Both the position numbers and the translations under genes were made by a program. Shown piece by piece: positions 1-64,000 of a DNA stretch of 64,000 bases. Positions within the stretch are counted from its first letter, which is position 1. Every line of letters starts with the position of its first letter. The DNA lies in assembly GCA_947464275.1 (NCBI GenBank), contig CANHVU010000007.1, positions 1 through 64,000 of the forward strand. The letters run 5' to 3'. This DNA is from Bacteroidota bacterium. Its GTDB lineage: Bacteria > Bacteroidota > Bacteroidia > UKL13-3. The notes below the pieces were generated by a model. The model was not told the DNA's origin, did not search any database, and saw nothing but the letters and a program-made list of their open reading frames with translations.

Positions 1-87
1 CCGGTGGATGTACCAGTAGATGGTGGCATTGCAATATTGGCAATAGCAGGAGCAGCTTATGGTTTTAAAAGACTAAAAAACAAATAG
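1..87 (+). CDS. C-terminal tail of a sorted surface protein (PID-CTERM-like), 5' truncated
   Basis: An open frame enters from the left edge and ends at the TAG at 85-87. Its last 28 residues contain P-V-D-G-G, a hydrophobic alanine/isoleucine-rich stretch, then a basic end (K-R-L-K-N-K). This order (Pro-Ile/Val-Asp-Gly-Gly, membrane-spanning segment, positive tail) matches from memory the short Bacteroidota C-terminal sorting signal called PID-CTERM. It suggests an exported protein retained at or processed in the membrane. The body of the protein lies outside the window, so its function is unknown. Confidence 0.6.
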   Translation, partial: PVDVPVDGGIAILAIAGAAYGFKRLKNK

Positions 88-127
88 TCCATACTTATTT
101 AAAACCATTTAAGTATATTTTATAAAA

Positions 128-159
128 AAGCCCAAAAGGAAACTTTTGGGCTTTTTTTT
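128..159 (+). terminator. Rho-independent terminator
   Basis: An 11-bp perfect stem (128-138 with 143-153) around a GAAA loop is followed by a run of T. It ends the transcript of the truncated gene at the left edge. The remaining sequence up to 360 is AT-rich and shows no gene. Confidence 0.9.
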
Positions 160-360
160 ATGTCCTTAACTTATTAAATATGGAAAAATCTAGTTATTTA
201 TATTATTATAATTATGAAAACTAAACTAAATATTTATTTCTTATGTCAAAATTATTTGAATATTAGTCAATAATTATACAATTCACAATTTGATTATGTA
301 AAGTTTCCTTTTTTTATCCAATAATTTTTATAATTTGCTTATACTATTTACTACTCCGTT

Positions 361-3300
361 ATGAAAAAATTATTGGTGGCTAACCGAGGCGAAATTGCCA
401 TTCGCGTGCTGCGTGCAGCAAATGAGTTACATATTAAAACAGTAGCTGTTTATACTTACGAAGACAGGTATTCATTGCATAGATATAAAGCAGACGAAAG
501 CTACCAAATAGGCGATGAGAGCGAACCTTTAAAGCCTTATTTAGACATTGAAGAAATTATTAGAATTGCTAAATTATATGAAGTAGATGGTATACATCCA
601 GGATATGGTTTTTTAAGTGAAAATGCAAAGTTTGCCCAACGTTGTAAAGAGGAAGGTATCGTATTTGTTGGTCCTGAGCCACAAGTAATGCTTAACCTTG
701 GCGATAAGGTAATGGCAAAAAAAGTAGCCATTGAAGCACAAGTTCCCATTATTGAAGATAGTAAAATTGATTTAACCAATGTGGCCATTGCGCAGCAAGA
801 AGCTACCCGAATTGGTTTGCCAATTATGATAAAAGCTGCTGCAGGCGGTGGCGGACGAGGTATGCGTGTATTGCGCAATATGACCGATTTGGAACAACAG
901 TTTAATGAAGCAAAAAACGAAGCCCAAGTAGCTTTTGGCGATGGTACTATTTTCTTCGAAAAGTTTATTGACCAACCTAAGCATATTGAAGTGCAAATTA
1001 TGGGCGATAATTATGGTAACTTAATCCATTTATTTGAACGCGATTGTTCTGTGCAACGCAGGTTTCAAAAAGTAGTGGAAATGGCGCCAAGCCCAAGTTT
1101 AAAAGCTGAAACCAAGCAGAAGTTATACGATTATGCAGTAGCTATTTGTAAAAAAGTAAATTACAATAATGTAGGTACAGTTGAGTTTTTAGTTGATAAG
1201 GACGAAAATGTATTTTTTATAGAAGTAAATCCACGCATACAAGTGGAGCATACCGTTACCGAGGAAATTACAGGTGTTGATATTGTAAAAAATCAATTGT
1301 TAATAGCCAAAGGTTGCAGGTTAGATTCGCCCGAAATAAATATTAAAAGTCAAGCTGATGTTACGTATGAAGGTTTTGCCATTCAATGCCGCATAACAAC
1401 TGAAGATGCTGCCAATAATTTCCAACCTGATTATGGAACTATTATAGCATACAGAAATGCGGGTGGACATGGTATTAGGCTAGATGAAGGAAGTAGTTAT
1501 CCTGGGGTTAAAATTTCACCTTTTTTCGATTCGCTTTTGGTTAAAGTAACTGCCAAAGGTCGTTCATTGCCTGAAACCTGCGAACGTTTAATTAGGGTAT
1601 TATCTGAGTTTAGAATTAGAGGTGTAAAAACCAATATAGCATTTTTAGAAAATGTATTGCGCCACCCTATTTTTATTGCAGGGCAATGCACTGTTAATTT
1701 TATTCAAGATAATCCCAATTTATTTGTTTTTAGTAAGCGTAAAGATAGTGGTACAAAAACCCTAAAATACCTTGCTAATATAGTAGTTAACGGAAATGAG
1801 GATGTAAAATACATTAATCCTAATGCCCAGTTTCGTCATCCTAATGTGCCCAGTTTTGATAAATATGCTCCTTACCCAAAAGGAACCAAAGATTTATTGA
1901 ACGAATTAGGCCGACCTAAATTTATTGAAAGCATTAAAAACAACCCGCAAATACTTTATACCGATACTACTTTTAGAGATGCACATCAAAGTTTATTAGC
2001 TACTCGTGTTCGTACCATTGACATGCTGAAAGTGGCAGAAAGTTTTGCGAAAAACCATCCTGAATTATTTAGTTTAGAAATGTGGGGAGGAGCAACATTT
2101 GATGTAGCTTTACGCTTTTTACATGAAGACCCATGGCAGCGTTTGCAACTATTGCGCGAAGCCATTCCAAATACACTTTTCCAAATGTTAATTCGTGGTG
2201 CCAATGCCGTTGGGTACACAGCTTATCCTGATAACTTGGTAGAAAAATTTATAGAGAAAAGTTGGGAGTATGGCATTGATGTATTCCGTGTGTTTGATTC
2301 ATTGAATTGGCTTGATGGTATGAAGGTTTCAATCAATGCCATTAACGAACGAACCAATGGAATTGCCGAAGCTTGTATTTGTTATAGTGGCGATTTTTTA
2401 AATAATGAAAAAAACAAAAAGTTTAACCTCAATTATTACCTCGATTTAGCTAAACGATTAGAAGATGCTGGGGCACATGTTTTAGGCATAAAAGACATGG
2501 CAGGTTTGCTTAAACCTTACCAAGCACAAATATTAATTACCGAACTTAAAAAGAGCATTGATATTCCAATTCACCTACATACGCACGATACCAGCAGCAT
2601 TCAACCTGCTACTTATTTAAAAGCCATTGAAGCAGGAGTGGATATTGTAGATGTATGTTTGGCTAGTATGAGTGGATTGACATCGCAACCTAATTTTAAC
2701 TCCATAGTTGCCATGATGGAAGGGCAGGAGCGCGAGTGTAAAATAAACTTACCTAAACTCAATGAATTTAGTAATTATTGGGAAGATGTTCGTGAATGGT
2801 ATTATCCTTTTGAAAGTGAGTTGAAAGCTGGTACTGCCGAAGTTTACGACCATGAAATTCCGGGTGGACAATATTCAAACTTGCGTCCGCAAGCTCGTGG
2901 ATTAGGATTGGAAGATCAATTTGAAACCATTAAGAAAAATTATGTAGTAGCAAACGAATTATTTGGCGATATCATAAAAGTTACCCCATCGAGTAAGGTG
3001 GTGGGCGATATGGCTTTATTCATGACTGCTAACGGTTATAACAAAGTAGATATTTTTGCCAATGGCGATAGCATTTCGTTTCCCGATAGTGTAATTGGAT
3101 TGTTAAAAGGCGATTTGGGTCAGCCCGAAGGTGGTTTTCCAAAACCTTTGCAAAAATTGGTTTTGAAAGATGTAGTACCTTATACATCAAGACCAAACGA
3201 ACACATGCAGCCTATTGATTTTGATAAAGCATTTGATGATTTTAAAGCTAAATTTGGCAGTGAATATACCTTCTTAGATTTATTGAGTTATTTATTTTAT

Positions 3301-3789
3301 CCAAAAGTTTTTGAAGAATATGCAGCACATAGAGAGCAATATGGCGATGTATATTATTTACCCACCACGTCCTTTTTCTATGGTTTAAATGCTGATGAGG
3401 AAACCTTAATAGAACTTGCTCCAGGTAAGAGTATTTTGGTTAAAATGATGTATATAACCGAATCGGATGAGCATGGAATACGAAGTGTATTTTTTAAGTT
3501 AAATGGACAAACAAGGGCTATTGATGTTAAAGATAAAAATTTTAAAGTTATTGCCATAACCAATAAAAAAGTTAGTTTGGAAAATGAAATTGGCGCACCA
3601 TTGCAAGGCAAACTATCTAAAATATTGGTAAATATTGGAGATGAAATTGAAAAAAATACGCCATTATTTGCCATAGAAGCTATGAAAATGGAAAGTACTG
3701 TAGTGGCTCCATTTGCAGGTAAAGTAAAAGCAATTTTATTAAAACCAGGCAGCTTAGTTGCGCAAGATGATGTGGTAATTGAGTTATAA
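361..3789 (+). CDS. pyc: Pyruvate carboxylase
   Basis: Carboxylates pyruvate to oxaloacetate using ATP, bicarbonate and a biotin arm, the usual anaplerotic step feeding the TCA cycle and gluconeogenesis. The 1142-residue length is normal for a single-chain (alpha4) enzyme. Domains in order: biotin carboxylase with the glycine-rich ATP loop GGGGRGM at about 162-168; carboxyltransferase beginning near 535 with the DAHQS motif (about 540) and the metal-binding HLHTHD near 740; C-terminal biotinyl domain with EAMKM, K1109 being the predicted biotinylated lysine. The ATG at 361 starts directly at MKKLLVANRGEIA, the expected N-terminus. No Shine-Dalgarno is seen. It is transcribed alone, with a lipoprotein gene 69 bp downstream. 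Confidence 0.97.
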   Translation: MKKLLVANRGEIAIRVLRAANELHIKTVAVYTYEDRYSLHRYKADESYQIGDESEPLKPYLDIEEIIRIAKLYEVDGIHPGYGFLSENAKFAQRCKEEGIVFVGPEPQVMLNLGDKVMAKKVAIEAQVPIIEDSKIDLTNVAIAQQEATRIGLPIMIKAAAGGGGRGMRVLRNMTDLEQQFNEAKNEAQVAFGDGTIFFEKFIDQPKHIEVQIMGDNYGNLIHLFERDCSVQRRFQKVVEMAPSPSLKAETKQKLYDYAVAICKKVNYNNVGTVEFLVDKDENVFFIEVNPRIQVEHTVTEEITGVDIVKNQLLIAKGCRLDSPEINIKSQADVTYEGFAIQCRITTEDAANNFQPDYGTIIAYRNAGGHGIRLDEGSSYPGVKISPFFDSLLVKVTAKGRSLPETCERLIRVLSEFRIRGVKTNIAFLENVLRHPIFIAGQCTVNFIQDNPNLFVFSKRKDSGTKTLKYLANIVVNGNEDVKYINPNAQFRHPNVPSFDKYAPYPKGTKDLLNELGRPKFIESIKNNPQILYTDTTFRDAHQSLLATRVRTIDMLKVAESFAKNHPELFSLEMWGGATFDVALRFLHEDPWQRLQLLREAIPNTLFQMLIRGANAVGYTAYPDNLVEKFIEKSWEYGIDVFRVFDSLNWLDGMKVSINAINERTNGIAEACICYSGDFLNNEKNKKFNLNYYLDLAKRLEDAGAHVLGIKDMAGLLKPYQAQILITELKKSIDIPIHLHTHDTSSIQPATYLKAIEAGVDIVDVCLASMSGLTSQPNFNSIVAMMEGQERECKINLPKLNEFSNYWEDVREWYYPFESELKAGTAEVYDHEIPGGQYSNLRPQARGLGLEDQFETIKKNYVVANELFGDIIKVTPSSKVVGDMALFMTANGYNKVDIFANGDSISFPDSVIGLLKGDLGQPEGGFPKPLQKLVLKDVVPYTSRPNEHMQPIDFDKAFDDFKAKFGSEYTFLDLLSYLFYPKVFEEYAAHREQYGDVYYLPTTSFFYGLNADEETLIELAPGKSILVKMMYITESDEHGIRSVFFKLNGQTRAIDVKDKNFKVIAITNKKVSLENEIGAPLQGKLSKILVNIGDEIEKNTPLFAIEAMKMESTVVAPFAGKVKAILLKPGSLVAQDDVVIEL

Positions 3790-3858
3790 AAAAGTATTCA
3801 TTGAATCAAATCCTTTAAATTAACTCCATCATAATAGAAACAAATAAAAATAAAACAT

Positions 3859-4785
3859 ATGAAAACGTTAAAAAACAAGCTTTTATTAGGGTTGATTATT
3901 ATATCAGTATTAGGATTTCAGGCATGTAAGAAAAAAAATAGTGATGATTTTTCGGACGATACTGCTTCCCAAATCCAACATTCTTCTGATGAAGCGAGTG
4001 TTACAAATGAAACTGAAGCCTCATTAGATGATGTTAATGCTTACATGGGAGCATCTAATTTAGGAAAAGGATTTTCTATTGCAGGTGCTACTATTGATTC
4101 AATTGTGGCAGAAAAAATGTACGTCATCAATTATAATGGTAATAATGCCAATGGAACCAAGTTTAGAAGTGGGCAAATTGTAATTCAATTAACTTCAGGT
4201 TTAAAATGGAGAGATGTTAACGCTATGGTTACCATTACTTTTAATAATTTATTAGTTAGAAATAATAGTACTAATAAATCAATTGTTTTAAATGGAACAC
4301 ATATGATGAGTAATTTAAATGGTGGATTGGTTAATATGCTAACAGCAGGTGGTACCAGCGTGTTACATGCAATTAGAGGTAATATGATTGTTACTTTTGA
4401 AGATAGTACTCAAAGATTTTGGTCTGTTTATCTTAAACGTGAATTTTTTATATCTGAAACAGGTGTACCTACCCTTAAAGTTTCTGGTTTTGAAAGTATT
4501 GATGGAGTGAATAATGTAGCTGTGGCTGGAACAAACAGATTTGGTAATCCATTCAATACTATAATTACTCAAACAATTGTTTTTACAAAAAATAGTAATT
4601 GTTTTAATGGAAGTTGGGTTCCGGTTAGTGGTATTAAATCACATAAAAAAATTGCTAGAGAAATAACAGTTACCTATGGCGTTGACCAATCAGGGGCTGT
4701 TGTTTCAAGTGGTTGTCCTTATGGTTATAAAGTTGTTTGGACCAACTTGCGCAACGATAATAAACAAGCTATAGTTAGTTACTAG
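3859..4785 (+). CDS. Putative lipoprotein of unknown function
   Basis: 308 residues. The N-terminus is a lipoprotein signal peptide: positive start, hydrophobic stretch, then L-G-F-Q-A-C with Cys23 as the predicted lipidated residue, followed by KKK and an acidic Ser/Asp-rich linker. The body is rich in beta-forming Thr/Val/Asn segments, and two cysteines near the C-terminus (NSNCFNG and SSGCPYG) could form a disulfide. I do not recognise the family. It is placed between pyruvate carboxylase and a terminator and probably has its own promoter in the 69-bp gap. Likely an outer-membrane or periplasmic protein. Confidence 0.8.
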   Translation: MKTLKNKLLLGLIIISVLGFQACKKKNSDDFSDDTASQIQHSSDEASVTNETEASLDDVNAYMGASNLGKGFSIAGATIDSIVAEKMYVINYNGNNANGTKFRSGQIVIQLTSGLKWRDVNAMVTITFNNLLVRNNSTNKSIVLNGTHMMSNLNGGLVNMLTAGGTSVLHAIRGNMIVTFEDSTQRFWSVYLKREFFISETGVPTLKVSGFESIDGVNNVAVAGTNRFGNPFNTIITQTIVFTKNSNCFNGSWVPVSGIKSHKKIAREITVTYGVDQSGAVVSSGCPYGYKVVWTNLRNDNKQAIVSY

Positions 4786-4796
4786 TTTTTCATAAT

Positions 4797-4832
4797 AAAA
4801 GCCATACATAAGTTAATGTTTGGCTTTTATTT
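4797..4832. terminator. Bidirectional terminator between convergent genes
   Basis: Inverted repeat AAAAGCCA (4797-4804) and TGGCTTTT (4821-4828) with a 16-nt loop and T-rich flanks on both sides. It sits between the plus-strand lipoprotein and the minus-strand hydrolase run and could serve both. Confidence 0.65.
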
Positions 4833-4861
4833 TTTATTAGCTAGTTAGTATATTTTCTTTA

Positions 4862-5941
4862 TTAATTCAATAAATCCAATATCATATTTCTTATAGCCCT
4901 TAAGTTATTGGTTTCAGCATTTGATAAGAAAATAAAAGTAATATCTTTTTCAGAAATGCGATAAACAATATGCACATTTCCTGGGTGCCCACCTGTATGG
5001 TAAAGTAATTTTCCTCTATTTGAATTTTTAACAAACCATCCAAAACCATATTTGATATTATCTCTCACAAAAATGTTAGAATCCATTGTTAATGCTTGTA
5101 AATGGCAAGGTAATAATGTACAATTTTTTAAGGCATAACTCCATACTGCTAAATCTTTAGCAGTAGTTACCATAGAGCCATCTCCATAAAAATTACCTAA
5201 GTAACTGACAAAATTATATTGAGGTTGGAGGTGAGCATATTCCAGTTTTCCATTTACCAAAGTATGTCCAATGGCTAAGTTTTAATTTTTAATTTTAGCA
5301 ATATCAGTTACCATATAAGCATAAGTATTCTTCATCTTAAGTGGTTTGAAAATAGTTTCATTCAAAAAGACTTGATAAGTTTTTCCTGAAACATTTTCAA
5401 TGATATTGGCTAAAAAATCATAACCAATATCACAATATTGAAATTTAGTACCTGGCTCAAATTGGAGTGGCATATCATGTTTTATCAAATAATCCAAAAC
5501 TTCTTTATTTCCATTTGATTTCAAGGTATCCAAATTGGGTCTTAAATGGTCCCAAAAGTTAGGTAACCCAGATGAATGGTTAAGCAAATGTTTTACGCGT
5601 ATGTTTTTATATGGGAAAGTTGGCAAGTATTTACTAGCCAAACTATCTATATGCAAAAGTCCTTTATGCTGGTAAATCATAATTGCATAAGCTGTGAATT
5701 GTTTTGAAATAGAAGCCACTTGAAAAGAGTTTTTGTTTGTTAATGGCTTTTGCTTTGTGGCATCGGCATAGCCATAACTTTTTTCAAGAAGTATTTGATT
5801 GTTTTGAGTAATTAACACATTGCCATAAAATACAGATTTAGCATAAGCACTATCCAATATATATTTAATTTTGTCAATAGATTGTGCCTTTGCTGTGTAA
5901 CAAAAGCACATCAAAAGAAAAAAGAGTTTAGCTATTTTCAT
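4862..5941 (-). pseudogene. Beta-lactamase-family serine hydrolase interrupted by an in-frame TAA
   Basis: Read from 5941 this is a class C beta-lactamase-like (PBP-type) serine hydrolase with a signal peptide (residues 1-20, ending A-K-A-Q). It has the nucleophile motif S77-I-S-K80, a YxN-like element Y169-C-D (Asp instead of the usual Asn), and HTGG (the KTG-box equivalent) near residue 315. A TAA at 5282-5284 is codon 220. The frame on both sides of the stop is the same, and the encoded residues continue smoothly (KIKN, stop, NLAIGH), so this is a nonsense change rather than a frameshift. The full length would be 359 codons, normal for the family. The product as read lacks HTGG and should be inactive unless the stop is a sequencing error or is read through. 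It starts 13 nt after the alpha/beta hydrolase stop. Confidence 0.8.
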
Positions 5942-5953
5942 TCAAATTTATTT

Positions 5954-6802
5954 CTAATAACGGTATTCATTTCCTTTATAGCTTTCGCTCAAATATTTAT
6001 CAACAATGGCATTAAACAAATCAGGATTAAGCTTTGCTATTCCGTGTTTTTCGTTTGGTAAAATACATAAGTTGGCTTTAGGAATATTTTTGTAAATAAA
6101 AAAAGTATGTTCTTCTTTTATCAAATCTCTATCAGTTGACATCACCAAAATAGGAACATTTATTGTTTGTAAATCTTTAGCAGTTATATGTGGTTGAAAT
6201 TCCATCATTCTATATCGTTGTTGCTCTATTAGCCAGTTTTTAGTGGTATCGCCTTTGGCTAACATTTTATCGGCCTTCATTCTTTCATCATGGCATTCCA
6301 TCACTGTGTTGGGGTATAAGGCATTGCTATCAGGTTCCATGTTTGCGCCAAAAGCCACCATTTTCTTAATTTTTTCAGGGTAATAAATTCCTAATAATAT
6401 GGCTATGATTCCGCCATCGCTTTTGCCAACAATATACACCGAATCTAATTTCATTTCCCTGATAAATGCTGCCATATCCTTGGCTTGTTGCATGTAGGTT
6501 AATGAGTCTTTACCCAATTCTGATTTACCTCTTCCGCGGCAATCGATAGAATACACTTTATACTTTTTTGAAAAATATTCTATTTGTGGTGCCCAGCCTT
6601 TTGTAGGTGTCGAATTACCGTGTATTAGCAATAATGGAGCTCCATTTCCATATACTTCGTAATAATGTTTAGCTCTATTTAAAGTTACATATTTCCCAAC
6701 TTCTTTATTATCTCCATAAGGGATTTTTACTTGTGCTAAAACATTACCATTGTTTAATAATAGCAATACTGCAATAATTAATTGGATGATTTTATTTTTC
6801 AT
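5954..6802 (-). CDS. Secreted alpha/beta hydrolase
   Basis: 282 residues with a cleavable signal peptide (about 1-24, ending V-L-A-Q). It has an alpha/beta-hydrolase core: oxyanion HG at 61-62, nucleophile elbow G-K-S128-D-G-G, an acidic residue in the STDRD segment (D224 or D226), and H253 in NEKHG. This is a complete Ser-Asp-His set, so an esterase or related hydrolase acting in the periplasm is likely; the substrate cannot be read. Its ATG overlaps the stop of the upstream methyltransferase by 4 bases (ATGA), indicating translational coupling in the minus-strand run. Confidence 0.88.
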   Translation of the reverse strand: MKNKIIQLIIAVLLLLNNGNVLAQVKIPYGDNKEVGKYVTLNRAKHYYEVYGNGAPLLLIHGNSTPTKGWAPQIEYFSKKYKVYSIDCRGRGKSELGKDSLTYMQQAKDMAAFIREMKLDSVYIVGKSDGGIIAILLGIYYPEKIKKMVAFGANMEPDSNALYPNTVMECHDERMKADKMLAKGDTTKNWLIEQQRYRMMEFQPHITAKDLQTINVPILVMSTDRDLIKEEHTFFIYKNIPKANLCILPNEKHGIAKLNPDLFNAIVDKYLSESYKGNEYRY

Positions 6803-7629
6803 TGTTTTTCTCCTTCTATAAATAACATGGGAACAGTTAAATTCAGTCCATCATTTTCTTGAGAATAAATATTTAAATTATTTTGTAATACTGTAAATAT
6901 ATCTTGCAAATCCTCTTTTGAAAAAAGATTAGTCCATGATGAAAGCCAACCTAACTTAACAAAATGATGGTTCAAAAAGGCCGTTCCATCTACAAATTTC
7001 ATAACAAAGCTATCTTCTATAGTTTTGCTTAATCTAAATCCACTCTGAATAAATAATTCTGAAACACTTTGTATGTTACCTCTGTGGGCTTCTTCATGTT
7101 CCAGCTTCTCAATCAAATTAGACTTGCCTATTTGTATTAGAGAGGTATAAAATACCTGATAGAATTCTTTCCAATGCCCATTAATATTAGTTGTTAATGC
7201 TAACTTACCTTTTGGTTTTAATAACCTGTAACATTCCATGAAAACATCAGAGGGATTGTCAAAATTATTGATTCCCAAATTCGAGACTATTAGGTCGATG
7301 GAATTATTTTCAAATGGCATTTTATGCGCAGAACATTCTATGATTTCGATATTAGAATAATTGTAATCAATTACTTTTTGCTTAGCTCTTTGGTTAGCGT
7401 TGTTCCATGTATCAATACCAAATAATTTACATGAACTACCCATCCTTCCTGCTAATTCTAACAAAGGGAAACCAGCACCCGAACCAATATCAATAATAGT
7501 TTGGTTGCTTTTTAATTCAAGATGTTTCAGAAGCAAAAGTCCAAAAGAGGCGCTCCATAAGGGAGCCTCATCAAAAGTATTGATAAAGGTTTCATTATCT
7601 TCAAATTTATAGTTTAAGTAAGCTGTCAT
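6799..7629 (-). CDS. Class I SAM-dependent methyltransferase
   Basis: 276 residues. Motif I D-I-G-S-G-A-G-F-P near residues 46-54 binds S-adenosylmethionine. The segment IDLIVSNLGINNFDNP corresponds to motif IV, followed by the RLLKPKGKLALTT strand typical of small-molecule (UbiE/COQ5-like) methyltransferases. No signal peptide, so cytoplasmic. The substrate is not identifiable. It sits 2 nt after the stop of another methyltransferase and overlaps the next gene by 4 bases, so it is part of a tight operon. Confidence 0.88.
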   Translation of the reverse strand: MTAYLNYKFEDNETFINTFDEAPLWSASFGLLLLKHLELKSNQTIIDIGSGAGFPLLELAGRMGSSCKLFGIDTWNNANQRAKQKVIDYNYSNIEIIECSAHKMPFENNSIDLIVSNLGINNFDNPSDVFMECYRLLKPKGKLALTTNINGHWKEFYQVFYTSLIQIGKSNLIEKLEHEEAHRGNIQSVSELFIQSGFRLSKTIEDSFVMKFVDGTAFLNHHFVKLGWLSSWTNLFSKEDLQDIFTVLQNNLNIYSQENDGLNLTVPMLFIEGEKQ

Positions 7630-7631
7630 GA

Positions 7632-8435
7632 TTACATCTTCTTGGTGGCTGTTAATGCATATACCATAGGAATCTTATTTTCCAAATGTTTAATGCGAAA
7701 TTTCTTAGGTTCAAATTCAATGGTATGCTTAAAACAGTTGTAGGGTGAATAGTCAAACTCATCAAAAGAATTAATGAGCAGGTTGTTTTTTATTAAACTA
7801 TTCAACACTTCATTCAAACCATGATTCCACATCACGTATTCTTGCTTTAGGTCAGCATTCCTGTCTGCATATGTTCCGCTCTCTGTTTCTACAATAGCTC
7901 CTGAGTTAAAATAGTTATAGCCAATTTTATCAAAATCATCATCAAACATCCACACTACTGGGTGAAATTCAACAAATACAAATCTGCCATTTGGTTTTAA
8001 AAAATGTTGAATAACCGAAGCCCATTTATCTAAATCAGGCAACCAACCTATGGTTCCATAACTGGTATAAACGATATCAAATTGTTGATCCAAACAATTG
8101 GGTAAATTATAAATATCAGAACAAATGAACTTTGCATTTGTATTAGTCTTCAATGCTATTTCTTTTGCCATTGCAATTGATTTGTCGGACAAATCAATAC
8201 CTACAACCTCTGCTCCTAAGAGTTGCAGCGAGATTGAATCTTGTCCAAAATGACATTGTAAATGCAGAATGCTTTTACCTTTTATATCACCCAATACATT
8301 CAATTCAATATCATTCAATGAACTTTTACCTTTTAAAAAAGCATCCATATCATAAAAGGCTGAATTGACATGAAAATCAGTTCTATTATTCCATGATTGC
8401 TTGTTTATTTCTATATAATCAATTTCTTGGTTCAT
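7632..8435 (-). CDS. Class I SAM-dependent methyltransferase
   Basis: 267 residues. Motif I reads SILHLQCHFGQDSISL, a divergent form common in Bacteroidota methyltransferases in which L-H-L-Q-C-H-F-G replaces the usual D-x-G-x-G. It is followed by acidic VGIDLSDKSI (ribose contact), IVYTSYGTIGWLPDL (motif IV) and the FLKPNGRFVFVEFHP strand. Only distantly similar to the methyltransferase 2 nt downstream, so probably not a recent duplicate. Substrate unknown. Confidence 0.87.
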   Translation of the reverse strand: MNQEIDYIEINKQSWNNRTDFHVNSAFYDMDAFLKGKSSLNDIELNVLGDIKGKSILHLQCHFGQDSISLQLLGAEVVGIDLSDKSIAMAKEIALKTNTNAKFICSDIYNLPNCLDQQFDIVYTSYGTIGWLPDLDKWASVIQHFLKPNGRFVFVEFHPVVWMFDDDFDKIGYNYFNSGAIVETESGTYADRNADLKQEYVMWNHGLNEVLNSLIKNNLLINSFDEFDYSPYNCFKHTIEFEPKKFRIKHLENKIPMVYALTATKKM

Positions 8436-8437
8436 AC

Positions 8438-8983
8438 TTATTTATTTAATTCAAGCCAATATTCTTTACTTATGCTCAGCCAATCACATGTTATATCGTG
8501 CCACATGAATTGTTCAACGAATTGAAGCCCACATTTTTCGAGCACCCTGCGCGATGCCTTGTTTTCTTGATGTGCAGCTCCAATAATTTCAGTTAAATTT
8601 AATTGTTCAAAACCATATGTTAGCCACGCTTTGGTTGCTTCTGTGGCATATCCTTTACCCCAAAATTGGGGCATAAATCTATAGCCAATATCATGGTAAT
8701 TTACTTTATTATTTTCGGGTTCGGTTATAAATTTCAATCCACTCCAACCAATAAACAAGCCTGTTTCTTTTTCAATAGTAGCCCATCGACCAATGCCATT
8801 CGATTGGTATTGGTTCCTTACCATTGTAATTACCTCTTGCACTTGATCTGTATTTTTAACAGGATTTTCACCAAGGTATTTATGTACCTCCGGGTTTGAA
8901 TCTAGCTCAAACATATCTTTATCATCGCTAGGCAAAAGTTCTCGTAATAGGAGTCTTTCAGTTTCTATTGGTTTATTGTTCAT
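8438..8983 (-). CDS. GNAT N-acetyltransferase (RimJ/RimL-like)
   Basis: 181 residues. It opens with IETERLLLRELLPSD, the N-terminus of the RimJ/RimL-type GNAT fold. The acetyl-CoA loop is in the segment PQFWGKGYATEATKAW, an R/Q-x-x-G-x-G/A-like motif. The C-terminal beta strand carries ENKASRRVLEKCGL, the typical position of the family's late helix. Acetyl-CoA donor is expected; the acceptor may be a ribosomal-protein or small-molecule amine. It begins 10 nt after the OsmC stop. Confidence 0.9.
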   Translation of the reverse strand: MNNKPIETERLLLRELLPSDDKDMFELDSNPEVHKYLGENPVKNTDQVQEVITMVRNQYQSNGIGRWATIEKETGLFIGWSGLKFITEPENNKVNYHDIGYRFMPQFWGKGYATEATKAWLTYGFEQLNLTEIIGAAHQENKASRRVLEKCGLQFVEQFMWHDITCDWLSISKEYWLELNK

Positions 8984-8993
8984 GTGGTTTATT

Positions 8994-9461
8994 TTAAATA
9001 GAGCAAGTAGGATTACATATTACCTCAAAGTTAACTGAATTGGCTATATAACAAATTTCATGTGCTTTATGATGAAGCTCAATGGCTTTTGGTATCATAG
9101 TTTCCTGTTTTACTTTTATGTTTGGATTTAAAGTTACTGTTTTAAACTGCCCGCCAGCATTGGTGTTTTCTATCATTACGCCCATTGCTTGGTCAGTGTA
9201 TTCAGTTACAATAATGCCTTCCATTGCACATAGATACAAATACGATAACATGTGGCAGGATGAAATGGCCGATACCAATAAATCTTCTGGATTCAGTTTT
9301 GATTTATCACCAACAGCTGCATTGTCTGTGGTTAAATGTAACTCTGGCTTTCCCGCATTATGAATAGTGTGGCTTCTATCGTAAGTTCTCACATTATTGG
9401 TTCCTTCTTCTTTATTGCCTTGCCAAATAGTGGTTATTTTGTAGTGATGTTCGTGTGTCAT
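8994..9461 (-). CDS. OsmC family peroxiredoxin-like protein
   Basis: 155 residues of the OsmC/Ohr fold. Two conserved cysteines are present: C69 in SSCHMLSYLYL and C137 in the ICYIANSV segment, the redox pair that reduces organic hydroperoxides. The sequence also contains the LNPEDLLVSAIS motif preceding the first Cys. Further cysteines near the C-terminus (C149, C153) are extra. Its ATG overlaps the stop of the acetyltransferase upstream by 4 bases. Confidence 0.92.
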   Translation of the reverse strand: MTHEHHYKITTIWQGNKEEGTNNVRTYDRSHTIHNAGKPELHLTTDNAAVGDKSKLNPEDLLVSAISSCHMLSYLYLCAMEGIIVTEYTDQAMGVMIENTNAGGQFKTVTLNPNIKVKQETMIPKAIELHHKAHEICYIANSVNFEVICNPTCSI

Positions 9462-10063
9462 AATTTGTTAAGTTGGGTGTTAGCTGAATTCATAATAGTA
9501 ACAAATTCGTTTGTTTGGACAACATCTTTAAATAATTGAGGTGTGGTTGGTTTGGGTTTGTATTCGTTTAAACTAAGCTGAAACCAATGTGTATCATGCC
9601 AATTACCATGTTTATAACCCACTTTTTTAAAAATTCCAATTTCTTCAAAACCCATGGCTTGATGAAATACAATACTTTTTTGATTGGGTAAAGCAACACC
9701 TGCAAATACATTGTAATAGCCTTGTAATTTTAAAATTTCAAAAAGAGTTTTATATAAAATTCTACCCAATCCTTTTTTATGGAATTCGGGAGCTAAATAA
9801 ATAGTCGATTCTGGACTCCATTGATAGGCCGTTCTATAACGGTGAGTACTACCATAAGAAAAACCAACAATATTATTGTTGTTCAAACAAACCAACCAAG
9901 GATATTTTTCAGTATTGACGCTAATTCTTTGTATGTATTCTTCTATTGATGGCGCTTCGTATTCAAAAGAAATGATGGTATGGTCAACATAATATTTATA
10001 AATAGTTAAAACAACATGCGCATCAGCTTCGTTGATTAATCGTATTTCAAAAGTATTTTCCAT
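9458..10063 (-). CDS. GNAT N-acetyltransferase (phosphinothricin acetyltransferase-like)
   Basis: About 201 residues. The N-terminal part (IRLINEADAHVVLTIY, then a tyrosine/isoleucine segment and FEYEAPSIEEYIQRI) is characteristic of the PAT/YncA subfamily of GNATs. The acetyl-CoA loop is HKKGLGRILYKTL (x-K-G-x-G-R). After residue 170 there is a 30-residue extension beyond the usual PAT length. The longest frame starts at a TTG (10069), but the ATG at 10063 gives MENTFEIRLI, the expected start, and is preferred. Natural substrates of this subfamily are often amino acids or amino-acid analogues. Confidence 0.88.
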   Translation of the reverse strand: MENTFEIRLINEADAHVVLTIYKYYVDHTIISFEYEAPSIEEYIQRISVNTEKYPWLVCLNNNNIVGFSYGSTHRYRTAYQWSPESTIYLAPEFHKKGLGRILYKTLFEILKLQGYYNVFAGVALPNQKSIVFHQAMGFEEIGIFKKVGYKHGNWHDTHWFQLSLNEYKPKPTTPQLFKDVVQTNEFVTIMNSANTQLNKL

Positions 10064-10069
10064 ACCCAA

Positions 10070-10615
10070 TTAATTTTTGTTGATTCTGTAAATATTTACT
10101 ACATCTCCATTGCTGGTTGTGGTTTTATCCAATTTCATTCTATTATTCAATGCAACTTTTATTGAATCAGTATTTTCTGGAACTATTACCGAAATGAGTG
10201 AAGTTGCATAATCATTTGCAAAAGCAAATTCTTTACATTTAATAGCTGCTTCACTGGCAAATCCTTTTCCTCGGAATGCTGGCATAAGCGAATAGCCAAT
10301 TTCTAACTCTTCCATATCATCAATGGTTTGAATGAGCAAACCACATTGACCAACAAATGCTCCTGTTTGTTTTTCTATCAATGCATTCATGCCGCCAAGC
10401 CCGTTTTCGTATCGGTTAAAAATCCTGTTAAACCAAATTCTACAACGTTCTATTGGATCTTCCACTTTGAGTTGCTCTTGCGAGAAAATATACTTTAGTG
10501 AATCTGGGTATTTGCAAAACGCTAACCATGTATCAAAATCTTGTTCAGTAATTTTTCTAAACAATAATCTTTCTGTTTCTTGTCCCTCTAGTGAGTATTT
10601 GAATGTTGTTTTCAT
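10070..10615 (-). CDS. GNAT N-acetyltransferase
   Basis: 181 residues. It starts with the Glu-Thr-Glu-Arg-Leu-Leu-Phe-Arg signature of RimJ/RimL-type GNATs near residue 13. It has a cofactor loop in MPAFRGKGFASEAAI (R-G-K-G-F-A) and the expected late-helix region at VPENTDSIKVALNNRM. Similar in class to the 8438-8983 protein but clearly divergent. Head-to-tail with the PAT-like gene, 6 nt away. Confidence 0.9.
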   Translation of the reverse strand: MKTTFKYSLEGQETERLLFRKITEQDFDTWLAFCKYPDSLKYIFSQEQLKVEDPIERCRIWFNRIFNRYENGLGGMNALIEKQTGAFVGQCGLLIQTIDDMEELEIGYSLMPAFRGKGFASEAAIKCKEFAFANDYATSLISVIVPENTDSIKVALNNRMKLDKTTTSNGDVVNIYRINKN

Positions 10616-10627
10616 TTTTTATTTAAA

Positions 10628-11329
10628 TTATATCTCCACAATTAATAAGTTTTCTTCCTCACCGTTTAATTGCGAAATCTGTTCTCCTTTTTTATTCCAA
10701 CAAGCACTTTTTCCTGCAGCTTCTATTGAGTATGAGCTGCCGATAAAATTGGCCATTAATATATTCATGGCATATTTTTTAGCATAAGCACTTAATTGTG
10801 TGTAAGACTCGTTAATCCCATTTGGCGTATAAAAAATACTTGCTAAATAAAGTGTTGTATCCACTTTACTTGCGTTTTCAAAATGAATAGGATGGCTAAT
10901 GTCAGCGCATATAGCCATAGAAATTTTTTCATCTCGCCATTCAATCAAGGGATTTAATGAGTTACCAGCTTTAAAATAAAGCTCCTCACCATCATGTAAA
11001 AACTGTTTGGTATAAATTTGTAAGGTTCCACTTGGCGAAAAAACAAATGAACCAATAAATAATTCAGAATTGATTTTTATTGGAGCACCCACCACTATAT
11101 GCATTTGATATTGTTTGGCCTTCTCCATTAAAACAGATAGTCTTGCATCATTTTCTGTAAATGCAAGTGCTTCGGCCTTCTCTCTTTCATAGCCTGTTAA
11201 CGACATTTCAGGAAATAAAATCAGTTCGACCTTTTGTTGCGCAGCTAATTCAATCATACGAAGATGATTTTGAATATTGGCATCAATGTTTTTATCGATT
11301 GGTTTTATTTGTGCAGCTGCTATTTTCAT
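10628..11329 (-). CDS. Carbon-nitrogen hydrolase (nitrilase superfamily amidase)
   Basis: 233 residues. The catalytic Glu-Lys-Cys triad is visible: E41 in LFPEMSLTGYE, K108 in YTKQFLHDGE and C141 in MAICADISHP. These match amidases that hydrolyse small amides or omega-amides in the cytoplasm. It is slightly short for the family (usual 250-280) because the C-terminal strand region is compact, but all catalytic parts are present. The start overlaps the stop of an upstream GNAT gene by 4 bases. Confidence 0.92.
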   Translation of the reverse strand: MKIAAAQIKPIDKNIDANIQNHLRMIELAAQQKVELILFPEMSLTGYEREKAEALAFTENDARLSVLMEKAKQYQMHIVVGAPIKINSELFIGSFVFSPSGTLQIYTKQFLHDGEELYFKAGNSLNPLIEWRDEKISMAICADISHPIHFENASKVDTTLYLASIFYTPNGINESYTQLSAYAKKYAMNILMANFIGSSYSIEAAGKSACWNKKGEQISQLNGEEENLLIVEI

Positions 11330-11781
11330 TTTTCACTCCATTTAATCAAAACAGCCTTTATCATCTCATTGTCAATTCTGATATCATTTAAAATTTCAAA
11401 ACCATGTTTCAAGTAAAATGGCATTGGCGATTGGTAATTTTCTCCATTAATTTTTAAATCATCATTATGGTCAATAACCCAACCATAAAATTCTTTATTT
11501 TCAGCTTTTAACTTTTCAATTAAAAGTCCTCCCAAACCTTTGCCTTTATGTTTTGAGGCAACAATAATTGAAAATCGAATTTGCTTTTCTTTTTCAAAAT
11601 CCACAGCCCAAGCTATTACATTTTGTTCTTCATCTAAAATGATGTAATGATTGTACCAATCGGCTCCATCTAACAAAATAGGAAATCTATCCTTTAATTT
11701 TAAAGGGTATTCATCATTCCATAAATCATTAATTTGTGAAATTTGTAATTCATTTAACTTTTTAGTTTTAATTATTTTCAT
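11326..11781 (-). CDS. GNAT N-acetyltransferase
   Basis: 151 residues. The cofactor-binding region is SIIVASKHKGKGLGGLLIEKL, where K-G-K-G-L-G is the R/Q-x-x-G-x-G/A equivalent; PFYLKHGFEIL is the usual late strand. Acceptor unknown. Codons for the first half of this protein recur in a broken copy about 860 bp upstream (12481-12604). Coupled by a 4-base overlap to the amidase gene. Confidence 0.88.
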   Translation of the reverse strand: MKIIKTKKLNELQISQINDLWNDEYPLKLKDRFPILLDGADWYNHYIILDEEQNVIAWAVDFEKEKQIRFSIIVASKHKGKGLGGLLIEKLKAENKEFYGWVIDHNDDLKINGENYQSPMPFYLKHGFEILNDIRIDNEMIKAVLIKWSEK

Positions 11782-11824
11782 ACATAAATCTTCTTAAAGT
11801 TGGTTCATTGTGGTGAATTAACCC

Positions 11825-11944
11825 TTATTGAATATATACCTTTTCATCTTCTTTGGTCGCATGTAATTCAAGTGCAAATAAAATCCTGTTGTCAACTAAA
11901 GTGGTAACATCCTCAATTGTGGCTTTGTGATAGGTTATGTTCAT
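11825..11944 (-). pseudogene. N-terminal remnant of a GNAT acetyltransferase
   Basis: A 39-codon frame with an ATG at 11944 and TAA at 11825-11827. The encoded start (MNITYHKATIEDVTTLVDNR, then ILFALEL) looks like the first helix-strand of a GNAT enzyme, where x-x-A-T-x-E-D is the typical opening. The remaining two thirds, including the acetyl-CoA loop, are missing. It begins 2 nt after the stop of the intact GNAT gene at 11947, so it was probably the next gene of the operon before it was cut down. Confidence 0.6.
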
Positions 11945-11946
11945 TG

Positions 11947-12453
11947 CTATTGTAACTTTAAGGTATATAAATAATATTGCTTTCCGTAAATTAAATCAAG
12001 ATCTTTTTGCTTAACAAAGCCAATACTTTCATAAATATGCCTAGCCGCATTTTGAAACTCGGAAGTATGTAAAGCAATTATTTCTTCTCCAGACTCTTTG
12101 GCAAAATTTATACATTGTTGCGTGAGCTTTCTACCGATTCCCCTGCCTTCAAATTTTGGATGAACGCCTACCAATCTTATATAGCACCATTCCTTTTCAA
12201 AAATAGTCGTTGGATTTCCATTTGGTATCAAAAAAGCCATTCCAACAAGTTCGTTTGCATTTTCACAAACAAAACACTTTGCTAATTTTAAAACGTTTAA
12301 ATAAGTATTATCGTCATTATGATTGGCTTTCATTAATTCCCAATTTTCATTTCCTAATACATTTTGGAATTGCCCATAAGCAAGTAAACCCAATGGCTGA
12401 AGTTGTTTTAAATCTTTTTTAGTTGCTGTTCTATAATTAAATTCTTTTGTCAT
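11947..12453 (-). CDS. GNAT N-acetyltransferase
   Basis: 168 residues with the classical GNAT layout: FNYRTATKKDLKQLQPL at the start, central strand CFVCENANELVGMAFLI, cofactor loop VGVHPKFEGRGIGRKLTQQCI (R-G-I-G-R-K), and the late helix NAARHIYESIGFV. Cytoplasmic; acceptor unknown. The frame of its ATG continues upstream, without a stop, into the decayed copy of another GNAT gene, so an N-terminally extended start cannot be fully excluded. Confidence 0.9.
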   Translation of the reverse strand: MTKEFNYRTATKKDLKQLQPLGLLAYGQFQNVLGNENWELMKANHNDDNTYLNVLKLAKCFVCENANELVGMAFLIPNGNPTTIFEKEWCYIRLVGVHPKFEGRGIGRKLTQQCINFAKESGEEIIALHTSEFQNAARHIYESIGFVKQKDLDLIYGKQYYLYTLKLQ

Positions 12454-12480
12454 ATTTTTATTTTTATATGTATAACCTAA

Positions 12481-12604
12481 TACATTTTGCTCTTCATTTA
12501 AAACTTTATAATGATTGTGCCAATCAGCTTGATCTAATAGAATAGGAAATCTTTCTTTAAGTTTAAAGGGTATTTATCATTCCATAATTGGTTAATTTGA
12601 AATG
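12481..12604 (-). pseudogene. Frameshifted 5' fragment of a second copy of the GNAT gene at 11326-11781
   Basis: About 124 bp closely match 11617-11745, the N-terminal codons of the intact gene. Compared with the intact copy, one base is missing in the Lys/Leu-rich stretch after the YPL codons (47 versus 48 nt between the WND and LLD codons), shifting the frame. After that the frame reads FPILLDQADWHNHY and runs without a stop into the ATG of the 11947-12453 gene. The rest of the gap to 12731 is AT-rich and shows nothing recognisable. Confidence 0.75.
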
Positions 12605-12731
12605 ACCGAAGAAATGTTAATAGTGTAGTTTTATTGTGTCATTTGTTGTACCTTGGATTTATCAATTAGGCATAACAAATGTATTGATTGGCTTCAGAAT
12701 TTAATGAAATGCCAACGGATTGTATTAAATT

Positions 12732-13475
12732 TTACAGTTTACTCAATTTTTTATACTTAAAATAAACTTCTTTGGCGGTAAGTTTGGCTATTATAAAACC
12801 ATATTTACCATCTAAAAAACCAAGTTTAAAAATATAATCGCGTAAAAACCTGAATAGGGGACTGAACAAAATTTTAAATAGGGAAGATTTTTTTCCTTTA
12901 GCATGATAAGCCTTGGCAGCTATGGTCGAAAAGTAATCTACTTTGCCTTCATGTTGCGCTACCGAAGTATAACTCCAATGTAATATTTTACCTTCAAGTA
13001 ATGTTATTTTGGCATTGGCGTCCATTTCAAATTTATCGTGTGGATTCATGCCACCCCATTTTCCTTTGCGGCTATCCCATAAACGTAGTTTTAAATCGCT
13101 TTGCCAAGCACCATGGTTTATCCATTGTCCGCAGTAATTATTATGCCTGTTTATAATATATCCATCCGCAATTTTACTACTATTTTTTAGGGTAATAATT
13201 TCTTGTTTTAGTTTTTCGTCAATGGCTTCATCGGCATCAAGCGAAAGTATAAAAGGATATTGCGCTTTGCTGATGGCAAAGTTTTTTTGTTCTATATGTC
13301 CTAAAAATTTTTGTAAAATAACCCTTGCACCAAGTTCTTTTGCTAGTTCTGCTGTATTATCAGTACTATATGAGTCTATTACCACAATATCATCGGCAAT
13401 GGCTTTAACAGAGTTAATACATCGTTCAATGTTTTGTGATTCGTTATGAGTTATAATGGCTACACTTAAATTCAT
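12732..13475 (-). CDS. Family 2 glycosyltransferase (WaaE/KdtX-like)
   Basis: 247 residues. A GT-A fold is seen: MNLSVAIITHNESQNIERCI at the start, DSYSTDNTAELA for the nucleotide pocket, and the DxD-type LSLDADEAI near residue 88 for metal and sugar nucleotide. The whole pattern (short length, IDSYSTDNT, DAHPHDKFE-like WGGMNPHDKFE) resembles WaaE-type LPS core glycosyltransferases. A role in adding a sugar to LPS or another cell-surface glycan is inferred. It follows another GT2 gene by 6 nt, so both probably act on one glycan. Confidence 0.88.
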   Translation of the reverse strand: MNLSVAIITHNESQNIERCINSVKAIADDIVVIDSYSTDNTAELAKELGARVILQKFLGHIEQKNFAISKAQYPFILSLDADEAIDEKLKQEIITLKNSSKIADGYIINRHNNYCGQWINHGAWQSDLKLRLWDSRKGKWGGMNPHDKFEMDANAKITLLEGKILHWSYTSVAQHEGKVDYFSTIAAKAYHAKGKKSSLFKILFSPLFRFLRDYIFKLGFLDGKYGFIIAKLTAKEVYFKYKKLSKL

Positions 13476-13481
13476 GGTTAC

Positions 13482-14381
13482 TTATTTGGCTATCCACCAA
13501 GCTCTCAATTTGGCGGTTAAGTAAAATATATCTTTGGTAAATTTAAGGGTAGTATCATGGTTAAAAACATTGCCTAACAACAATACATTTTTATAAAAAT
13601 ACGATGATGGAAATTTCCATTTGGCTGCAAACTGTTTACGGCCATCGTTTTTTTGAACACGGCCAGTGCTTTTACTTTGAAAATGATAAACCAAACTATT
13701 GCCCAATCCTTTAAAATTACGCACGCCAGCTTGCCAAAGTTTCATGGAAAAATCGGGGTCGCTGTACATACCAGGACTAAACTCTTCACTATATCCATTT
13801 ACTTGATTAAACAAACTAATATGCACCAAACTAGGAGGCCAACTTGCACCAAACCAATCGTGGTGTTTAAGTTTTGATACAAAAGTAAGCAGTTCTTTTT
13901 CTTTAAAATTGTCGGGCGAATTACCAAAATCGAAAGGAGCTATGGCACATTTATTACCACTATCCTTTGGCTCTATCATGGTGCCACTAAAATACCATAA
14001 ATGATTGTTTTGCAATTGCACTTCATTCCATAATACTTCATCCCATTTAGGGCATACATACATATCATCGTTTAAAAATAATATATAATCAGTTTTGGCT
14101 AAAGTAGCCATGGCATTCATGGCATAGCAAACACCTGCATTTTGAGCTGAGTATGTATAATCTAACTGTTGTGTTTTTATCCATGCTAAAGTGCCATCAG
14201 TTCCTTCGTTTACATGAATAATTATTTGATGGTTATAAGTAGAATTTTTTTTAATGGCGGCTAGGCAAAATTGTAACATAGCCAAGTTATTCCAACTAGG
14301 AATAACAATGCTAAATTTGGCATCACTTGGTGTTTGCGAAGCAGGATTAAAAGTAATATTTGGCTTTGGAAAAGCTTGCAT
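13482..14381 (-). CDS. Family 2 glycosyltransferase
   Basis: 299 residues. The GT2 opening FSIVIPSWNNLAMLQFCLAAI is followed by IIIHVNEGTDGTLAWI, the donor-contact NAGVCYAMN segment, and the DxD-like metal site FLNDDMYV. The HDWFGASWPPSLVH and YSDPDFSMKLWQAG segments are in the acceptor half. No membrane segments. The neighbour is a WaaE-like transferase; surface polysaccharide or LPS decoration is the likely role. Confidence 0.9.
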   Translation of the reverse strand: MQAFPKPNITFNPASQTPSDAKFSIVIPSWNNLAMLQFCLAAIKKNSTYNHQIIIHVNEGTDGTLAWIKTQQLDYTYSAQNAGVCYAMNAMATLAKTDYILFLNDDMYVCPKWDEVLWNEVQLQNNHLWYFSGTMIEPKDSGNKCAIAPFDFGNSPDNFKEKELLTFVSKLKHHDWFGASWPPSLVHISLFNQVNGYSEEFSPGMYSDPDFSMKLWQAGVRNFKGLGNSLVYHFQSKSTGRVQKNDGRKQFAAKWKFPSSYFYKNVLLLGNVFNHDTTLKFTKDIFYLTAKLRAWWIAK

Positions 14382-14404
14382 TTATAGGTTAATCTCTAAA
14401 ACAA

Positions 14405-15355
14405 TTATTTTTTTAAGCCAATTTCGCGTAAGCGTTCGTTTAAATATTCGCCAGCACTTATTGGTTCATAATGCAATTGATAGCTGCTGGTTACGCAACT
14501 TTCTAAACAATCTAAGCGCATTTCACTTCGTGGATGTAAAAAGAAAGGAATACTAAAACGGCTAGTTCCCCATTTTTCTCTTGGTGGATTTACCACACGG
14601 TGCGTAGTTGATTTTAGTTTATTATTGGTTAAACGTTGTAACATATCGCCTACGTTAACTACTAGCTGCTCAGGTAATGCAGTAATAGCCACCCATTCGC
14701 CTTGTTTATTTAATACCTCTAAACCCTCAGCACTAGCGCCCATTAACAAAGTAATAAGGTTGATATCTTCGTGTTCTGCCGCTCTTACTGCACTTTTAGG
14801 TTCGTTTGTTATTGGCGGATAATGAATTGGGCGTAAAATAGAATTGCCGTTTTTTATTTTTGCATCAAAATAAAATTCATCTAAACCCAAGTATAATGCA
14901 ATGGCGCGCAACATGTGTTTGCCCGTTTCTTCTAATTGTTTATATGCTTTTATACCAAATTCGTTAAAAGCAGGTAGTTCAGGTACAAATATGTTTTCAG
15001 GGTATTCACTTCTAATTGGATCATCACCTTCAACCGTTTGGCCAAAATGCCAAAATTCCTTCAAATCGCCTTCGCTCCGGCCTTTGGCATGTTCTTTTCC
15101 AAAACCTACATAACCTCTTTGTCCTGCTATTTCAGGGTCTTCAAATGTTACTTTTTTATCTAATGGTAAGTTAAAAAAGTTTTGAACTTGTTGATATAAG
15201 GTATTCGATGTATCGTCAGTTAGTAAATGTCCTTTAACGGCCACAAAGCCTATTTCTTCGTAGGCTCTACCAAGTTCTTGCACAAATTTTTCTTTGCGCT
15301 GCGTATCGCCACTTAAAAAGTCGTTTAAATCAATTGAGGGAATTCCTGCTTCCAT
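14405..15355 (-). CDS. 2-oxoglutarate/Fe(II)-dependent dioxygenase, isopenicillin N synthase family
   Basis: About 316 residues. An N-terminal DIOX_N part (IPSIDLNDFLSG, then GFVAVKGHLL) precedes the jelly-roll core. Iron ligands H-x-D and the distal H are visible: H-E-D in RAAEHEDINLITLL and H in STTHRVVNPP; the 2-oxoglutarate-binding R-x-S is RFSIPFF. This is the plant-type/IPNS-like architecture used for oxidising small molecules; the substrate is unknown. The longest frame starts with a TTG at 15379, but the ATG at 15355 (MEAGIPSIDLN) fits family starts and is used here. Confidence 0.9.
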   Translation of the reverse strand: MEAGIPSIDLNDFLSGDTQRKEKFVQELGRAYEEIGFVAVKGHLLTDDTSNTLYQQVQNFFNLPLDKKVTFEDPEIAGQRGYVGFGKEHAKGRSEGDLKEFWHFGQTVEGDDPIRSEYPENIFVPELPAFNEFGIKAYKQLEETGKHMLRAIALYLGLDEFYFDAKIKNGNSILRPIHYPPITNEPKSAVRAAEHEDINLITLLMGASAEGLEVLNKQGEWVAITALPEQLVVNVGDMLQRLTNNKLKSTTHRVVNPPREKWGTSRFSIPFFLHPRSEMRLDCLESCVTSSYQLHYEPISAGEYLNERLREIGLKK

Positions 15356-15437
15356 AGTTGTAAAAATTATAGAATGCAAGTATAGTAAATATGCACCAAT
15401 TTAAAGGCAGTTTGCAACCATAAAATGTTTTATGGGT

Positions 15438-17180
15438 TTATCTGCTTACCATATCAAAGGCTTCGTCAGGTATTTCGTTAATATTTAAAATTAAAAAACC
15501 ATCTAACGAATTGTTGAATTTAGGGTCCACATTAAAAGCAATTATTTTTCCTTTTAGCTTTAAATATTTTTTTATCAAAACAGGTATTTTGGCATGATTG
15601 GTTTCTATGTCGCCAATTAAATTATCTAATAATTTAATGTCGTCCATGTGTTTTTCAAGCAATAGTTTTTTGTCTTCACCTTTGAATTTGTACTTAAATT
15701 TTTTGCGTGGTTTTACCATTTTCGATAGAGCTCTATCAAAATGGTTATGCCTAATATAAGCTACCAATAAATCTTTCGACAGATTTGAAAATTCACCACT
15801 AATGCTTACTGGGCCAATCATGTAATTGTAGCGGCCTTTGTTTTGTTTTAAAAATTCGTTGATGCCTTTCCAAAGCAACATTAAACTCAAAGGTTTGCGT
15901 TGGTAATCCAATGCTACAAACGAACGACCCAATTCTATGCTTTCTTTTAAAATAGGGGCAAAAGGTTTTTTAAGTTTGAATAATTGATTTAAGTAAAATC
16001 CTTTTTTGCCAAATTGCTTAAACAGCTCATCGCCTAAACCTAATCGATATGCGCCTACAATTTTGTTTTCGGCCGAATCCCAAATAAATAAATGTTTGTA
16101 GTATAAATCAAACTCATCGGTATCAAAACTGCGGTTGGTACCTTCGCCTACTGCTCTAAATGTAATTTCGCGTAGCCTTGTTATTTCCTTTAAAACTGAT
16201 GGAATATTATAAGCGCTGCTTATATATACTTCAAAATTTTCGTGTTTGTAAACGCAATCATCAGCTATGTTTTTTATATTGATTACTATTTCATCTGTTG
16301 GCGTTTCTTCAATAATAGGTCTAGGTCTAATTAATCGATTAAGGTTTATATTGAAGAATTTTTTCACTTCAAAACCAGAGCCTAAAGCATAAGTTTTAGC
16401 CCTTACAAATCGTAATAATTCATCGCTATTCTCAAATTCGGCTAATGATTTTGGTAAAATGGGTTTGCCAATTCTTACTTTTACTTTTTGTTTTTTATTA
16501 AATAATTCCGATGGTAGTTTAACAGTTCGTAAACTCGGACTAATTAACCCTAAAAGATTAAAGGCTAAACTATTGTGACCACTAAAATAAATAGGTAATA
16601 CTTTGATATTGGCTCTTTGAATAATTTTGCCAATAGTTGGATCCCATTTTTTATCAGCAATTTTTAGTGTATTTAAACTCAAAGCAGAAACTTCGCCAGC
16701 TGGGAAAATTGCAATTGGATGTTCTTTTACATAACCCATTAGTGTTTTTAAACCTTGCACATTTAAATTGCTGTTTTTAGCATCATTAAAAGGATTAACT
16801 GCAATAATATTATCTTGTATAGCTGGAATTTGTTGTAATAAGTAATTAGCTAATACTTTTGTATCGGGTCTTATTTTATTTAAAATAGAAACCAAAATTA
16901 AGCCATCTATGCCGCCATATGGATGGTTGGCTATGGCTATAAAAGGTTCGGTTTTTGGTATGTTTTTTAAATCTTCTGCATCTATTTCGTAATCAATGCC
17001 TAGCTCAGCAAGCATTTTATCAGTAAATTCAAAACTTTGTAATTCAGAGTAAGGGCTGTAAGCTTCGTTAATTTTATCGAGCTTTAGCAGTTTCATTATT
17101 GCGGGAGCAATTAAACTAATATGCAGTTTTTCCAATTTTAATGCTTTGGCTACATCTTTTTCGTTTATTAATTCGCTCAT
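15438..17180 (-). CDS. OlsF-like bifunctional acyltransferase (PlsC-type plus OlsB/hemolysin-type GNAT)
   Basis: About 580 residues and two enzymes in one chain. The N-terminal half is a lysophospholipid acyltransferase-like domain with IANHPYGGIDGL (catalytic His and Asp, with five residues between), IFPAGEVSAL and the LPIYFSGHNS segment. The C-terminal half has features of the hemolysin/OlsB acyl-ACP GNAT family: REITFRAVGEGTNRSFDTDEFD and ELGRSFVALDYQRKPLSLMLLWKGI. This order matches OlsF, known from Flavobacterium and Serratia to make ornithine lipids, so synthesis of ornithine or related aminolipids for the membrane is inferred. The frame extends to a TTG at 17219, but the ATG at 17180 (MSELINEKDVAKAL) is the natural start. 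Confidence 0.82.
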   Translation of the reverse strand: MSELINEKDVAKALKLEKLHISLIAPAIMKLLKLDKINEAYSPYSELQSFEFTDKMLAELGIDYEIDAEDLKNIPKTEPFIAIANHPYGGIDGLILVSILNKIRPDTKVLANYLLQQIPAIQDNIIAVNPFNDAKNSNLNVQGLKTLMGYVKEHPIAIFPAGEVSALSLNTLKIADKKWDPTIGKIIQRANIKVLPIYFSGHNSLAFNLLGLISPSLRTVKLPSELFNKKQKVKVRIGKPILPKSLAEFENSDELLRFVRAKTYALGSGFEVKKFFNINLNRLIRPRPIIEETPTDEIVINIKNIADDCVYKHENFEVYISSAYNIPSVLKEITRLREITFRAVGEGTNRSFDTDEFDLYYKHLFIWDSAENKIVGAYRLGLGDELFKQFGKKGFYLNQLFKLKKPFAPILKESIELGRSFVALDYQRKPLSLMLLWKGINEFLKQNKGRYNYMIGPVSISGEFSNLSKDLLVAYIRHNHFDRALSKMVKPRKKFKYKFKGEDKKLLLEKHMDDIKLLDNLIGDIETNHAKIPVLIKKYLKLKGKIIAFNVDPKFNNSLDGFLILNINEIPDEAFDMVSR

Positions 17181-17284
17181 AGTTTGTTTGGTATTTTTAT
17201 AAAAATCAAAATTAAGCAATTTAATTATTTAGTAATATAAACTTATTGTTAAGCGGTATTATTCACATTTAATTAGTTGAAAAA

Positions 17285-17965
17285 ATGTACATATCAATCA
17301 TTTTAATAAGTCCATTTTCGCAGTTCTTGAATTTTTTAACTCCATATCGTTTTATAGCCATTGAAGGTAATATAGGTGCTGGTAAAAGTACTTTGGCTAA
17401 TATGTTGGCTAACAGCTTAAATGCTAAAAAAATCATGGAAGAATTTGAAGATAATTCATTTCTACCCAAATTTTACGAGAACAAAGCCAGGTATGCATTT
17501 CCACTTGAAATGAGCTTTTTGGCAGCAAGGTTTAATCAACTAAAAAAGCATTTGGTAGAAGAAAACTTGTTTGGAGAGCCTATTATTAGCGATTATATTT
17601 TTGCTAAATGTTTATTGTTTTCGCAAAATACTTTAGATGATGACGAGTATAAACTGTACCGCCAAATGTTCGAAATTATCAATTTTCAAATTCCACAACC
17701 CGATTTATTGGTTTACTTGCATTCGCCTATTGAAAAATTGCAATGGAATATTTTAAACCGAGGTCGAGTGTATGAACGAAAAATGGAAAATAGTTACTTA
17801 CAAGGTTTACAAGAAACTTATTTCAAATACTTACATAGTCAACAAAATGCACGTGTTTTGGTAGTTAATTGTGCAGCACTCGATTTTGTAAATAAACCAA
17901 CCGATTACGAGTTTTTATTAGAGTTAGTGTGTAAGCAATATCCTGTTGGAATAACTTATTTATAA
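17285..17965 (+). CDS. Deoxynucleoside kinase (dCK/dGK-type)
   Basis: Up to 226 residues. It has the P-loop IEGNIGAGKST for ATP, then LEMSFLAARFNQLKK, where homologues contact the deoxynucleoside, and the Arg-rich lid segment LNRGRVYERKME. It phosphorylates deoxynucleosides (probably deoxyadenosine or deoxyguanosine) for the salvage pathway. The ATG at 17285 adds about 20 hydrophobic residues before YRFIAIEGNIGAGKS; family members usually start a few residues before this motif, so translation may really begin further in. A decayed copy of its 3' half lies at 19405-19560. Confidence 0.88.
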   Translation: MYISIILISPFSQFLNFLTPYRFIAIEGNIGAGKSTLANMLANSLNAKKIMEEFEDNSFLPKFYENKARYAFPLEMSFLAARFNQLKKHLVEENLFGEPIISDYIFAKCLLFSQNTLDDDEYKLYRQMFEIINFQIPQPDLLVYLHSPIEKLQWNILNRGRVYERKMENSYLQGLQETYFKYLHSQQNARVLVVNCAALDFVNKPTDYEFLLELVCKQYPVGITYL

Positions 17966-17999
17966 AAAAAGCCCACAATATTTAATTGAGGGCTCTTTT
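17964..17999 (+). terminator. Weak terminator after the deoxynucleoside kinase
   Basis: Stem AAAAAAGCCC with GGGCTCTTTT (one mismatch) around an AT-rich loop, overlapping the kinase stop codon, with T-rich sequence after it. It lies between convergent genes. Confidence 0.5.
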
Positions 18000-18012
18000 G
18001 TTTTAGGTAGTT

Positions 18013-19203
18013 TTAGTTTATCATTATTTTTTGTGTTTGATAAAGATGTTTATCGGTTGAAACTTTTATAAAATAAACACCTTTGTTTAAATGGCTTAAA
18101 TTAATTTTAGTTTCATTGTTGCTATATATAGTTTCAAAAACTGTTTTACCTGAATAATCTGTGATAGTAATTTTACTATCATTTTCTAAATCGGTGATGT
18201 TAAAAATCCCGTTACTTGGGTTTGGGAAAATAGAAAATTTAATACTTTTATTATTTAAAGTCTCTATGTTGGTGCTAGGTCTATTGTCGTAAATATAAAC
18301 ACCTGAAGGGCCAACAAACCAACCTAAATTTTCATTTACAAAATGTAAATCTAAAACTTCATTGTTTACAGATCCTATTGTATTGGTTACAGTTGTCCAA
18401 GTGTTGCCAGCATCAATAGATTTTTGAATCAATCCTTGGTCGCCTGCAGCCCAAAAAGTAGAAGTTCCTACTGCACAAACATCGAAAAGGTTTTTAGTAC
18501 TTGCTGTTGATTTTAATGTCCAATTTACACCTTTGTTTGTAGTGTGCAAGATTAAATTAGATTGTCCCACCGCTACACCAGTTGAATCATTAATAAATCT
18601 TATTTTATAAATATTGTTGCCTACAGGAGAAGTTTGGCCAAAGAAATTGGTTCCATTTATTGTGTTACCGAGCAAACCGCCATTGCCACATATATAGCCA
18701 TTGCTTGTATTTAACATATCAATAGATTGTTTGAAATAAGCAGAAGTGGTTAATGCTGTCCAAGTGATGCCACCATTTGTGGTTTTTAAAACCTGAGAGC
18801 CGGTAATATATCCAGTGTTTTGGTCTAAAAATTTAACATCCTTAAGAATTATATCTGATGTAATACTGCCGCTAGAATTGCTCCATGTAAGTCCGCCATC
18901 TGTTGTTTTTATAACAATTCCTTGTGTGCCCACAGCCCAACCTGTATTAGCATCAATAAAAAAAACATTGTTTAAATCTGAGGTTTGACCAGAGTTAATG
19001 CTGGTCCATGTTTTACCTCCATCAGTTGAGCGTTTTATCATTCCATTTTGACCAACAATAACACCATTATTTTCACTTGTAAAATAAACACCCTTAAACC
19101 CATTGTTAACAGAGTCGTTCACTTCTACATAAGTCCATTTGGCTTGTGCATTCACTAAATTTGCTATAAAAGCAAAACATAAAATTGTAATTATTTTCTT
19201 CAT
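18013..19203 (-). CDS. YCF48-like repeat protein with T9SS type A sorting domain
   Basis: 396 residues. A signal peptide (about 1-19, ending V-N-A-Q) is followed by several repeats of the form GxxGxIxKSTDGGxTWxxxxS with NNVFFIDANTGWAVG between them, as in YCF48/BNR-type beta-propellers. The C-terminal roughly 75 residues (FSIFPNPSNGIFNI ... ITDYSGKTVFET ... LNKGVYFIKVST) form the T9SS type A signal that directs export across the outer membrane and surface attachment. It lies between the kinase gene and the broken kinase copy. Confidence 0.92.
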   Translation of the reverse strand: MKKIITILCFAFIANLVNAQAKWTYVEVNDSVNNGFKGVYFTSENNGVIVGQNGMIKRSTDGGKTWTSINSGQTSDLNNVFFIDANTGWAVGTQGIVIKTTDGGLTWSNSSGSITSDIILKDVKFLDQNTGYITGSQVLKTTNGGITWTALTTSAYFKQSIDMLNTSNGYICGNGGLLGNTINGTNFFGQTSPVGNNIYKIRFINDSTGVAVGQSNLILHTTNKGVNWTLKSTASTKNLFDVCAVGTSTFWAAGDQGLIQKSIDAGNTWTTVTNTIGSVNNEVLDLHFVNENLGWFVGPSGVYIYDNRPSTNIETLNNKSIKFSIFPNPSNGIFNITDLENDSKITITDYSGKTVFETIYSNNETKINLSHLNKGVYFIKVSTDKHLYQTQKIMIN

Positions 19204-19258
19204 TTTGTTTTGATTATTTGTTGATGCAAAACTATGTACGGAATAATATTTTTGCCCC

Positions 19259-19342
19259 TTAACTTTGTCAAAGCTGTAATTGACTTTGTCAAAATAGAGA
19301 TTGACTTTGTCAAACCAGTTACTGACTTAACTAAACTGGCAG
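19259..19342 (+). repeat. Four tandem 21-bp units encoding FVK heptads
   Basis: Units at 19259-19279, 19280-19300, 19301-19321 and 19322-19342. The first three share the core ACTTTGTCAAA; the fourth is diverged. In the plus frame each unit gives seven residues with the shape x-x-F-V-K-x-x (for example IDFVKIE and IDFVKPV). The surrounding short frame (19234-19494) joins this tract to the broken kinase fragment and is probably not a real gene. Confidence 0.8.
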
Positions 19343-19404
19343 AAGAAATTGGTTTGGCGATTCTATTTAAGCGGTTGCAATTTTGCAAAATTCTTAAAGC
19401 GGTG

Positions 19405-19560
19405 ATGAAAATCGACTTCCAAATTCCTCAGCCCGATCTATTGGTTTGTTGGCATTCGCCATTTGAAAAATTGCAATGGAATATTTTAAATTGAGGCCGA
19501 GTGTATGAACGAAAAATGGAAGATAGTTACTTACAAGGTTTGCAAGAAACTTATTTATAA
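19405..19560 (+). pseudogene. Decayed partial copy of the deoxynucleoside kinase gene
   Basis: Closely matches 17680-17823 of the kinase gene and then jumps to its final codons (17953-17965). A TGA replaces the CGA codon of the NRGR motif (AAC CGA GGT in the gene, AAT TGA GGC in the copy). The jump occurs between two copies of AACTTATTT, so the copy carries an exact 138-bp (46-codon) deletion relative to the intact gene. No P-loop half is present. It overlaps the end of the minus-strand pseudouridine synthase gene. Confidence 0.85.
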
Positions 19561-20205
19561 AAAAGTTGGCATTTCTGTTTCAATTAAAATAGGTTCTTTT
19601 TTTACCGGGTGTATAAAACTTAAACTGAAAGAGTGTAGGCAAATGCTGCCATTTCGGTTAGGTGTTTGAGCACCATATTTTACATCTCCGGCTATGCTGC
19701 AACCAATATAAGCTAGCTGCGCCCTAATTTGGTGTTTTCGTCCGGTTAATAATTTTATTTTGAGCCAACTAAATTTACCTTCTTTTTTTAGCAAGGTGTA
19801 TTCTAATTGTGCTTTGGTGGCTTTGGTTACTTCTTCGTCAAAGGCTTTGGTAAAGTTTTTATTTTCATCTCTGCGTAGCCAATGAGTAAGTAATCCTTTA
19901 GCGCTTGGAGGTCTATTATGAACTTTGGCTATATAATGTTTTTCTACCTCACGTTTTTGAAAAATTTCGTTCATACGTACCAATGCTTTGCTGCTTTTGG
20001 CAAATAAAACCAAGCCACTCACGGGCATGTCTATCCTATGAATTACACCTAAATATACTTCGCCTGGTTTATTTTCGTTTACCTTTATGTATTGTTTTAC
20101 CTCCTCTTCCAAACTTTTAGGTTTGTTAGGTTCAGGCTGAACCGTTTGTCCACTTTGTTTTAAAGCAGCTATTAAGTGATTGTCTTCGTATAGGATTTGA
20201 ACCAT
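19555..20205 (-). CDS. RluA-family RNA pseudouridine synthase
   Basis: 216 residues without an S4 domain. The catalytic motif is GVIHRIDMPVSGLVLFAKS (H-R-I-D, Asp59 being the nucleophile). KLLTGRKHQIRAQLAYIG is the second conserved block. It isomerises uridine to pseudouridine in rRNA or tRNA; the exact site cannot be assigned. Its last codons overlap the end of the decayed kinase copy on the other strand. Confidence 0.93.
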   Translation of the reverse strand: MVQILYEDNHLIAALKQSGQTVQPEPNKPKSLEEEVKQYIKVNENKPGEVYLGVIHRIDMPVSGLVLFAKSSKALVRMNEIFQKREVEKHYIAKVHNRPPSAKGLLTHWLRRDENKNFTKAFDEEVTKATKAQLEYTLLKKEGKFSWLKIKLLTGRKHQIRAQLAYIGCSIAGDVKYGAQTPNRNGSICLHSFSLSFIHPVKKEPILIETEMPTFL

Positions 20206-20233
20206 TTGGCGATTTGTTGATTGAAAGATTGAA

Positions 20234-20247
20234 AAATTACAAGATTA
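20234..20247. repeat. Dispersed word AAATTACAAGATTA, spacer copy
   Basis: The 14-mer in the spacer upstream of the pseudouridine synthase, within a tract of repeated ATTACAAG. An identical 14-mer lies across the end of anmK (61001-61014, opposite strand). Confidence 0.6.
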
Positions 20248-20261
20248 CAAGATTAAGTGAG

Positions 20262-21191
20262 TTATTTTGCTTTTACCCATTTGAAGTTGTACATCATGTT
20301 ATAAATTTCTGAAAAATTATAGTTTACAACGCCTCCTTTATCTTCAAATTTTTTTACTTTGCCATTGTCATAAATTATTTCAATTTTGTAGTGTTGATAA
20401 TGTTCCATTCCATATTTGAAATTGTCATTTAGTTTGCTAATATTAGACTGTTCAAGTAAATATTTAATTTTCAATATTTCTTCATTTGTTAGTTTGTAAG
20501 TATATTTTTCTGCCAATTCACGGTATCCTTCCAATTGAAAGCAACTATCTTTCAGATTAATAAAATCAATTTCCATGTTCATTTCTCCACCAACGTCATT
20601 ATTTGTGCTTTTTATGCTAATACTTTCAATTGAATGTTTTTCAAGGTTTTGATAATAGTTTAAAAACATTCCATTTTCATAGTGAATAGTGTCGCAAGCT
20701 AATGAAGTATAAAAAGTTTCATCATCAATATAGCTGGGTCTTTTTATTATTTCATCTTGATGATAAATTAGAATAAGATTTTTGTGTTTATTTCTTTTTA
20801 TTATTGGATAAACCAAATGGTACCTTATTCCTGAATTGGATGGATTTAATATTACATAATTGCCATTAAAACACAAGACTACAACTAACTCAAATCTAGA
20901 TAAATTAAATGCAATCAAGTCAGTTTCGCCATTTTTGTCAAAGTCAATTTTTACCCAATTTTTTACACCTAATGAATCAGCCGTTTTTTGCGTTTTTGAA
21001 TCATAACTATAATGAGCATTAAAACTTGTTCTACCTATTCTTTCGTCTTTAGGAGATAGTTTTTTTATAAATGCCAAAACTTGTTTATCCGTTTTTAAAC
21101 CATCAATTTCATTGGCACTTACACCAATAGAAATAACAATCAAACTTAAAAGCATGCAAAACTTTAAATGAACCAATTGTGCAAATTTCAT
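20262..21191 (-). CDS. Secreted protein of unknown function
   Basis: 309 residues. The signal peptide is probably residues 1-26 (hydrophobic, ending G-V-S-A-N). A short DFDKNGETDLIAFN segment resembles the calcium-loop or FG-GAP-type D-x-D-x-N-x-x-x-D motif near residue 89. The C-terminal 80 residues (ELAEKYTYKLTNEEILKIKYLLE ... YKIEIIYDNGKVKKFEDKGG) look like the small beta-rich domain of many Bacteroidota hypothetical proteins. I do not recognise a named family and assign no function. Confidence 0.75.
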   Translation of the reverse strand: MKFAQLVHLKFCMLLSLIVISIGVSANEIDGLKTDKQVLAFIKKLSPKDERIGRTSFNAHYSYDSKTQKTADSLGVKNWVKIDFDKNGETDLIAFNLSRFELVVVLCFNGNYVILNPSNSGIRYHLVYPIIKRNKHKNLILIYHQDEIIKRPSYIDDETFYTSLACDTIHYENGMFLNYYQNLEKHSIESISIKSTNNDVGGEMNMEIDFINLKDSCFQLEGYRELAEKYTYKLTNEEILKIKYLLEQSNISKLNDNFKYGMEHYQHYKIEIIYDNGKVKKFEDKGGVVNYNFSEIYNMMYNFKWVKAK

Positions 21192-21316
21192 AATTTATTT
21201 TTACTGAGTAGTCAAACTTTTGCCTATTGCTTATTGCCAATTGCTAATTCATTTAGCATTTCACTTCGCACTTTTGTCACTTCGAGCTTGCATTCAAAAT
21301 CCAACATTCAAAATCT

Positions 21317-22132
21317 CTAGTATTGTTCCTTCTCATTCGGGAAATCAACCGATTTTACATCAGCTATGTATTGCTCTACAGCTCCTTTAATTTCATCAAA
21401 TAGATTTAAATACCTGCGTAAAAATTTTGGTGAAAAATCTTTGTTAATACCCAATAAATCATGACTTACTAATACTTGGCCATCCACATCAGAACCTGCG
21501 CCAATGCCAATAACTGGTATTTTTACCAATTCGGTTACTTGCTTAGCCAATTTTGATGGAATTTTTTCTAATACCAAAGCAAAACAACCTGCTTCTTCTA
21601 ATAATTTAGCATCATGTAATAATTTTTGAGCTTCTAATTCTTCTTTGGCTCTTACTTCATAAGTTCCAAATTTATAAATACTTTGAGGAGTTAAACCTAA
21701 ATGGCCCATAACTGGTATTCCGGCAGTTAAAATACGTTTGATAGATTCTACCACTTCTTCGCCACCTTCTAATTTTACTGCATGAGCCTCGGATTCTTTC
21801 ATTATTCTGATTGAAGAGTTTAAAGCTTCCTTCGAGTTGCCTTGATAACTACCAAAAGGCAAATCAACCACCACCAAGCAGCGGTTAATAGCTCTAATAA
21901 CAGCTGCGGCATGGCTTATCATTTCATCTAAAGTTATAGGTAAAGTAGTTTCATGGCCATGCATTACATTACTTGCACTATCACCCACCAATAATACATC
22001 AATTTTAGCTTCGTCAAAAATTTTCGCCATGCTGTAATCGTAAGCAGTAAGCATGCTGATTTTTTCGCCACGTATTTTCATTTCTTGTAAACTGTGGGTA
22101 GTTATTTTTTTATACTCTTTATGAACGCTCAT
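21317..22132 (-). CDS. panB: 3-methyl-2-oxobutanoate hydroxymethyltransferase
   Basis: First committed step of pantothenate (and so coenzyme A) synthesis: transfers a one-carbon unit from methylene-tetrahydrofolate to 2-oxoisovalerate, giving ketopantoate. 271 residues, normal for PanB. Characteristic blocks: [38 protein letters not shown] (metal-binding Asp), [31 protein letters not shown] and [18 protein letters not shown]. Cytoplasmic. It is monocistronic; the preceding spacer (21192-21316) is made of short imperfect repeated words. Confidence 0.97.
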
Positions 22133-22237
22133 TGTAAAATTTTTTATTTTCCAAATGTAAAGATAAAACCATTAATCAAAATTATTTGTCATACATAAAA
22201 TGAATTTAAAAGCATAAAGCTATATTGCCACCTCAAA

Positions 22238-23221
22238 ATGAAAAAAAATCTATTAATAATTCTTGTTCTTTTAGGCTTTGTTTCTTGTGATAACAAGCTC
22301 GAAATAAACGCACCATACCGTGAAATACCAGTGATCTATGGGTTTATAAATATTAATGATACTGTACAATATTTAAGAATTCAAAAGGTATTTCAAAATT
22401 CTATTGAGGTAAAAGCCAATGAAGCTTCCAAAATATCTGATTCATTAGAACTTAAAAATATTAAAGTGCAGCTAATTGTAGTTAGAGCATTTACAAATGA
22501 CACTATAAATTGTTACAGGACAAACGAAATTCCAAAGAATGCAGGCTTTTTTGCCAACGATAAAAACTTCATTTATAAATCGGATGTTTACAATTTAAAG
22601 CAGTACCCTGATATACAAAGTGTCAATTTGAACGTAATAAATTTATTAACTGGTAATAAGTACACAGCAATGTGCAATTTAATTGGTGATCAAGCTATAG
22701 AATCGCGAAATATTACCATTTCAGAAAATAGTGCAAATAAATTTAGATTTAGCTACAGAATAAATACTTCGGCCTTTATTATTGATGCAGCAATAAGATT
22801 AAAATACTTAGAGGCTCCTTTATCAAATCCAACCGCTTTTGAAGAAAAATTTTATGATTACTACGTACAATCTAGTGATGAAACGGCTAAATACCAACCT
22901 AATTCAATTGTTTCGTTTCTAATTAAATCACCTGATGTTTTAAAAGATTGGAGAGCTTATTTTGATACTCAATCTAACAATGTAACCAGACAATATGTTG
23001 GTGTTGAATATGTTACTTGGGGAGCTAGTGCAGACTTATTAGATATCCAAGAAGTAAGTAAACCTAATATTTCATTTGTTCAAAAGCGTACTGACTATAC
23101 AAACATTAAAGGTGGTGCATTGGGTTTATTTGCTGCTCGGACTATTAATATACAATCTGCTATTACAGTAGATAACGGTGGCATTGCTATAATTAAAGCT
23201 TTACCGCAATTTCAGCAATAG
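22238..23221 (+). CDS. Putative lipoprotein of unknown function
   Basis: 327 residues. The signal peptide ends in the lipobox L-G-F-V-S-C (Cys17). After it comes EINAPYREIPVIYGFININDTVQYLRIQKVF, a strand-rich opening found in Bacteroidota lipoproteins that sit near DnaK or T9SS genes. The rest has long beta stretches and no catalytic motif I can name. Likely attached to the outer membrane. A clear terminator (23247-23275) follows it. Confidence 0.78.
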   Translation: MKKNLLIILVLLGFVSCDNKLEINAPYREIPVIYGFININDTVQYLRIQKVFQNSIEVKANEASKISDSLELKNIKVQLIVVRAFTNDTINCYRTNEIPKNAGFFANDKNFIYKSDVYNLKQYPDIQSVNLNVINLLTGNKYTAMCNLIGDQAIESRNITISENSANKFRFSYRINTSAFIIDAAIRLKYLEAPLSNPTAFEEKFYDYYVQSSDETAKYQPNSIVSFLIKSPDVLKDWRAYFDTQSNNVTRQYVGVEYVTWGASADLLDIQEVSKPNISFVQKRTDYTNIKGGALGLFAARTINIQSAITVDNGGIAIIKALPQFQQ

Positions 23222-23246
23222 AATTTTAATAAACTAAATATGTCAT

Positions 23247-23275
23247 AATAGCTGCCAAAAGGCAGCTATTTTTTT
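23247..23275 (+). terminator. Rho-independent terminator
   Basis: Perfect 10-bp stem AATAGCTGCC / GGCAGCTATT (23247-23256 and 23261-23270), loop AAAA, then T5. It ends the lipoprotein transcript and separates it from dnaK. Confidence 0.93.
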
Positions 23276-23328
23276 GCCCAAAAGTTAAAAAACAAGCCAT
23301 TTTTTTAGTTAGATTGTCATTTTTTGGT

Positions 23329-23345
23329 TTGGCATTATGATTGAC
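23329..23345 (+). promoter_or_regulatory. Candidate -24/-12-like element before dnaK
   Basis: TTGGCA at 23329-23334 and TTGAC at 23341-23345. The GG dinucleotide is followed after 10 bases by GA, the same spacing as GG-N10-GC in sigma-54 promoters, although the -12 part is GA and not GC. It lies 28 bp before the dnaK ATG. A second element, TTGTCATTTTTT, starts just upstream (23314). Only a candidate; no transcription start is known. Confidence 0.35.
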
Positions 23346-23373
23346 ACTAAACGAGAAAATAACAAACAAAATT

Positions 23374-25287
23374 ATGAGTAAAATAATAGGTATAGATTTA
23401 GGAACAACCAACTCGTGCGTTGCGGTAATGGAAGGCAACGAACCAGTGGTTATTGCCAACAGCGAAGGACGTAGAACAACTCCTTCAATTGTAGCATTTA
23501 TTAAAGATGGTGAACGTAAAATTGGTGATCCTGCAAAACGCCAGGCAGTTACTAATCCTAAAAACACCATTTCTTCTATTAAACGTTTTATGGGTAATAC
23601 ATTCGACCAAGTTTCTACAGAAATAAGTCGCATGTCGTACACTGTAAAAAAAGGTGATAATAATACTCCTCGTGTTGATATTGATGGTAGATTATATACA
23701 CCACAAGAAATTTCGGCAATGGTTTTACAAAAAATGAAAAAAACCGCTGAAGATTATTTAGGTTATGAAGTAAAAGAAGCAGTTATTACTGTTCCTGCAT
23801 ACTTTAACGATGCACAACGCCAAGCAACTAAAGAAGCTGGCGAAATTGCAGGTTTAACCGTTAAACGTATTATTAATGAGCCTACTGCAGCTGCATTGGC
23901 TTATGGATTAGATAAAGCAAGCAAAAAAGACATAAAAGTAGTAGTTTTTGACTGCGGTGGTGGAACGCATGATGTTTCTGTATTAGAAATGTACGATGTA
24001 GATGGAACAGGAACCTTTGAAGTAAAAAGTACTGATGGTGATACACACTTAGGTGGTGACGATTTTGACCAAGTAATTATTGATTGGTTGGCAGATGAGT
24101 TTAAAAACGATGAAGGTATTGATTTGCGTAAAGACCCAATGGCTTTACAACGTTTGAAAGAAGCTGCTGAAAAAGCAAAAATTGAACTTTCGAGCTCAAC
24201 TCAAACTGAAGTTAACTTACCTTATATTATTCCTGTTGATGGAATTCCAAAACATTTAGTTAAAACATTAACTCGTGCTAAATTTGAGCAATTAGCTGAT
24301 AGCTTAATTAAACGTACTATTGAGCCTTGTAAAACAGCTTTGAAAAATGCTGGTTACAGCACAAGCGATATTGATGAAATTATTTTAGTAGGTGGTTCAA
24401 CCCGTATTCCTGCTATTCAAGAAGCGGTAGAAAAATACTTTGGCAAAGCAGCATCAAAAGGTGTAAACCCTGATGAAGTAGTAGCTATTGGAGCTGCTAT
24501 TCAAGGTGGTGTTTTAACAGGTGAAGTAAAAGACGTTTTATTATTAGACGTAACTCCTTTAAGTTTAGGTATAGAAACTATGGGTGGTGTTTTTACCAAA
24601 TTAATTGATGCAAACACGACTATTCCAACTAAAAAATCAGAAACTTTTAGTACAGCTAGCGATAACCAACCAAGTGTAGAAATTCATGTTTTACAAGGTG
24701 AGCGTCCAATGGCAGCACAAAACAGAAGTTTAGGTCGTTTCCACTTAGATGGCATTCCACCTGCACCTCGCGGAGTACCTCAAGTAGAAGTTATTTTTGA
24801 TATTGATGCTAATGGTATTTTACACGTAAGCGCCAAAGATAAAGGAACAGGAAAAGAGCAAAAAATTCGTATCGAAGCATCATCAGGTTTAAGCGATGAT
24901 GATATTAAACGCATGAAAGCAGAAGCAGAAGCAAACGCTGATGCCGATAAACAAGCAAAAGAAGAAGCTGAAAAAATAAATATGGCTGATAGCTTAATAT
25001 TCCAAACTGAAAAACAGTTAAAAGAATATGGCGAGAAAATTCCAGTTGAGAAAAAAGAAGCGATTGAAAAAGGTTTAGAAGAATTAAAAGCTGCACATTC
25101 AGCTAAAGATTTACCTAGAATTGATGCTGCTTTAGAAGCTTTAAATACAGCTTGGGCTGCTGCTAGCGAAGATATGTACAAAGCAACTCAAAATGCTGAA
25201 GCCAATGGTGCCGAAGCAGGAGCAGATGCTAATACAGGTTCGGCAGATAGTAACACGCAAGACGCTACTTTCGAAGAAGTGAAATAA
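23374..25287 (+). CDS. dnaK: Molecular chaperone DnaK (Hsp70)
   Basis: 637 residues, standard length. N-terminal ATPase with [64 protein letters not shown] and [12 protein letters not shown]; then the substrate-binding beta domain ([14 protein letters not shown]) and helical lid; the C-terminus ends in E-E-V-K. It refolds and disaggregates proteins with DnaJ and GrpE, neither of which is nearby. A longer frame would start at a TTG at 23341, but ATG 23374 ([10 protein letters not shown]) is clearly the start. Confidence 0.99.
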
Positions 25288-25635
25288 AATCGTATATTTT
25301 ATTATAAATTTAAAAGAGGTTGTTTAAATACAGCCTCTTTTTTTTTGAAATATAGCTAAAAATAAAGTGGACTAAATCTTCTTTAATTATTAATCAAAGG
25401 ATTTTAAAAAAAATAATTTAGAGGTATTGATTCGAAATTTGAATTCTTTATTGAACAAATAACGACCATATCCGAACAGCGAAGAAGGTTAAGTAAAACC
25501 TGCAGATTAATTGAACACTTTCAATTTAATTAAAGTTAAGAATTAATTATTAGTTAAATCCTTGCCGAAAATAAAATAGAAATTATTTATAAAGAAAATT
25601 TAAATTGTAAGGTAAGATTAAGTTTATAGAAATTT
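25288..25635. other. 348-bp spacer downstream of dnaK
   Basis: After the terminator (25313-25346) the spacer is AT-rich. A 37-codon open stretch on the plus strand near 25421-25533 has uneven, protein-like composition (including ISEQRRRLSKTCRLIEH) but no plausible start. It may be a fossil of a lost gene; I cannot name it. No RNA gene or repeat was found. Confidence 0.4.
25313..25346 (+). terminator. Rho-independent terminator after dnaK
   Basis: Stem AAAGAGGTTG (25313-25322) with CAGCCTCTTT (25331-25340), one G-T pair, AT-rich 8-nt loop, then a run of T. Confidence 0.88.
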
Positions 25636-26577
25636 TTATATCCTTTTTCTCAAATTTAGTATCATGTCATCCGTCATAGATTGTAAATCATAATCAGGAC
25701 TCCATCCCCAATGCTGTCTTGCTTCAGCATCATTGATACTTTTAGGCCAACTATCAGCTATTGCTTGTCTAAAATCAGGATTAAAATTAATTTCAAAATT
25801 TGGAATGTGTTTTTTTATTGATTCTGCGATTTCTAAAGGATTAAAACTCATTCCTGCTACATTATAACTACTACGTATTTTTACCTTTTCAGCAGGTGCT
25901 TCCATTAGGTTAATAGTAGCTTTTAAGGCATCTGGCATATACATCATTGGTAATGTAGTTTGCTCACTTAAAAAACTTGTATACTTACCATTTTTCAACG
26001 CTTCATGGTAAATGTGTACTGCATAATCTGTAGTTCCTCCTCCTGGAGCAGATTTGTATCCAATTAAACCCGGATACCTTATGCTGCGTACATCAACATT
26101 GTGTTTTTGGAAATAATATTCACAGAAACGCTCTCCTGCTTGTTTGCTGATTCCATAAATAGTATTTGGTTCCATAATAGTATATTGTGGAGTTAAAATA
26201 CTTGGTGTAGTTGGGCCAAAAACTGCAATTGAACTTGGCCAATAAACTTTTTTTATTAAACCTTCTTTAGCGGCATCTAAAATATTAAATAAGCCCTGCA
26301 TATTTAAATCCCATGCAAATTTTGGATTTTTTTCAGCAGTGGCACTCAATAATGCAGCAAGTAAATAAACTTGTGTGATGGAATATTTTTTTATAATTGA
26401 ATAAACACCATCTCTATCAAGTATATCAATGATTTCGAATGGACCTTTTATTGTTTCAGGCTGTTTTAAATCACTACATACTACATGATCATCACCATAA
26501 ATTAATCTTAGTGATTCTGCTAACTCAGTTCCTATTTGGCCGTTTGAGCCAATAATTAATATTGAATCTTTACTCAT
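25636..26577 (-). CDS. NAD-dependent L-threonine dehydrogenase-like SDR
   Basis: 313 residues of the extended short-chain dehydrogenase fold. The Rossmann motif is ILIIGSNGQIGTELA (G-x-x-G-x-x-G), the catalytic YGISK (Tyr-x-x-x-Lys) is near residue 145, and the segment YPGLIGYKSAPGGGTTDYAV with PGGGTTDYAV is typical of the bacterial SDR-type threonine dehydrogenase. It would oxidise L-threonine to 2-amino-3-oxobutyrate for threonine breakdown to glycine. The alternative is a nucleotide-sugar epimerase, which usually lacks the PGGGTTDYAV block. Monocistronic. Confidence 0.86.
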   Translation of the reverse strand: MSKDSILIIGSNGQIGTELAESLRLIYGDDHVVCSDLKQPETIKGPFEIIDILDRDGVYSIIKKYSITQVYLLAALLSATAEKNPKFAWDLNMQGLFNILDAAKEGLIKKVYWPSSIAVFGPTTPSILTPQYTIMEPNTIYGISKQAGERFCEYYFQKHNVDVRSIRYPGLIGYKSAPGGGTTDYAVHIYHEALKNGKYTSFLSEQTTLPMMYMPDALKATINLMEAPAEKVKIRSSYNVAGMSFNPLEIAESIKKHIPNFEINFNPDFRQAIADSWPKSINDAEARQHWGWSPDYDLQSMTDDMILNLRKRI

Positions 26578-26716
26578 TTATAAAAAAAAAGAATGTTATT
26601 GATTTACTCTTATTTCAATTTAAAAAACCACTCATTATTAGTGTATTATAGTTGGAATATAATGTATTACTTACTACTAATAGTTCTTTATATTTTACAA
26701 GATTGTCATGCAAATT

Positions 26717-26754
26717 AAATAAATCTTTCTATTTTTAAATAGAAAGATTTATTT
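26717..26754. repeat. 38-bp perfect inverted repeat
   Basis: Arms of 18 bp (26717-26734 and 26737-26754) separated by two T, fully complementary and purely AT-rich apart from the central CTTTC / GAAAG. It ends 21 bp before the ATG of the next gene. It could be a cruciform-forming operator, an attenuator hairpin, or the terminator-like structure of a leader. No neighbouring gene copies it. Confidence 0.9.
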
Positions 26755-26775
26755 GCAACTTTAAATCACCATAAA

Positions 26776-27636
26776 ATGAAAAAAGTATTATCAATTATTT
26801 TGCTATTGTTAGCAAGTTACCATGCATCAGCTCAATTTGGATTTTTTAAAAAGAAATCTGATTTGGAAAAATTTAAAGATACAAAAGTGATTGTTGTACT
26901 TTTTCTTGACAGTGCATACAATGCCTCTATTGAAACTGCTATGCTGCGTCATTGGAAGTTTAATAGTTTTGAAATTGCATTTGATAATGATTTGCAAAAA
27001 TACAAGAAAGAAGATGTTGCATACCTTACTTTTAGCAAATCAAAAGGAAGTAAGAATAAAGCGCGACTTGGTAGCTGTGAAGAGGATTTTAATGGGTTAG
27101 TTTTATTAAATAAATTTAAAAGAAAAGCATTACCAGAAGACATATTAGCGCAGTCATTTTGCAGCAATTCAATAGATACAAGCGATTGGAGTTTTGAACT
27201 GCAACGTGCTGTTCAAATGATGAATAACTATTTAGAATATGCTAGTGCTGTTGATAGAGATGCTGATTTGGCTGCATCAAAAATGATGGTAGATTATCCA
27301 TCTGACAGAAATCAATTACTTGATAAGAAACTTTTAGTTGAGGATAAAATGCTTGATTTAAAAGGTAAAAAAGATGCCAATGATTTATTTGATGGAGAAA
27401 TTGAAGAGGTTGATAGAGATGTAATTTATAGGGCTATTTTAGACCAAGACAATGCTTTACTTTATACATTATTAGTTAAAGATGAAAAATACTGCAATAA
27501 GCTTATCATAAGTGCTCAAAATAGTGAGTTAATGTACTATGATTCTTCTTCTCCTGAAAAATGTAAGTTAACTAATAAGGACTTAGAGGCTTTAAATAAC
27601 TTGAAAAAGGAAACAATGAAGAATAATAGCAAATAG
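26776..27636 (+). CDS. Secreted protein of unknown function
   Basis: 286 residues. The signal peptide is probably residues 1-19 (MKKVLSIILLLLASYHASA). The mature part begins QFGFFKKKSDLEKFKDTKVIVVLFLDS and is charged, with a helical middle (ELQRAVQMMNNYLEYASAVDRDADLAASKMM). No catalytic motif or known domain is recognised. Its leader contains the 38-bp perfect inverted repeat, which may regulate it. Confidence 0.72.
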   Translation: MKKVLSIILLLLASYHASAQFGFFKKKSDLEKFKDTKVIVVLFLDSAYNASIETAMLRHWKFNSFEIAFDNDLQKYKKEDVAYLTFSKSKGSKNKARLGSCEEDFNGLVLLNKFKRKALPEDILAQSFCSNSIDTSDWSFELQRAVQMMNNYLEYASAVDRDADLAASKMMVDYPSDRNQLLDKKLLVEDKMLDLKGKKDANDLFDGEIEEVDRDVIYRAILDQDNALLYTLLVKDEKYCNKLIISAQNSELMYYDSSSPEKCKLTNKDLEALNNLKKETMKNNSK

Positions 27637-27639
27637 AAA

Positions 27640-27680
27640 ATCCCAAAACGAGAATTTTAGTTCTTTTTGGGTTATTTAAA
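27640..27680 (+). terminator. Terminator after the 26776-27636 gene
   Basis: AATCCCAAAA pairs imperfectly with TTTTTGGGTT across a loop, with an internal GAA/TTC pairing, followed by T-rich sequence. Confidence 0.5.
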
Positions 27681-27762
27681 TATTTTTTACTTTTTTAAAT
27701 AGCTGATATTGTGTCGATTGTGAGATGGCATTATTTGTGTTTGATTATCAAAAAGCACGATT

Positions 27763-28206
27763 ATGAATTATTTATCAAAATATTTAAGTATACTTTTAAT
27801 AGTAATTATTTTTTTTATCGGTGGAGATATTGCTGTTAATGGCGTATGGGTTGGTAACTTGGGGAATTCGAATACTATATTCAACAAAAAATTAGGTTTG
27901 GATCAATCTACCAACAACTTTTTACAAGTGAAAATAGTTCCTTCTAATAGTGTAAAAGCAAGTAAATATGTTTTCGATGGAATGCAAATTCAATTATTAA
28001 CTGATGAATACACTGTTTTGCAAACTGCCACTATTAAAAATGGTTATTGCCAGTTCAATATGAATGGTGTGAAAAAAAATATTGATAAATTTATTCTAAT
28101 TTCTCCGCTTTCTAGCGATGAAATGGTAGTCGATAAAAACATTAGTTTTACTTCATTTATTTTAGATGCTTCGGATCTATTTATTAAACAAAAATCAAGA
28201 AAATAG
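27763..28206 (+). CDS. Small membrane-anchored or secreted protein, unknown
   Basis: 147 residues. The N-terminal 24 residues are a hydrophobic segment (LSILLIVIIFFIGG) acting as a signal or anchor. The remainder is a small beta-rich domain (VKASKYVFDGMQIQLLTDEYTVLQTATIKNG). No recognised motifs. Convergent with the START-domain gene at 28222, 15 nt away. Confidence 0.65.
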   Translation: MNYLSKYLSILLIVIIFFIGGDIAVNGVWVGNLGNSNTIFNKKLGLDQSTNNFLQVKIVPSNSVKASKYVFDGMQIQLLTDEYTVLQTATIKNGYCQFNMNGVKKNIDKFILISPLSSDEMVVDKNISFTSFILDASDLFIKQKSRK

Positions 28207-28221
28207 TTAAACTAAATTATC

Positions 28222-28611
28222 CTAATCTTCTTCATAAAAATCAATCAGTTCTGCCATGTATGATTGATCCCAACCCTCGCTAATATCATCAAAGGCTTCA
28301 TCTGGAATATTTGTATGACGTAACTCAAGTGATGTACCTTGATTATGTTTGTGAAGTTTAATTGTAACAATTGATGGAGTAGCTTCATTTTCATCATCAA
28401 AATACCATTGTTGAACAATTTTTTTGCTCTCTTCAAATTCAATATTTTTTCCAATAATACTTCCATCCCACATACTAAATTCGGTGCCTGCTTCTGCTTT
28501 CATTTCTGCTTTATCGCCTGTCCAAAGCATTATGGTAGCCTCGTTTGTTAAAGCCAAATAAACCTCTTCAGGTGGTGCTGGAATAATATAATATTTTTTA
28601 TAATCTTTCAT
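28222..28611 (-). CDS. START/SRPBCC-like protein (AHSA1 family)
   Basis: About 129 residues. MKDYKKYYIIPAPPEEVYLALTN is the usual opening; TIMLWTGDKAEMKAEAGTEFSMWDGSIIGKNIEF and IVQQWYFDDENEATPSIVTIKL are blocks of the Activator-of-Hsp90-ATPase-1/START-like fold. It ends with HTNIPDEAFDDISEGWDQSYM. It probably binds a hydrophobic ligand or a chaperone partner. A frame reaching 28686 exists, but the ATG at 28611 fits the fold, and the extra 25 residues overlap a terminator. Confidence 0.85.
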   Translation of the reverse strand: MKDYKKYYIIPAPPEEVYLALTNEATIMLWTGDKAEMKAEAGTEFSMWDGSIIGKNIEFEESKKIVQQWYFDDENEATPSIVTIKLHKHNQGTSLELRHTNIPDEAFDDISEGWDQSYMAELIDFYEED

Positions 28612-28641
28612 TGTAAAATAGAAACGGCAAGGCCTAAAAAT

Positions 28642-28671
28642 ACAAAAGCGGGCACTCTTGCACGCGCCCGC
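28642..28671 (-). terminator. Terminator for the minus-strand gene at 28756-29139
   Basis: GC-rich stem GCGGGC / GCCCGC (28648-28653 with 28666-28671), unusual in this AT-rich window, followed on the minus strand by TTTTGTATTTTT. Confidence 0.7.
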
Positions 28672-28755
28672 ATTCTGTGTAATCAATTAAATCTTTTCTC
28701 TCACTTGCAATAAGAGAATTACTCAAATGTTTATGACAACAACTACAGTTTCTTA

Positions 28756-29139
28756 TTAGTTGTTACTATTATTTAAGTCAAATGTTAATGAAGTTGAATT
28801 TTCTTCAACTACTGGTGCTAATACTAATTCATCAATTAAAGTTGGTGCAATTGCTGCGTCTTTAGTTTCAGTTTTTTTAGCCACTGTTGGAGTTACTGAG
28901 GCTTTTGGTTTCAGAGTTTCACCCATGCCATAAAGTTCCAATTTATTTTCCTTTACAAAAATCCCTAAAGCAATTGCTCCTTTTATTGTAGTAATATTCA
29001 ATTCTATCTCCCATTCGTCAATGCTAATGGCTCTAGGACTAGCATTAAAGCTGATTTTTTGTTCAATACAATAGTCAATTACAACTTGAATATTCTTACG
29101 TTTAGTTAATAGTATAGGTTTTTCGTCTGTTTTATTCAT
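28756..29139 (-). CDS. Small cytoplasmic protein of unknown function
   Basis: 127 residues from ATG 29139 (MNKTDEKPILLTKRKN); the longer frame to 29166 starts with TTG and is not preferred. The core is a compact alpha/beta domain (VVIDYCIEQKISFNASPRAISIDEWEIELNITTIKGAIALGIFV), followed by an Ala/Thr/Lys-rich tail. No signal peptide. I do not recognise the family. It is the next gene upstream of the START-domain gene, with a terminator between them. Confidence 0.65.
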   Translation of the reverse strand: MNKTDEKPILLTKRKNIQVVIDYCIEQKISFNASPRAISIDEWEIELNITTIKGAIALGIFVKENKLELYGMGETLKPKASVTPTVAKKTETKDAAIAPTLIDELVLAPVVEENSTSLTFDLNNSNN

Positions 29140-29433
29140 CACAAAAATAGTTTTTACGAGGTGCAAATTAGGTTAATTACTACTTCTAATAAAAGAATTA
29201 GGCTTTAAATTTTGAGCAATAAATCGTGTATTACTAACAATCAGGCAAATAAAGTTTATAACTTGTGGAAAAGTACCATTTTGCAAACATGGTTTTATTG
29301 CATATTCGTAAGTTTCACATTATAAATGACTTAGGTGTTACTCTTGTTATTTGCAAGAAAACGAAAGCTACGATAAGTATATTTATGTATAATAAAACAT
29401 ACTTTATCATTCAGATTTTAGGGATGTAGTATG

Positions 29434-31548
29434 CTATTTTACTACACTACCTACTTCAATGTCTTTTTCTGGGCCTACGCTGTAAAGTTTTCCAAAATCG
29501 TTACCTGCCATTAAAAGCATACCTTGGCTTTCAATTCCTCGTATTTTTCGTGGAGCTAAATTGGCCACAACGGTAACTAATTTGCCTACTAATTCTTCAG
29601 GTTGATAGTATTCAGCAATGCCGCTTAAAATAGTTCTTTTCTCAAAACCTAAATCTACAATTAGTTTCAATAATTTATCAGCTTTTGGCACTTTTTCAGC
29701 TTCTAAAACTTTACCCACTCTTAAGTCTAATTTTTCAAAATCTTCGTAAGTAATATCAGGTTTCAGTTCAGTAAGGCTGCTAGCCTCTGGCTGCTGGCTA
29801 TTGGCTATTTTTATGTTTTCAAGTCGAGTAAGTTGTTTTAAAATTTCTTCATCTTCCACTTGTTTGTATAAAATTTCAGCAGTTCCTAATTGATGATTTT
29901 CCATTAAAATATTTTCGTTGAATAACGAACTCCAATGCAAATCATTAGCAGCTAACATAGCTTTTAACTTAGTAGCAGTATGAGGTAAAAATGGTTCTGC
30001 AGCAATGGCTAATTTGGCGCAAATTTGCAATGCATCAAACATAATTTGTTTAACACTTTCTGCATCTGTTTTTATAAGTTTCCATGGTTCAGTGTCTGCC
30101 AAATATTTATTTCCCGCTCTAGCAACGTTTATAAATTCAGCCTGAGCATCGCGTAGTTTTACCGCATCTAAATCTTCGCGCATGGCATGTAAACTTTGCG
30201 CAATGCTATCCAAACAAGTTTGGCGGCAAGCCAATAATCTTTCATCAGTTAAAGCGCTAGTTACTGCCGGAATTTTACCTTCGTAAAACTTATTGCTTAG
30301 CACCAAAACACGGTTTACAAAATTGCCAAAGATACTTACCAATTCGCTGTTTACGCGAGTTTGGTAATCTTTCCAAGTAAACTCACTGTCTTTGGTTTCA
30401 GGTGCAATGCTGGTTAAAACATAGCGTAATTCGTCTTGACGGTTAGGGAAGTCAACTAAGTATTCGTGTAACCAAACCGCCCAATTACGGCTAGTCGAAA
30501 TTTTATCGCCTTCTAAGTTTAAAAACTCGTTGGCAGGTACATTGGTTGGTAAAATATACTTGCCATGTGTCATCAACATCATTGGGAAAATAATGGCATG
30601 AAACACAATATTATCTTTACCAATAAAATGAATCAGTGCTGTTTCATCGTTTTGCCACCAATCTTGAAAGTTCGAATCCCGATAGCCATCGGGACGAAGT
30701 TCGGAGTTCGAAGTTGCTAGTTGCAAATATTCTTTAGTAGCGCTTATGTATCCAATTGGGGCATCAAACCAAACGTATAATACTTTTCCATCGGCACCTT
30801 CTATTGGAACTGGAACACCCCAATCTAAATCGCGGGTCATGGCTCTAGGTTGTAAACCTTCAGTTAACCAACTACTACATTGGCCTTTAATATTGCTTTT
30901 CCAACCTTCAAAACGTTTAATATATTCTTGAAATTCGGGGCTTTCCTGAATATCACCCATTGGTAAAAACCAATTTTTAGTTTCTTTTAAAACAGGAGTT
31001 GCGCCACTCAATGCTGATTTTGGATTGATTAAATCGGTAGGGCTTAAAGTAGTTCCGCATTTTTCGCATTGGTCGCCATAAGCATTTGGATTTCCGCAAC
31101 GCGGACAAGTGCCAGTTATGTATCTATCGGCTAAAAATTGTTTAGCTTCTTCATCGTAATATTGTTTGGTGATTTCTTCTTTAAAAATACCTTTATCATA
31201 TAAAGTTCTAAAAAATTCCTGTGCGGTATCGTGATGTGTTTTTGAGGAAGTACGGCCGTAATACGAAAAATCTATTCCAAAATCTTTGAAAGCATTTTTC
31301 ATAATGCCATCGTATTTATCAACCACTTGCTGAGGTGTAATTCCTTCTTTTTTAGCTTTAATGGTTATGGGAACTCCATGTTCATCGCTACCACAAATAA
31401 AAAGCACTTCTTTACCTTGCGCTTTTAAATAACGTACATAAATATCGGCAGGAAGGTAACAGCCAGCTAAATGGCCAATATGAACAGGTCCGTTTGCATA
31501 AGGCAAAGCTGCTGTTACTAAATATCTTTTTGGTTCAGAATTATTCAT
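29434..31548 (-). CDS. metG: Methionyl-tRNA synthetase with C-terminal tRNA-binding domain
   Basis: Charges tRNA-Met with methionine. 704 residues: Rossmann core with HIGH-like [10 protein letters not shown] (about 21-29), a four-cysteine zinc knuckle (C148, C151, C161, C164), KMSKS-like KISTS near 349-353, an anticodon-binding helical bundle, and a C-terminal EMAP/Arc1p-like tRNA-binding domain ([22 protein letters not shown] onward). Odd point: two stretches encoded by dispersed-repeat DNA. One lies near residues 277-294 beside the core (the palindrome at 30677-30694); one is in the linker before the tRNA-binding domain. Both keep the frame. Confidence 0.97.
29775..29808. repeat. Dispersed word tract inside metG (linker)
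   Basis: GGCTGCTAG-type words repeated (ggctgctagcctctgg, then ctgctggctattggctat) sit in the linker before the tRNA-binding domain and encode roughly [11 protein letters not shown]. Low-complexity, in frame. Confidence 0.6.
30677..30694. repeat. CCCGATAG-type palindrome inside metG
   Basis: TCCCGATAGCCATCGGGA, 18 bp with one mismatched pair, next to AAGTTCGGAGTTCGAAGT words. It is inside the coding sequence and read through without a stop. Confidence 0.85.
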
Positions 31549-31755
31549 AAAAACAGCCGCAATTTAAACTAAATTAAGGTAAATTATTTATTTGTAGTTA
31601 TAATAATTAGACTATCCAATTTGAAAACAAGTAGTAAGTAGTTTAGAATGAAATTTTTTTGTCAAAATCAAAACAAGGTTGTTCAATCGAGCCTGTAGAA
31701 AATGAGAATCTATTTTATTCTTTTTGGGTACGAACTTACCTTTGTTTCATACTTT

Positions 31756-32457
31756 TCAGTAACCCATTAGTTTTTTTGTTTTAATAGGTAGTTTTTTTAT
31801 TTCTTGGTTTATTTTTTTTAAGAATTTCTTGGCTTTAAAATTATTTATTTTAACATTTGTTATGCTTTCTTCTATTATTTGATTGTTATAACCGCCATTT
31901 TTGGCTTTCATTTCTAAATAGCTTTTGTAATTTATAATAGCATTTAATTTTTTGTCAATTGTGAATTCAAATTTTTCGTTCCTGAAAAGATCACTTTCAT
32001 TATTGAAATTAGTATCAATTAAAGTGCATGTTGTTTTGTTATTTATTATTTGGGTAGTTTTTAAATCTGATGGGTAAATGGTAGGATAGCCATAAGGTTG
32101 AATGTAGCGATAAAGTAAATCTTGGTTGGGGTTGTAGGCTACAAACATTCTGAATATTGAATCTTTTTTACTAAAGTGATAAACATATTTTGAGGTATCA
32201 AAATACATGACTTCCTCATTTTCTAAGTCATTAATAATACAAAGTGTGGTATTTTTAAGTTCGCAAAATTGAACTGCTAGTTTTGCTGTTTTTGTTTCAT
32301 TAATATCGAAATATTTAAAACGTTTGGTTACTATATAAGAGCCTGATTTAATATTTGCAGATTGTTTCTTTACTTTTTCTAGTAGTTTCTCTGTTTGTGC
32401 ATTGGTATAATTTGAAAAAATAAATAATGCCAATATTAACTGTACTGTTTTTTTCAT
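31756..32457 (-). CDS. Secreted protein of unknown function
   Basis: 233 residues with a signal peptide (about 1-20, ending Y-T-N-A-Q). The mature part is beta-rich and basic at the C-terminus (KKINQEIKKLPIKTKKLMGY). The layout suggests an outer-membrane lipoprotein-sorting-like or periplasmic fold, but no motif confirms it. Its start overlaps the stop of the upstream lipoprotein by 4 bases, so the two may work together. Confidence 0.65.
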   Translation of the reverse strand: MKKTVQLILALFIFSNYTNAQTEKLLEKVKKQSANIKSGSYIVTKRFKYFDINETKTAKLAVQFCELKNTTLCIINDLENEEVMYFDTSKYVYHFSKKDSIFRMFVAYNPNQDLLYRYIQPYGYPTIYPSDLKTTQIINNKTTCTLIDTNFNNESDLFRNEKFEFTIDKKLNAIINYKSYLEMKAKNGGYNNQIIEESITNVKINNFKAKKFLKKINQEIKKLPIKTKKLMGY

Positions 32458-32963
32458 TTTTGTTTAGCACTTCTAATTAAATACTTAACCATACTTTTTG
32501 TTCTTCTCATATCACGCTTTTGTTTTCCAAAAAAATATAAATCGTTACTATTTTCCCATACCTTCCAACGTAAATCTTTTTTACTTTCAAATAGATAACA
32601 GTCTAATAAAATTGCTTTTACATCTTTGTCAAAGTAAGGGTATAAATATGTTCTTTCTCCACCATAATAGGCCAAACCGCTAACTGAAAATTTATCAACT
32701 TTAATGTTTAACTCAAAAGTGAATGCTGCCTTTTTGGAGGTGATTTTGAAACCTTTTTTTAGTAATTGTTTTTTACAAGCGCTTAATATTTCATCCTCAA
32801 AAGCTTTATTGAGTAATTGGGTGCTACCATTATTTAAAACAATATTAGCGGGAACTAAATTTTTGCCAGAACCCCAGACAAAAGACCTATACCAATACCG
32901 CTTTTGACAGCTGCTTAAAACAAGTATAAACAGCATAAAAAATATGCTAATTGAAGATTTCAT
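32454..32963 (-). CDS. Small lipoprotein of unknown function
   Basis: 169 residues. The lipobox V-L-S-S-C (Cys19) follows a hydrophobic signal. The rest has a mixed alpha/beta pattern with AFEDEILSACKKQLLKKGFKI and a central strand pair (AAFTFELNIKVDKFSVSGLAYYGGERTYLYPYF). No known motif. It overlaps the downstream secreted-protein gene by 4 bases. Confidence 0.68.
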   Translation of the reverse strand: MKSSISIFFMLFILVLSSCQKRYWYRSFVWGSGKNLVPANIVLNNGSTQLLNKAFEDEILSACKKQLLKKGFKITSKKAAFTFELNIKVDKFSVSGLAYYGGERTYLYPYFDKDVKAILLDCYLFESKKDLRWKVWENSNDLYFFGKQKRDMRRTKSMVKYLIRSAKQK

Positions 32964-32975
32964 TAATTAGCCAAT

Positions 32976-33329
32976 TTATCCATGATACACCCTAGAAGCA
33001 ATTATTAAACCATCTTCAATTTCAAGTACTTCGGCTACAAGCATTTCCTCTTCATTGGGCACTTGCCTGATGTATTCCATAAATACACGGCTGTTATTTG
33101 CTGTCAAAGATGTTACTTTATAATGTAAATTAGGTAAACGGTTAAAAGCATCAGCCCACCAAAGTCGAAGTGAATTTTTGCCAATTATTAGGCCTTCAGT
33201 TTCTGGTTGCCTAACCTTTAACTTAGGGCTATAATGTTTGGCATTTTCACTATATAAGTTTAATAAATTATCAAGGTTATGGTTGTTAAAAGCTTCAAAC
33301 CATTTTAAAGCAATTTGTTCATTAGTCAT
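32976..33329 (-). CDS. SnoaL/NTF2-like protein
   Basis: 117 residues, the size of an NTF2-fold subunit. MTNEQIALKWFEAFNNHNLDNLLNLYSENAKHYSP is the classic opening helix-loop of SnoaL-type polyketide-cyclase or ketosteroid-isomerase-like proteins. Later strands are MEYIRQVPNEEEMLVAEVLEIEDGLI. Ligand unknown; these proteins often act as small isomerases or binding modules. Sits 12 nt before the lipoprotein gene. Confidence 0.82.
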   Translation of the reverse strand: MTNEQIALKWFEAFNNHNLDNLLNLYSENAKHYSPKLKVRQPETEGLIIGKNSLRLWWADAFNRLPNLHYKVTSLTANNSRVFMEYIRQVPNEEEMLVAEVLEIEDGLIIASRVYHG

Positions 33330-33337
33330 ATTGTATT

Positions 33338-36300
33338 TTATTCACGAATTATTGTGATACTTCCATGTAAAGTTCTTTCGGGTTCTGTACTGTTAAATTT
33401 GTATTTAAAGGTATAGTAATAAACACCTTCAGGATTAGGCGATCCATCATTATCTGTTTTTCCATTCCAGTTAATGCCATCATTTCCTTTACCATCTTTA
33501 GTTCCATCAAAAACTTTACCTCCCCAACGGTTAAATATTTTTAAATTGTACTCAAATTCTCCAAATATATCTATATCAAAAGCATCGTTAATGCCATCAT
33601 TGTTTGGTGTAAACACATTTGGAACATTTATTAAACGAGCTACTGGCAATATTACTTTACATGCCGTATCGTAACAATCCCCGGCATTTTTTACCACTAA
33701 ACAAATTTTGAAACTATCGTTTAAGTTTTTATAGTCATGACTTGGGTTCTGAATGTTTGAACTATTTTCAGTTCCTGAATTCGGCTGGCCAAAATTCCAA
33801 CTATAACTTACAGCATTAGTTGATTTATTAGTAAAAGAATACAATGGTGATTTGGTGTCATCAATGTCAAAGTCTGCTTTAATATTGCTAACATAAATAG
33901 CATGATAGCCTGTATCCAAACATGAAATTTTTACTGACGTACTTGGAATCATGGTTATAATAAAGTTTCCTGTATCTTTAATACTATGAGTAAATATTGT
34001 ATCAGTTTTTGGTTTTAGAGGTGCAGTAAATCCATCACTTACTTTCCATAAAAATTGATTATAAATGGTATCCGCCCTTGCTATTATTGAAAAATTTTGG
34101 TTTGGACAAACAGTATCAGGTCCAATTAAATTTACTAAAGGTTTGTCGTAAACGGTTACATATACAGGTTTTTGACTTGGATTTAAAGTATCAGGGTAAA
34201 CCGATGTGCAATAAACAGTTTGTCCTGTTACCTCATTTACTAATGAGTCGGTTCCCAATAGTAAAATTCTATATCTTCCTGCTTTTACCAACGAAAAATC
34301 CGTTGCAGTGTCTTTGTCGGTTGAGATAATGAAGTTTAACGGACCGTTTACTGTCCATTGCCAACTTTTAATTTGTTTTCCTGTGGTATTATTTAGTTTT
34401 AGTTTAATAGGGGCACATCCTAATGTATCTCCACTAGAAAAAATGTATTTAGGTTTGGGTCCTTTAATAATTAAAGGTAAAAGCACAGTATCGGTGCATC
34501 CTGCAGTAGTTTTTACTATGTGTGTAACCATAAAAGAATCGTTACTTGTATAGTCATGAAGAGGGTCTTTTAATAATGATTTGGCTTTTAAATCCCCAAA
34601 GTCCCAACTCCATGAAATGATGTTGTCGTAGCTAGTATTGCCATATAATGCTGATGAATCAATAACTTTTGAATTGTCTTTAAATGGAATAATTTTAGGA
34701 GCACAAATTAGATTGGCACTAATAGGTAAAATATTAGCCTTTACATCTACTATTTTTATTGTTTGCCTCGCTATCATAGTGTCTCTGCATCCAAGACTAT
34801 CTTGAATTGCAATTTTTACTAAAAAATTTCCTGGTCTACTAAATTTATATTTTGGTGAACTACCTCCTGCTACAAATACATTAGTATCTCCAAAGTTCCA
34901 CCATAGCTTTTCCTTGTTGGCAATGGCTCTTCCGGGCTGTTTCCAGTAATTGGTAGTTTTGGAATAATAATCCACCACCTCTAAAAATTGAATTGAATCT
35001 TTAAAACAACCTATTGGTTTAGGTATTGCTAAATCCTTATAAAAACCAAGGTAAAGTATGGTGTCGTATACTTGGCTACAACCTTTTGTGTTGGTTAATG
35101 TAACACGTACTGTTTTAATTCCCATAGAGTTAAAGTACCCCACTTTTTGGTTAATAATGGAGTCTGTTAAAGCTAAGTTTTGAACACTATCAGTACCATT
35201 AAAACTTATCCGTGCGGTAACTATGCTATCTTGTATGGAGTCAATTAAATTAACTGTAACTTTATATGGAGGGCATTTTCCTTCCACAGTAGCTTTAAAC
35301 TGAGGTTTTATTTTGAGTAGTTGAAACATATTGTGATACCAAGCCGTATCGTAACAAATGCCATTTTTTATGATTAAGCCAACTGTAACCCATCCGTTAG
35401 GATCAGCGGTATTTGAATACCTGGTAATGTGAAAATTTTCCTTAGGATATACTGAATCCCATCTGTTTTTACCAGCAGCCGAATCTAGGTTAATCCATAC
35501 TCTTTCTCTGCCGCAATCAGGTAAGGTTTCTTCATATTGAAATACAAAGGTACTTGAAAAACAATTTTGTGGTGGTCCTGCTTTACCTGGAGGAATGGTA
35601 TAATAATATAATCCTCTGCGAGTTGGTAAATTAGGTTTTGCGTTAGGGCTACTTAATATTACCAATGAAGAATCAAGGTCACTACAATTTTTTATGGGGT
35701 CGGTAATTAATAGTTTAACATTATAACAATCTGGTTTTGTTGGATTGTATTTGTGCTTGATATTAGTACTATCTTTACTATACCTACAATTTACCCCTAC
35801 ATTAATTCCATTTTTGGTATCAGTGGTGCAAGGAGGTGCAAAACCATCTCCAAAGTCCCAAAGCCAATCGGTTACATTTTTATAAAAACATGAAATTTCG
35901 GGAGGAGGAACTCTGAAAAAAACAGTATCGTTTGGATTACATTGGTTTTCATTAATTGGCCTAACAGTGTCGTTTGCTAAAATGGTATTAGGGCCAAAAA
36001 CTTCAACTAAAGTATCTGCTTTAATATTACAACCTCCAGCACTGGCATACATATTTACTTTATACCATCCACAATTAAATTTTTTATTGGTTAATTGAAC
36101 ATATGCTGAATTGTAAATTGTGTCAAATATTTTGCCTTTATCATCGTAAATAGACCAATTTATATTAGCACCCGATGAGCCTGGCACTGAAAAAGAATAA
36201 TCTTGTTTACTAAAGCATTTATCTACATTGGTAATGGTAATTTTGTCATCTAATTTTAGGTTTTGAGCACCATTAACCAATACAAAAGTATCTTTACAAT

Positions 36301-37123
36301 CATTTAAATCGGTAATAATTAATCGTGGCGAAAAGAAGCCTCCAATTGTGTAATTATGTACAAAATTATTCCATTTGGTACTTGATGAATCAATGGTACC
36401 ATCACCAAAATCCCAAATAAATTTCTTTACTTTTGATTGTGCTAAAATGGAAGTATTTAAAAAAGTAACTGGAGTAGTATTACATTTTACATTGTATTGT
36501 GTTACAAAACTAATGGCATCTGGTTTGGGTAAAATAATAATGGCATTGTTTTTTTCAAGTCGTGTTAAACAGCCATTGGCATCAGTAACTTCAAGTACTA
36601 GTGAGTTAGTGCTGCCAGCACTATTAGTATAAGTGTTACAAAAGTTTTTATTGCTTATTGGGCTTACATCAAAACCACCATCTCCCCATAAAAAAGTACG
36701 TATGTTCAATGGACTTCCGCTTGGTCCTGGTTTTGATAAATCATTTACACAAACACTATTACCTTTAAAACATTGGCGTGTAGCAGTAGTTATTACAAAA
36801 TCGGCAATAGGAAGTGCCACCACTTGAATATTGCTTCCATTTACCACACACTGGGAATTATTGGTAAAAGTAATTTTCAGTGTAGGTGTAAAATTACCTG
36901 TGTTAGGGTAGTTATAGGTAGGGCTAGCTTGATTATTGGTAACGCCATTCCCAAAATTCCATTCATAAATGCTAGGAGTTAAGCCCGGAGTAAAAGTTGC
37001 GCTAAAATTTATGGCATTGCCAAGGCATACTAAATTTGAATTGACAATAATAGTACAAGTTTGAGCCGAAATTTTTAATGTTGCTAGCAACACTATAATT
37101 ATTAAGTAAATTTTTTTAACCAT
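33338..37123 (-). CDS. Giant PKD-domain surface adhesin with T9SS type B sorting domain
   Basis: 1261 residues. The signal peptide (1-20, ending K-I-S-A-Q) is followed by many PKD-like beta domains marked by the repeating W-D-F-G-D-G motif (EWNFGNG, FIWDFGDGTID, WLWDFGDGF, WWNFGDTN, WSWDFGD). The C-terminal 95 residues (NVFTPNNDGINDAFDI ... KIFNRWGGKVF ... PEGVYYYTFKYK) are the CHU_C/gliding-motility-associated type B signal for T9SS export. It would be a surface adhesin or matrix protein. It is upstream of the gliding-type genes but on its own transcript, about 190 bp after DUF4340. Confidence 0.95.
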   Translation of the reverse strand: MVKKIYLIIIVLLATLKISAQTCTIIVNSNLVCLGNAINFSATFTPGLTPSIYEWNFGNGVTNNQASPTYNYPNTGNFTPTLKITFTNNSQCVVNGSNIQVVALPIADFVITTATRQCFKGNSVCVNDLSKPGPSGSPLNIRTFLWGDGGFDVSPISNKNFCNTYTNSAGSTNSLVLEVTDANGCLTRLEKNNAIIILPKPDAISFVTQYNVKCNTTPVTFLNTSILAQSKVKKFIWDFGDGTIDSSSTKWNNFVHNYTIGGFFSPRLIITDLNDCKDTFVLVNGAQNLKLDDKITITNVDKCFSKQDYSFSVPGSSGANINWSIYDDKGKIFDTIYNSAYVQLTNKKFNCGWYKVNMYASAGGCNIKADTLVEVFGPNTILANDTVRPINENQCNPNDTVFFRVPPPEISCFYKNVTDWLWDFGDGFAPPCTTDTKNGINVGVNCRYSKDSTNIKHKYNPTKPDCYNVKLLITDPIKNCSDLDSSLVILSSPNAKPNLPTRRGLYYYTIPPGKAGPPQNCFSSTFVFQYEETLPDCGRERVWINLDSAAGKNRWDSVYPKENFHITRYSNTADPNGWVTVGLIIKNGICYDTAWYHNMFQLLKIKPQFKATVEGKCPPYKVTVNLIDSIQDSIVTARISFNGTDSVQNLALTDSIINQKVGYFNSMGIKTVRVTLTNTKGCSQVYDTILYLGFYKDLAIPKPIGCFKDSIQFLEVVDYYSKTTNYWKQPGRAIANKEKLWWNFGDTNVFVAGGSSPKYKFSRPGNFLVKIAIQDSLGCRDTMIARQTIKIVDVKANILPISANLICAPKIIPFKDNSKVIDSSALYGNTSYDNIISWSWDFGDLKAKSLLKDPLHDYTSNDSFMVTHIVKTTAGCTDTVLLPLIIKGPKPKYIFSSGDTLGCAPIKLKLNNTTGKQIKSWQWTVNGPLNFIISTDKDTATDFSLVKAGRYRILLLGTDSLVNEVTGQTVYCTSVYPDTLNPSQKPVYVTVYDKPLVNLIGPDTVCPNQNFSIIARADTIYNQFLWKVSDGFTAPLKPKTDTIFTHSIKDTGNFIITMIPSTSVKISCLDTGYHAIYVSNIKADFDIDDTKSPLYSFTNKSTNAVSYSWNFGQPNSGTENSSNIQNPSHDYKNLNDSFKICLVVKNAGDCYDTACKVILPVARLINVPNVFTPNNDGINDAFDIDIFGEFEYNLKIFNRWGGKVFDGTKDGKGNDGINWNGKTDNDGSPNPEGVYYYTFKYKFNSTEPERTLHGSITIIRE

Positions 37124-37315
37124 ATTTATATCCTAACTATTTGGTGAAGCCTTTTTAGGGCAACAACAATTTTAAACGAATATAATAAAGTTTAGTTTAC
37201 TCCAATTAAAAGTAAATTTTTTTATTGTAAAGTTTTGAAAGCACTAAATTTTAGCTTCTATAAATTTTAGTGAATTTGACAATTTTTCCCATAGAGAATT
37301 AGTGTTTTTCTTTAC

Positions 37316-38326
37316 TTACTTAAAATCATTCAGGGTTTTAAGTACTTTTCCAAAGTTGTACTGCTGCACTAGCATTAGGCTTTTATCGTTGTTTAAAAAA
37401 GCCCAATAACGTTCGGTATCGTATCCTATTTCTTTCCCTGTTGCATCGTCAATCACTTGTTTGGTGTGTTTATCAATGGCTTTGGTATATAGCACTAATT
37501 GTTTTACTGCACCAGTAGTTTCTGTAATTAGTATGGTGCAAATTGGTGCTACAGTTTTTATACTATCAATTAATGATTGGTTTTGATTTTCATCGTATCC
37601 ATCAAAATTGAGTTGTTTGAATGAAGCAATGTAGTATTTTAAAAACTGCACATCAGTAATGGGTTTAACTTGGTTGTTGGTATTAAGTAAAATAGGGTTT
37701 TGTAAGTTTTGGTTGTTTATCACAAAACTCTTTGAAACATCATGGTAATTAAATGCTATTGACTTAATATTTTCAGGATTATAGTTAAATACAGTTCTAT
37801 CGCGCCATATCAAACTATCGCTTATAAAGCGAGGAGTTAAAAATCCAAAAAATCCTGGAATATGAACTGCATAAGGTTTAGCCGAATTTTCAATTAACAT
37901 ATAAGTCCCGTTCTCTTCGCGTGTAGCCGAACCTATATAAATGGTTTTTACAATCCCACCTTTTGAGTAAAATTCGGCTTTAATACCTCTGGTAGCTAAA
38001 TCACCAACAGCAGTATTGTGCTCGTTTTCGGGGATTGGTCTTAATACCTTCATGGTTTTAACTGTTTCTAATAGCAACTGAATTTTGCTAAAATCAGCTA
38101 ATTTATTACCATTTATAGTCCATGTTTGAGGGCCAGTTTTTTCTAAAACTGATGACATGCCATTTCTATCAGCAATAAATATTTTATCAATAGCAACTGT
38201 GTCTTCTATGCTAAAATCAGCAATGTCTTTAAAGTTTACACCCCAAGGTTTTTTATTTATGGCCCAATAGGCAACTGCTGCCAATACCAGTATTATTAGG
38301 GTTAAAAGTGTTTTTTTATTCATCAT
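37316..38326 (-). CDS. DUF4340 domain protein (gliding-locus type)
   Basis: About 336 residues. One N-terminal membrane anchor (LLTLIILVLAAVAYWAI) is followed by a large extracytoplasmic region with repeated small domains, as in DUF4340 proteins. DUF4340 genes commonly follow gldF and gldG, and here the stop of gldG is just upstream (6 nt). A role in the Gld ABC transporter is inferred from this neighbourhood. The frame begins with a TTG; the ATG at 38326 is used. Confidence 0.82.
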   Translation of the reverse strand: MMNKKTLLTLIILVLAAVAYWAINKKPWGVNFKDIADFSIEDTVAIDKIFIADRNGMSSVLEKTGPQTWTINGNKLADFSKIQLLLETVKTMKVLRPIPENEHNTAVGDLATRGIKAEFYSKGGIVKTIYIGSATREENGTYMLIENSAKPYAVHIPGFFGFLTPRFISDSLIWRDRTVFNYNPENIKSIAFNYHDVSKSFVINNQNLQNPILLNTNNQVKPITDVQFLKYYIASFKQLNFDGYDENQNQSLIDSIKTVAPICTILITETTGAVKQLVLYTKAIDKHTKQVIDDATGKEIGYDTERYWAFLNNDKSLMLVQQYNFGKVLKTLNDFK

Positions 38327-38331
38327 CAATA

Positions 38332-40011
38332 TTATGCGTATTTACGTTTTCTATAAAAATTATTGGCCACTGCAAAAATCAATACCAAAATAATAGGTAG
38401 TCCAATATTTATAAATTGCCAAAATAGTTTTTCCTTTTTAATTTTAGCTTTATCTAATAACCGTAAGGTAACCTCTTTGCTTCTTACTTCTATAATACCA
38501 CTGTCATCACATAAGTAATCTACACAATTCAATAAAAAGCGTTTATTGCCAAATTCTTGGTTGGCGTACCTATCGTATCCTAATGGAAATACTTGGCCCT
38601 TGCTAGCACTGTATTGGTTTCTAATTACATCTCCATCCGATACCACAATCATTTTATTATTGGCTATTTTATCTTTGTAGTCTAATACTGGATTTTTGGT
38701 TTTATCATAAGAATAGGCAAATAATGAAGAAAACTCACCTTCTAATAATACTGCCATTGGTTTGTTGCCTCCTGTTCTAAATAAATCTTGACTTATTTCT
38801 AGTCTAGCCATTTCTATATCTACTCTAGCAGGTGCTGGCACAGCACGTGAGTATTGAGATGATTCCAATAAAATAGTTTTATTAATTTTTGAATTTGGTA
38901 TGGTATCAATACTTGCTGCAAACTGAAACCAAATAGGGTCAACTCCGCGAACAATAGGGTGAGAGCTAGTAGGTGGAACCAAAGGAAAATAAAGCCAAGG
39001 TACTAATTTTTGCTCAGGTGTTCCATTACGCATGCCACTTAAAATAGGTATGGTATTACAAATAGCGTCTTGAATAAGATTGTTATTAATTCTTACCCCA
39101 AATTTAAACAATAAATCATCTAAATTTTGATTATAGCTTATTGAAAAATACTGAGGAGAGTTGCGTAAACTGTCCATTTCAGCTAATTGGCTTTCAATAA
39201 ACCAAACTAATTTACCACCATGCATTACATATTGATCTAATTTAAATTTATCAAAATCAGAAAAGGGTAAAGTGGGTTTTGGTATTATTATTCCAGCATA
39301 TTTATTCAATTCTTCAGGAGGTACTTGGGTTAAATCAACATCATCTATTTCGTAGTATTGTTTTAACTCTGATTTCCCATCTATAATGTTCCATTTATCA
39401 AGCTCACCATGGCCTTTTAAAAATGCTATTTGCTTCACTTTGGTTTCGGTTACCTTGCGTAAAGCATTGGCTATTTCGTATTCTAATTGCTCAATAGAGG
39501 TATTTAAAACAGCTTCTGGTGCTTGCCCAAATTGGCTTTTTAATAAATTAATGGGAATTTTTTTATCACCATAGTAAAGCACAGCACCTGGCACTATTAT
39601 TTTTTGGCTAAAGCCATCTTCTTTCTTTAACTGTATGCTGGTTGCTTGTAACCCAATTTCGCTTAGTTCTTGTAAAATTTCATTGCTTTTTTTATTGGTT
39701 TCGCTAATCAATGGGTCAATAAATTCGTATTGAATATTGTTATTGGAGTATATTTTAAACTCATCCAACATTTCTTTGGTAGCTTTTTGCAAACGCTTAA
39801 AACCTGCAGGAAATTCGCCTTCTAAATATACTTTTATCAATACACCATTTTTGGTTTTAGCAGCCAAGTTTTTACTGGCTTTGGCTAAGGTGTAGCGTTT
39901 TTCTTTGGTTAAATCTATTCTAAAAAAATAATTGCTAAGTATGGCATTTAATAAAATAACAATGACAAGCACCATTATTAACTGAAAATACGATTGTCTT
40001 TTTTTATTCAT
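38332..40011 (-). CDS. gldG: Gliding-motility ABC transporter accessory protein GldG
   Basis: 559 residues. It has membrane segments at the start (QLIMVLVIVILLNAILSNYFF) and end (FINIGLPIILVLIFAVANNFY) and a large extracytoplasmic GldG/IFT52-type domain with FLKGHGELDKWNI and ISYNQNLDDLLFKFGVRINNNLI. GldG works with GldA (ATPase) and GldF (permease) in gliding of Flavobacterium johnsoniae. It starts 21 nt after the gldF stop and leads into the DUF4340 gene, so these probably form an operon. Confidence 0.92.
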   Translation of the reverse strand: MNKKRQSYFQLIMVLVIVILLNAILSNYFFRIDLTKEKRYTLAKASKNLAAKTKNGVLIKVYLEGEFPAGFKRLQKATKEMLDEFKIYSNNNIQYEFIDPLISETNKKSNEILQELSEIGLQATSIQLKKEDGFSQKIIVPGAVLYYGDKKIPINLLKSQFGQAPEAVLNTSIEQLEYEIANALRKVTETKVKQIAFLKGHGELDKWNIIDGKSELKQYYEIDDVDLTQVPPEELNKYAGIIIPKPTLPFSDFDKFKLDQYVMHGGKLVWFIESQLAEMDSLRNSPQYFSISYNQNLDDLLFKFGVRINNNLIQDAICNTIPILSGMRNGTPEQKLVPWLYFPLVPPTSSHPIVRGVDPIWFQFAASIDTIPNSKINKTILLESSQYSRAVPAPARVDIEMARLEISQDLFRTGGNKPMAVLLEGEFSSLFAYSYDKTKNPVLDYKDKIANNKMIVVSDGDVIRNQYSASKGQVFPLGYDRYANQEFGNKRFLLNCVDYLCDDSGIIEVRSKEVTLRLLDKAKIKKEKLFWQFINIGLPIILVLIFAVANNFYRKRKYA

Positions 40012-40032
40012 GGTAAATAAAGGAAAGTAAAA

Positions 40033-40761
40033 TTAAAACTTACGTGAGCTAAAAACAGTTTTGGTAGCGTAAATAAATACGATAATAAAACTTAAGAAAT
40101 AGAGCATATCGCGACTATCAATAACGCCTCGGCTAATGCTTTGGTAATGCGCATTGATACCCAAACCTGCTACCAAACTATCCCACGAACCAAACAATTT
40201 AAAATCGGCTATTAACTCAAAAAGGTTATAGAATAAATAACATAAAATCATGCTTACTATAAACGAAACAATTTGGTTATCGGTAATTACCGATGAAAAT
40301 AAACCTATGCTAACAAAACAACTTGCTAAAAAGAACAAGCCAATATAAGAACCCCAAGTAGCGCCAACATCCATATTTCCTTTGGGTGCGCCTAATTGGT
40401 AAACTGTATAAAAATAAATTAAACTTGGAATGAGTGAGAACAATACCAATACCACACCTGCAAAGTATTTAGCTAAAATAATTTTTAAATCGCTAATGGG
40501 TTTGGTGGTTAATATTTCAATGGTTCCATTCTTTTTTTCTTCGCTAAAACTACGCATGGTAATAGCCGAAATTAAGAATAAAAACAACCAAGGTGCTAAG
40601 GTAAAAAGTGCATCTAAGTTGGCATAGTTCATATCAAACACATTATTATCGGGTAACACCCACATAAATAATCCGGTAGCAATTAAAAACACAATAATTA
40701 CTACGTAAGCAATTAATGAGCTAAGAAAACTGCGTATTTCTTTTTGAAGTATTGAGTACAT
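40033..40761 (-). CDS. gldF: Gliding-motility ABC transporter permease GldF
   Basis: 242 residues with about six membrane segments (for example YVVIIVFLIATGLFMWV, LAPWLFLFLISAITMRSF, VVLVLFSLIPSLIYFYTVY and ILCYLFYNLFELIA). The ABC-2 permease layout matches GldF, including the conserved SFSEEKKNGTIEILTTKPISDLKIILAKY coupling region near residue 70. It forms the transmembrane part of the transporter energised by GldA. Confidence 0.93.
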   Translation of the reverse strand: MYSILQKEIRSFLSSLIAYVVIIVFLIATGLFMWVLPDNNVFDMNYANLDALFTLAPWLFLFLISAITMRSFSEEKKNGTIEILTTKPISDLKIILAKYFAGVVLVLFSLIPSLIYFYTVYQLGAPKGNMDVGATWGSYIGLFFLASCFVSIGLFSSVITDNQIVSFIVSMILCYLFYNLFELIADFKLFGSWDSLVAGLGINAHYQSISRGVIDSRDMLYFLSFIIVFIYATKTVFSSRKF

Positions 40762-40793
40762 TTAGTTGATAGTTGATGGTTGTTCATTGTTGG

Positions 40794-40821
40794 GTAGAGA
40801 CGTTGCATGCAACGTCTTTAC
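40794..40821. repeat. 28-bp palindromic repeat in the gldF-gldA spacer
   Basis: AGACGTTGCATGCAACGTCT (40798-40817) is a perfect 20-bp palindrome, extended to 28 bp with one mismatch. It sits in a 217-bp spacer that also contains AGTTGATAGTTGATGG words and TTCGACAAGTTCAGC. Non-coding. Confidence 0.85.
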
Positions 40822-40978
40822 TTTATAAATTTTATTTTGTAATTACTATTATTTTTGTTGAGGTTAATTTCAAATTCTTTACATACTGTTATTTTATTTT
40901 ATAATTCATGCTTCTTGCTTCGACAAGTTCAGCAAACGATAATTCATAGTTAAACTTCAATACTTCGAACTTAAACAC

Positions 40979-41878
40979 TTATTTAGTCAAACTTTGAAAC
41001 ACTTCTTCTAACGAACGTTCTTCCAAATTCATACTGAGGATTAGCCAATTGTTTTCTGCTGCTTTTTGAGCTAATTTTTCTCTTATATCCGTTTTAGAAA
41101 TAATGGTAAAGCCATTTTTATCTGTTTTAACAGTGATATCTTTTTCTAAATTTTTAATGTTTTCAATAGTTGGATTATTCTTAAATTGAACTGAAATAAT
41201 ATATTCTTTGCTAAACGATTGTTGTAGTTTTCCAATTTTATCGTCCGCTACAATTATACCTTTATTAATAATTACCACCCTGTCACACATGGCTTCAACC
41301 TCTTGCATAATATGGCTAGAAAGAATAACCGTTTTATTTTTGCCAATTTCCCTAATTAAGTTTCTAATTTCGCTCATTTGGTTAGGGTCAAGTCCGCTTG
41401 TTGGTTCATCTAAAATCAATACACTTGGATTATGAATTAAAGCAGCAGCTAAACCTACGCGTTGTTTGTAACCTTTACTCAATTGGCTAATTTTCTTTTT
41501 ACGTTCTAAGCTTAAGCCTGTTTTGGTAATCATTTCTTCGGCAGCCTCGTTTGCTCCTGAAGTAATGCCATAACTATTGGCTATAAAAAGTAAGTATTCT
41601 TTTACAAACATATCGGTGTAAAGCGGGTTCAGTTCAGGTAAATAACCCACTTCTTTCCTTATGTTGATGCTGTTTTCGTTAATTTCGGTTCCGTTTATAA
41701 ATGCTTTTCCACTAGTAGCTGGTATGTAGCCCGTTAGTATTTTCATGGTGGTCGATTTTCCTGCACCATTTGGTCCTAAAAAACCTAATATTTCGCCTTT
41801 ATGTGCTTCAAAACTAATATTGTCTAAAGCTTTTTGGCTACCATATATTTTTGTTAAATTTTCTACTTTAATTGTCAT
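40979..41878 (-). CDS. gldA: Gliding-motility ABC transporter ATP-binding protein GldA
   Basis: 299 residues. Walker A GPNGAGKSTT, signature LSKGYKQRVGLA, Walker B VLILDEPTSGLDPNQ and a C-terminal extension of about 90 residues are in place. GldA drives the GldF/GldG transporter needed for gliding or related surface processes. A 217-bp spacer with a palindrome separates it from gldF, so it may be separately transcribed. In F. johnsoniae gldA is, from memory, separate from gldFG; here all are adjacent. Confidence 0.93.
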   Translation of the reverse strand: MTIKVENLTKIYGSQKALDNISFEAHKGEILGFLGPNGAGKSTTMKILTGYIPATSGKAFINGTEINENSINIRKEVGYLPELNPLYTDMFVKEYLLFIANSYGITSGANEAAEEMITKTGLSLERKKKISQLSKGYKQRVGLAAALIHNPSVLILDEPTSGLDPNQMSEIRNLIREIGKNKTVILSSHIMQEVEAMCDRVVIINKGIIVADDKIGKLQQSFSKEYIISVQFKNNPTIENIKNLEKDITVKTDKNGFTIISKTDIREKLAQKAAENNWLILSMNLEERSLEEVFQSLTK

Positions 41879-42237
41879 GTGTACTAATTACAAAGGACAG
41901 CGAAAGTAAGAAAAAGGTTGGTTTCAAATGCAATAAAAAATGTTACTGGTTTTTTAGAGTTTATATATCACTATAATGATTTTTGGGAAAGATTTTTCCA
42001 AATATCTGCTCCATAATTAATTAAAAGCGACTTTTTGCCGCCACAATTCCCCACCAAATTTAAAATTCTTGAAACTGCTTTATTAACCGACTCCGCCTTA
42101 CATAAATGCGACATTGTTAATTACTTTAAACCATTATGTGAATATAAAAAAGCCTCATTTATGCACAAAAGTGGAGGAAAGTGGAGAAAAGTGGATTTTT
42201 GTTTTTATTTTTACACCGTTATAACAAAAAAAATTAA
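41879..42237. other. 359-bp divergent spacer between gldA and mraZ
   Basis: AT-rich sequence holding the outward promoters of both genes. The right part contains the MraZ box (42168-42197). The left part shows no gene, hairpin or repeat beyond a short GGGAAAGATTTTTCC palindrome near 41988. Confidence 0.5.
42168..42197 (+). promoter_or_regulatory. MraZ box: three AAAGTGGNNN repeats
   Basis: Three direct repeats AAAGTGGAGG, AAAGTGGAGA and AAAGTGGATT with an exact 10-bp period, 41 bp before the mraZ start. MraZ proteins bind three or more 10-bp-spaced repeats in their own promoter; the AAAGTG form is known from Mycoplasma and the TGGGN form from E. coli. It predicts feedback control of the dcw operon by MraZ. 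Confidence 0.85.
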
Positions 42238-42696
42238 GTGCTAAACCTACACGGTGAATATGAATGTAAACTAGATGCCAAAGGCAGGCTGATAATTCCT
42301 GCGGCATTGAAAAAGCAACTTCCTGCGGAAGCCAAGGATGCATTCTTTATTAACCGTGGTTTCGAAAAATGCTGTGTATTATATCCTGCTAATGAGTGGG
42401 ACAGCATTGCTGGAGAAATAAATAAGTTGAGCGATTACATTAAAAAAGAGCGCGATTTTAAACGTTACTTTTTGCGTGGTGCAAGCAAATTAGACATGGA
42501 TTCTGCAAGTCGTGTTTTGTTGCCAAAGTCATTGCAAGAGTATGCTGATTTAAAAGGTGATTTGGTTTTGCTAGCATATGGAAATAAAGTAGAAATATGG
42601 AGCAAAGCTGAATACGAAAACATGCTTAATGCCGAACCAGAAGACTTTAGCGCTTTAGCCGAAGAGGTAATGAGTAAAAGGAAAAATGAAGAATAG
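42238..42696 (+). CDS. mraZ: Division/cell wall cluster transcriptional regulator MraZ
   Basis: 152 residues: two AbrB-like halves, with HGEYECKLDAKGRLIIPAALKKQL at the start and KLDMDSASRVLLPKSLQEYADL in the second half (D-x-x-G/S-R-x-x-L/I-P signatures). The start is GTG. It is the first gene of the dcw cluster and lies just after its probable operator (42168-42197). Confidence 0.96.
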   Translation: MLNLHGEYECKLDAKGRLIIPAALKKQLPAEAKDAFFINRGFEKCCVLYPANEWDSIAGEINKLSDYIKKERDFKRYFLRGASKLDMDSASRVLLPKSLQEYADLKGDLVLLAYGNKVEIWSKAEYENMLNAEPEDFSALAEEVMSKRKNEE

Positions 42697-42725
42697 GCAA
42701 TTAGCAAAAGATGAATTGCCGTTCT

Positions 42726-42741
42726 CCCGAAAGCTTTCGGG
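42726..42741. repeat. CCCGAAAGCTTTCGGG palindrome in the mraZ-rsmH spacer
   Basis: Perfect 16-bp palindrome, a variant of the CCCGATAG repeat. The spacer (42697-42856) also has AAGTACTAAGTACTT and repeated AACTAAGAACTAAAAACT words. Confidence 0.8.
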
Positions 42742-42856
42742 GTTAGCCAACGGAGAGTTGAGAATTGAAATTGATTAATAGCTACTATTCTTTAAACTAA
42801 GTACTAAGTACTTCGAACTAAGAACTAAAAACTGTGAACTAAAAACTAAGAAAAAA

Positions 42857-43762
42857 ATGTACCATAACCCAGTAATGTTAAACGAGTGTTTAGATGCATT
42901 AAATATTAATCCTGATGGGGTTTATGTAGATATTACCTATGGAGGTGGTGGGCATAGTGGTGCTATATTAAATAAGTTAAGCAAAAAAGGAAGGTTGATT
43001 GCATTTGACCAGGATGAAGATGCGAAACGAAATTTAATTAAAGATGAACGCTTGGTTTTTATTGATCAGAATTTTGAGTTTTTGAAAAATCATGTGCAAT
43101 ACCAAGGTTTTGATAAAGTAGATGGTTTGCTTGGTGATTTAGGTGTTTCGTCTCATCAGTTTGATGAAGGTGAACGCGGTTTTTCTATTCGTTTTGATGA
43201 TGCTAAATTAGACATGCGCATGAGTCAAACGCAAGCTTTGAGTGCTCATACAGTTATAAATGAATACAAAGCCGATGATTTGGCTAATGTATTATATAAG
43301 TATGGCGAATTGCACCAATCACGAAAAATGGCTGCCGATATTATTGCTGCTCGTAATGGTAAAAATATTGAAACAGTAGGAGAGTTAAAACAAGCATTGA
43401 TGCACCACGCGCCTAAGTTTAAAGATTTTAAATTTTTTGCTCAGGTGTTTCAAGCCATTCGCATTGAAGTAAATCAAGAGTTAGCAGTGCTAGAAAAAAT
43501 GCTTTTGCAATGTGGTAGTTTAATAAAACCAGGAGGTAGGTTGGTAATTATGAGTTACCATTCGTTGGAAGATAGGTTGGTTAAAAACTACATGAACAGC
43601 GGAAATTTAATGGGCGATTTGGAAAAAGATTTTTTTGGAAATATCAATAGGCCATTTAATCCATTAAATAAAAAAGCAATAGTAGCAACCGATAAAGAAC
43701 AAGAAGAAAATAACCGATCGCGAAGCGCCAAATTAAGGATAGCAGAACGATTGAATAAATAA
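42857..43762 (+). CDS. rsmH: 16S rRNA (cytosine(1402)-N4)-methyltransferase RsmH
   Basis: 301 residues. It has the motif I block GGGGHSGAILNKL, AFDQDEDAKRN and GDLGVSSHQFDEGERGFSIRFDDAKLDMRM, and ends with MSYHSLEDRLVKNYM and RSRSAKLRIAERL, all RsmH/MraW signatures. It methylates C1402 in the 16S decoding centre. Second gene of the dcw cluster, after a spacer of repeats. Confidence 0.97.
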   Translation: MYHNPVMLNECLDALNINPDGVYVDITYGGGGHSGAILNKLSKKGRLIAFDQDEDAKRNLIKDERLVFIDQNFEFLKNHVQYQGFDKVDGLLGDLGVSSHQFDEGERGFSIRFDDAKLDMRMSQTQALSAHTVINEYKADDLANVLYKYGELHQSRKMAADIIAARNGKNIETVGELKQALMHHAPKFKDFKFFAQVFQAIRIEVNQELAVLEKMLLQCGSLIKPGGRLVIMSYHSLEDRLVKNYMNSGNLMGDLEKDFFGNINRPFNPLNKKAIVATDKEQEENNRSRSAKLRIAERLNK

Positions 43763-43771
43763 ACCAACCTA

Positions 43772-44185
43772 GTGAGCAATAAAGTAATTATAGGCGATGA
43801 GCCTGAAATTAAAGAAGATAAAAAGCCAAGCACCCCAAAAATTGAAGGTGCTTTTAAGCGTTTATCAGATATTGATTTTAAGCTCAACCCCAATCAGTTG
43901 ATTGGTCAAATGCCATTTATACTTTTTTGTTTTGGTTTAATAATGGTGTTGATATGGAGTAGTCATAACAACGATAATTTAAATAAAAAGATAGATAAAT
44001 TAACTAAAGAAAATAAAGAATTACGCAACCAGTATATTATAAACTTAAGCGAAATTATGAATGCCAGTAGGCAATCAAATATAGCCGAAAAGTTAAAGGA
44101 GTTTAATAGCCAAGGCAAACGAACTAAAGATACTGATTATGTAAAAGAGGCGGTAATTCCGCCAACTAAAATAACAATAGAATAA
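43772..44185 (+). CDS. ftsL: FtsL-like division protein
   Basis: 137 residues from a GTG. An N-terminal cytoplasmic part of about 45 residues, one membrane segment (IGQMPFILFCFGLIMVLIW), then a coiled coil (NDNLNKKIDKLTKENKELRNQYI) and a short tail. This is the size and layout of Bacteroidota FtsL-like proteins, which link FtsQ, FtsW and the transpeptidase. The identity rests on layout and position between rsmH and ftsI; the sequence itself is poorly conserved. Confidence 0.75.
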   Translation: MSNKVIIGDEPEIKEDKKPSTPKIEGAFKRLSDIDFKLNPNQLIGQMPFILFCFGLIMVLIWSSHNNDNLNKKIDKLTKENKELRNQYIINLSEIMNASRQSNIAEKLKEFNSQGKRTKDTDYVKEAVIPPTKITIE

Positions 44186-44204
44186 AGAAAACAGTAAACA
44201 AAAA

Positions 44205-46337
44205 ATGGCAATTAACGCACGCAAAACAATATTAATACGTACCCTAGTCGTTTTTGGCTTAATGGGCGTGTTTGCTGCTGCCATTGTGTTTTATGTTTAT
44301 AAATTACAATTTGTTGAAGTAAATCATTGGAAAAAAGAGTCGGCAAAATTTTCGGTAAAGTCAGAAAAAGTGAAAGCTATAAGAGGCAATATTTTTGATT
44401 GTAATGGTGCTTTGCTTTCTACTTCATTACCCATTTACGATTTAGCCATTGATGCTACTGCTCCCGCTTTTTCGGTAAAAGATACTTTCGATAAATATGT
44501 CGATTCGCTTGCCATTATGTTTAATGCCGAGTTTCCACAAGCTACAGCTAGTCATTATAAATTTTTATTTAAAAATATCAGGTCTAAAGGCTTGGGTTAT
44601 AATTTAATCAAACTCAATGTATCGCATCAACAATTGTTACGTATTCAAAAGTTTCCACTGTTCAGAATGGGTAAAATATCAGGTGGTTTGTATATTATTC
44701 CTAAAACCAAACGTGTTAAGCCATTTCAAAATTTAGCTTTAAGAACCATTGGTTTTGTTAATAATAATTCAGACGATTATGTTGGGCTTGAAGGCTTTTT
44801 TAATGATTACCTAAAAGGAAAAGATGGTTTGCAAATGATGCAACGCGTAACAGGTGGTGTTTATGTGCCTATTAATAATGAAGAAAAAAACGAAGCTGAA
44901 AATGGTTGCGATATCATTTCCACCATCGATATAAACTTACAAGATGTAGCACAACAATCGTTATTAAAGGTTTTAAAAAGTAATATGGCTATGCGTGGCA
45001 CTGCTATATTAATGGAAGTAGAAACAGGCGAAATTAAAGCCATTGCCAACTTAACTCGTAAAGCTGATGGAACTTATGAAGAAAGATTGAATGATGCCAT
45101 TAGAACTAAAATGCAGCCCGGTTCTACCTTTAAGTTGGTAACCATGATGAGTTTATTAGATAATGGTTTTGTAACCCCAAAATCTGTGGTGAATGTAGAA
45201 GGTGGAAGAGCAATGGTGTATGGTCGACCTGTTGAAGATTCGCACAGTTATATTGAGTTGAATATGCAGCAAGCTTTTGAAGTTTCATCAAACATTGCAT
45301 TTGCTAAACAAATAGCCAAGTATTACGATTCAAACCCAAGTAAACATTACGATTATTTAGATGGTTTAGGTTTAGATAAAAATTTGAAGTTGCAATTACA
45401 TGGAGCACAAGCACCACAATACTTAAAACCTAGTAGTAAGTATTGGAGTAAAAGTGATTTATCTGCAATTAGTCGTGGTTATGGAATTTCACTTACGCCT
45501 TTACAAATGCTAACTATTTACAATGCTATAGCTAATAACGGTAAAATGGTGAATCCATTTTTTGTTAAAAAAATAATGAATGCGGGCCAAGTGGTTAAGG
45601 AATTTAAAACACAAGTTTTAAAGGAGCAAATATGTAGTGAAGCTACAGTTGCTCAACTTAAAAACATGATGGAAGGTGTTGTTAAAAATGGTACTGCATA
45701 TAATAAAGAAAATGGCAACTTACCATACACCTTTGCTGGTAAAACAGGAACTGCCATTATTCAGCGTGGAGAAGATTATTACCAAGGCGGAGCTAAGGTT
45801 TATAGAGCTTCATGGTGTGGTTATTTTCCTGCTGAAAAACCAAAATATAGTTGCTATGTAGTTATCATCCGTCCGCAAGGCAGTATGATTTATGGCGCAC
45901 AATTGGCATTGCCAGTGTTTAAAGATTTAGCCAATAAAATTTATGCCACTGCTACTAATATTCATAAAGATGTAAGAGAAACGTACACTGGTTTTTCGAA
46001 CGATTTGCCAGAAGTATCAAAGGCTTATAAAGATGATGTAAAAACCATACTTGATAATGTGGGCATTTCATCGCATATAAATGATTCGGTTGATGATATG
46101 GAGAGTGCATGGTTCAATGTTTCTCAAAAGGATAATGCATTAAGCTTATTACCTATGGTAAGCAAACCCAAACAAATGCCTGATGTAAAAGGAATGTCGG
46201 CTAAGGATGCTACTTATTTATTAGAAAGTAAAGGTTTAAGAGTAAGTATTATGGGTTGTGGTAAAGTTAAACAACAATCAATAAAGGCAGGTGCAAACTA
46301 TAATAAAGGTTTAAAAGTAAATTTAATTTTAGGATAA
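44205..46337 (+). CDS. ftsI: Septal peptidoglycan transpeptidase (FtsI/PBP with PASTA domain)
   Basis: 710 residues. Membrane anchor near 10-33, then the dimerisation domain (AIRGNIFDCNGALLSTSLPIYDL) and the transpeptidase: S307-T-F-K active serine, SSN at 361-363, and KTGT at 513-516. A C-terminal PASTA domain (MPDVKGMSAKDATYLLESKGLRVSI) is present. It crosslinks septal peptidoglycan with FtsW. Position 4 of the dcw cluster, 5 nt before murE. Confidence 0.95.
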   Translation: MAINARKTILIRTLVVFGLMGVFAAAIVFYVYKLQFVEVNHWKKESAKFSVKSEKVKAIRGNIFDCNGALLSTSLPIYDLAIDATAPAFSVKDTFDKYVDSLAIMFNAEFPQATASHYKFLFKNIRSKGLGYNLIKLNVSHQQLLRIQKFPLFRMGKISGGLYIIPKTKRVKPFQNLALRTIGFVNNNSDDYVGLEGFFNDYLKGKDGLQMMQRVTGGVYVPINNEEKNEAENGCDIISTIDINLQDVAQQSLLKVLKSNMAMRGTAILMEVETGEIKAIANLTRKADGTYEERLNDAIRTKMQPGSTFKLVTMMSLLDNGFVTPKSVVNVEGGRAMVYGRPVEDSHSYIELNMQQAFEVSSNIAFAKQIAKYYDSNPSKHYDYLDGLGLDKNLKLQLHGAQAPQYLKPSSKYWSKSDLSAISRGYGISLTPLQMLTIYNAIANNGKMVNPFFVKKIMNAGQVVKEFKTQVLKEQICSEATVAQLKNMMEGVVKNGTAYNKENGNLPYTFAGKTGTAIIQRGEDYYQGGAKVYRASWCGYFPAEKPKYSCYVVIIRPQGSMIYGAQLALPVFKDLANKIYATATNIHKDVRETYTGFSNDLPEVSKAYKDDVKTILDNVGISSHINDSVDDMESAWFNVSQKDNALSLLPMVSKPKQMPDVKGMSAKDATYLLESKGLRVSIMGCGKVKQQSIKAGANYNKGLKVNLILG

Positions 46338-46341
46338 TTTT

Positions 46342-47805
46342 ATGACTAAAACATTAGAACAAATATTAGATACAGTAAAAACCATTTCAGTTCAAGGTAG
46401 CTTGAATATGGAGGTTACATTGCTTACTTACGACTCACGAAACGTAACAAGTAGCAGTGTGTTTTTTGCTGTAAAAGGTACTCAGGTTGATGGTCATAAA
46501 TTTATCGGTGATGTAATAACTAAAGGTGTTAATGCCATTGTTTGTGAAGTTTTACCAACTGAATTAAATGCTGATGTTACCTATATACAAGTAGCAAATA
46601 CCAGTGAAGCTATGGCTTTGATGGCTGCTAATTTTTATAACCATCCTTCTAAACAATTAAAGCTTGTTGCGGTAACAGGAACCAATGGCAAAACCACTGT
46701 TGCTACTTTATTATTTAGTTTGTTTCGCAAGTTTGGTCATCATGTAGGGTTACTTTCTACAGTTCAAAATCAAATAAACGAAACAGTTATTCCAAGCACA
46801 CATACTACACCAGATTCTATTAGAATAAATGAGCTTTTAGGACAAATGTTAGCTGCTGGTTGTGAGTATTGTTTTATGGAAGCAAGCTCACATGCTATAG
46901 ATCAAAATAGAATCAGCGGATTGCATTTTGCTGGAACTATTTTTACCAATATTACCCACGATCATTTGGATTATCATATCACATTTGATAATTACATAAA
47001 GGCTAAGAAAAAGCTGTTTGATGATGTAAATGATGATGCCTTTGCCTTGACCAATAAAGACGATAGAAATGGCAAGGTAATGTTGCAAAACACCCCTGCA
47101 TCAAAATACTCTTATTCATTAAAATCAATGGCTGATTTTAAAGGTAAAATTATTGAAGCCGATTTTGATGGAATGCTCATCAATATTAATGGCGATGAGG
47201 CTTGGTTTAGATTAGTTGGTGAGTTTAATGCTTACAATTTATTAGCAGTTTATGGAGCCGCTTTTTTATTAGGAAAAGATAAACAAGAAATCATTACACA
47301 TTTATCAAGTTTACATTCAGTAAATGGTCGTTTCGATTTTATGAAATCAGAAAGCGGTATAGTAGCCATTGTAGATTATGCGCATACACCCGATGCTTTA
47401 AAAAATATTCTTTCAACCATTAATGGAATAAGAACCAACAACGAACAGCTAATAACAGTAGTGGGTTGTGGTGGAAATAGAGATGCTGCTAAACGCCCAG
47501 TTATGGCCGATGTGGCAACTAAAATGAGCAATAAAGTAATTTTTACTTCTGATAATCCTCGTAACGAAGACCCAGAAGCAATATTAGATGAAATGCAAAA
47601 AGGTGTTGATCCTTTGCATTACAAAAAAACACTTAGAATTAGTAATAGAAAAGAGGCAATTAAGGCTGCTGTAAGTATGGCTCAAAAAGGCGATATCATT
47701 TTAGTAGCTGGCAAAGGCCACGAAACTTACCAAGAAATTCAAGGTGTAAAACATCATTTTGATGACAAAGAAGTGTTGAAAGAGATGTTTGAATTAATGA
47801 AATAA
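46342..47805 (+). CDS. murE: UDP-N-acetylmuramoyl-tripeptide synthetase (meso-DAP adding)
   Basis: 487 residues. ATP loop VTGTNGKTTVATLL, catalytic ASSHAIDQNRISG and NITHDHLDYH, and ligase block GGNRDAAKRPVMADVA. The specificity motif is DNPR in FTSDNPRNEDPEAI, which in characterised MurE enzymes marks meso-diaminopimelate, so the cell wall is predicted to be meso-DAP type. Confidence 0.97.
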   Translation: MTKTLEQILDTVKTISVQGSLNMEVTLLTYDSRNVTSSSVFFAVKGTQVDGHKFIGDVITKGVNAIVCEVLPTELNADVTYIQVANTSEAMALMAANFYNHPSKQLKLVAVTGTNGKTTVATLLFSLFRKFGHHVGLLSTVQNQINETVIPSTHTTPDSIRINELLGQMLAAGCEYCFMEASSHAIDQNRISGLHFAGTIFTNITHDHLDYHITFDNYIKAKKKLFDDVNDDAFALTNKDDRNGKVMLQNTPASKYSYSLKSMADFKGKIIEADFDGMLININGDEAWFRLVGEFNAYNLLAVYGAAFLLGKDKQEIITHLSSLHSVNGRFDFMKSESGIVAIVDYAHTPDALKNILSTINGIRTNNEQLITVVGCGGNRDAAKRPVMADVATKMSNKVIFTSDNPRNEDPEAILDEMQKGVDPLHYKKTLRISNRKEAIKAAVSMAQKGDIILVAGKGHETYQEIQGVKHHFDDKEVLKEMFELMK

Positions 47806-47838
47806 ATAAAAAATTAGAACTATAAAATAACTAACAAT

Positions 47839-49107
47839 ATGTTGTATTACCTTTTTGACTATTTGAATAATACCTTTAATATTCCGGGAGCTGGCGTGTT
47901 TCAATACATTTCATTCAGGGCAGCTATGGCTATTATATTATCGTTAACCATATCAATGATTTATGGTAAAAACTTAATTGCAAAATTAAGAAGATTACAA
48001 GTGGCTGACGAAATTAGAGACCTTGGTTTAGCAGGCGAAAAGGCTAAAGTTGGCACACCCACTATGGGTGGATTAATCATTTTAGCCGCTATTTTATTGC
48101 CAACTTTATTGTTTGCTCGCATCAATAATGTGTATATTATTTTGGCAGTAATTACTACCATTTGGCTTGGTTTAGTTGGTTTTTTAGATGATTACATAAA
48201 AGTATTTAAAAAGAACAAAGAAGGTTTAGCAGGTAGATTTAAGATAGTTGGACAAGTTGGTATCAGTGTAATTGTGGCTACCACATTGTATTACAACCAA
48301 CATGTAAAAACGAAAGATTTTTACAAACCTCAAGATGTAACCACTGAGTTTATAAAGGCTAATAATTTACAACAAACAGTTATTGACGGTCAAATTATGT
48401 ACTCGAAAGATGAGAAGGCCACTACTACTACCATTCCATTTTTTAAATCAACTGAGTTTGATTATAAATATTTATTGACTTGGATTTGGGATGGTTTTGA
48501 GCAATACAATTATTTGATATTTTTAGTAGTTGTAACTTTTATTATAACTGCTGTTTCCAATGGTGCAAATATTACAGATGGCATTGATGGCCTGGCAGCT
48601 GGTATATCGGCTATTATAGCTTTGGTTCTCAGTATTTTTGCTTATGTAAGTGGTAACTTGGTTTTCTCTGAATATTTGGGTGTAATGTACATTCCTAACC
48701 TTGGCGAAATGGTAATTTTTGGTGGTGCGTTAGTTGGTGCATGTATTGGTTTTTTATGGTACAATGCTTTTCCTGCTCAAGTATTTATGGGCGATACAGG
48801 TTCATTGTCTTTAGGAGGAATCATAGCAGTATTTGCCATTATGGTTCGTAAAGAATTATTGATTCCAATTTTATGTGGTGTGTTCTTAGTTGAAAATTTA
48901 TCGGTAATACTTCAAGTGTATTATTTTAAATATCAAAAGCGCAAACATGGTATTGAATATGCCAGGGCAAATAGACTTTTTAAAATGTCTCCGTTGCATC
49001 ACCATTATCAAAAATTAGGTTTCCACGAATCAAAAATTGTTACCCGTTTTTGGATTATTGGAATCATGCTAGCAATCATCACCATCATTACTTTAAAAGT
49101 ACGATAG
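47839..49107 (+). CDS. mraY: Phospho-N-acetylmuramoyl-pentapeptide transferase MraY
   Basis: 422 residues with about ten membrane segments. The catalytic Asp block is [41 protein letters not shown] and [19 protein letters not shown] complete it. It moves phospho-MurNAc-pentapeptide to undecaprenyl phosphate, making lipid I. The longer extracytoplasmic loop near residues 155-205 is normal for Bacteroidota. Note that murF, which supplies the D-Ala-D-Ala precursor, is not in this cluster. Confidence 0.97.
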
Positions 49108-49172
49108 GAATTATGATTTAGGATTTTTGAATGATGAAATATTTAAATACTAATCAACCTAAGAACTAGAAT

Positions 49173-50516
49173 ATGAAACGAATAGTAATACTTGGAAGCG
49201 GAGAAAGTGGAACAGGTGCAGCCATCTTAGCTAAAAAACAAGGCTTTGATGTATTTGTGTCAGATAAAGGAGCAATACCTCAAAAATACAAAGAGGAATT
49301 GTTGCAGCATGCTATTGCTTTCGAGGAATTACAACATACTGAAGCATTGATTTTAAATGCTGATGAAATTATAAAAAGTCCGGGTATTCCCGAAAAAAAT
49401 GAGCTTATAAAAAAGCTTCGTTCTTTGAATATTTCTATCATTAGTGAAATAGAGTTTGCAGCTCGTTACACCAATGCATACATTGTAGCTATAACTGGAA
49501 CTAATGGCAAAACTACCGTTACCTCATTGGTATATCATTTATTACAAAAAGCAGGTTTAAATGTAGCCTGTGGAGGTAATATTGGTGTGAGTTTTGCGCG
49601 CTTAGTTGCCGAAAAACAATACGATTATTTTGTATTAGAAATAAGCAGTTTTCAATTAGATGATATGTATGAATTTCATGCAAACATTGCTGTATTAACT
49701 AATATAACACCCGATCATTTAGACCGATATAATTACGAAATACAAAACTATATAAACTCAAAATTCAGAATCACACAAAATCAAACTGCCGCAGATTACT
49801 TTTTGTATTGTGCCGATGATGAATTAACAACCGCAAACTTGCAATCAACAAATATAAACGCACAAATGGTTCCATTCTCGTTAAACCCTAGTCTTGCAGC
49901 TGGGGCAACTGTAATGGATGGAACCATGTTTGTGCAATTATCAAACAATCAATTAAATCCATTCACAATGTTAACACAACAACTTGCACTTAGAGGTAGG
50001 CATAATGCCTATAACTCGCTTGCCGCTGCCTTAATTGGCAAGGCATTACAAATTAAAAATGAGGTTATTCGCGAAGCGCTAACCGATTTTAAAAATGTAG
50101 AACACCGTTTAGAAAATGTAGCCTCGGTTGATGGCATACAATTTATTAACGACTCAAAAGCCACCAATGTAAATGCTGCTTGGTATGCTTTAGAATGTAT
50201 GGATAAACCAGTAGTTTGGATTGCTGGTGGAACCGATAAAGGCAATGATTATACCATGCTTAAAGATTTGGTAAAAGAAAAAGTGCGCATCATTGTTTGC
50301 ATGGGTTTAGACAATACTAAAATTCATGAAGCATTTAGTAAAGATGTAGACATGATTGTAAATACTACTAGTGCTAACGAAGCTGTAAAAGTAGCAAAAC
50401 AATTGGCCAAAGCTGGCGAATGTGTTTTGTTATCGCCTGCTTGCGCTTCGTTCGATTTGTTTAAAAATTATGAAGAACGCGGCCGTATGTTTAAAAATGC
50501 GGTTAGAAGTTTATAG
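49173..50516 (+). CDS. murD: UDP-N-acetylmuramoylalanine-D-glutamate ligase
   Basis: 447 residues. N-terminal UDP-binding segment RIVILGSGESGTGAAILAKK; ATP loop ITGTNGKTTVTSLV; NITPDHLDRYNY; and the ligase blocks HRLENVASVDGIQFINDSKATN and GGTDKGNDYTML. Adds D-Glu to UDP-MurNAc-L-Ala. The 65-bp spacer before it is made of repeated words. Confidence 0.97.
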   Translation: MKRIVILGSGESGTGAAILAKKQGFDVFVSDKGAIPQKYKEELLQHAIAFEELQHTEALILNADEIIKSPGIPEKNELIKKLRSLNISIISEIEFAARYTNAYIVAITGTNGKTTVTSLVYHLLQKAGLNVACGGNIGVSFARLVAEKQYDYFVLEISSFQLDDMYEFHANIAVLTNITPDHLDRYNYEIQNYINSKFRITQNQTAADYFLYCADDELTTANLQSTNINAQMVPFSLNPSLAAGATVMDGTMFVQLSNNQLNPFTMLTQQLALRGRHNAYNSLAAALIGKALQIKNEVIREALTDFKNVEHRLENVASVDGIQFINDSKATNVNAAWYALECMDKPVVWIAGGTDKGNDYTMLKDLVKEKVRIIVCMGLDNTKIHEAFSKDVDMIVNTTSANEAVKVAKQLAKAGECVLLSPACASFDLFKNYEERGRMFKNAVRSL

Positions 50517-50577
50517 TAATTTGATAAACATAAATTAATAGGTTTTACCAAAACCAAATTGATTATAAAAAGTAAAA

Positions 50578-51804
50578 ATGAGTATTATACAGTATTTAAA
50601 ACCAAAGGGAGACAGAGCCATGTTCTTCATCATATTGATTTTATCATTATGGGGATTATTGGCTGTGTATAGTTCTGCCAGTTGGTTGTCGTACCGTTAT
50701 AAACACAGTACCATTTTTTACTTGTTTCAACATGGAATGTATATATTTATTGGATATACCATGATGCTGTATATTCATACCATACATTATAAAAATTTCA
50801 TGGGGATATCACGGTTTTTGCTCTACATATCCTATGCCTTGTTAATTGCTACTATCCTTTTTGGTGTAACTATAAATGGGGCAAAACGATGGCTTTCGTT
50901 TGGTTTTTTTACTTTTCAATCGTCCGATTTTGCTAAGGTGGCAATTTTGCTTTATACCATTAGAACCTTGGCTAAATACAAAGATGAATTGGATGACTTA
51001 AAGAAAGTAATTTATCCATTATTGGGTCATATAACTTTAACATGCATGTTAATTGCTAAAGACAATTTAAGTACCGCATTGGTGCTTTTTATGACTTGTA
51101 TTTTAGTAATGTACTTAGGTAGAGTTAAGGTTATTTATTTAATCAAAATTGGCGCTGTTGGGTTGGTTTGTGCTGTTTTGTTTGCTATGTTTTTATTGTT
51201 TGCTCCACCAAAGTTAATTGAGGGTGTTGGACGATTTGAAACATGGAAAGGAAGGATAACAGCATTTACCAATTTTGAAAATAAATCGGCTCAAACGGGA
51301 AGAAATAAAGTTAAAGAAAAAGATAGTTTTCAAGCGGATCATGCTAAAATAGCTATTGCTACAGGTGGTTTGTTTGGAAAAGGTCCTGGTCAAAGTGTAG
51401 AGCGTAACTTTTTGCCCGAAGCTTATGCCGATTTTATCTATGCCATTATCATTGAAGAGTATGGATTATTTTTAGGCATATTTATGCTGTTTTTATATTT
51501 ATGGTTTATGTATAGAACCATCAATATTATAAAAAAGGCACCCAAAGCTTTTGGAGCATTAATAGCGGTTGGTTTGTCTTTTCAATTGGTGCTGCAAGCA
51601 TTAATTAACATGGCGGTAGCAGTAGGTTTATTTCCTGTTACAGGTTTAACTTTACCTTTAGTAAGTAAAGGAGGAACCTCACTTATTTTTACATTTATAA
51701 CATTGGGATTGATAATGAGTGTAAGCAGGTATATTCAAGCTGATAGCATGGAGGAAGCCAATAGTAATGTAGATTCAAAAAACAATAATTTTATAACAAC
51801 TTAG
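50578..51804 (+). CDS. ftsW: Septal peptidoglycan polymerase FtsW (SEDS)
   Basis: 408 residues, ten predicted membrane segments. YSSASWLSYRY and GAKRWLSFGFFTFQSSDFAKVAI are the SEDS signatures, with the catalytic-region Asp in SSDFAK; NMAVAVGLFPVTGLTLPLVSKGGTSLI is the conserved C-terminal block. It polymerises glycan at the septum with FtsI. Confidence 0.96.
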   Translation: MSIIQYLKPKGDRAMFFIILILSLWGLLAVYSSASWLSYRYKHSTIFYLFQHGMYIFIGYTMMLYIHTIHYKNFMGISRFLLYISYALLIATILFGVTINGAKRWLSFGFFTFQSSDFAKVAILLYTIRTLAKYKDELDDLKKVIYPLLGHITLTCMLIAKDNLSTALVLFMTCILVMYLGRVKVIYLIKIGAVGLVCAVLFAMFLLFAPPKLIEGVGRFETWKGRITAFTNFENKSAQTGRNKVKEKDSFQADHAKIAIATGGLFGKGPGQSVERNFLPEAYADFIYAIIIEEYGLFLGIFMLFLYLWFMYRTINIIKKAPKAFGALIAVGLSFQLVLQALINMAVAVGLFPVTGLTLPLVSKGGTSLIFTFITLGLIMSVSRYIQADSMEEANSNVDSKNNNFITT

Positions 51805-51833
51805 GACTATTTATAACAAACTATTTTTTAAAA

Positions 51834-52940
51834 ATGAATAGCAAGAAGAAAATAATAATTAGCGCTGGAGGTACAGGAGGCCATATTTACCCTGCCATTG
51901 CGGTAGCACAAGCATTGCAAAAAAGACTCAACAATGAAGTGGAGTTTTTATTTGTGGGCGCTAGCGATAGAATGGAAATGGAAAAAGTTCCTAAAGCGGG
52001 TTATAAAATAGAAGGATTGTGGATTAGTGGATTGCAACGTAGAATTACTTATAAAAATTTATTGTTTCCTATTAAGGTTGTTTCAAGTATTTTAAAATCG
52101 TTTGGAATTATCAATAGGTTTAAACCCGATGCTGTTATAGGTTTTGGTGGTTATGCAAGTAGTGCGATGCTTTATGTAGCATCGTTAAAAAAACTGCCAA
52201 CTTTAATACATGAGCAAAACTCGTATGCGGGTATTACCAATAAAATATTAAAAGATAAAGTAAATACCATTTGTGTGGCTTACGACAATATGGAAAAGTT
52301 TTTTCCAGCTAATAAGTTGGTAAAAACGGGTAATCCTATTCGTCAAGATTTGTTGGATGTTTCGAGTAAGAAACAACAAGCAATGGCGTTTTTTAAGTTA
52401 GATGCTAATAAAAAAACCATTTTGGTAATAGGCGGAAGCTTGGGAGCACGCACCATTAACGAAAGCATTTTTGAAGGATTAGATAAAATAAAAGAAGCCA
52501 ACGTAAACCTTATTTGGCAAACAGGTAAAAACTTTGATAAGGCAGATAACATTCAACTCCCGATAGCTATCGGGACAACATTCAACATTCAACATTTCAT
52601 TTACGAGATGGACATGGCTTACGCAGCAGCAGATGTTGTAATTTCGAGAGCAGGCGCACTTTCCATAGCTGAGTTAGCACAAGTGGCTAAACCTGTTATT
52701 TTGGTGCCTTCGCCAAATGTGGCCGAAGACCATCAAACAAAAAATGCAATGGCTTTGGTAAATAAAAATGCAGCTATTTTGGTAAAAGATGTAGATGCAA
52801 AAAATAACTTGGTTAGTGAAACGTTAAACTTAATAACCAATGAAAATAAACAAGCTGAATTGGTTAATCAAATAAATACTTTTGCCATGCCCAATGCAGC
52901 CGAGTTAATAGTAGATGAAGTAATCAAATTAATGAAGTAA
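51834..52940 (+). CDS. murG: UDP-N-acetylglucosamine transferase MurG
   Basis: 368 residues. GGTGGHIYPAIAVAQAL and VIGFGGYASSAM bind lipid I, and IGGSLGARTINE with SRAGALSIAELAQVAKPVILVPSPNVAEDHQ contacts UDP-GlcNAc. It converts lipid I to lipid II. Odd point: the loop between WQTGK and the conserved FIYEMDMAYAAAD is coded by a palindrome plus CAACATTCAACATTCAAC words, so residues such as NIQLPIAIGTTFNIQH look repeat-derived. Total length is normal. Confidence 0.97.
   Translation: MNSKKKIIISAGGTGGHIYPAIAVAQALQKRLNNEVEFLFVGASDRMEMEKVPKAGYKIEGLWISGLQRRITYKNLLFPIKVVSSILKSFGIINRFKPDAVIGFGGYASSAMLYVASLKKLPTLIHEQNSYAGITNKILKDKVNTICVAYDNMEKFFPANKLVKTGNPIRQDLLDVSSKKQQAMAFFKLDANKKTILVIGGSLGARTINESIFEGLDKIKEANVNLIWQTGKNFDKADNIQLPIAIGTTFNIQHFIYEMDMAYAAADVVISRAGALSIAELAQVAKPVILVPSPNVAEDHQTKNAMALVNKNAAILVKDVDAKNNLVSETLNLITNENKQAELVNQINTFAMPNAAELIVDEVIKLMK
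52558..52595. repeat. Perfect CCCGATAG palindrome plus CAACATT words inside murG
   Basis: TCCCGATAGCTATCGGGA at 52558-52575 is an 18-bp perfect palindrome, followed by CAACATTCAACATTCAAC. Fully coding and in frame. Confidence 0.92.
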
Positions 52941-52944
52941 TTTC

Positions 52945-54393
52945 ATGGATTTAAAAAATATAAAAACAGCATATTTCCTTGGTATTGGCGGTATTGGCAT
53001 GAGTGCCATTGCTCGTTATTTTAACCATTTGGGTATAAAAGTAATGGGTTACGATAAAACACCTACCGCTTTAACCAATGAGTTGATTAAAGAAGGAATT
53101 GATATTCATTTTGATGATAATGTTGAAAAGGCTATCAACTATCAACTGTCAACTGACAACTGTTTAGTAGTATTAACTCCTGCCATTCCTGCTAATCATC
53201 AAGAGTGGGCTTGGTTTAAAAATAATGGATTCAATATTTTAAAACGTTCACAGGTTCTAGGTTTAATAAGCCAAAATCACCAAACAATTGGAGTAGCTGG
53301 TACTCATGGCAAAACTACCACATCTACTTTAATTGCTCATATTTTAAAACAAAGTTCAGTTGACTGTAATGCCTTTTTAGGCGGAATTTCAACGAATTAT
53401 AATACCAATTTATTACTTACTAGTTCAAAGTTCGAAGTTCAAAGTTCGAAGTTGATTAGTAACTTTTCCGAATCAATAACTAGTAATCAACCAATCAACA
53501 ATTCAACAAGTCAACAATTTGTAGTTATTGAAGCTGATGAATTTGACCGTTCATTTTTAACGTTGCATCCAAGCATTGCTATCATTACTTCAACCGATGC
53601 GGATCATTTGGATATTTATGGTGAGCACAATGAATTGAAAAAATCGTTTTTGGATTATACCAATAAGTTGGTAAGTGGTGGAACGCTTATTATAAAAAAA
53701 GAGCTTGATTTAATTGATGATTTATCGGTAAATTATCTTACTTATTCTATTCAAACCGAAGCTGATATATACGCTAAAAATATAAAAATTACCAAAGGGG
53801 ATTATACTTTTGATTTGGTTTATAAAGGCACTGAAATACTTGGTTTACAATTAGGAATTCCAGGTTTGCATAATGTTGAAAATGCAGTAGCAGCAAGCGC
53901 AGCTTGTTTAATGAGTGGTGTAACCGAAAGTGAATTACGCGATGCATTGCTAGGTTTTAAAGGTGTTAAGCGTAGGTTCGAATACATTATAAAATCGGAA
54001 AATCAAATTTATATTGACGATTATGCCCATCATCCTGAAGAGTTAAGGGCTATTGTTTCGTCAGTAAAAAATATGTATCCTGAAAATGAAATTGTAGTGG
54101 CTTTTCAACCTCATTTGTTTACACGTACCCGCGATTTTGTAGACGGATTTGCTGAAAGTTTATCAATTGCCAACGAGGTGTTTTTGTTGGATATTTATCC
54201 TGCTCGCGAATTACCAATTGAAGGAGTTACCTCAAAAATAATTTTGGATAAAATTACTTCTAAAAAGCATTTGGTAAGCAATGCCGAATTGTTAGAAGCT
54301 GTAAAAACCAATCAGCCAAAAGTATTTTTAACATTAGGCGCTGGCGATATTGATTTATTGATAAAACCAATCAAAGAAATTTTAGAGAAATAA
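52945..54393 (+). CDS. murC: UDP-N-acetylmuramate-L-alanine ligase
   Basis: 482 residues, about 25-35 longer than usual. FLGIGGIGMSAIARYF at the start; ATP loop GTHGKTT (119-125); VVIEADEFDRSF and STDADHLDIYGEHNEL; and the C-terminal DDYAHHPEELRAI and FQPHLFTRTRDF. Joins L-Ala to UDP-MurNAc. Odd: residues 159-191 (between NYNTNLLL and FVVIEADEFD) come from repeat words (53421-53520), as do residues 64-73. The start lies 2 nt after the murG stop. Confidence 0.97.
   Translation: MDLKNIKTAYFLGIGGIGMSAIARYFNHLGIKVMGYDKTPTALTNELIKEGIDIHFDDNVEKAINYQLSTDNCLVVLTPAIPANHQEWAWFKNNGFNILKRSQVLGLISQNHQTIGVAGTHGKTTTSTLIAHILKQSSVDCNAFLGGISTNYNTNLLLTSSKFEVQSSKLISNFSESITSNQPINNSTSQQFVVIEADEFDRSFLTLHPSIAIITSTDADHLDIYGEHNELKKSFLDYTNKLVSGGTLIIKKELDLIDDLSVNYLTYSIQTEADIYAKNIKITKGDYTFDLVYKGTEILGLQLGIPGLHNVENAVAASAACLMSGVTESELRDALLGFKGVKRRFEYIIKSENQIYIDDYAHHPEELRAIVSSVKNMYPENEIVVAFQPHLFTRTRDFVDGFAESLSIANEVFLLDIYPARELPIEGVTSKIILDKITSKKHLVSNAELLEAVKTNQPKVFLTLGAGDIDLLIKPIKEILEK
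53133..53163. repeat. CAACTGTCAACTGACAACT word tract inside murC
   Basis: Words of the form AACTATCAACTGTCAACTGACAACTG in frame, encoding about INYQLSTDNCL at residues 64-74. A related TTGATAGTTGATGGTTGTT tract lies near 40765-40785. Confidence 0.7.
53421..53520. repeat. AAGTTCGAAGTTC tract plus TCAACAATTC words inside murC
   Basis: AGTTCAAAGTTCGAAGTTC occurs twice in 37 bp, then a TAGTAATCAACCAATCAACAATTCAACAAGTCAACAATTT-like region made of repeated words. It encodes an insertion of about 33 residues. Confidence 0.88.
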
Positions 54394-54409
54394 GATTGAA
54401 AATCATTTC

Positions 54410-54477
54410 GTCCGATAGCTATCGGACAAGCTCAATGACCGAGAGTGGTCGTTGAGCTTTCCCGATAACTATCGGGA
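54410..54477. repeat. Composite palindrome between murC and ftsQ
   Basis: GTCCGATAGCTATCGGAC (54410-54427), then AAGCTCAATGACC / GGTCGTTGAGCTT hairpin (54428-54440 and 54447-54459, one G-T), then TCCCGATAACTATCGGGA (54460-54477). The two halves are also inverted copies of each other (25 of 31 positions), so the whole is a MITE- or BIME-like unit made of three nested hairpins. It fills most of the murC-ftsQ spacer. Confidence 0.9.
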
Positions 54478-54512
54478 GAAACGTATTTTAAGAAAAAACA
54501 GAGCAAATAAAA

Positions 54513-55301
54513 ATGAAGTGGATAAGTGATAGAAAAATCAAAGTGTTTAAAAAGCTAGGCCTTGTTTTTATATGGCTTGTGCTTGGCTGCGGTTTGGTTT
54601 TTGCGGTTTCATTTACCAATAATCAAGAAAAAGAACTGGCTGTAAAAAAAGTTATTATTCAAATTTACCCCGAAAATATTGAGTTTTTTAGCCGTAAAAA
54701 GGTAGTAAAAACCATCACTGAAAATGGCAATTTAAGCGATATAGCCAATGCCAAGGTGCAAGATTTGAATACCAGTTATTTAGAAAAAAAATTAACAGAA
54801 AACACTTTTTTGCAAGAATCTAAAGTATATAACGATTTGAGCGGAAATGTGTATGTTAAAATTAACCAACGCGAGCCAATACTTAGGCTTTACCGCTATA
54901 ATGGAGTTAATTTTTACATGGATAAATTTGGGGTGAAATTTCAAACATCCGATAAATTTACTGCTCATGTGCCCATTGCTAATGGTAATATTTTTGAAAG
55001 GAGTAAGCCGGGCGATACAGTGTATAGTTTTGTAGCTAATGAACTATATAAAATAGCCTCTTATGTTGATAAACAAATATTTTGGAAAGCACAGATAGAA
55101 CAGATATTTGTAACAAGGGATAATGAGTTTATTTTAATTCCAAAAATTGGTAACCATCAAATTTTGTTTGGTGGTGCTAACGAATTGGAAGCCAAGTTCG
55201 AAAAGCTAATGATTTTCTATAAGGAAGGTTTAAGTAGAGTAGGTTGGAATAAGTATAAAACCATAGATGTTAGGTTTGATAAACAAGTTGTTTGTAAATA
55301 A
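54513..55301 (+). CDS. ftsQ: Cell division protein FtsQ
   Basis: 262 residues. A short cytoplasmic end, one membrane anchor (LGLVFIWLVLGCGLVFAVSF) and a POTRA-like domain (VKKVIIQIYPENIEFFSRKKVVKTITENG) followed by the beta domain (NQREPILRLYRYNGVNFYMDKFGVKFQTS). It is the linker between the early and late divisome. Position between murC and ftsA fits. Preceded by a composite palindrome. Confidence 0.88.
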   Translation: MKWISDRKIKVFKKLGLVFIWLVLGCGLVFAVSFTNNQEKELAVKKVIIQIYPENIEFFSRKKVVKTITENGNLSDIANAKVQDLNTSYLEKKLTENTFLQESKVYNDLSGNVYVKINQREPILRLYRYNGVNFYMDKFGVKFQTSDKFTAHVPIANGNIFERSKPGDTVYSFVANELYKIASYVDKQIFWKAQIEQIFVTRDNEFILIPKIGNHQILFGGANELEAKFEKLMIFYKEGLSRVGWNKYKTIDVRFDKQVVCK

Positions 55302-55334
55302 TAAAAAAAAGTTTTTTCAATAAAATTTAAAAAA

Positions 55335-56657
55335 ATGCAAGTTCAAGAATTAAAAATTGTAGTAGGGTTAGATATTGGAACCACAAAAGTTTGCGCAATT
55401 GTTGGTACAAAAAATGAACATGGCAAAATTGACATTCTTGGCATGGGTAAAGCCGAGAGTTTCGGTGTAATCCGTGGTGAGGTAAGAAATATTGATAAAA
55501 CGGTACAAGCTATTAACGAGGCTATTGAAAAAGCTAAGGAAAGTGTAAGTAAAAATCCTCAATCAAAAATTACTAAAATTGAGATATCTTCGGTACACGT
55601 TGGTATTGCTGGTCAGCATATAAAAAGTTTGCAACACCGCAATAGCATTAGCCGTATAAATACTGAAGATGAAATTAGTAAAGAAGACGTAGAGCGTTTA
55701 ATTAAAGATACTCATAATTTGGCATTACCTCCGGGTGATAAAATTATTCATGTTTTACCTCAGGAGTTTACTGTAGATGATATTGTAGATGTAACTGAAC
55801 CAATTGGTATGACAGGTGTTCGTTTATCGAGCAATTTTCATATCATTACTGGTCATATTGATGCCATAAAAAACATTAATAAATCAGTGGTACGTGCTAA
55901 TTTATCTGTTGCAGGTTTAATTTTAGAGCCTATCTCAAGTGCAGATGCTGTTTTGGCCGATGAGGAAATGGAAGCAGGCGTTTGTTTGGTGGATATAGGT
56001 GGTGGAACAACTGATGTTGCTATTTTTAAAAATGGCATCATACGCCATACTGCAGTTATACCATTTGGTGGTAATATTATTTCTGAAGATATTACAGAAG
56101 GTTGTCAAGTGTTGCGTAACCAAGCGGAATTACTAAAAACAAAATTTGGATCTGCATTGGCTGAACAAAATAAAGATAACGAAATTGTTACTATTCCAAG
56201 TTTTAGAGGTCGTTCGCCAAAAGAAGTTTCAATAAAAAATTTGGCTTTAGTTATTCAAGCTAGGGTAGAAGAAATCTTTGAATCGGTATTATATGAAATA
56301 AAAGCTTCAGGTTTAGAAAAGAAATTGAATGCTGGTATCGTTATAACTGGTGGTGGTTCTCAATTAAAACATTTAACTATGTTGGTAGAATTGGTAACTG
56401 GCATGGATGCTCGTATTGGTTACGCCAATGAGCATTTAGGAAAATCGCATATTGAAGAAATTAAAAGCCCAATGTATGCCACAGCCGTTGGTTTGGTAAT
56501 TAAAGGTTTTGAGGGTGTAAATTTTGATGATGAGGATATCAAAGAAGATGTGGAGCCAATAAATAAAAAAGAACCTAAAACAGGTGGTTTATTAAAAGGC
56601 TTGGTTAAAAAATATAATAATTGGATGTTTAACGATGAAGACATGAAAGACTTTTAG
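55335..56657 (+). CDS. ftsA: Cell division protein FtsA
   Basis: 440 residues. Actin-like ATPase: phosphate 1 GLDIGTTKVCAIVG, phosphate 2 CLVDIGGGTTDVAIF, and adenosine-region ITGGGSQLKHLTML. The C-terminus (GLVKKYNNWMFNDEDMKDF) can form the membrane-targeting amphipathic helix. It tethers FtsZ to the membrane. Confidence 0.97.
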   Translation: MQVQELKIVVGLDIGTTKVCAIVGTKNEHGKIDILGMGKAESFGVIRGEVRNIDKTVQAINEAIEKAKESVSKNPQSKITKIEISSVHVGIAGQHIKSLQHRNSISRINTEDEISKEDVERLIKDTHNLALPPGDKIIHVLPQEFTVDDIVDVTEPIGMTGVRLSSNFHIITGHIDAIKNINKSVVRANLSVAGLILEPISSADAVLADEEMEAGVCLVDIGGGTTDVAIFKNGIIRHTAVIPFGGNIISEDITEGCQVLRNQAELLKTKFGSALAEQNKDNEIVTIPSFRGRSPKEVSIKNLALVIQARVEEIFESVLYEIKASGLEKKLNAGIVITGGGSQLKHLTMLVELVTGMDARIGYANEHLGKSHIEEIKSPMYATAVGLVIKGFEGVNFDDEDIKEDVEPINKKEPKTGGLLKGLVKKYNNWMFNDEDMKDF

Positions 56658-56741
56658 TTTTTGTGTTAAAATAAATGAAAGTAAAAATCGCACTTAGCAA
56701 TTGTAAATTTAAATAATTGTTTTGGGCAAAAAAATAATACC

Positions 56742-58439
56742 ATGGAAACAAGATTGAAATTTAATTTACCTAAGGAAAAGTCATCCATTATTAAGGTGAT
56801 TGGCGTTGGTGGAGGCGGAGGAAATGCTGTAAATCACATGCATGACCAAGGAATAAAAGGAGTTGATTTTATTATTTGTAATACCGATTTGCAAGCGTTA
56901 GAAGCTAGTGCAATTCCCAATAAAATACAGTTAGGTGCAAGCTTAACCCAAGGTTTAGGTGCGGGTGCTAATCCTGAAGTGGGTAAAAAAGCTGCTATGG
57001 AGGCCATTGAGGATATTATTGATATGCTTGGGGTAAATACCAAAATGCTTTTTATTACAGCTGGTATGGGTGGCGGAACTGGAACAGGTGCTGCTCCAAT
57101 TATAGCCAAAACAGCTAAAGAAATGGATATTTTAACAGTAGGTATTGTTACTACTCCATTTAATTTTGAAGGTAAACGTAGAAAAACTTTTGCAGACGAA
57201 GGTTTAGAAAATTTAAAACGCTCTGTTGATTGTTTGCTAATTATTAGCAACGATAAAATTAAAGATATGTACGGCAATTTAGCGCTACGCGAAGCGTTTG
57301 GACATGCCAATAACATTTTAACTACTGCCGCTAAAGGTATTGCCGAAATTATTACACATCCAGGTTATATTAACGTGGATTTTGAAGATGTAAAAACGGT
57401 AATGAAAACAAGTGGTGTTGCCTTAATGGGTAGTGCTATGGCCGAAGGTGAAGATAGGGCTTTAGTGGCTGTTAAGTCTGCATTGGCTTCACCATTATTA
57501 AACGATAATCAAATTCTAGGCGCTAAAAATATTTTATTAAACATTTCATCGGGAACCGAAGAAGTGTTAATGGAGGAGTTTGAGCAAATTTCATCATACA
57601 TTCAAAACGAAAGTGGTTTAACCGCTGAGTTAATATTAGGAACCAGTTTCGATGAAACATTAGGAAACAAAATTTCTGTAACTTTAATTGCTACTGGTTT
57701 TGATAGCAAACCACGCGAAAATAAAGTAATTGTGGGTTCTACCATTGGAGAAAATGTTCCTCAAAATACGATTGTTGTAAAGCCTACCATTGTAGATACT
57801 AAACCAGAGGTGGTACAAGTTGTTCAAACCAATCCTAATCCCTCGCCTAATAATACAATTAACAACACTGTTGAGGTAAAACAAACTGAACGTAAAGTAG
57901 AAGAGCCAATTAGAATAAATTTACTTGAAGAAGAACCTAAAGCTGAAGAGGTGAATGATGAAGAATTACGTTTTGAATTAAGAGTAGAAGAAGTACAAGA
58001 AGAGGAAATTGTTGAAAATAGCTCAATTGAATTGAAAATTGATGAATCGTTTATGATAACTGATGCTATTGATTTTGTTGAAGATAGGCAAACCTTTGAA
58101 ATGCCAACTTTTACGGAAAGTGATCCCGCACCGGTAACTAGAACTTATGGTTTAAATGACGAATATGAGGTAACTTCTAATACAGAACAAGATAAAAAAA
58201 TTGAACGTCAAATTCAACGTATAAAGGAGCTAAAAAATTTAAATATTACTATTAATAATCCTCAAGGTTTACGCGACTTAGAAAAGGAGCCAGCATATTT
58301 AAGACGTAACAAAAAATTAGATGATGTGCCACATAGCTCTGAACCTCAAATATCGCGTTTAAGTTTGTTTGAAGATTTAACCACCGGTAAATCGGAAATA
58401 AAAACCAATAATTCTTTTTTACACGATAATGTAGATTAG
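56742..58439 (+). CDS. ftsZ: Cell division protein FtsZ
   Basis: 565 residues. GTPase core with VGVGGGGGNAVNHM, the tubulin signature GGGTGTGAAP and the T7 loop NVDFEDVKTVM. After about residue 320 there is a long linker rich in Glu (KAEEVNDEELRFELRVEE), then the C-terminal FtsA-binding segment EKEPAYLRRNKKLDD and a further tail ending HDNVD. The long linker is common in Bacteroidota. It polymerises into the Z ring. Last gene of the cluster. Confidence 0.98.
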   Translation: METRLKFNLPKEKSSIIKVIGVGGGGGNAVNHMHDQGIKGVDFIICNTDLQALEASAIPNKIQLGASLTQGLGAGANPEVGKKAAMEAIEDIIDMLGVNTKMLFITAGMGGGTGTGAAPIIAKTAKEMDILTVGIVTTPFNFEGKRRKTFADEGLENLKRSVDCLLIISNDKIKDMYGNLALREAFGHANNILTTAAKGIAEIITHPGYINVDFEDVKTVMKTSGVALMGSAMAEGEDRALVAVKSALASPLLNDNQILGAKNILLNISSGTEEVLMEEFEQISSYIQNESGLTAELILGTSFDETLGNKISVTLIATGFDSKPRENKVIVGSTIGENVPQNTIVVKPTIVDTKPEVVQVVQTNPNPSPNNTINNTVEVKQTERKVEEPIRINLLEEEPKAEEVNDEELRFELRVEEVQEEEIVENSSIELKIDESFMITDAIDFVEDRQTFEMPTFTESDPAPVTRTYGLNDEYEVTSNTEQDKKIERQIQRIKELKNLNITINNPQGLRDLEKEPAYLRRNKKLDDVPHSSEPQISRLSLFEDLTTGKSEIKTNNSFLHDNVD

Positions 58440-58457
58440 TAAATTTTATAATAATGG

Positions 58458-58497
58458 AAAAGCCTTGTATAACGAAAGTTTTACAAGGCTTTTTTTA
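58458..58497. terminator. Strong bidirectional terminator after ftsZ
   Basis: 12-bp perfect stem AAAAGCCTTGTA (58458-58469) / TACAAGGCTTTT (58482-58493) with a T-run, at the end of the dcw cluster, also serving the convergent mscS-like gene. Confidence 0.92.
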
Positions 58498-59577
58498 TTT
58501 TCCTAAAAATACCGTTTGTGTTGGGTATGCAAATTGGCAATTATTTTGTTCCACAATTTCCAATATCTGCACATTTATTTCTTCCTTCACTCTGGCCATT
58601 GCATCATAAATATTCGATTTTACAAAATAAATAACCAATATATTTAGTGAACTGGAGTCGAAGTCAGTAAAATGAACAGTCATTTCATCACTTGTTTCGG
58701 TATTTTTCTCAATCACTGATTTTATTTCATCGATTATTTTTAAAATATTTTTTGATTGGCTGCCATAGGTTAATTGTAAAGTAAATTTAACCCTTCTTTC
58801 GTGACTCAAACTAATATTATTAAGTGTTGAATCAACCATTTTTTTATTAGGAACAGTTACCAAAGTTCTATCTAAAGTTCTTACACGAGTGGTCCTAAAT
58901 CCTACACGTTCCACTACTCCTTTTACATCCGAAATTTCAATTTGATCGCCAACTTTAAAAGGTTTATCTAAGTAAATAATAAATGAACCAAATAGATTTG
59001 CTATGGTGTCTTGCGCAGCTAAAGCTATCGCTAAACCTCCAATTCCTAAACTGGCTATTAGTGCTGTAATGTTTACTTCAAAAGCTAAACCTAAAGTTAT
59101 AAAGAAAGCAAAAATCACTACAATTATCTTTGTTAATTCTTTTAAAAACCTAATCAAATCTACATTTACATGTTCTAAGTCTCCTTCGGTTAAAACGTAT
59201 GCTATAAAATCTATTGCCTTTAACACTAGTTTGGTAATAACAGTAATTAAGGCAATTTCAAAAACAGCTTCAAGCACCCAACGCACACCAAACTTTTCTA
59301 TTTTATCAAAATTCCAAGCTTCTGGAAAGTTAAGCCTATTAAAAGCCACAAAAATGATAATTAATGAAATTAACTGCTCAAAAGGTGTTCTTATTAATTC
59401 TAAAAATTTATCGTAAAATTCGTTATTGGTAATGCCTTTAAATATGCGGAAAGTTTGCTTGCTAATAATATTTGCAAACAATCGTTTTAGCAAAAAGCCT
59501 AATAGCAAAATCGCTGCGCAAATAAGGTATTCGCGCAACGGATTTTCTAAAAATTTTATCTCTAATGTTTCTCGCAT
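58495..59577 (-). CDS. MscS-family mechanosensitive ion channel
   Basis: 360 residues. Four to five membrane segments at the N-terminal half (YLICAAILLLGFLLKRLF, LISLIIIFVAFNRL and VLEAVFEIALITVITKLVLK), then the pore helix GIGGLAIALAAQDTIANLFGSFIIYLDKPFKVGDQIEI and the cytoplasmic beta domain (GVVERVGFRTTRVRTLDRTLVTVPNKKMV). It releases solutes on hypo-osmotic shock. It begins 120 bp from the GDH gene stop. Confidence 0.93.
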   Translation of the reverse strand: MRETLEIKFLENPLREYLICAAILLLGFLLKRLFANIISKQTFRIFKGITNNEFYDKFLELIRTPFEQLISLIIIFVAFNRLNFPEAWNFDKIEKFGVRWVLEAVFEIALITVITKLVLKAIDFIAYVLTEGDLEHVNVDLIRFLKELTKIIVVIFAFFITLGLAFEVNITALIASLGIGGLAIALAAQDTIANLFGSFIIYLDKPFKVGDQIEISDVKGVVERVGFRTTRVRTLDRTLVTVPNKKMVDSTLNNISLSHERRVKFTLQLTYGSQSKNILKIIDEIKSVIEKNTETSDEMTVHFTDFDSSSLNILVIYFVKSNIYDAMARVKEEINVQILEIVEQNNCQFAYPTQTVFLGK

Positions 59578-59697
59578 TCGTTTCTATGTTAATTGGGTTA
59601 TTGGTTGATTATGTTAATTAGTTTATCAGTGGAAACAGTTTTAAGTTATAATGTAAAAAAAACAATTCAACCATCCAACCATCCAACAATTTTAACC

Positions 59698-60936
59698 TTA
59701 CTTCACCAAATTAACCAAAGCCATTTCTAAGCCTTTTTTCAAAAAGCCTGTATGTTTTGGATTAAATTGATGTAAGCGCATCATGGCTTCCCAAATAATT
59801 TTTGATGAATCTTTAAAAATAGCTTCGTCAGTTGTATCTACTTCATCATTGCTTTGGCAATATGCAAATACGCGAGCCATGCCACAATTAGCAATAAAAT
59901 CAGGGATTACAGCCACTCTATCATCAGTATAATTAGCTATTGGTCCCATGAATATTTCTTGGTCGGCAAAAGGCACATTAGCACCGCAGCTTATTACTTC
60001 TAATTCGTTTTCTACCATTCTATCTACTTGCTCTTGCGTTAATAAACGCGATGCAGCAGCAGGTACAAATATTTCAGCTCCAATATCCCAAATTTTTGAA
60101 TTTACTTCTTCAAAACTCAACATATCAGGATGTACCAAAGTATTACCTTGTTTGTTTAAGAAAAGGTCTTTAATTTCTTCTTTCGAAAAGCCATTATTAT
60201 TAATTAAACCACCGTTTCTATCAATAATACCAACTATCATTACACCATATAAACTAAGGTAATAAGCAGCAGCAGCTCCAACATTACCCCATCCTTGAAT
60301 AATGGCACGTTTCATGTTTACATTTCCGCCCCAAATTCCATAATAATGACGAACTGCCTCGGCTACACCAAAACCAGTAATCATATCTGCTGTAACTAAG
60401 TTTTTGTCATCAGCAGGAATAAAACGTAAGTCGGTTAATTTTTTTGAAACACCTTCTGTTAAATTAGCAATACGTTTTTTTGTTGACTCTGCACTTACTT
60501 TAAAATGTCCATTTACAACACCTTCTTGCGGATGCAATAAACCCAACTTTTCAGTAATTGGAATTACTTCGTGTATTTCATCTACGTTTAAATCGCCACC
60601 TGTACCGTAGTAAGTTTTAAGCAATGGCATAACTGCTTTATACCAACGCTCTAAAACACCTTTTTTACGAGGATCAGCAGGATCAAAGTTAATACCACTT
60701 TTAGCACCACCAATAGCTGGTCCTGCAATGGTAAATTTAATTTCCATTGTTTTGGCTAACGAGGTAACTTCGTGTTTGTTTAAACCTTTGCGCATACGCG
60801 TTCCTCCGCCTGCAGCACCTCCGCGTAATGAGTTAATAACTACCCAGCCTTCAGCTTCGGTTTCAGTGTCTTTCCATTCAAAAACAATTTCAGGTTGTTT
60901 GTCTTCGTATTTTTTTATTAATTTATCTAATTGCAT
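59698..60936 (-). CDS. Glu/Leu/Phe/Val dehydrogenase
   Basis: 412 residues. Catalytic segment GPAIGGAKSGINFDP (the Lys of the active site), GGAAGGGTRMRKGL, and the Rossmann motif IQGWGNVGAAAAYYL for NAD(P). It interconverts an amino acid (most likely glutamate) and its 2-oxo acid plus ammonia, linking nitrogen and carbon metabolism. Glutamate is favoured by length and family size but not proven; branched-chain types are shorter. Spacer sequences on both sides are made of repeated words. Confidence 0.92.
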   Translation of the reverse strand: MQLDKLIKKYEDKQPEIVFEWKDTETEAEGWVVINSLRGGAAGGGTRMRKGLNKHEVTSLAKTMEIKFTIAGPAIGGAKSGINFDPADPRKKGVLERWYKAVMPLLKTYYGTGGDLNVDEIHEVIPITEKLGLLHPQEGVVNGHFKVSAESTKKRIANLTEGVSKKLTDLRFIPADDKNLVTADMITGFGVAEAVRHYYGIWGGNVNMKRAIIQGWGNVGAAAAYYLSLYGVMIVGIIDRNGGLINNNGFSKEEIKDLFLNKQGNTLVHPDMLSFEEVNSKIWDIGAEIFVPAAASRLLTQEQVDRMVENELEVISCGANVPFADQEIFMGPIANYTDDRVAVIPDFIANCGMARVFAYCQSNDEVDTTDEAIFKDSSKIIWEAMMRLHQFNPKHTGFLKKGLEMALVNLVK

Positions 60937-60999
60937 AATAGTTTATAGTTGTTAGTTTATAGTACTTAGTACTAAGTTATTTTTGTATTTTATAATTTT

Positions 61000-62085
61000 C
61001 TAATCTTGTAATTTCCCAATCAACCTGCTAAAATTTCCATGTAAAGCACCGCCAATGCTATTACTTACTGCTCCAGTTACTGATTTTAATATATTGATTT
61101 CGTTCCTTATTCTTAACACACCTAAAAAAGCAAATATCAACGCTTCTTTGTAATTGATAGTTAAAGCATCAGGAATTTCGATTTTAGTTTTGGTTAGTGT
61201 TTGAATGTTTTTTACTAAGATTTTATTGTAGGCTCCTCCTCCTGTAACCAATACATTATCAATATTTTCCGAGTTTATTACTTTGGCTATTTGTTGAGCT
61301 ATGTGTAAGCTAATGGTAGCCATTTTATTCGCTATTGATTCATTTTCAAATTGATTTAATATTGGCAAAAATGATTGGTTAAACCATTCAATTCCCAAAG
61401 ATTTAGCATTATTTATTTTATAAAAATCAATGTTGTTAAAGGCATTTAATAATGAATCATTAATACATCCATTTGCTGCCATATTTCCATCCTCATCAAA
61501 TGGTAAATGGAGCTCATTCGCCAATAAATTAAAAGCCATATTACATGGCGAAATATCAAAAGCTTTTTGACTATTTTTAAAACTAATGTTTGAAAAACCA
61601 CCTAAATTCAAGCAAGCATCGTAATCGGTAAACAAAAATTGGTCACCTATTGGAACCAATGGTGCACCTTGCCCGCCAAGAACTACATCCATGGCCCTGA
61701 AATTATTCACTACAGGTAAACCACACTCAACACTTATGCCTGCTCCGCAACCAATTTGAGCCGTAAATCCATTTTCTGGTTGATGAAAAATGGTATGTCC
61801 ATGAGAAGCAATAAAATCAATTTGAAGTTTGTGATCTTTAATAAATTGATTTGTAATTTTACCCAAATATCTACCATAGAACGCATCTGTTTTAGGGAAT
61901 AAATAAATAGGTTGTTTGTGCAATTGAGATAAGCGAACTATCCAATTTTGGTCATACGGAATGGTTTTGGCTTCTTTAATTCGAAAGTTCCATTTTTGAT
62001 TTTCGAACAAAAATTCGCAATAAGCTATATCCACTCCATCCATAGAAGTGCCACTCATTAAGCCAATTACATTGTATTTTGTCAC
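61000..62085 (-). CDS. anmK: Anhydro-N-acetylmuramic acid kinase
   Basis: 361 residues from a GTG. Phosphate-binding GLMSGTSMDGVDIAYCEF, then ASHGHTIFHQPENGFTAQIG, LNLGGFSNISF and VTGGGAYNKILV. It cleaves and phosphorylates 1,6-anhydroMurNAc to MurNAc-6-phosphate, recycling cell-wall fragments. The last codons (K-L-Q-D, stop) fall in the AAATTACAAGATTA word that also occurs at 20234-20247. Confidence 0.95.
   Translation of the reverse strand: MTKYNVIGLMSGTSMDGVDIAYCEFLFENQKWNFRIKEAKTIPYDQNWIVRLSQLHKQPIYLFPKTDAFYGRYLGKITNQFIKDHKLQIDFIASHGHTIFHQPENGFTAQIGCGAGISVECGLPVVNNFRAMDVVLGGQGAPLVPIGDQFLFTDYDACLNLGGFSNISFKNSQKAFDISPCNMAFNLLANELHLPFDEDGNMAANGCINDSLLNAFNNIDFYKINNAKSLGIEWFNQSFLPILNQFENESIANKMATISLHIAQQIAKVINSENIDNVLVTGGGAYNKILVKNIQTLTKTKIEIPDALTINYKEALIFAFLGVLRIRNEINILKSVTGAVSNSIGGALHGNFSRLIGKLQD
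61001..61014. repeat. Dispersed word across the anmK stop codon
   Basis: TAATCTTGTAATTT, the reverse complement of the 14-mer at 20234-20247, spans the last codons and most of the stop of anmK. Confidence 0.6.
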
Positions 62086-62229
62086 AGTTTTAGTTAAAAA
62101 TAGGGTGTGCGAATATATTACATTAAAGCCTTTTAGCGGCTATTTTTTGTCATTGAAAAATATATCAATAAGATTTTTTTTTAAGAAGAATTTAATTATA
62201 ATTGTCTTAGTAAAATTAATAAAAATTTC

Positions 62230-64000
62230 ATGAAAAAAATTACTACAAAACTCAATTTTAATTTATCTTTTTCATTATTAATACTCTTATTTATAAGTGT
62301 TTTTAATGGTGTATTACAAGCTCAAGTTTCAAATTATGTTTTTTCAGCAAGTTCTGGAACCTTTGTACCCCTTACTGGTGGTACAATAATGACTTTATCT
62401 GGAGGTACTTCTGATGATGGATATTATAATAATATTCCATTAGGATTTAACTTTAATTACGATGGAGCTACTTACAACACTGCTGCTGGCTGTACTAATG
62501 GTTGGTTAAGTTTAATAGGCTCTATGACAGAAAATGCATGGACTAATAACTTAACTTCTGGTATTTCTGCTGCTAGGCCAATTTTAGCTCCTTTATGGGA
62601 CGACCATGATGGGTCAGGTATTACCTTCACCTACAAAACAGATTATATTGCCGCTACAACTGATAGCGTTTTTACTGCAGAATGGCTTGATGTTGATTGG
62701 CAGTTTCAGGGCGGATCTACTATCTCTTTTCAAGTAAAGTTATTTAAAAACTCTGGTAATATTCAATTTATATACCGTCAAGAAACTACCCCAGTAAGTT
62801 TTACATCTGCTTCTATTGGTATATCAAGCGTGACAACCGGAACCAATAAATTTCTTTCTTTAAATGGTTCTAGTGCTACTCCCTCAGTTAGTTACACAGT
62901 TGAAACAACGAATATAAACACAAAGCCTGCCACAGGTCAAATTTATCAATTTGCTCCACCAACTCCTGCTGCGCCTATAATGATAACAGGTACTAAAACT
63001 AATGTTTTAACAAATTCAGTAACACTTTCTGGTATTATAGTAGGTAATACATTTCCAGCCATTACAACTAGTGGAGTTGTTGTTGGAACAAGTCCTAGTC
63101 CTACAATTGGTGATCCTTTAGTTATTGATTCAATAACAACCCCAATTGCTATCTCAGGTTCTTTTACAAAAGATATTGTGGGATTAAATAACTCAACTAC
63201 TTATTTTTATCGTGCTTATGCCATTAATAGTATTGGTACAACTTACGGTGCAGATAGTACTTTTACTACCAATTCAGGTTCTACTATTGCTAGCATAAAT
63301 AGTATTGGTGCTACTGGAGTATCGACTAATTCATCTAATATAGGAGGAACAATAGTTAACAATGGAGGTGATCCAATAACTACAAGTGGTGTTGTATATG
63401 CTACTACCTCTATGCCAACTATAGGAGGTTTAGGTGTGGTTGACTCGGTTACAAATCCAAATATTTCTTCTGGGTCATTTAACTTCATTTTAGGAGGATT
63501 AACTCATTCCACAAAATATTACTACCGTGCTTATGCTATTAATAGTATTGGTACTGCTTATAGCGTACAGGATAGTTTCACTACTGCCCCAATAGTTTCT
63601 GCATTGCCATACAGTGAAAATTTTGATGCACCTACTACTAATTGGACTACAAATACAATAAATGGAGGAACCAATGCTTGGGAAAAGGGAAGTCCTACAA
63701 AAACAAATTTAAACGGTCCTTTTTCTGCACCAAATTGTTTTGTTACCAAATTATCGGGTAATTATTTAGGAACTGAAGACTGTGGTTTAACTTCTCCACA
63801 ATTTGATTTTTCTGGATTAACTGTTACTCCTGTAATTAGTTTTAAGCATAAATTTGATGAGTCGAATGATGTTGATTGGGATGGTGGCGTTGTTGAAATA
63901 TCTATCAATAATGGCGCTTGGACAAGGTTAGATAATAACACAGGTACTGGATCTAATTTTAACACACTTAATAGTACTTCATGGTATAATAATAGTGCTG
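62230..64000 (+). CDS. Large secreted protein with FN3-like repeats, 3' truncated
   Basis: Open from ATG 62230 through the window edge (590 codons and part of another). A signal peptide (MKKITTKLNFNLSFSLLILL, then FISVFNGVLQAQ) precedes a strand-rich domain containing RPILAPLWDDHDG. Then come two fibronectin-III-like units of about 105 residues (315-bp period) sharing the near-identical YRAYAINSIGT segment (codons from 63211 and 63526), and a MAM/CUB-like domain (FDFSGLTVTPVISFKHKFDESNDVDWDGG). Likely a T9SS cargo or adhesin; the sorting domain would be beyond the edge. Confidence 0.85.
   Translation, partial: MKKITTKLNFNLSFSLLILLFISVFNGVLQAQVSNYVFSASSGTFVPLTGGTIMTLSGGTSDDGYYNNIPLGFNFNYDGATYNTAAGCTNGWLSLIGSMTENAWTNNLTSGISAARPILAPLWDDHDGSGITFTYKTDYIAATTDSVFTAEWLDVDWQFQGGSTISFQVKLFKNSGNIQFIYRQETTPVSFTSASIGISSVTTGTNKFLSLNGSSATPSVSYTVETTNINTKPATGQIYQFAPPTPAAPIMITGTKTNVLTNSVTLSGIIVGNTFPAITTSGVVVGTSPSPTIGDPLVIDSITTPIAISGSFTKDIVGLNNSTTYFYRAYAINSIGTTYGADSTFTTNSGSTIASINSIGATGVSTNSSNIGGTIVNNGGDPITTSGVVYATTSMPTIGGLGVVDSVTNPNISSGSFNFILGGLTHSTKYYYRAYAINSIGTAYSVQDSFTTAPIVSALPYSENFDAPTTNWTTNTINGGTNAWEKGSPTKTNLNGPFSAPNCFVTKLSGNYLGTEDCGLTSPQFDFSGLTVTPVISFKHKFDESNDVDWDGGVVEISINNGAWTRLDNNTGTGSNFNTLNSTSWYNNSA

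Follow-up and report, generated by a model that had tools for sequence, protein, structure and literature searches.

The palindrome within the murG gene of this Bacteroidota genome is probably a minimal palindromic element, dispersed in many copies, that was inserted there recently. The genome is a 3.4-Mb draft, belonging to class Bacteroidia as judged by its relatives, and the window analyzed is a stretch of 64,000 nucleotides. The perfect 18-bp palindrome TCCCGATAGCTATCGGGA, reported in murG by an initial annotation, is indeed found there and in frame: the reading frame continues through it, and its codons give LPIAIGT. That annotation placed CAACATT repeats after the palindrome, and three copies do follow it, but part of the array stands to its left too; with units on both sides, the array is interrupted rather than merely preceded. 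The features of the locus are as follows.

51834..52940, plus strand: murG, an ORF of 368 aa in which the palindrome encodes about residues 242–248.
52548..52557, plus strand: left part of the CAACATT (7-bp) array, AACATTCAAC, interrupted by the palindrome (from the sequence and the empty array in L005–L009).
52558..52575, no strand: 18-bp perfect palindrome TCCCGATAGCTATCGGGA, in place of 3 nt (ATC/ATT) that the ancestral array had there.
52576..52596, plus strand: right part of the CAACATT array, three copies (from the sequence).

The MurG genes of L005–L009 (86%–88% identical) contain the 7-bp array without the palindrome, which is shared, among the MurG compared, only by the nearest relative, L010 (98% identical). 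Because the array stands without the palindrome in sister species, the latter is a recent insertion, and it is very probable that a dispersed element entered the murG array. The alignment goes from AACATCCAAC-ATC-CAACATTCAA to AACATTCAAC-TCCCGATAGCTATCGGGA-CAACATTCAA, i.e., 3 nt become 18, a net gain of 15 nt or five codons; hence the reading frame is kept. The palindrome had been proposed to replace the variable loop of MurG. It does lie in that loop, but just 3 nt are replaced and the loop grows by five residues; the proposal was also incomplete, as the 7-bp array predates the palindrome and the insertion follows an exact exchange of 3 nt for 18. The encoded peptide is confined to this species and its nearest relative. 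In the structure model, the palindrome-encoded residues form a coil between H235–239 and E250–253, and pLDDT falls below 50 solely at 243–246, within this stretch. Solved MurG structures align across the insert region and have loops of similar length there. The CAACATT array is predicted by the model to encode a disordered loop, the five added residues are apparently tolerated, and the element presumably has no specific job in MurG.

One could instead regard the hairpin as a selected regulatory element of the murG mRNA, acting through translation pausing or RNA stability, much as the initial annotation suggested when it supposed that the hairpin might slow translation or RNA decay. The RNA does fold in silico into a hairpin with a 7-bp stem, more stable than shuffled sequences (z −3.4). 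Yet the close MurG genes of L005–L009 and L014 lack it, as do all the others compared except that of L010; the same 18-mer occurs at unrelated sites, including unrelated genes, CRISPR repeats, and tRNA copies; and the copies of this genome are mostly outside genes. With nearly all relatives devoid of the hairpin, the idea is unsupported and a regulatory role is highly improbable.

The palindrome is one of many copies in the genome. Exact copies of TCCCGATAGCTATCGGGA number nine, against 7.6e-6 expected from base composition, and 34 copies are found with ≤3 mismatches, whereas the reversed control pattern gives none and one, respectively. The variant copies are mostly perfect palindromes too (e.g., TGCCGATAGCTATCGGCA, TTCCGATAGCTATCGGAA, TCCCGAAAGCTTTCGGGA), indicating that both arms change together. 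Some subfamilies are embedded in longer conserved units of roughly 40–70 bp; a conserved flank was looked for among the murG-type copies of TCCCGATAGCTATCGGGA, and none is shared. Only two copies are inside conserved genes of this genome, those of murG and metG; each is in frame and within a 7-bp array. The palindromes of murG, metG, and the murC-ftsQ spacer had been taken as one family, and rightly so, as the sequences at 30677–30694, 54410–54427, and 54460–54477 are members of it. The other relevant features of the window are the following.

29434..31548, minus strand: metG, methionyl-tRNA synthetase, 704 aa, with the second intragenic copy.
30677..30694, no strand: metG copy TCCCGATAGCCATCGGGA, one mismatch, in frame, in a CGAAGTT array (family match).
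30695..30715, no strand: CGAAGTT 7-bp array to the right of the metG copy (tandem-repeat search).
42725..42742, no strand: subfamily member TCCCGAAAGCTTTCGGGG in a longer REP-like unit (ATTGCCGTT...AACGG), adjoining a 7-bp array at 42795–42852.
54410..54427, no strand: variant palindrome GTCCGATAGCTATCGGAC, murC-ftsQ spacer.
54460..54477, no strand: variant palindrome TCCCGATAACTATCGGGA, murC-ftsQ spacer.

The two variant palindromes of the murC-ftsQ spacer (54410–54477) surround another inverted repeat; in L010 this spacer has one decayed palindrome only, and in L005–L009 it is short. A second palindrome family, AGACGTTGCATGCAACGTCT, is found beside a TAGTTGA array at 40763–40817 of the window and may follow the same rules.

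The distribution extends well beyond this species. The exact 16-bp core is present in 15 of 40 relatives, with 1 to 26 copies each (the most in G012), and these relatives span at least five families of Bacteroidia. In the viral-contig collection, the 18-mer occurs in 37 stretches, whereas two palindromes with the same letters rearranged occur in 0 and 1. In-frame copies are found in the glycyl-tRNA synthetase (GlyRS, glyS) of a relative (L175, a short fragment without Pfam match, identified by PDB search), in the type I restriction specificity subunit HsdS (L247, PF01420), in a PKD–CHU_C interdomain linker (L158), and in a viral-contig protein (L333). The palindrome can be read as P-I-A-I-G or P-D-S-Y-R, and both of these open frames are used, while the third has TAG. 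With two of three frames open and a net change of +15 that keeps the frame, the insert can be tolerated in disordered loops of essential proteins. By its appearance, L163 is a candidate MurF–alanine racemase fusion.

Movement was read from filled versus empty sites in different species. The net change seen in murG recurs at six more independent filled/empty sites, comprising intergenic sites, a dispersed repeat, and a CRISPR repeat.

C10:102928: GAT replaced, 3 nt for 18.
C11:25091: AAC replaced, plus one substitution; filled in this genome and G003, empty in G004.
C5:70841: 5 nt versus 20 (net +15), read as 3 for 18 plus two substitutions.
Dispersed repeat of G006: GTT replaced, with many empty paralogues.
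C20:8789: GGC replaced, 3 nt for 18.
CRISPR repeat of G025: the three nt between CTTGAAA and CGATATTT replaced by a variant palindrome, CCCCGATAGCTATCGGGG.

At two further sites, one a partial copy of tRNA-Asn in G012 and the other a repeat found on contigs of IMG/VR, 6 nt are replaced. The replacement of 3 nt is likely, with good confidence, to be a real rule.

Several of these loci have features of their own. The partial tRNA-Asn copy of G012 (L231:289–335) is interrupted by the palindrome and has the intact gene adjacent to it. The CRISPR repeats of G025 are 47 bp long (L369:1–780, L370:1–300) and lie beside cas1/cas2-like ORFs and a cas9-like gene; degenerate relatives of these repeats carry the palindrome and a second, longer insert, and could be tracrRNA or decayed repeats. 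On a viral contig (L329:4830–4910), a tRNA-like sequence is interrupted in its 5′ half by the palindrome; the Rfam match covers its 3′ part only, and ARAGORN calls no tRNA there. All 10 of the 10 genus genomes searched have a dispersed repeat, intergenic and about 145 bp long (L241, L315–L325).

The register of the flanks provides a separate line of evidence. Among 83 independent copies from about a dozen genomes, with the expectation taken from re-paired flanks, the right flank repeats the left one at a shift of 4 in 8 copies (0.61 expected), of 11 in 5 copies (0.04 expected), and of 18 in 3 copies (0.10 expected). A plain insertion into a 7-bp array predicts matches at shifts of 7 or 14, and the flanks do not show this pattern. 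Hence, the flanks indicate a 3-nt replacement in a 7-bp array and not a plain insertion. The excess at shift 4 could also be read as a transposon-like insertion with a 4-bp target duplication, as for a MITE of a DDE transposase. Indeed, identical 4-mers flank the array copies (CAAC, CGAA, CTAA, TTGG, GCCA), and the purQ-upstream array of G006, compared with that of G005 (L256), is readable as 18 bp plus a duplicated TGGC; it was these observations that first suggested a target duplication. However, these 4-mers arise of themselves when 3 nt are replaced in a 7-bp array, two transposon ends would not fit into 18 bp, and the sites outside or near arrays (C10:102928, C11:25091, C5:70841, the G006 repeat, and the CRISPR repeat) lose 3 nt instead of gaining 4. 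On the evidence of the empty non-array sites the duplication was rejected, and we regard it as very unlikely.

The arrays in which the element is found are themselves unusual. A 404-kb sample of this genome contains 15 arrays with period 7 and 8 with period 8, whereas order-3 Markov simulations gave no such arrays; the other periods from 5 to 13 are almost unrepresented. As this sample was drawn around palindromes and not at random, the array density is possibly inflated, with the period preference unaffected. The periodicity control held a constant 1% from one locus (N runs or low complexity), and the periodicity rests on the Markov simulations and the flank-shift analysis. Next to murG, the murC gene contains three such arrays.

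53131..53163, plus strand: murC loop 1, 7-bp array TCAACTA/TCAACTG; sister species have different words at this position.
53422..53453, plus strand: murC loop 2, 7-bp array AGTTCRA, absent from L010 and L005–L009.
53485..53517, plus strand: murC loop 2, 8-bp array AATCAACA.

In the loops of murG, murC, and metG, sister species have different array words between similar flanks. The MurG loop has CAACATT here and in L005–L009, GAACTTC in L014 (flank identity 0.98/0.84), an AATTCTA-type word in L011, and CAAACTT in L015. Loop 1 of MurC keeps a constant length of 45 nt (48 in two), with TCAACTA here, AACATTY in L007, TTCGAAT in L008 and L011, and CCAATTG in L015; more distant relatives have no array there. 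The MetRS loop has GAACTTC and the palindrome here, AACTGGC/GCCAGAA in G003, and GCTAGCA/GCCAGAG in G004, the last two proteins being both 97% identical and yet different in their loop words; others have GGACCAT or CGCACTT. At this MetRS loop (30660–30715 of the window, L263–L269), at least four unrelated 7-bp arrays are found within one genus. The 7-bp arrays of MurC (53131–53163 and 53422–53453, and those in murC of L007, L008, L011, and L014) encode surface loops. Slippage followed by homogenization of mutated units could explain the replacement of words; transfer of arrays between loci is an alternative. Hypervariable 7-bp arrays in essential proteins of close species are a second, testable oddity and a source of rapid loop evolution.

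As to how the element spreads, the 18-bp unit enters new sites by replacing 3 (sometimes 6) nt. New copies would be made from existing ones in a sequence-specific manner, by something that recognizes the single-stranded foldback. The likeliest agent may be a RAYT/REP-type Y1 (HUH) transposase that acts in trans, although we hold this attribution as doubtful. There are 11 Y1 matches in this genome, some flanked by other palindromes. One RAYT-like Y1 gene, L105, is a pseudogene with one internal stop; 11 nt past its stop codon, the GTAG-tagged variant TTCCGATAGCTATCGGAA starts. This position at the 3′ end of the gene is what one would expect of a canonical GTAG-type REP/BIME with its RAYT, an unlikely explanation for the family as a whole, as the 18-bp copies, that of murG included, have neither a conserved GTAG or CGTC neighbor nor any shared flank. 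Elsewhere in these genomes, the palindromes bounding Y1 genes are unrelated ones, and the 18-mer flanks none of the intact Y1 genes examined. Two Y1 genes of this genome, L106 and L103 (on C2 and C27), have palindromes of their own on either side (GGTTCGGATTGCAAATCCGAACC, CCGTGGATTTCAATCCACGG) and in this resemble classic RAYT loci. Co-occurrence as a simple link to Y1 gave a mixed outcome, contradicted by G012, which has 26 copies and no PF01797 (Y1) match. An autonomous element bounded by two palindromes was also considered; no transposase ORF was recognized between close pairs when ORFs were read by eye. To our knowledge, no transposase gives a 3-nt replacement.

No dedicated enzyme would be needed if copies arose from another array or hairpin by replication template switching or ectopic conversion through short flanking identity. 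Copies lie within 7/8-bp arrays and at hairpin tips more than expected, inverted flank arms of at least 8 are found in 3 copies versus 0.05 expected, and G012 is rich in copies without a Y1 match. A constant replacement of 3 nt at sites without common flanking sequence is not expected from template switching, nor is an identical 18-mer across five families of the class, and we consider this route possible at most.

The recurring exchange of 3 nt for 18, as read from the sequences, points to an undescribed minimal mobile element. A bolder reading, which we put forward tentatively, is that of a new kind of minimal mobile DNA: a loopless 18-bp palindrome across Bacteroidia, with a dedicated substitution of 18 nt for exactly 3 that never shifts the frame and that favors 7-bp arrays. 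If the rule is true, few known mobile sequences are as small as this element, and a substitution that keeps the frame would explain the entry into the essential genes murG, metG, and glyS. The length of the replaced target would then offer a clean, countable signature when searching for the enzyme or replication error behind REP-like short palindromes.

Searches of PubMed Central text with CCCGATAGCTATCGGG and CCGATAGCTATCGG gave no match. Palindromic repeats within genes are already known, both for REPs (PMC3733652) and for the Rickettsia palindromic elements, or RPE (PMC10969869). REP elements, of the GTAG and CGTC superfamilies and with their RAYT/TnpA-REP transposases, are likewise short dispersed palindromes in many copies, mostly intergenic and sometimes in genes, and one variant subfamily here (TTCCGATAGCTATCGGAA) has GTAG and adjoins a Y1 gene. 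In contrast with REPs, the 18-bp unit is fully self-complementary and loopless, has no tag tetranucleotide and no conserved flank, and is characterized by its exact 3-nt target replacement. Surveyed REPs of Bacteroidetes comprise CGTC repeats only (PMC3733652, PMC2817692, PMC8266576). RPE also occur in frame in ordinary protein genes, add a peptide, and are missing from orthologues, but they are about 150 bp long with a conserved encoded peptide (PMC10969869, PMC3733652), whereas the unit has 18 bp, adds 5 net residues, uses two frames, belongs to another phylum, and shows no sequence relation. Among long simple repeats of bacteria, the commonest unit is 7 nt, as in the TAACTGA repeats, and polymerase slippage has been proposed as their origin, according to the account of Mrazek (2007) given in PMC4679880. 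The tandem 7- and 8-bp units around the palindrome are similarly beyond chance; they differ in their many words, their presence in essential genes, the wholesale swap of words at a constant loop position, and the palindromes that occupy them in fixed register. MITEs are small, non-autonomous, and dispersed as well, but the unit lacks separate terminal inverted repeats, the non-array sites tested show no target duplication, and no autonomous partner was found. As it fails the REP tag, the RPE size and peptide, and the MITE target duplication, the 18-bp unit is assigned to neither REP nor RPE. These remain its closest known kinds, and it behaves like them while being smaller and following a target rule of its own.
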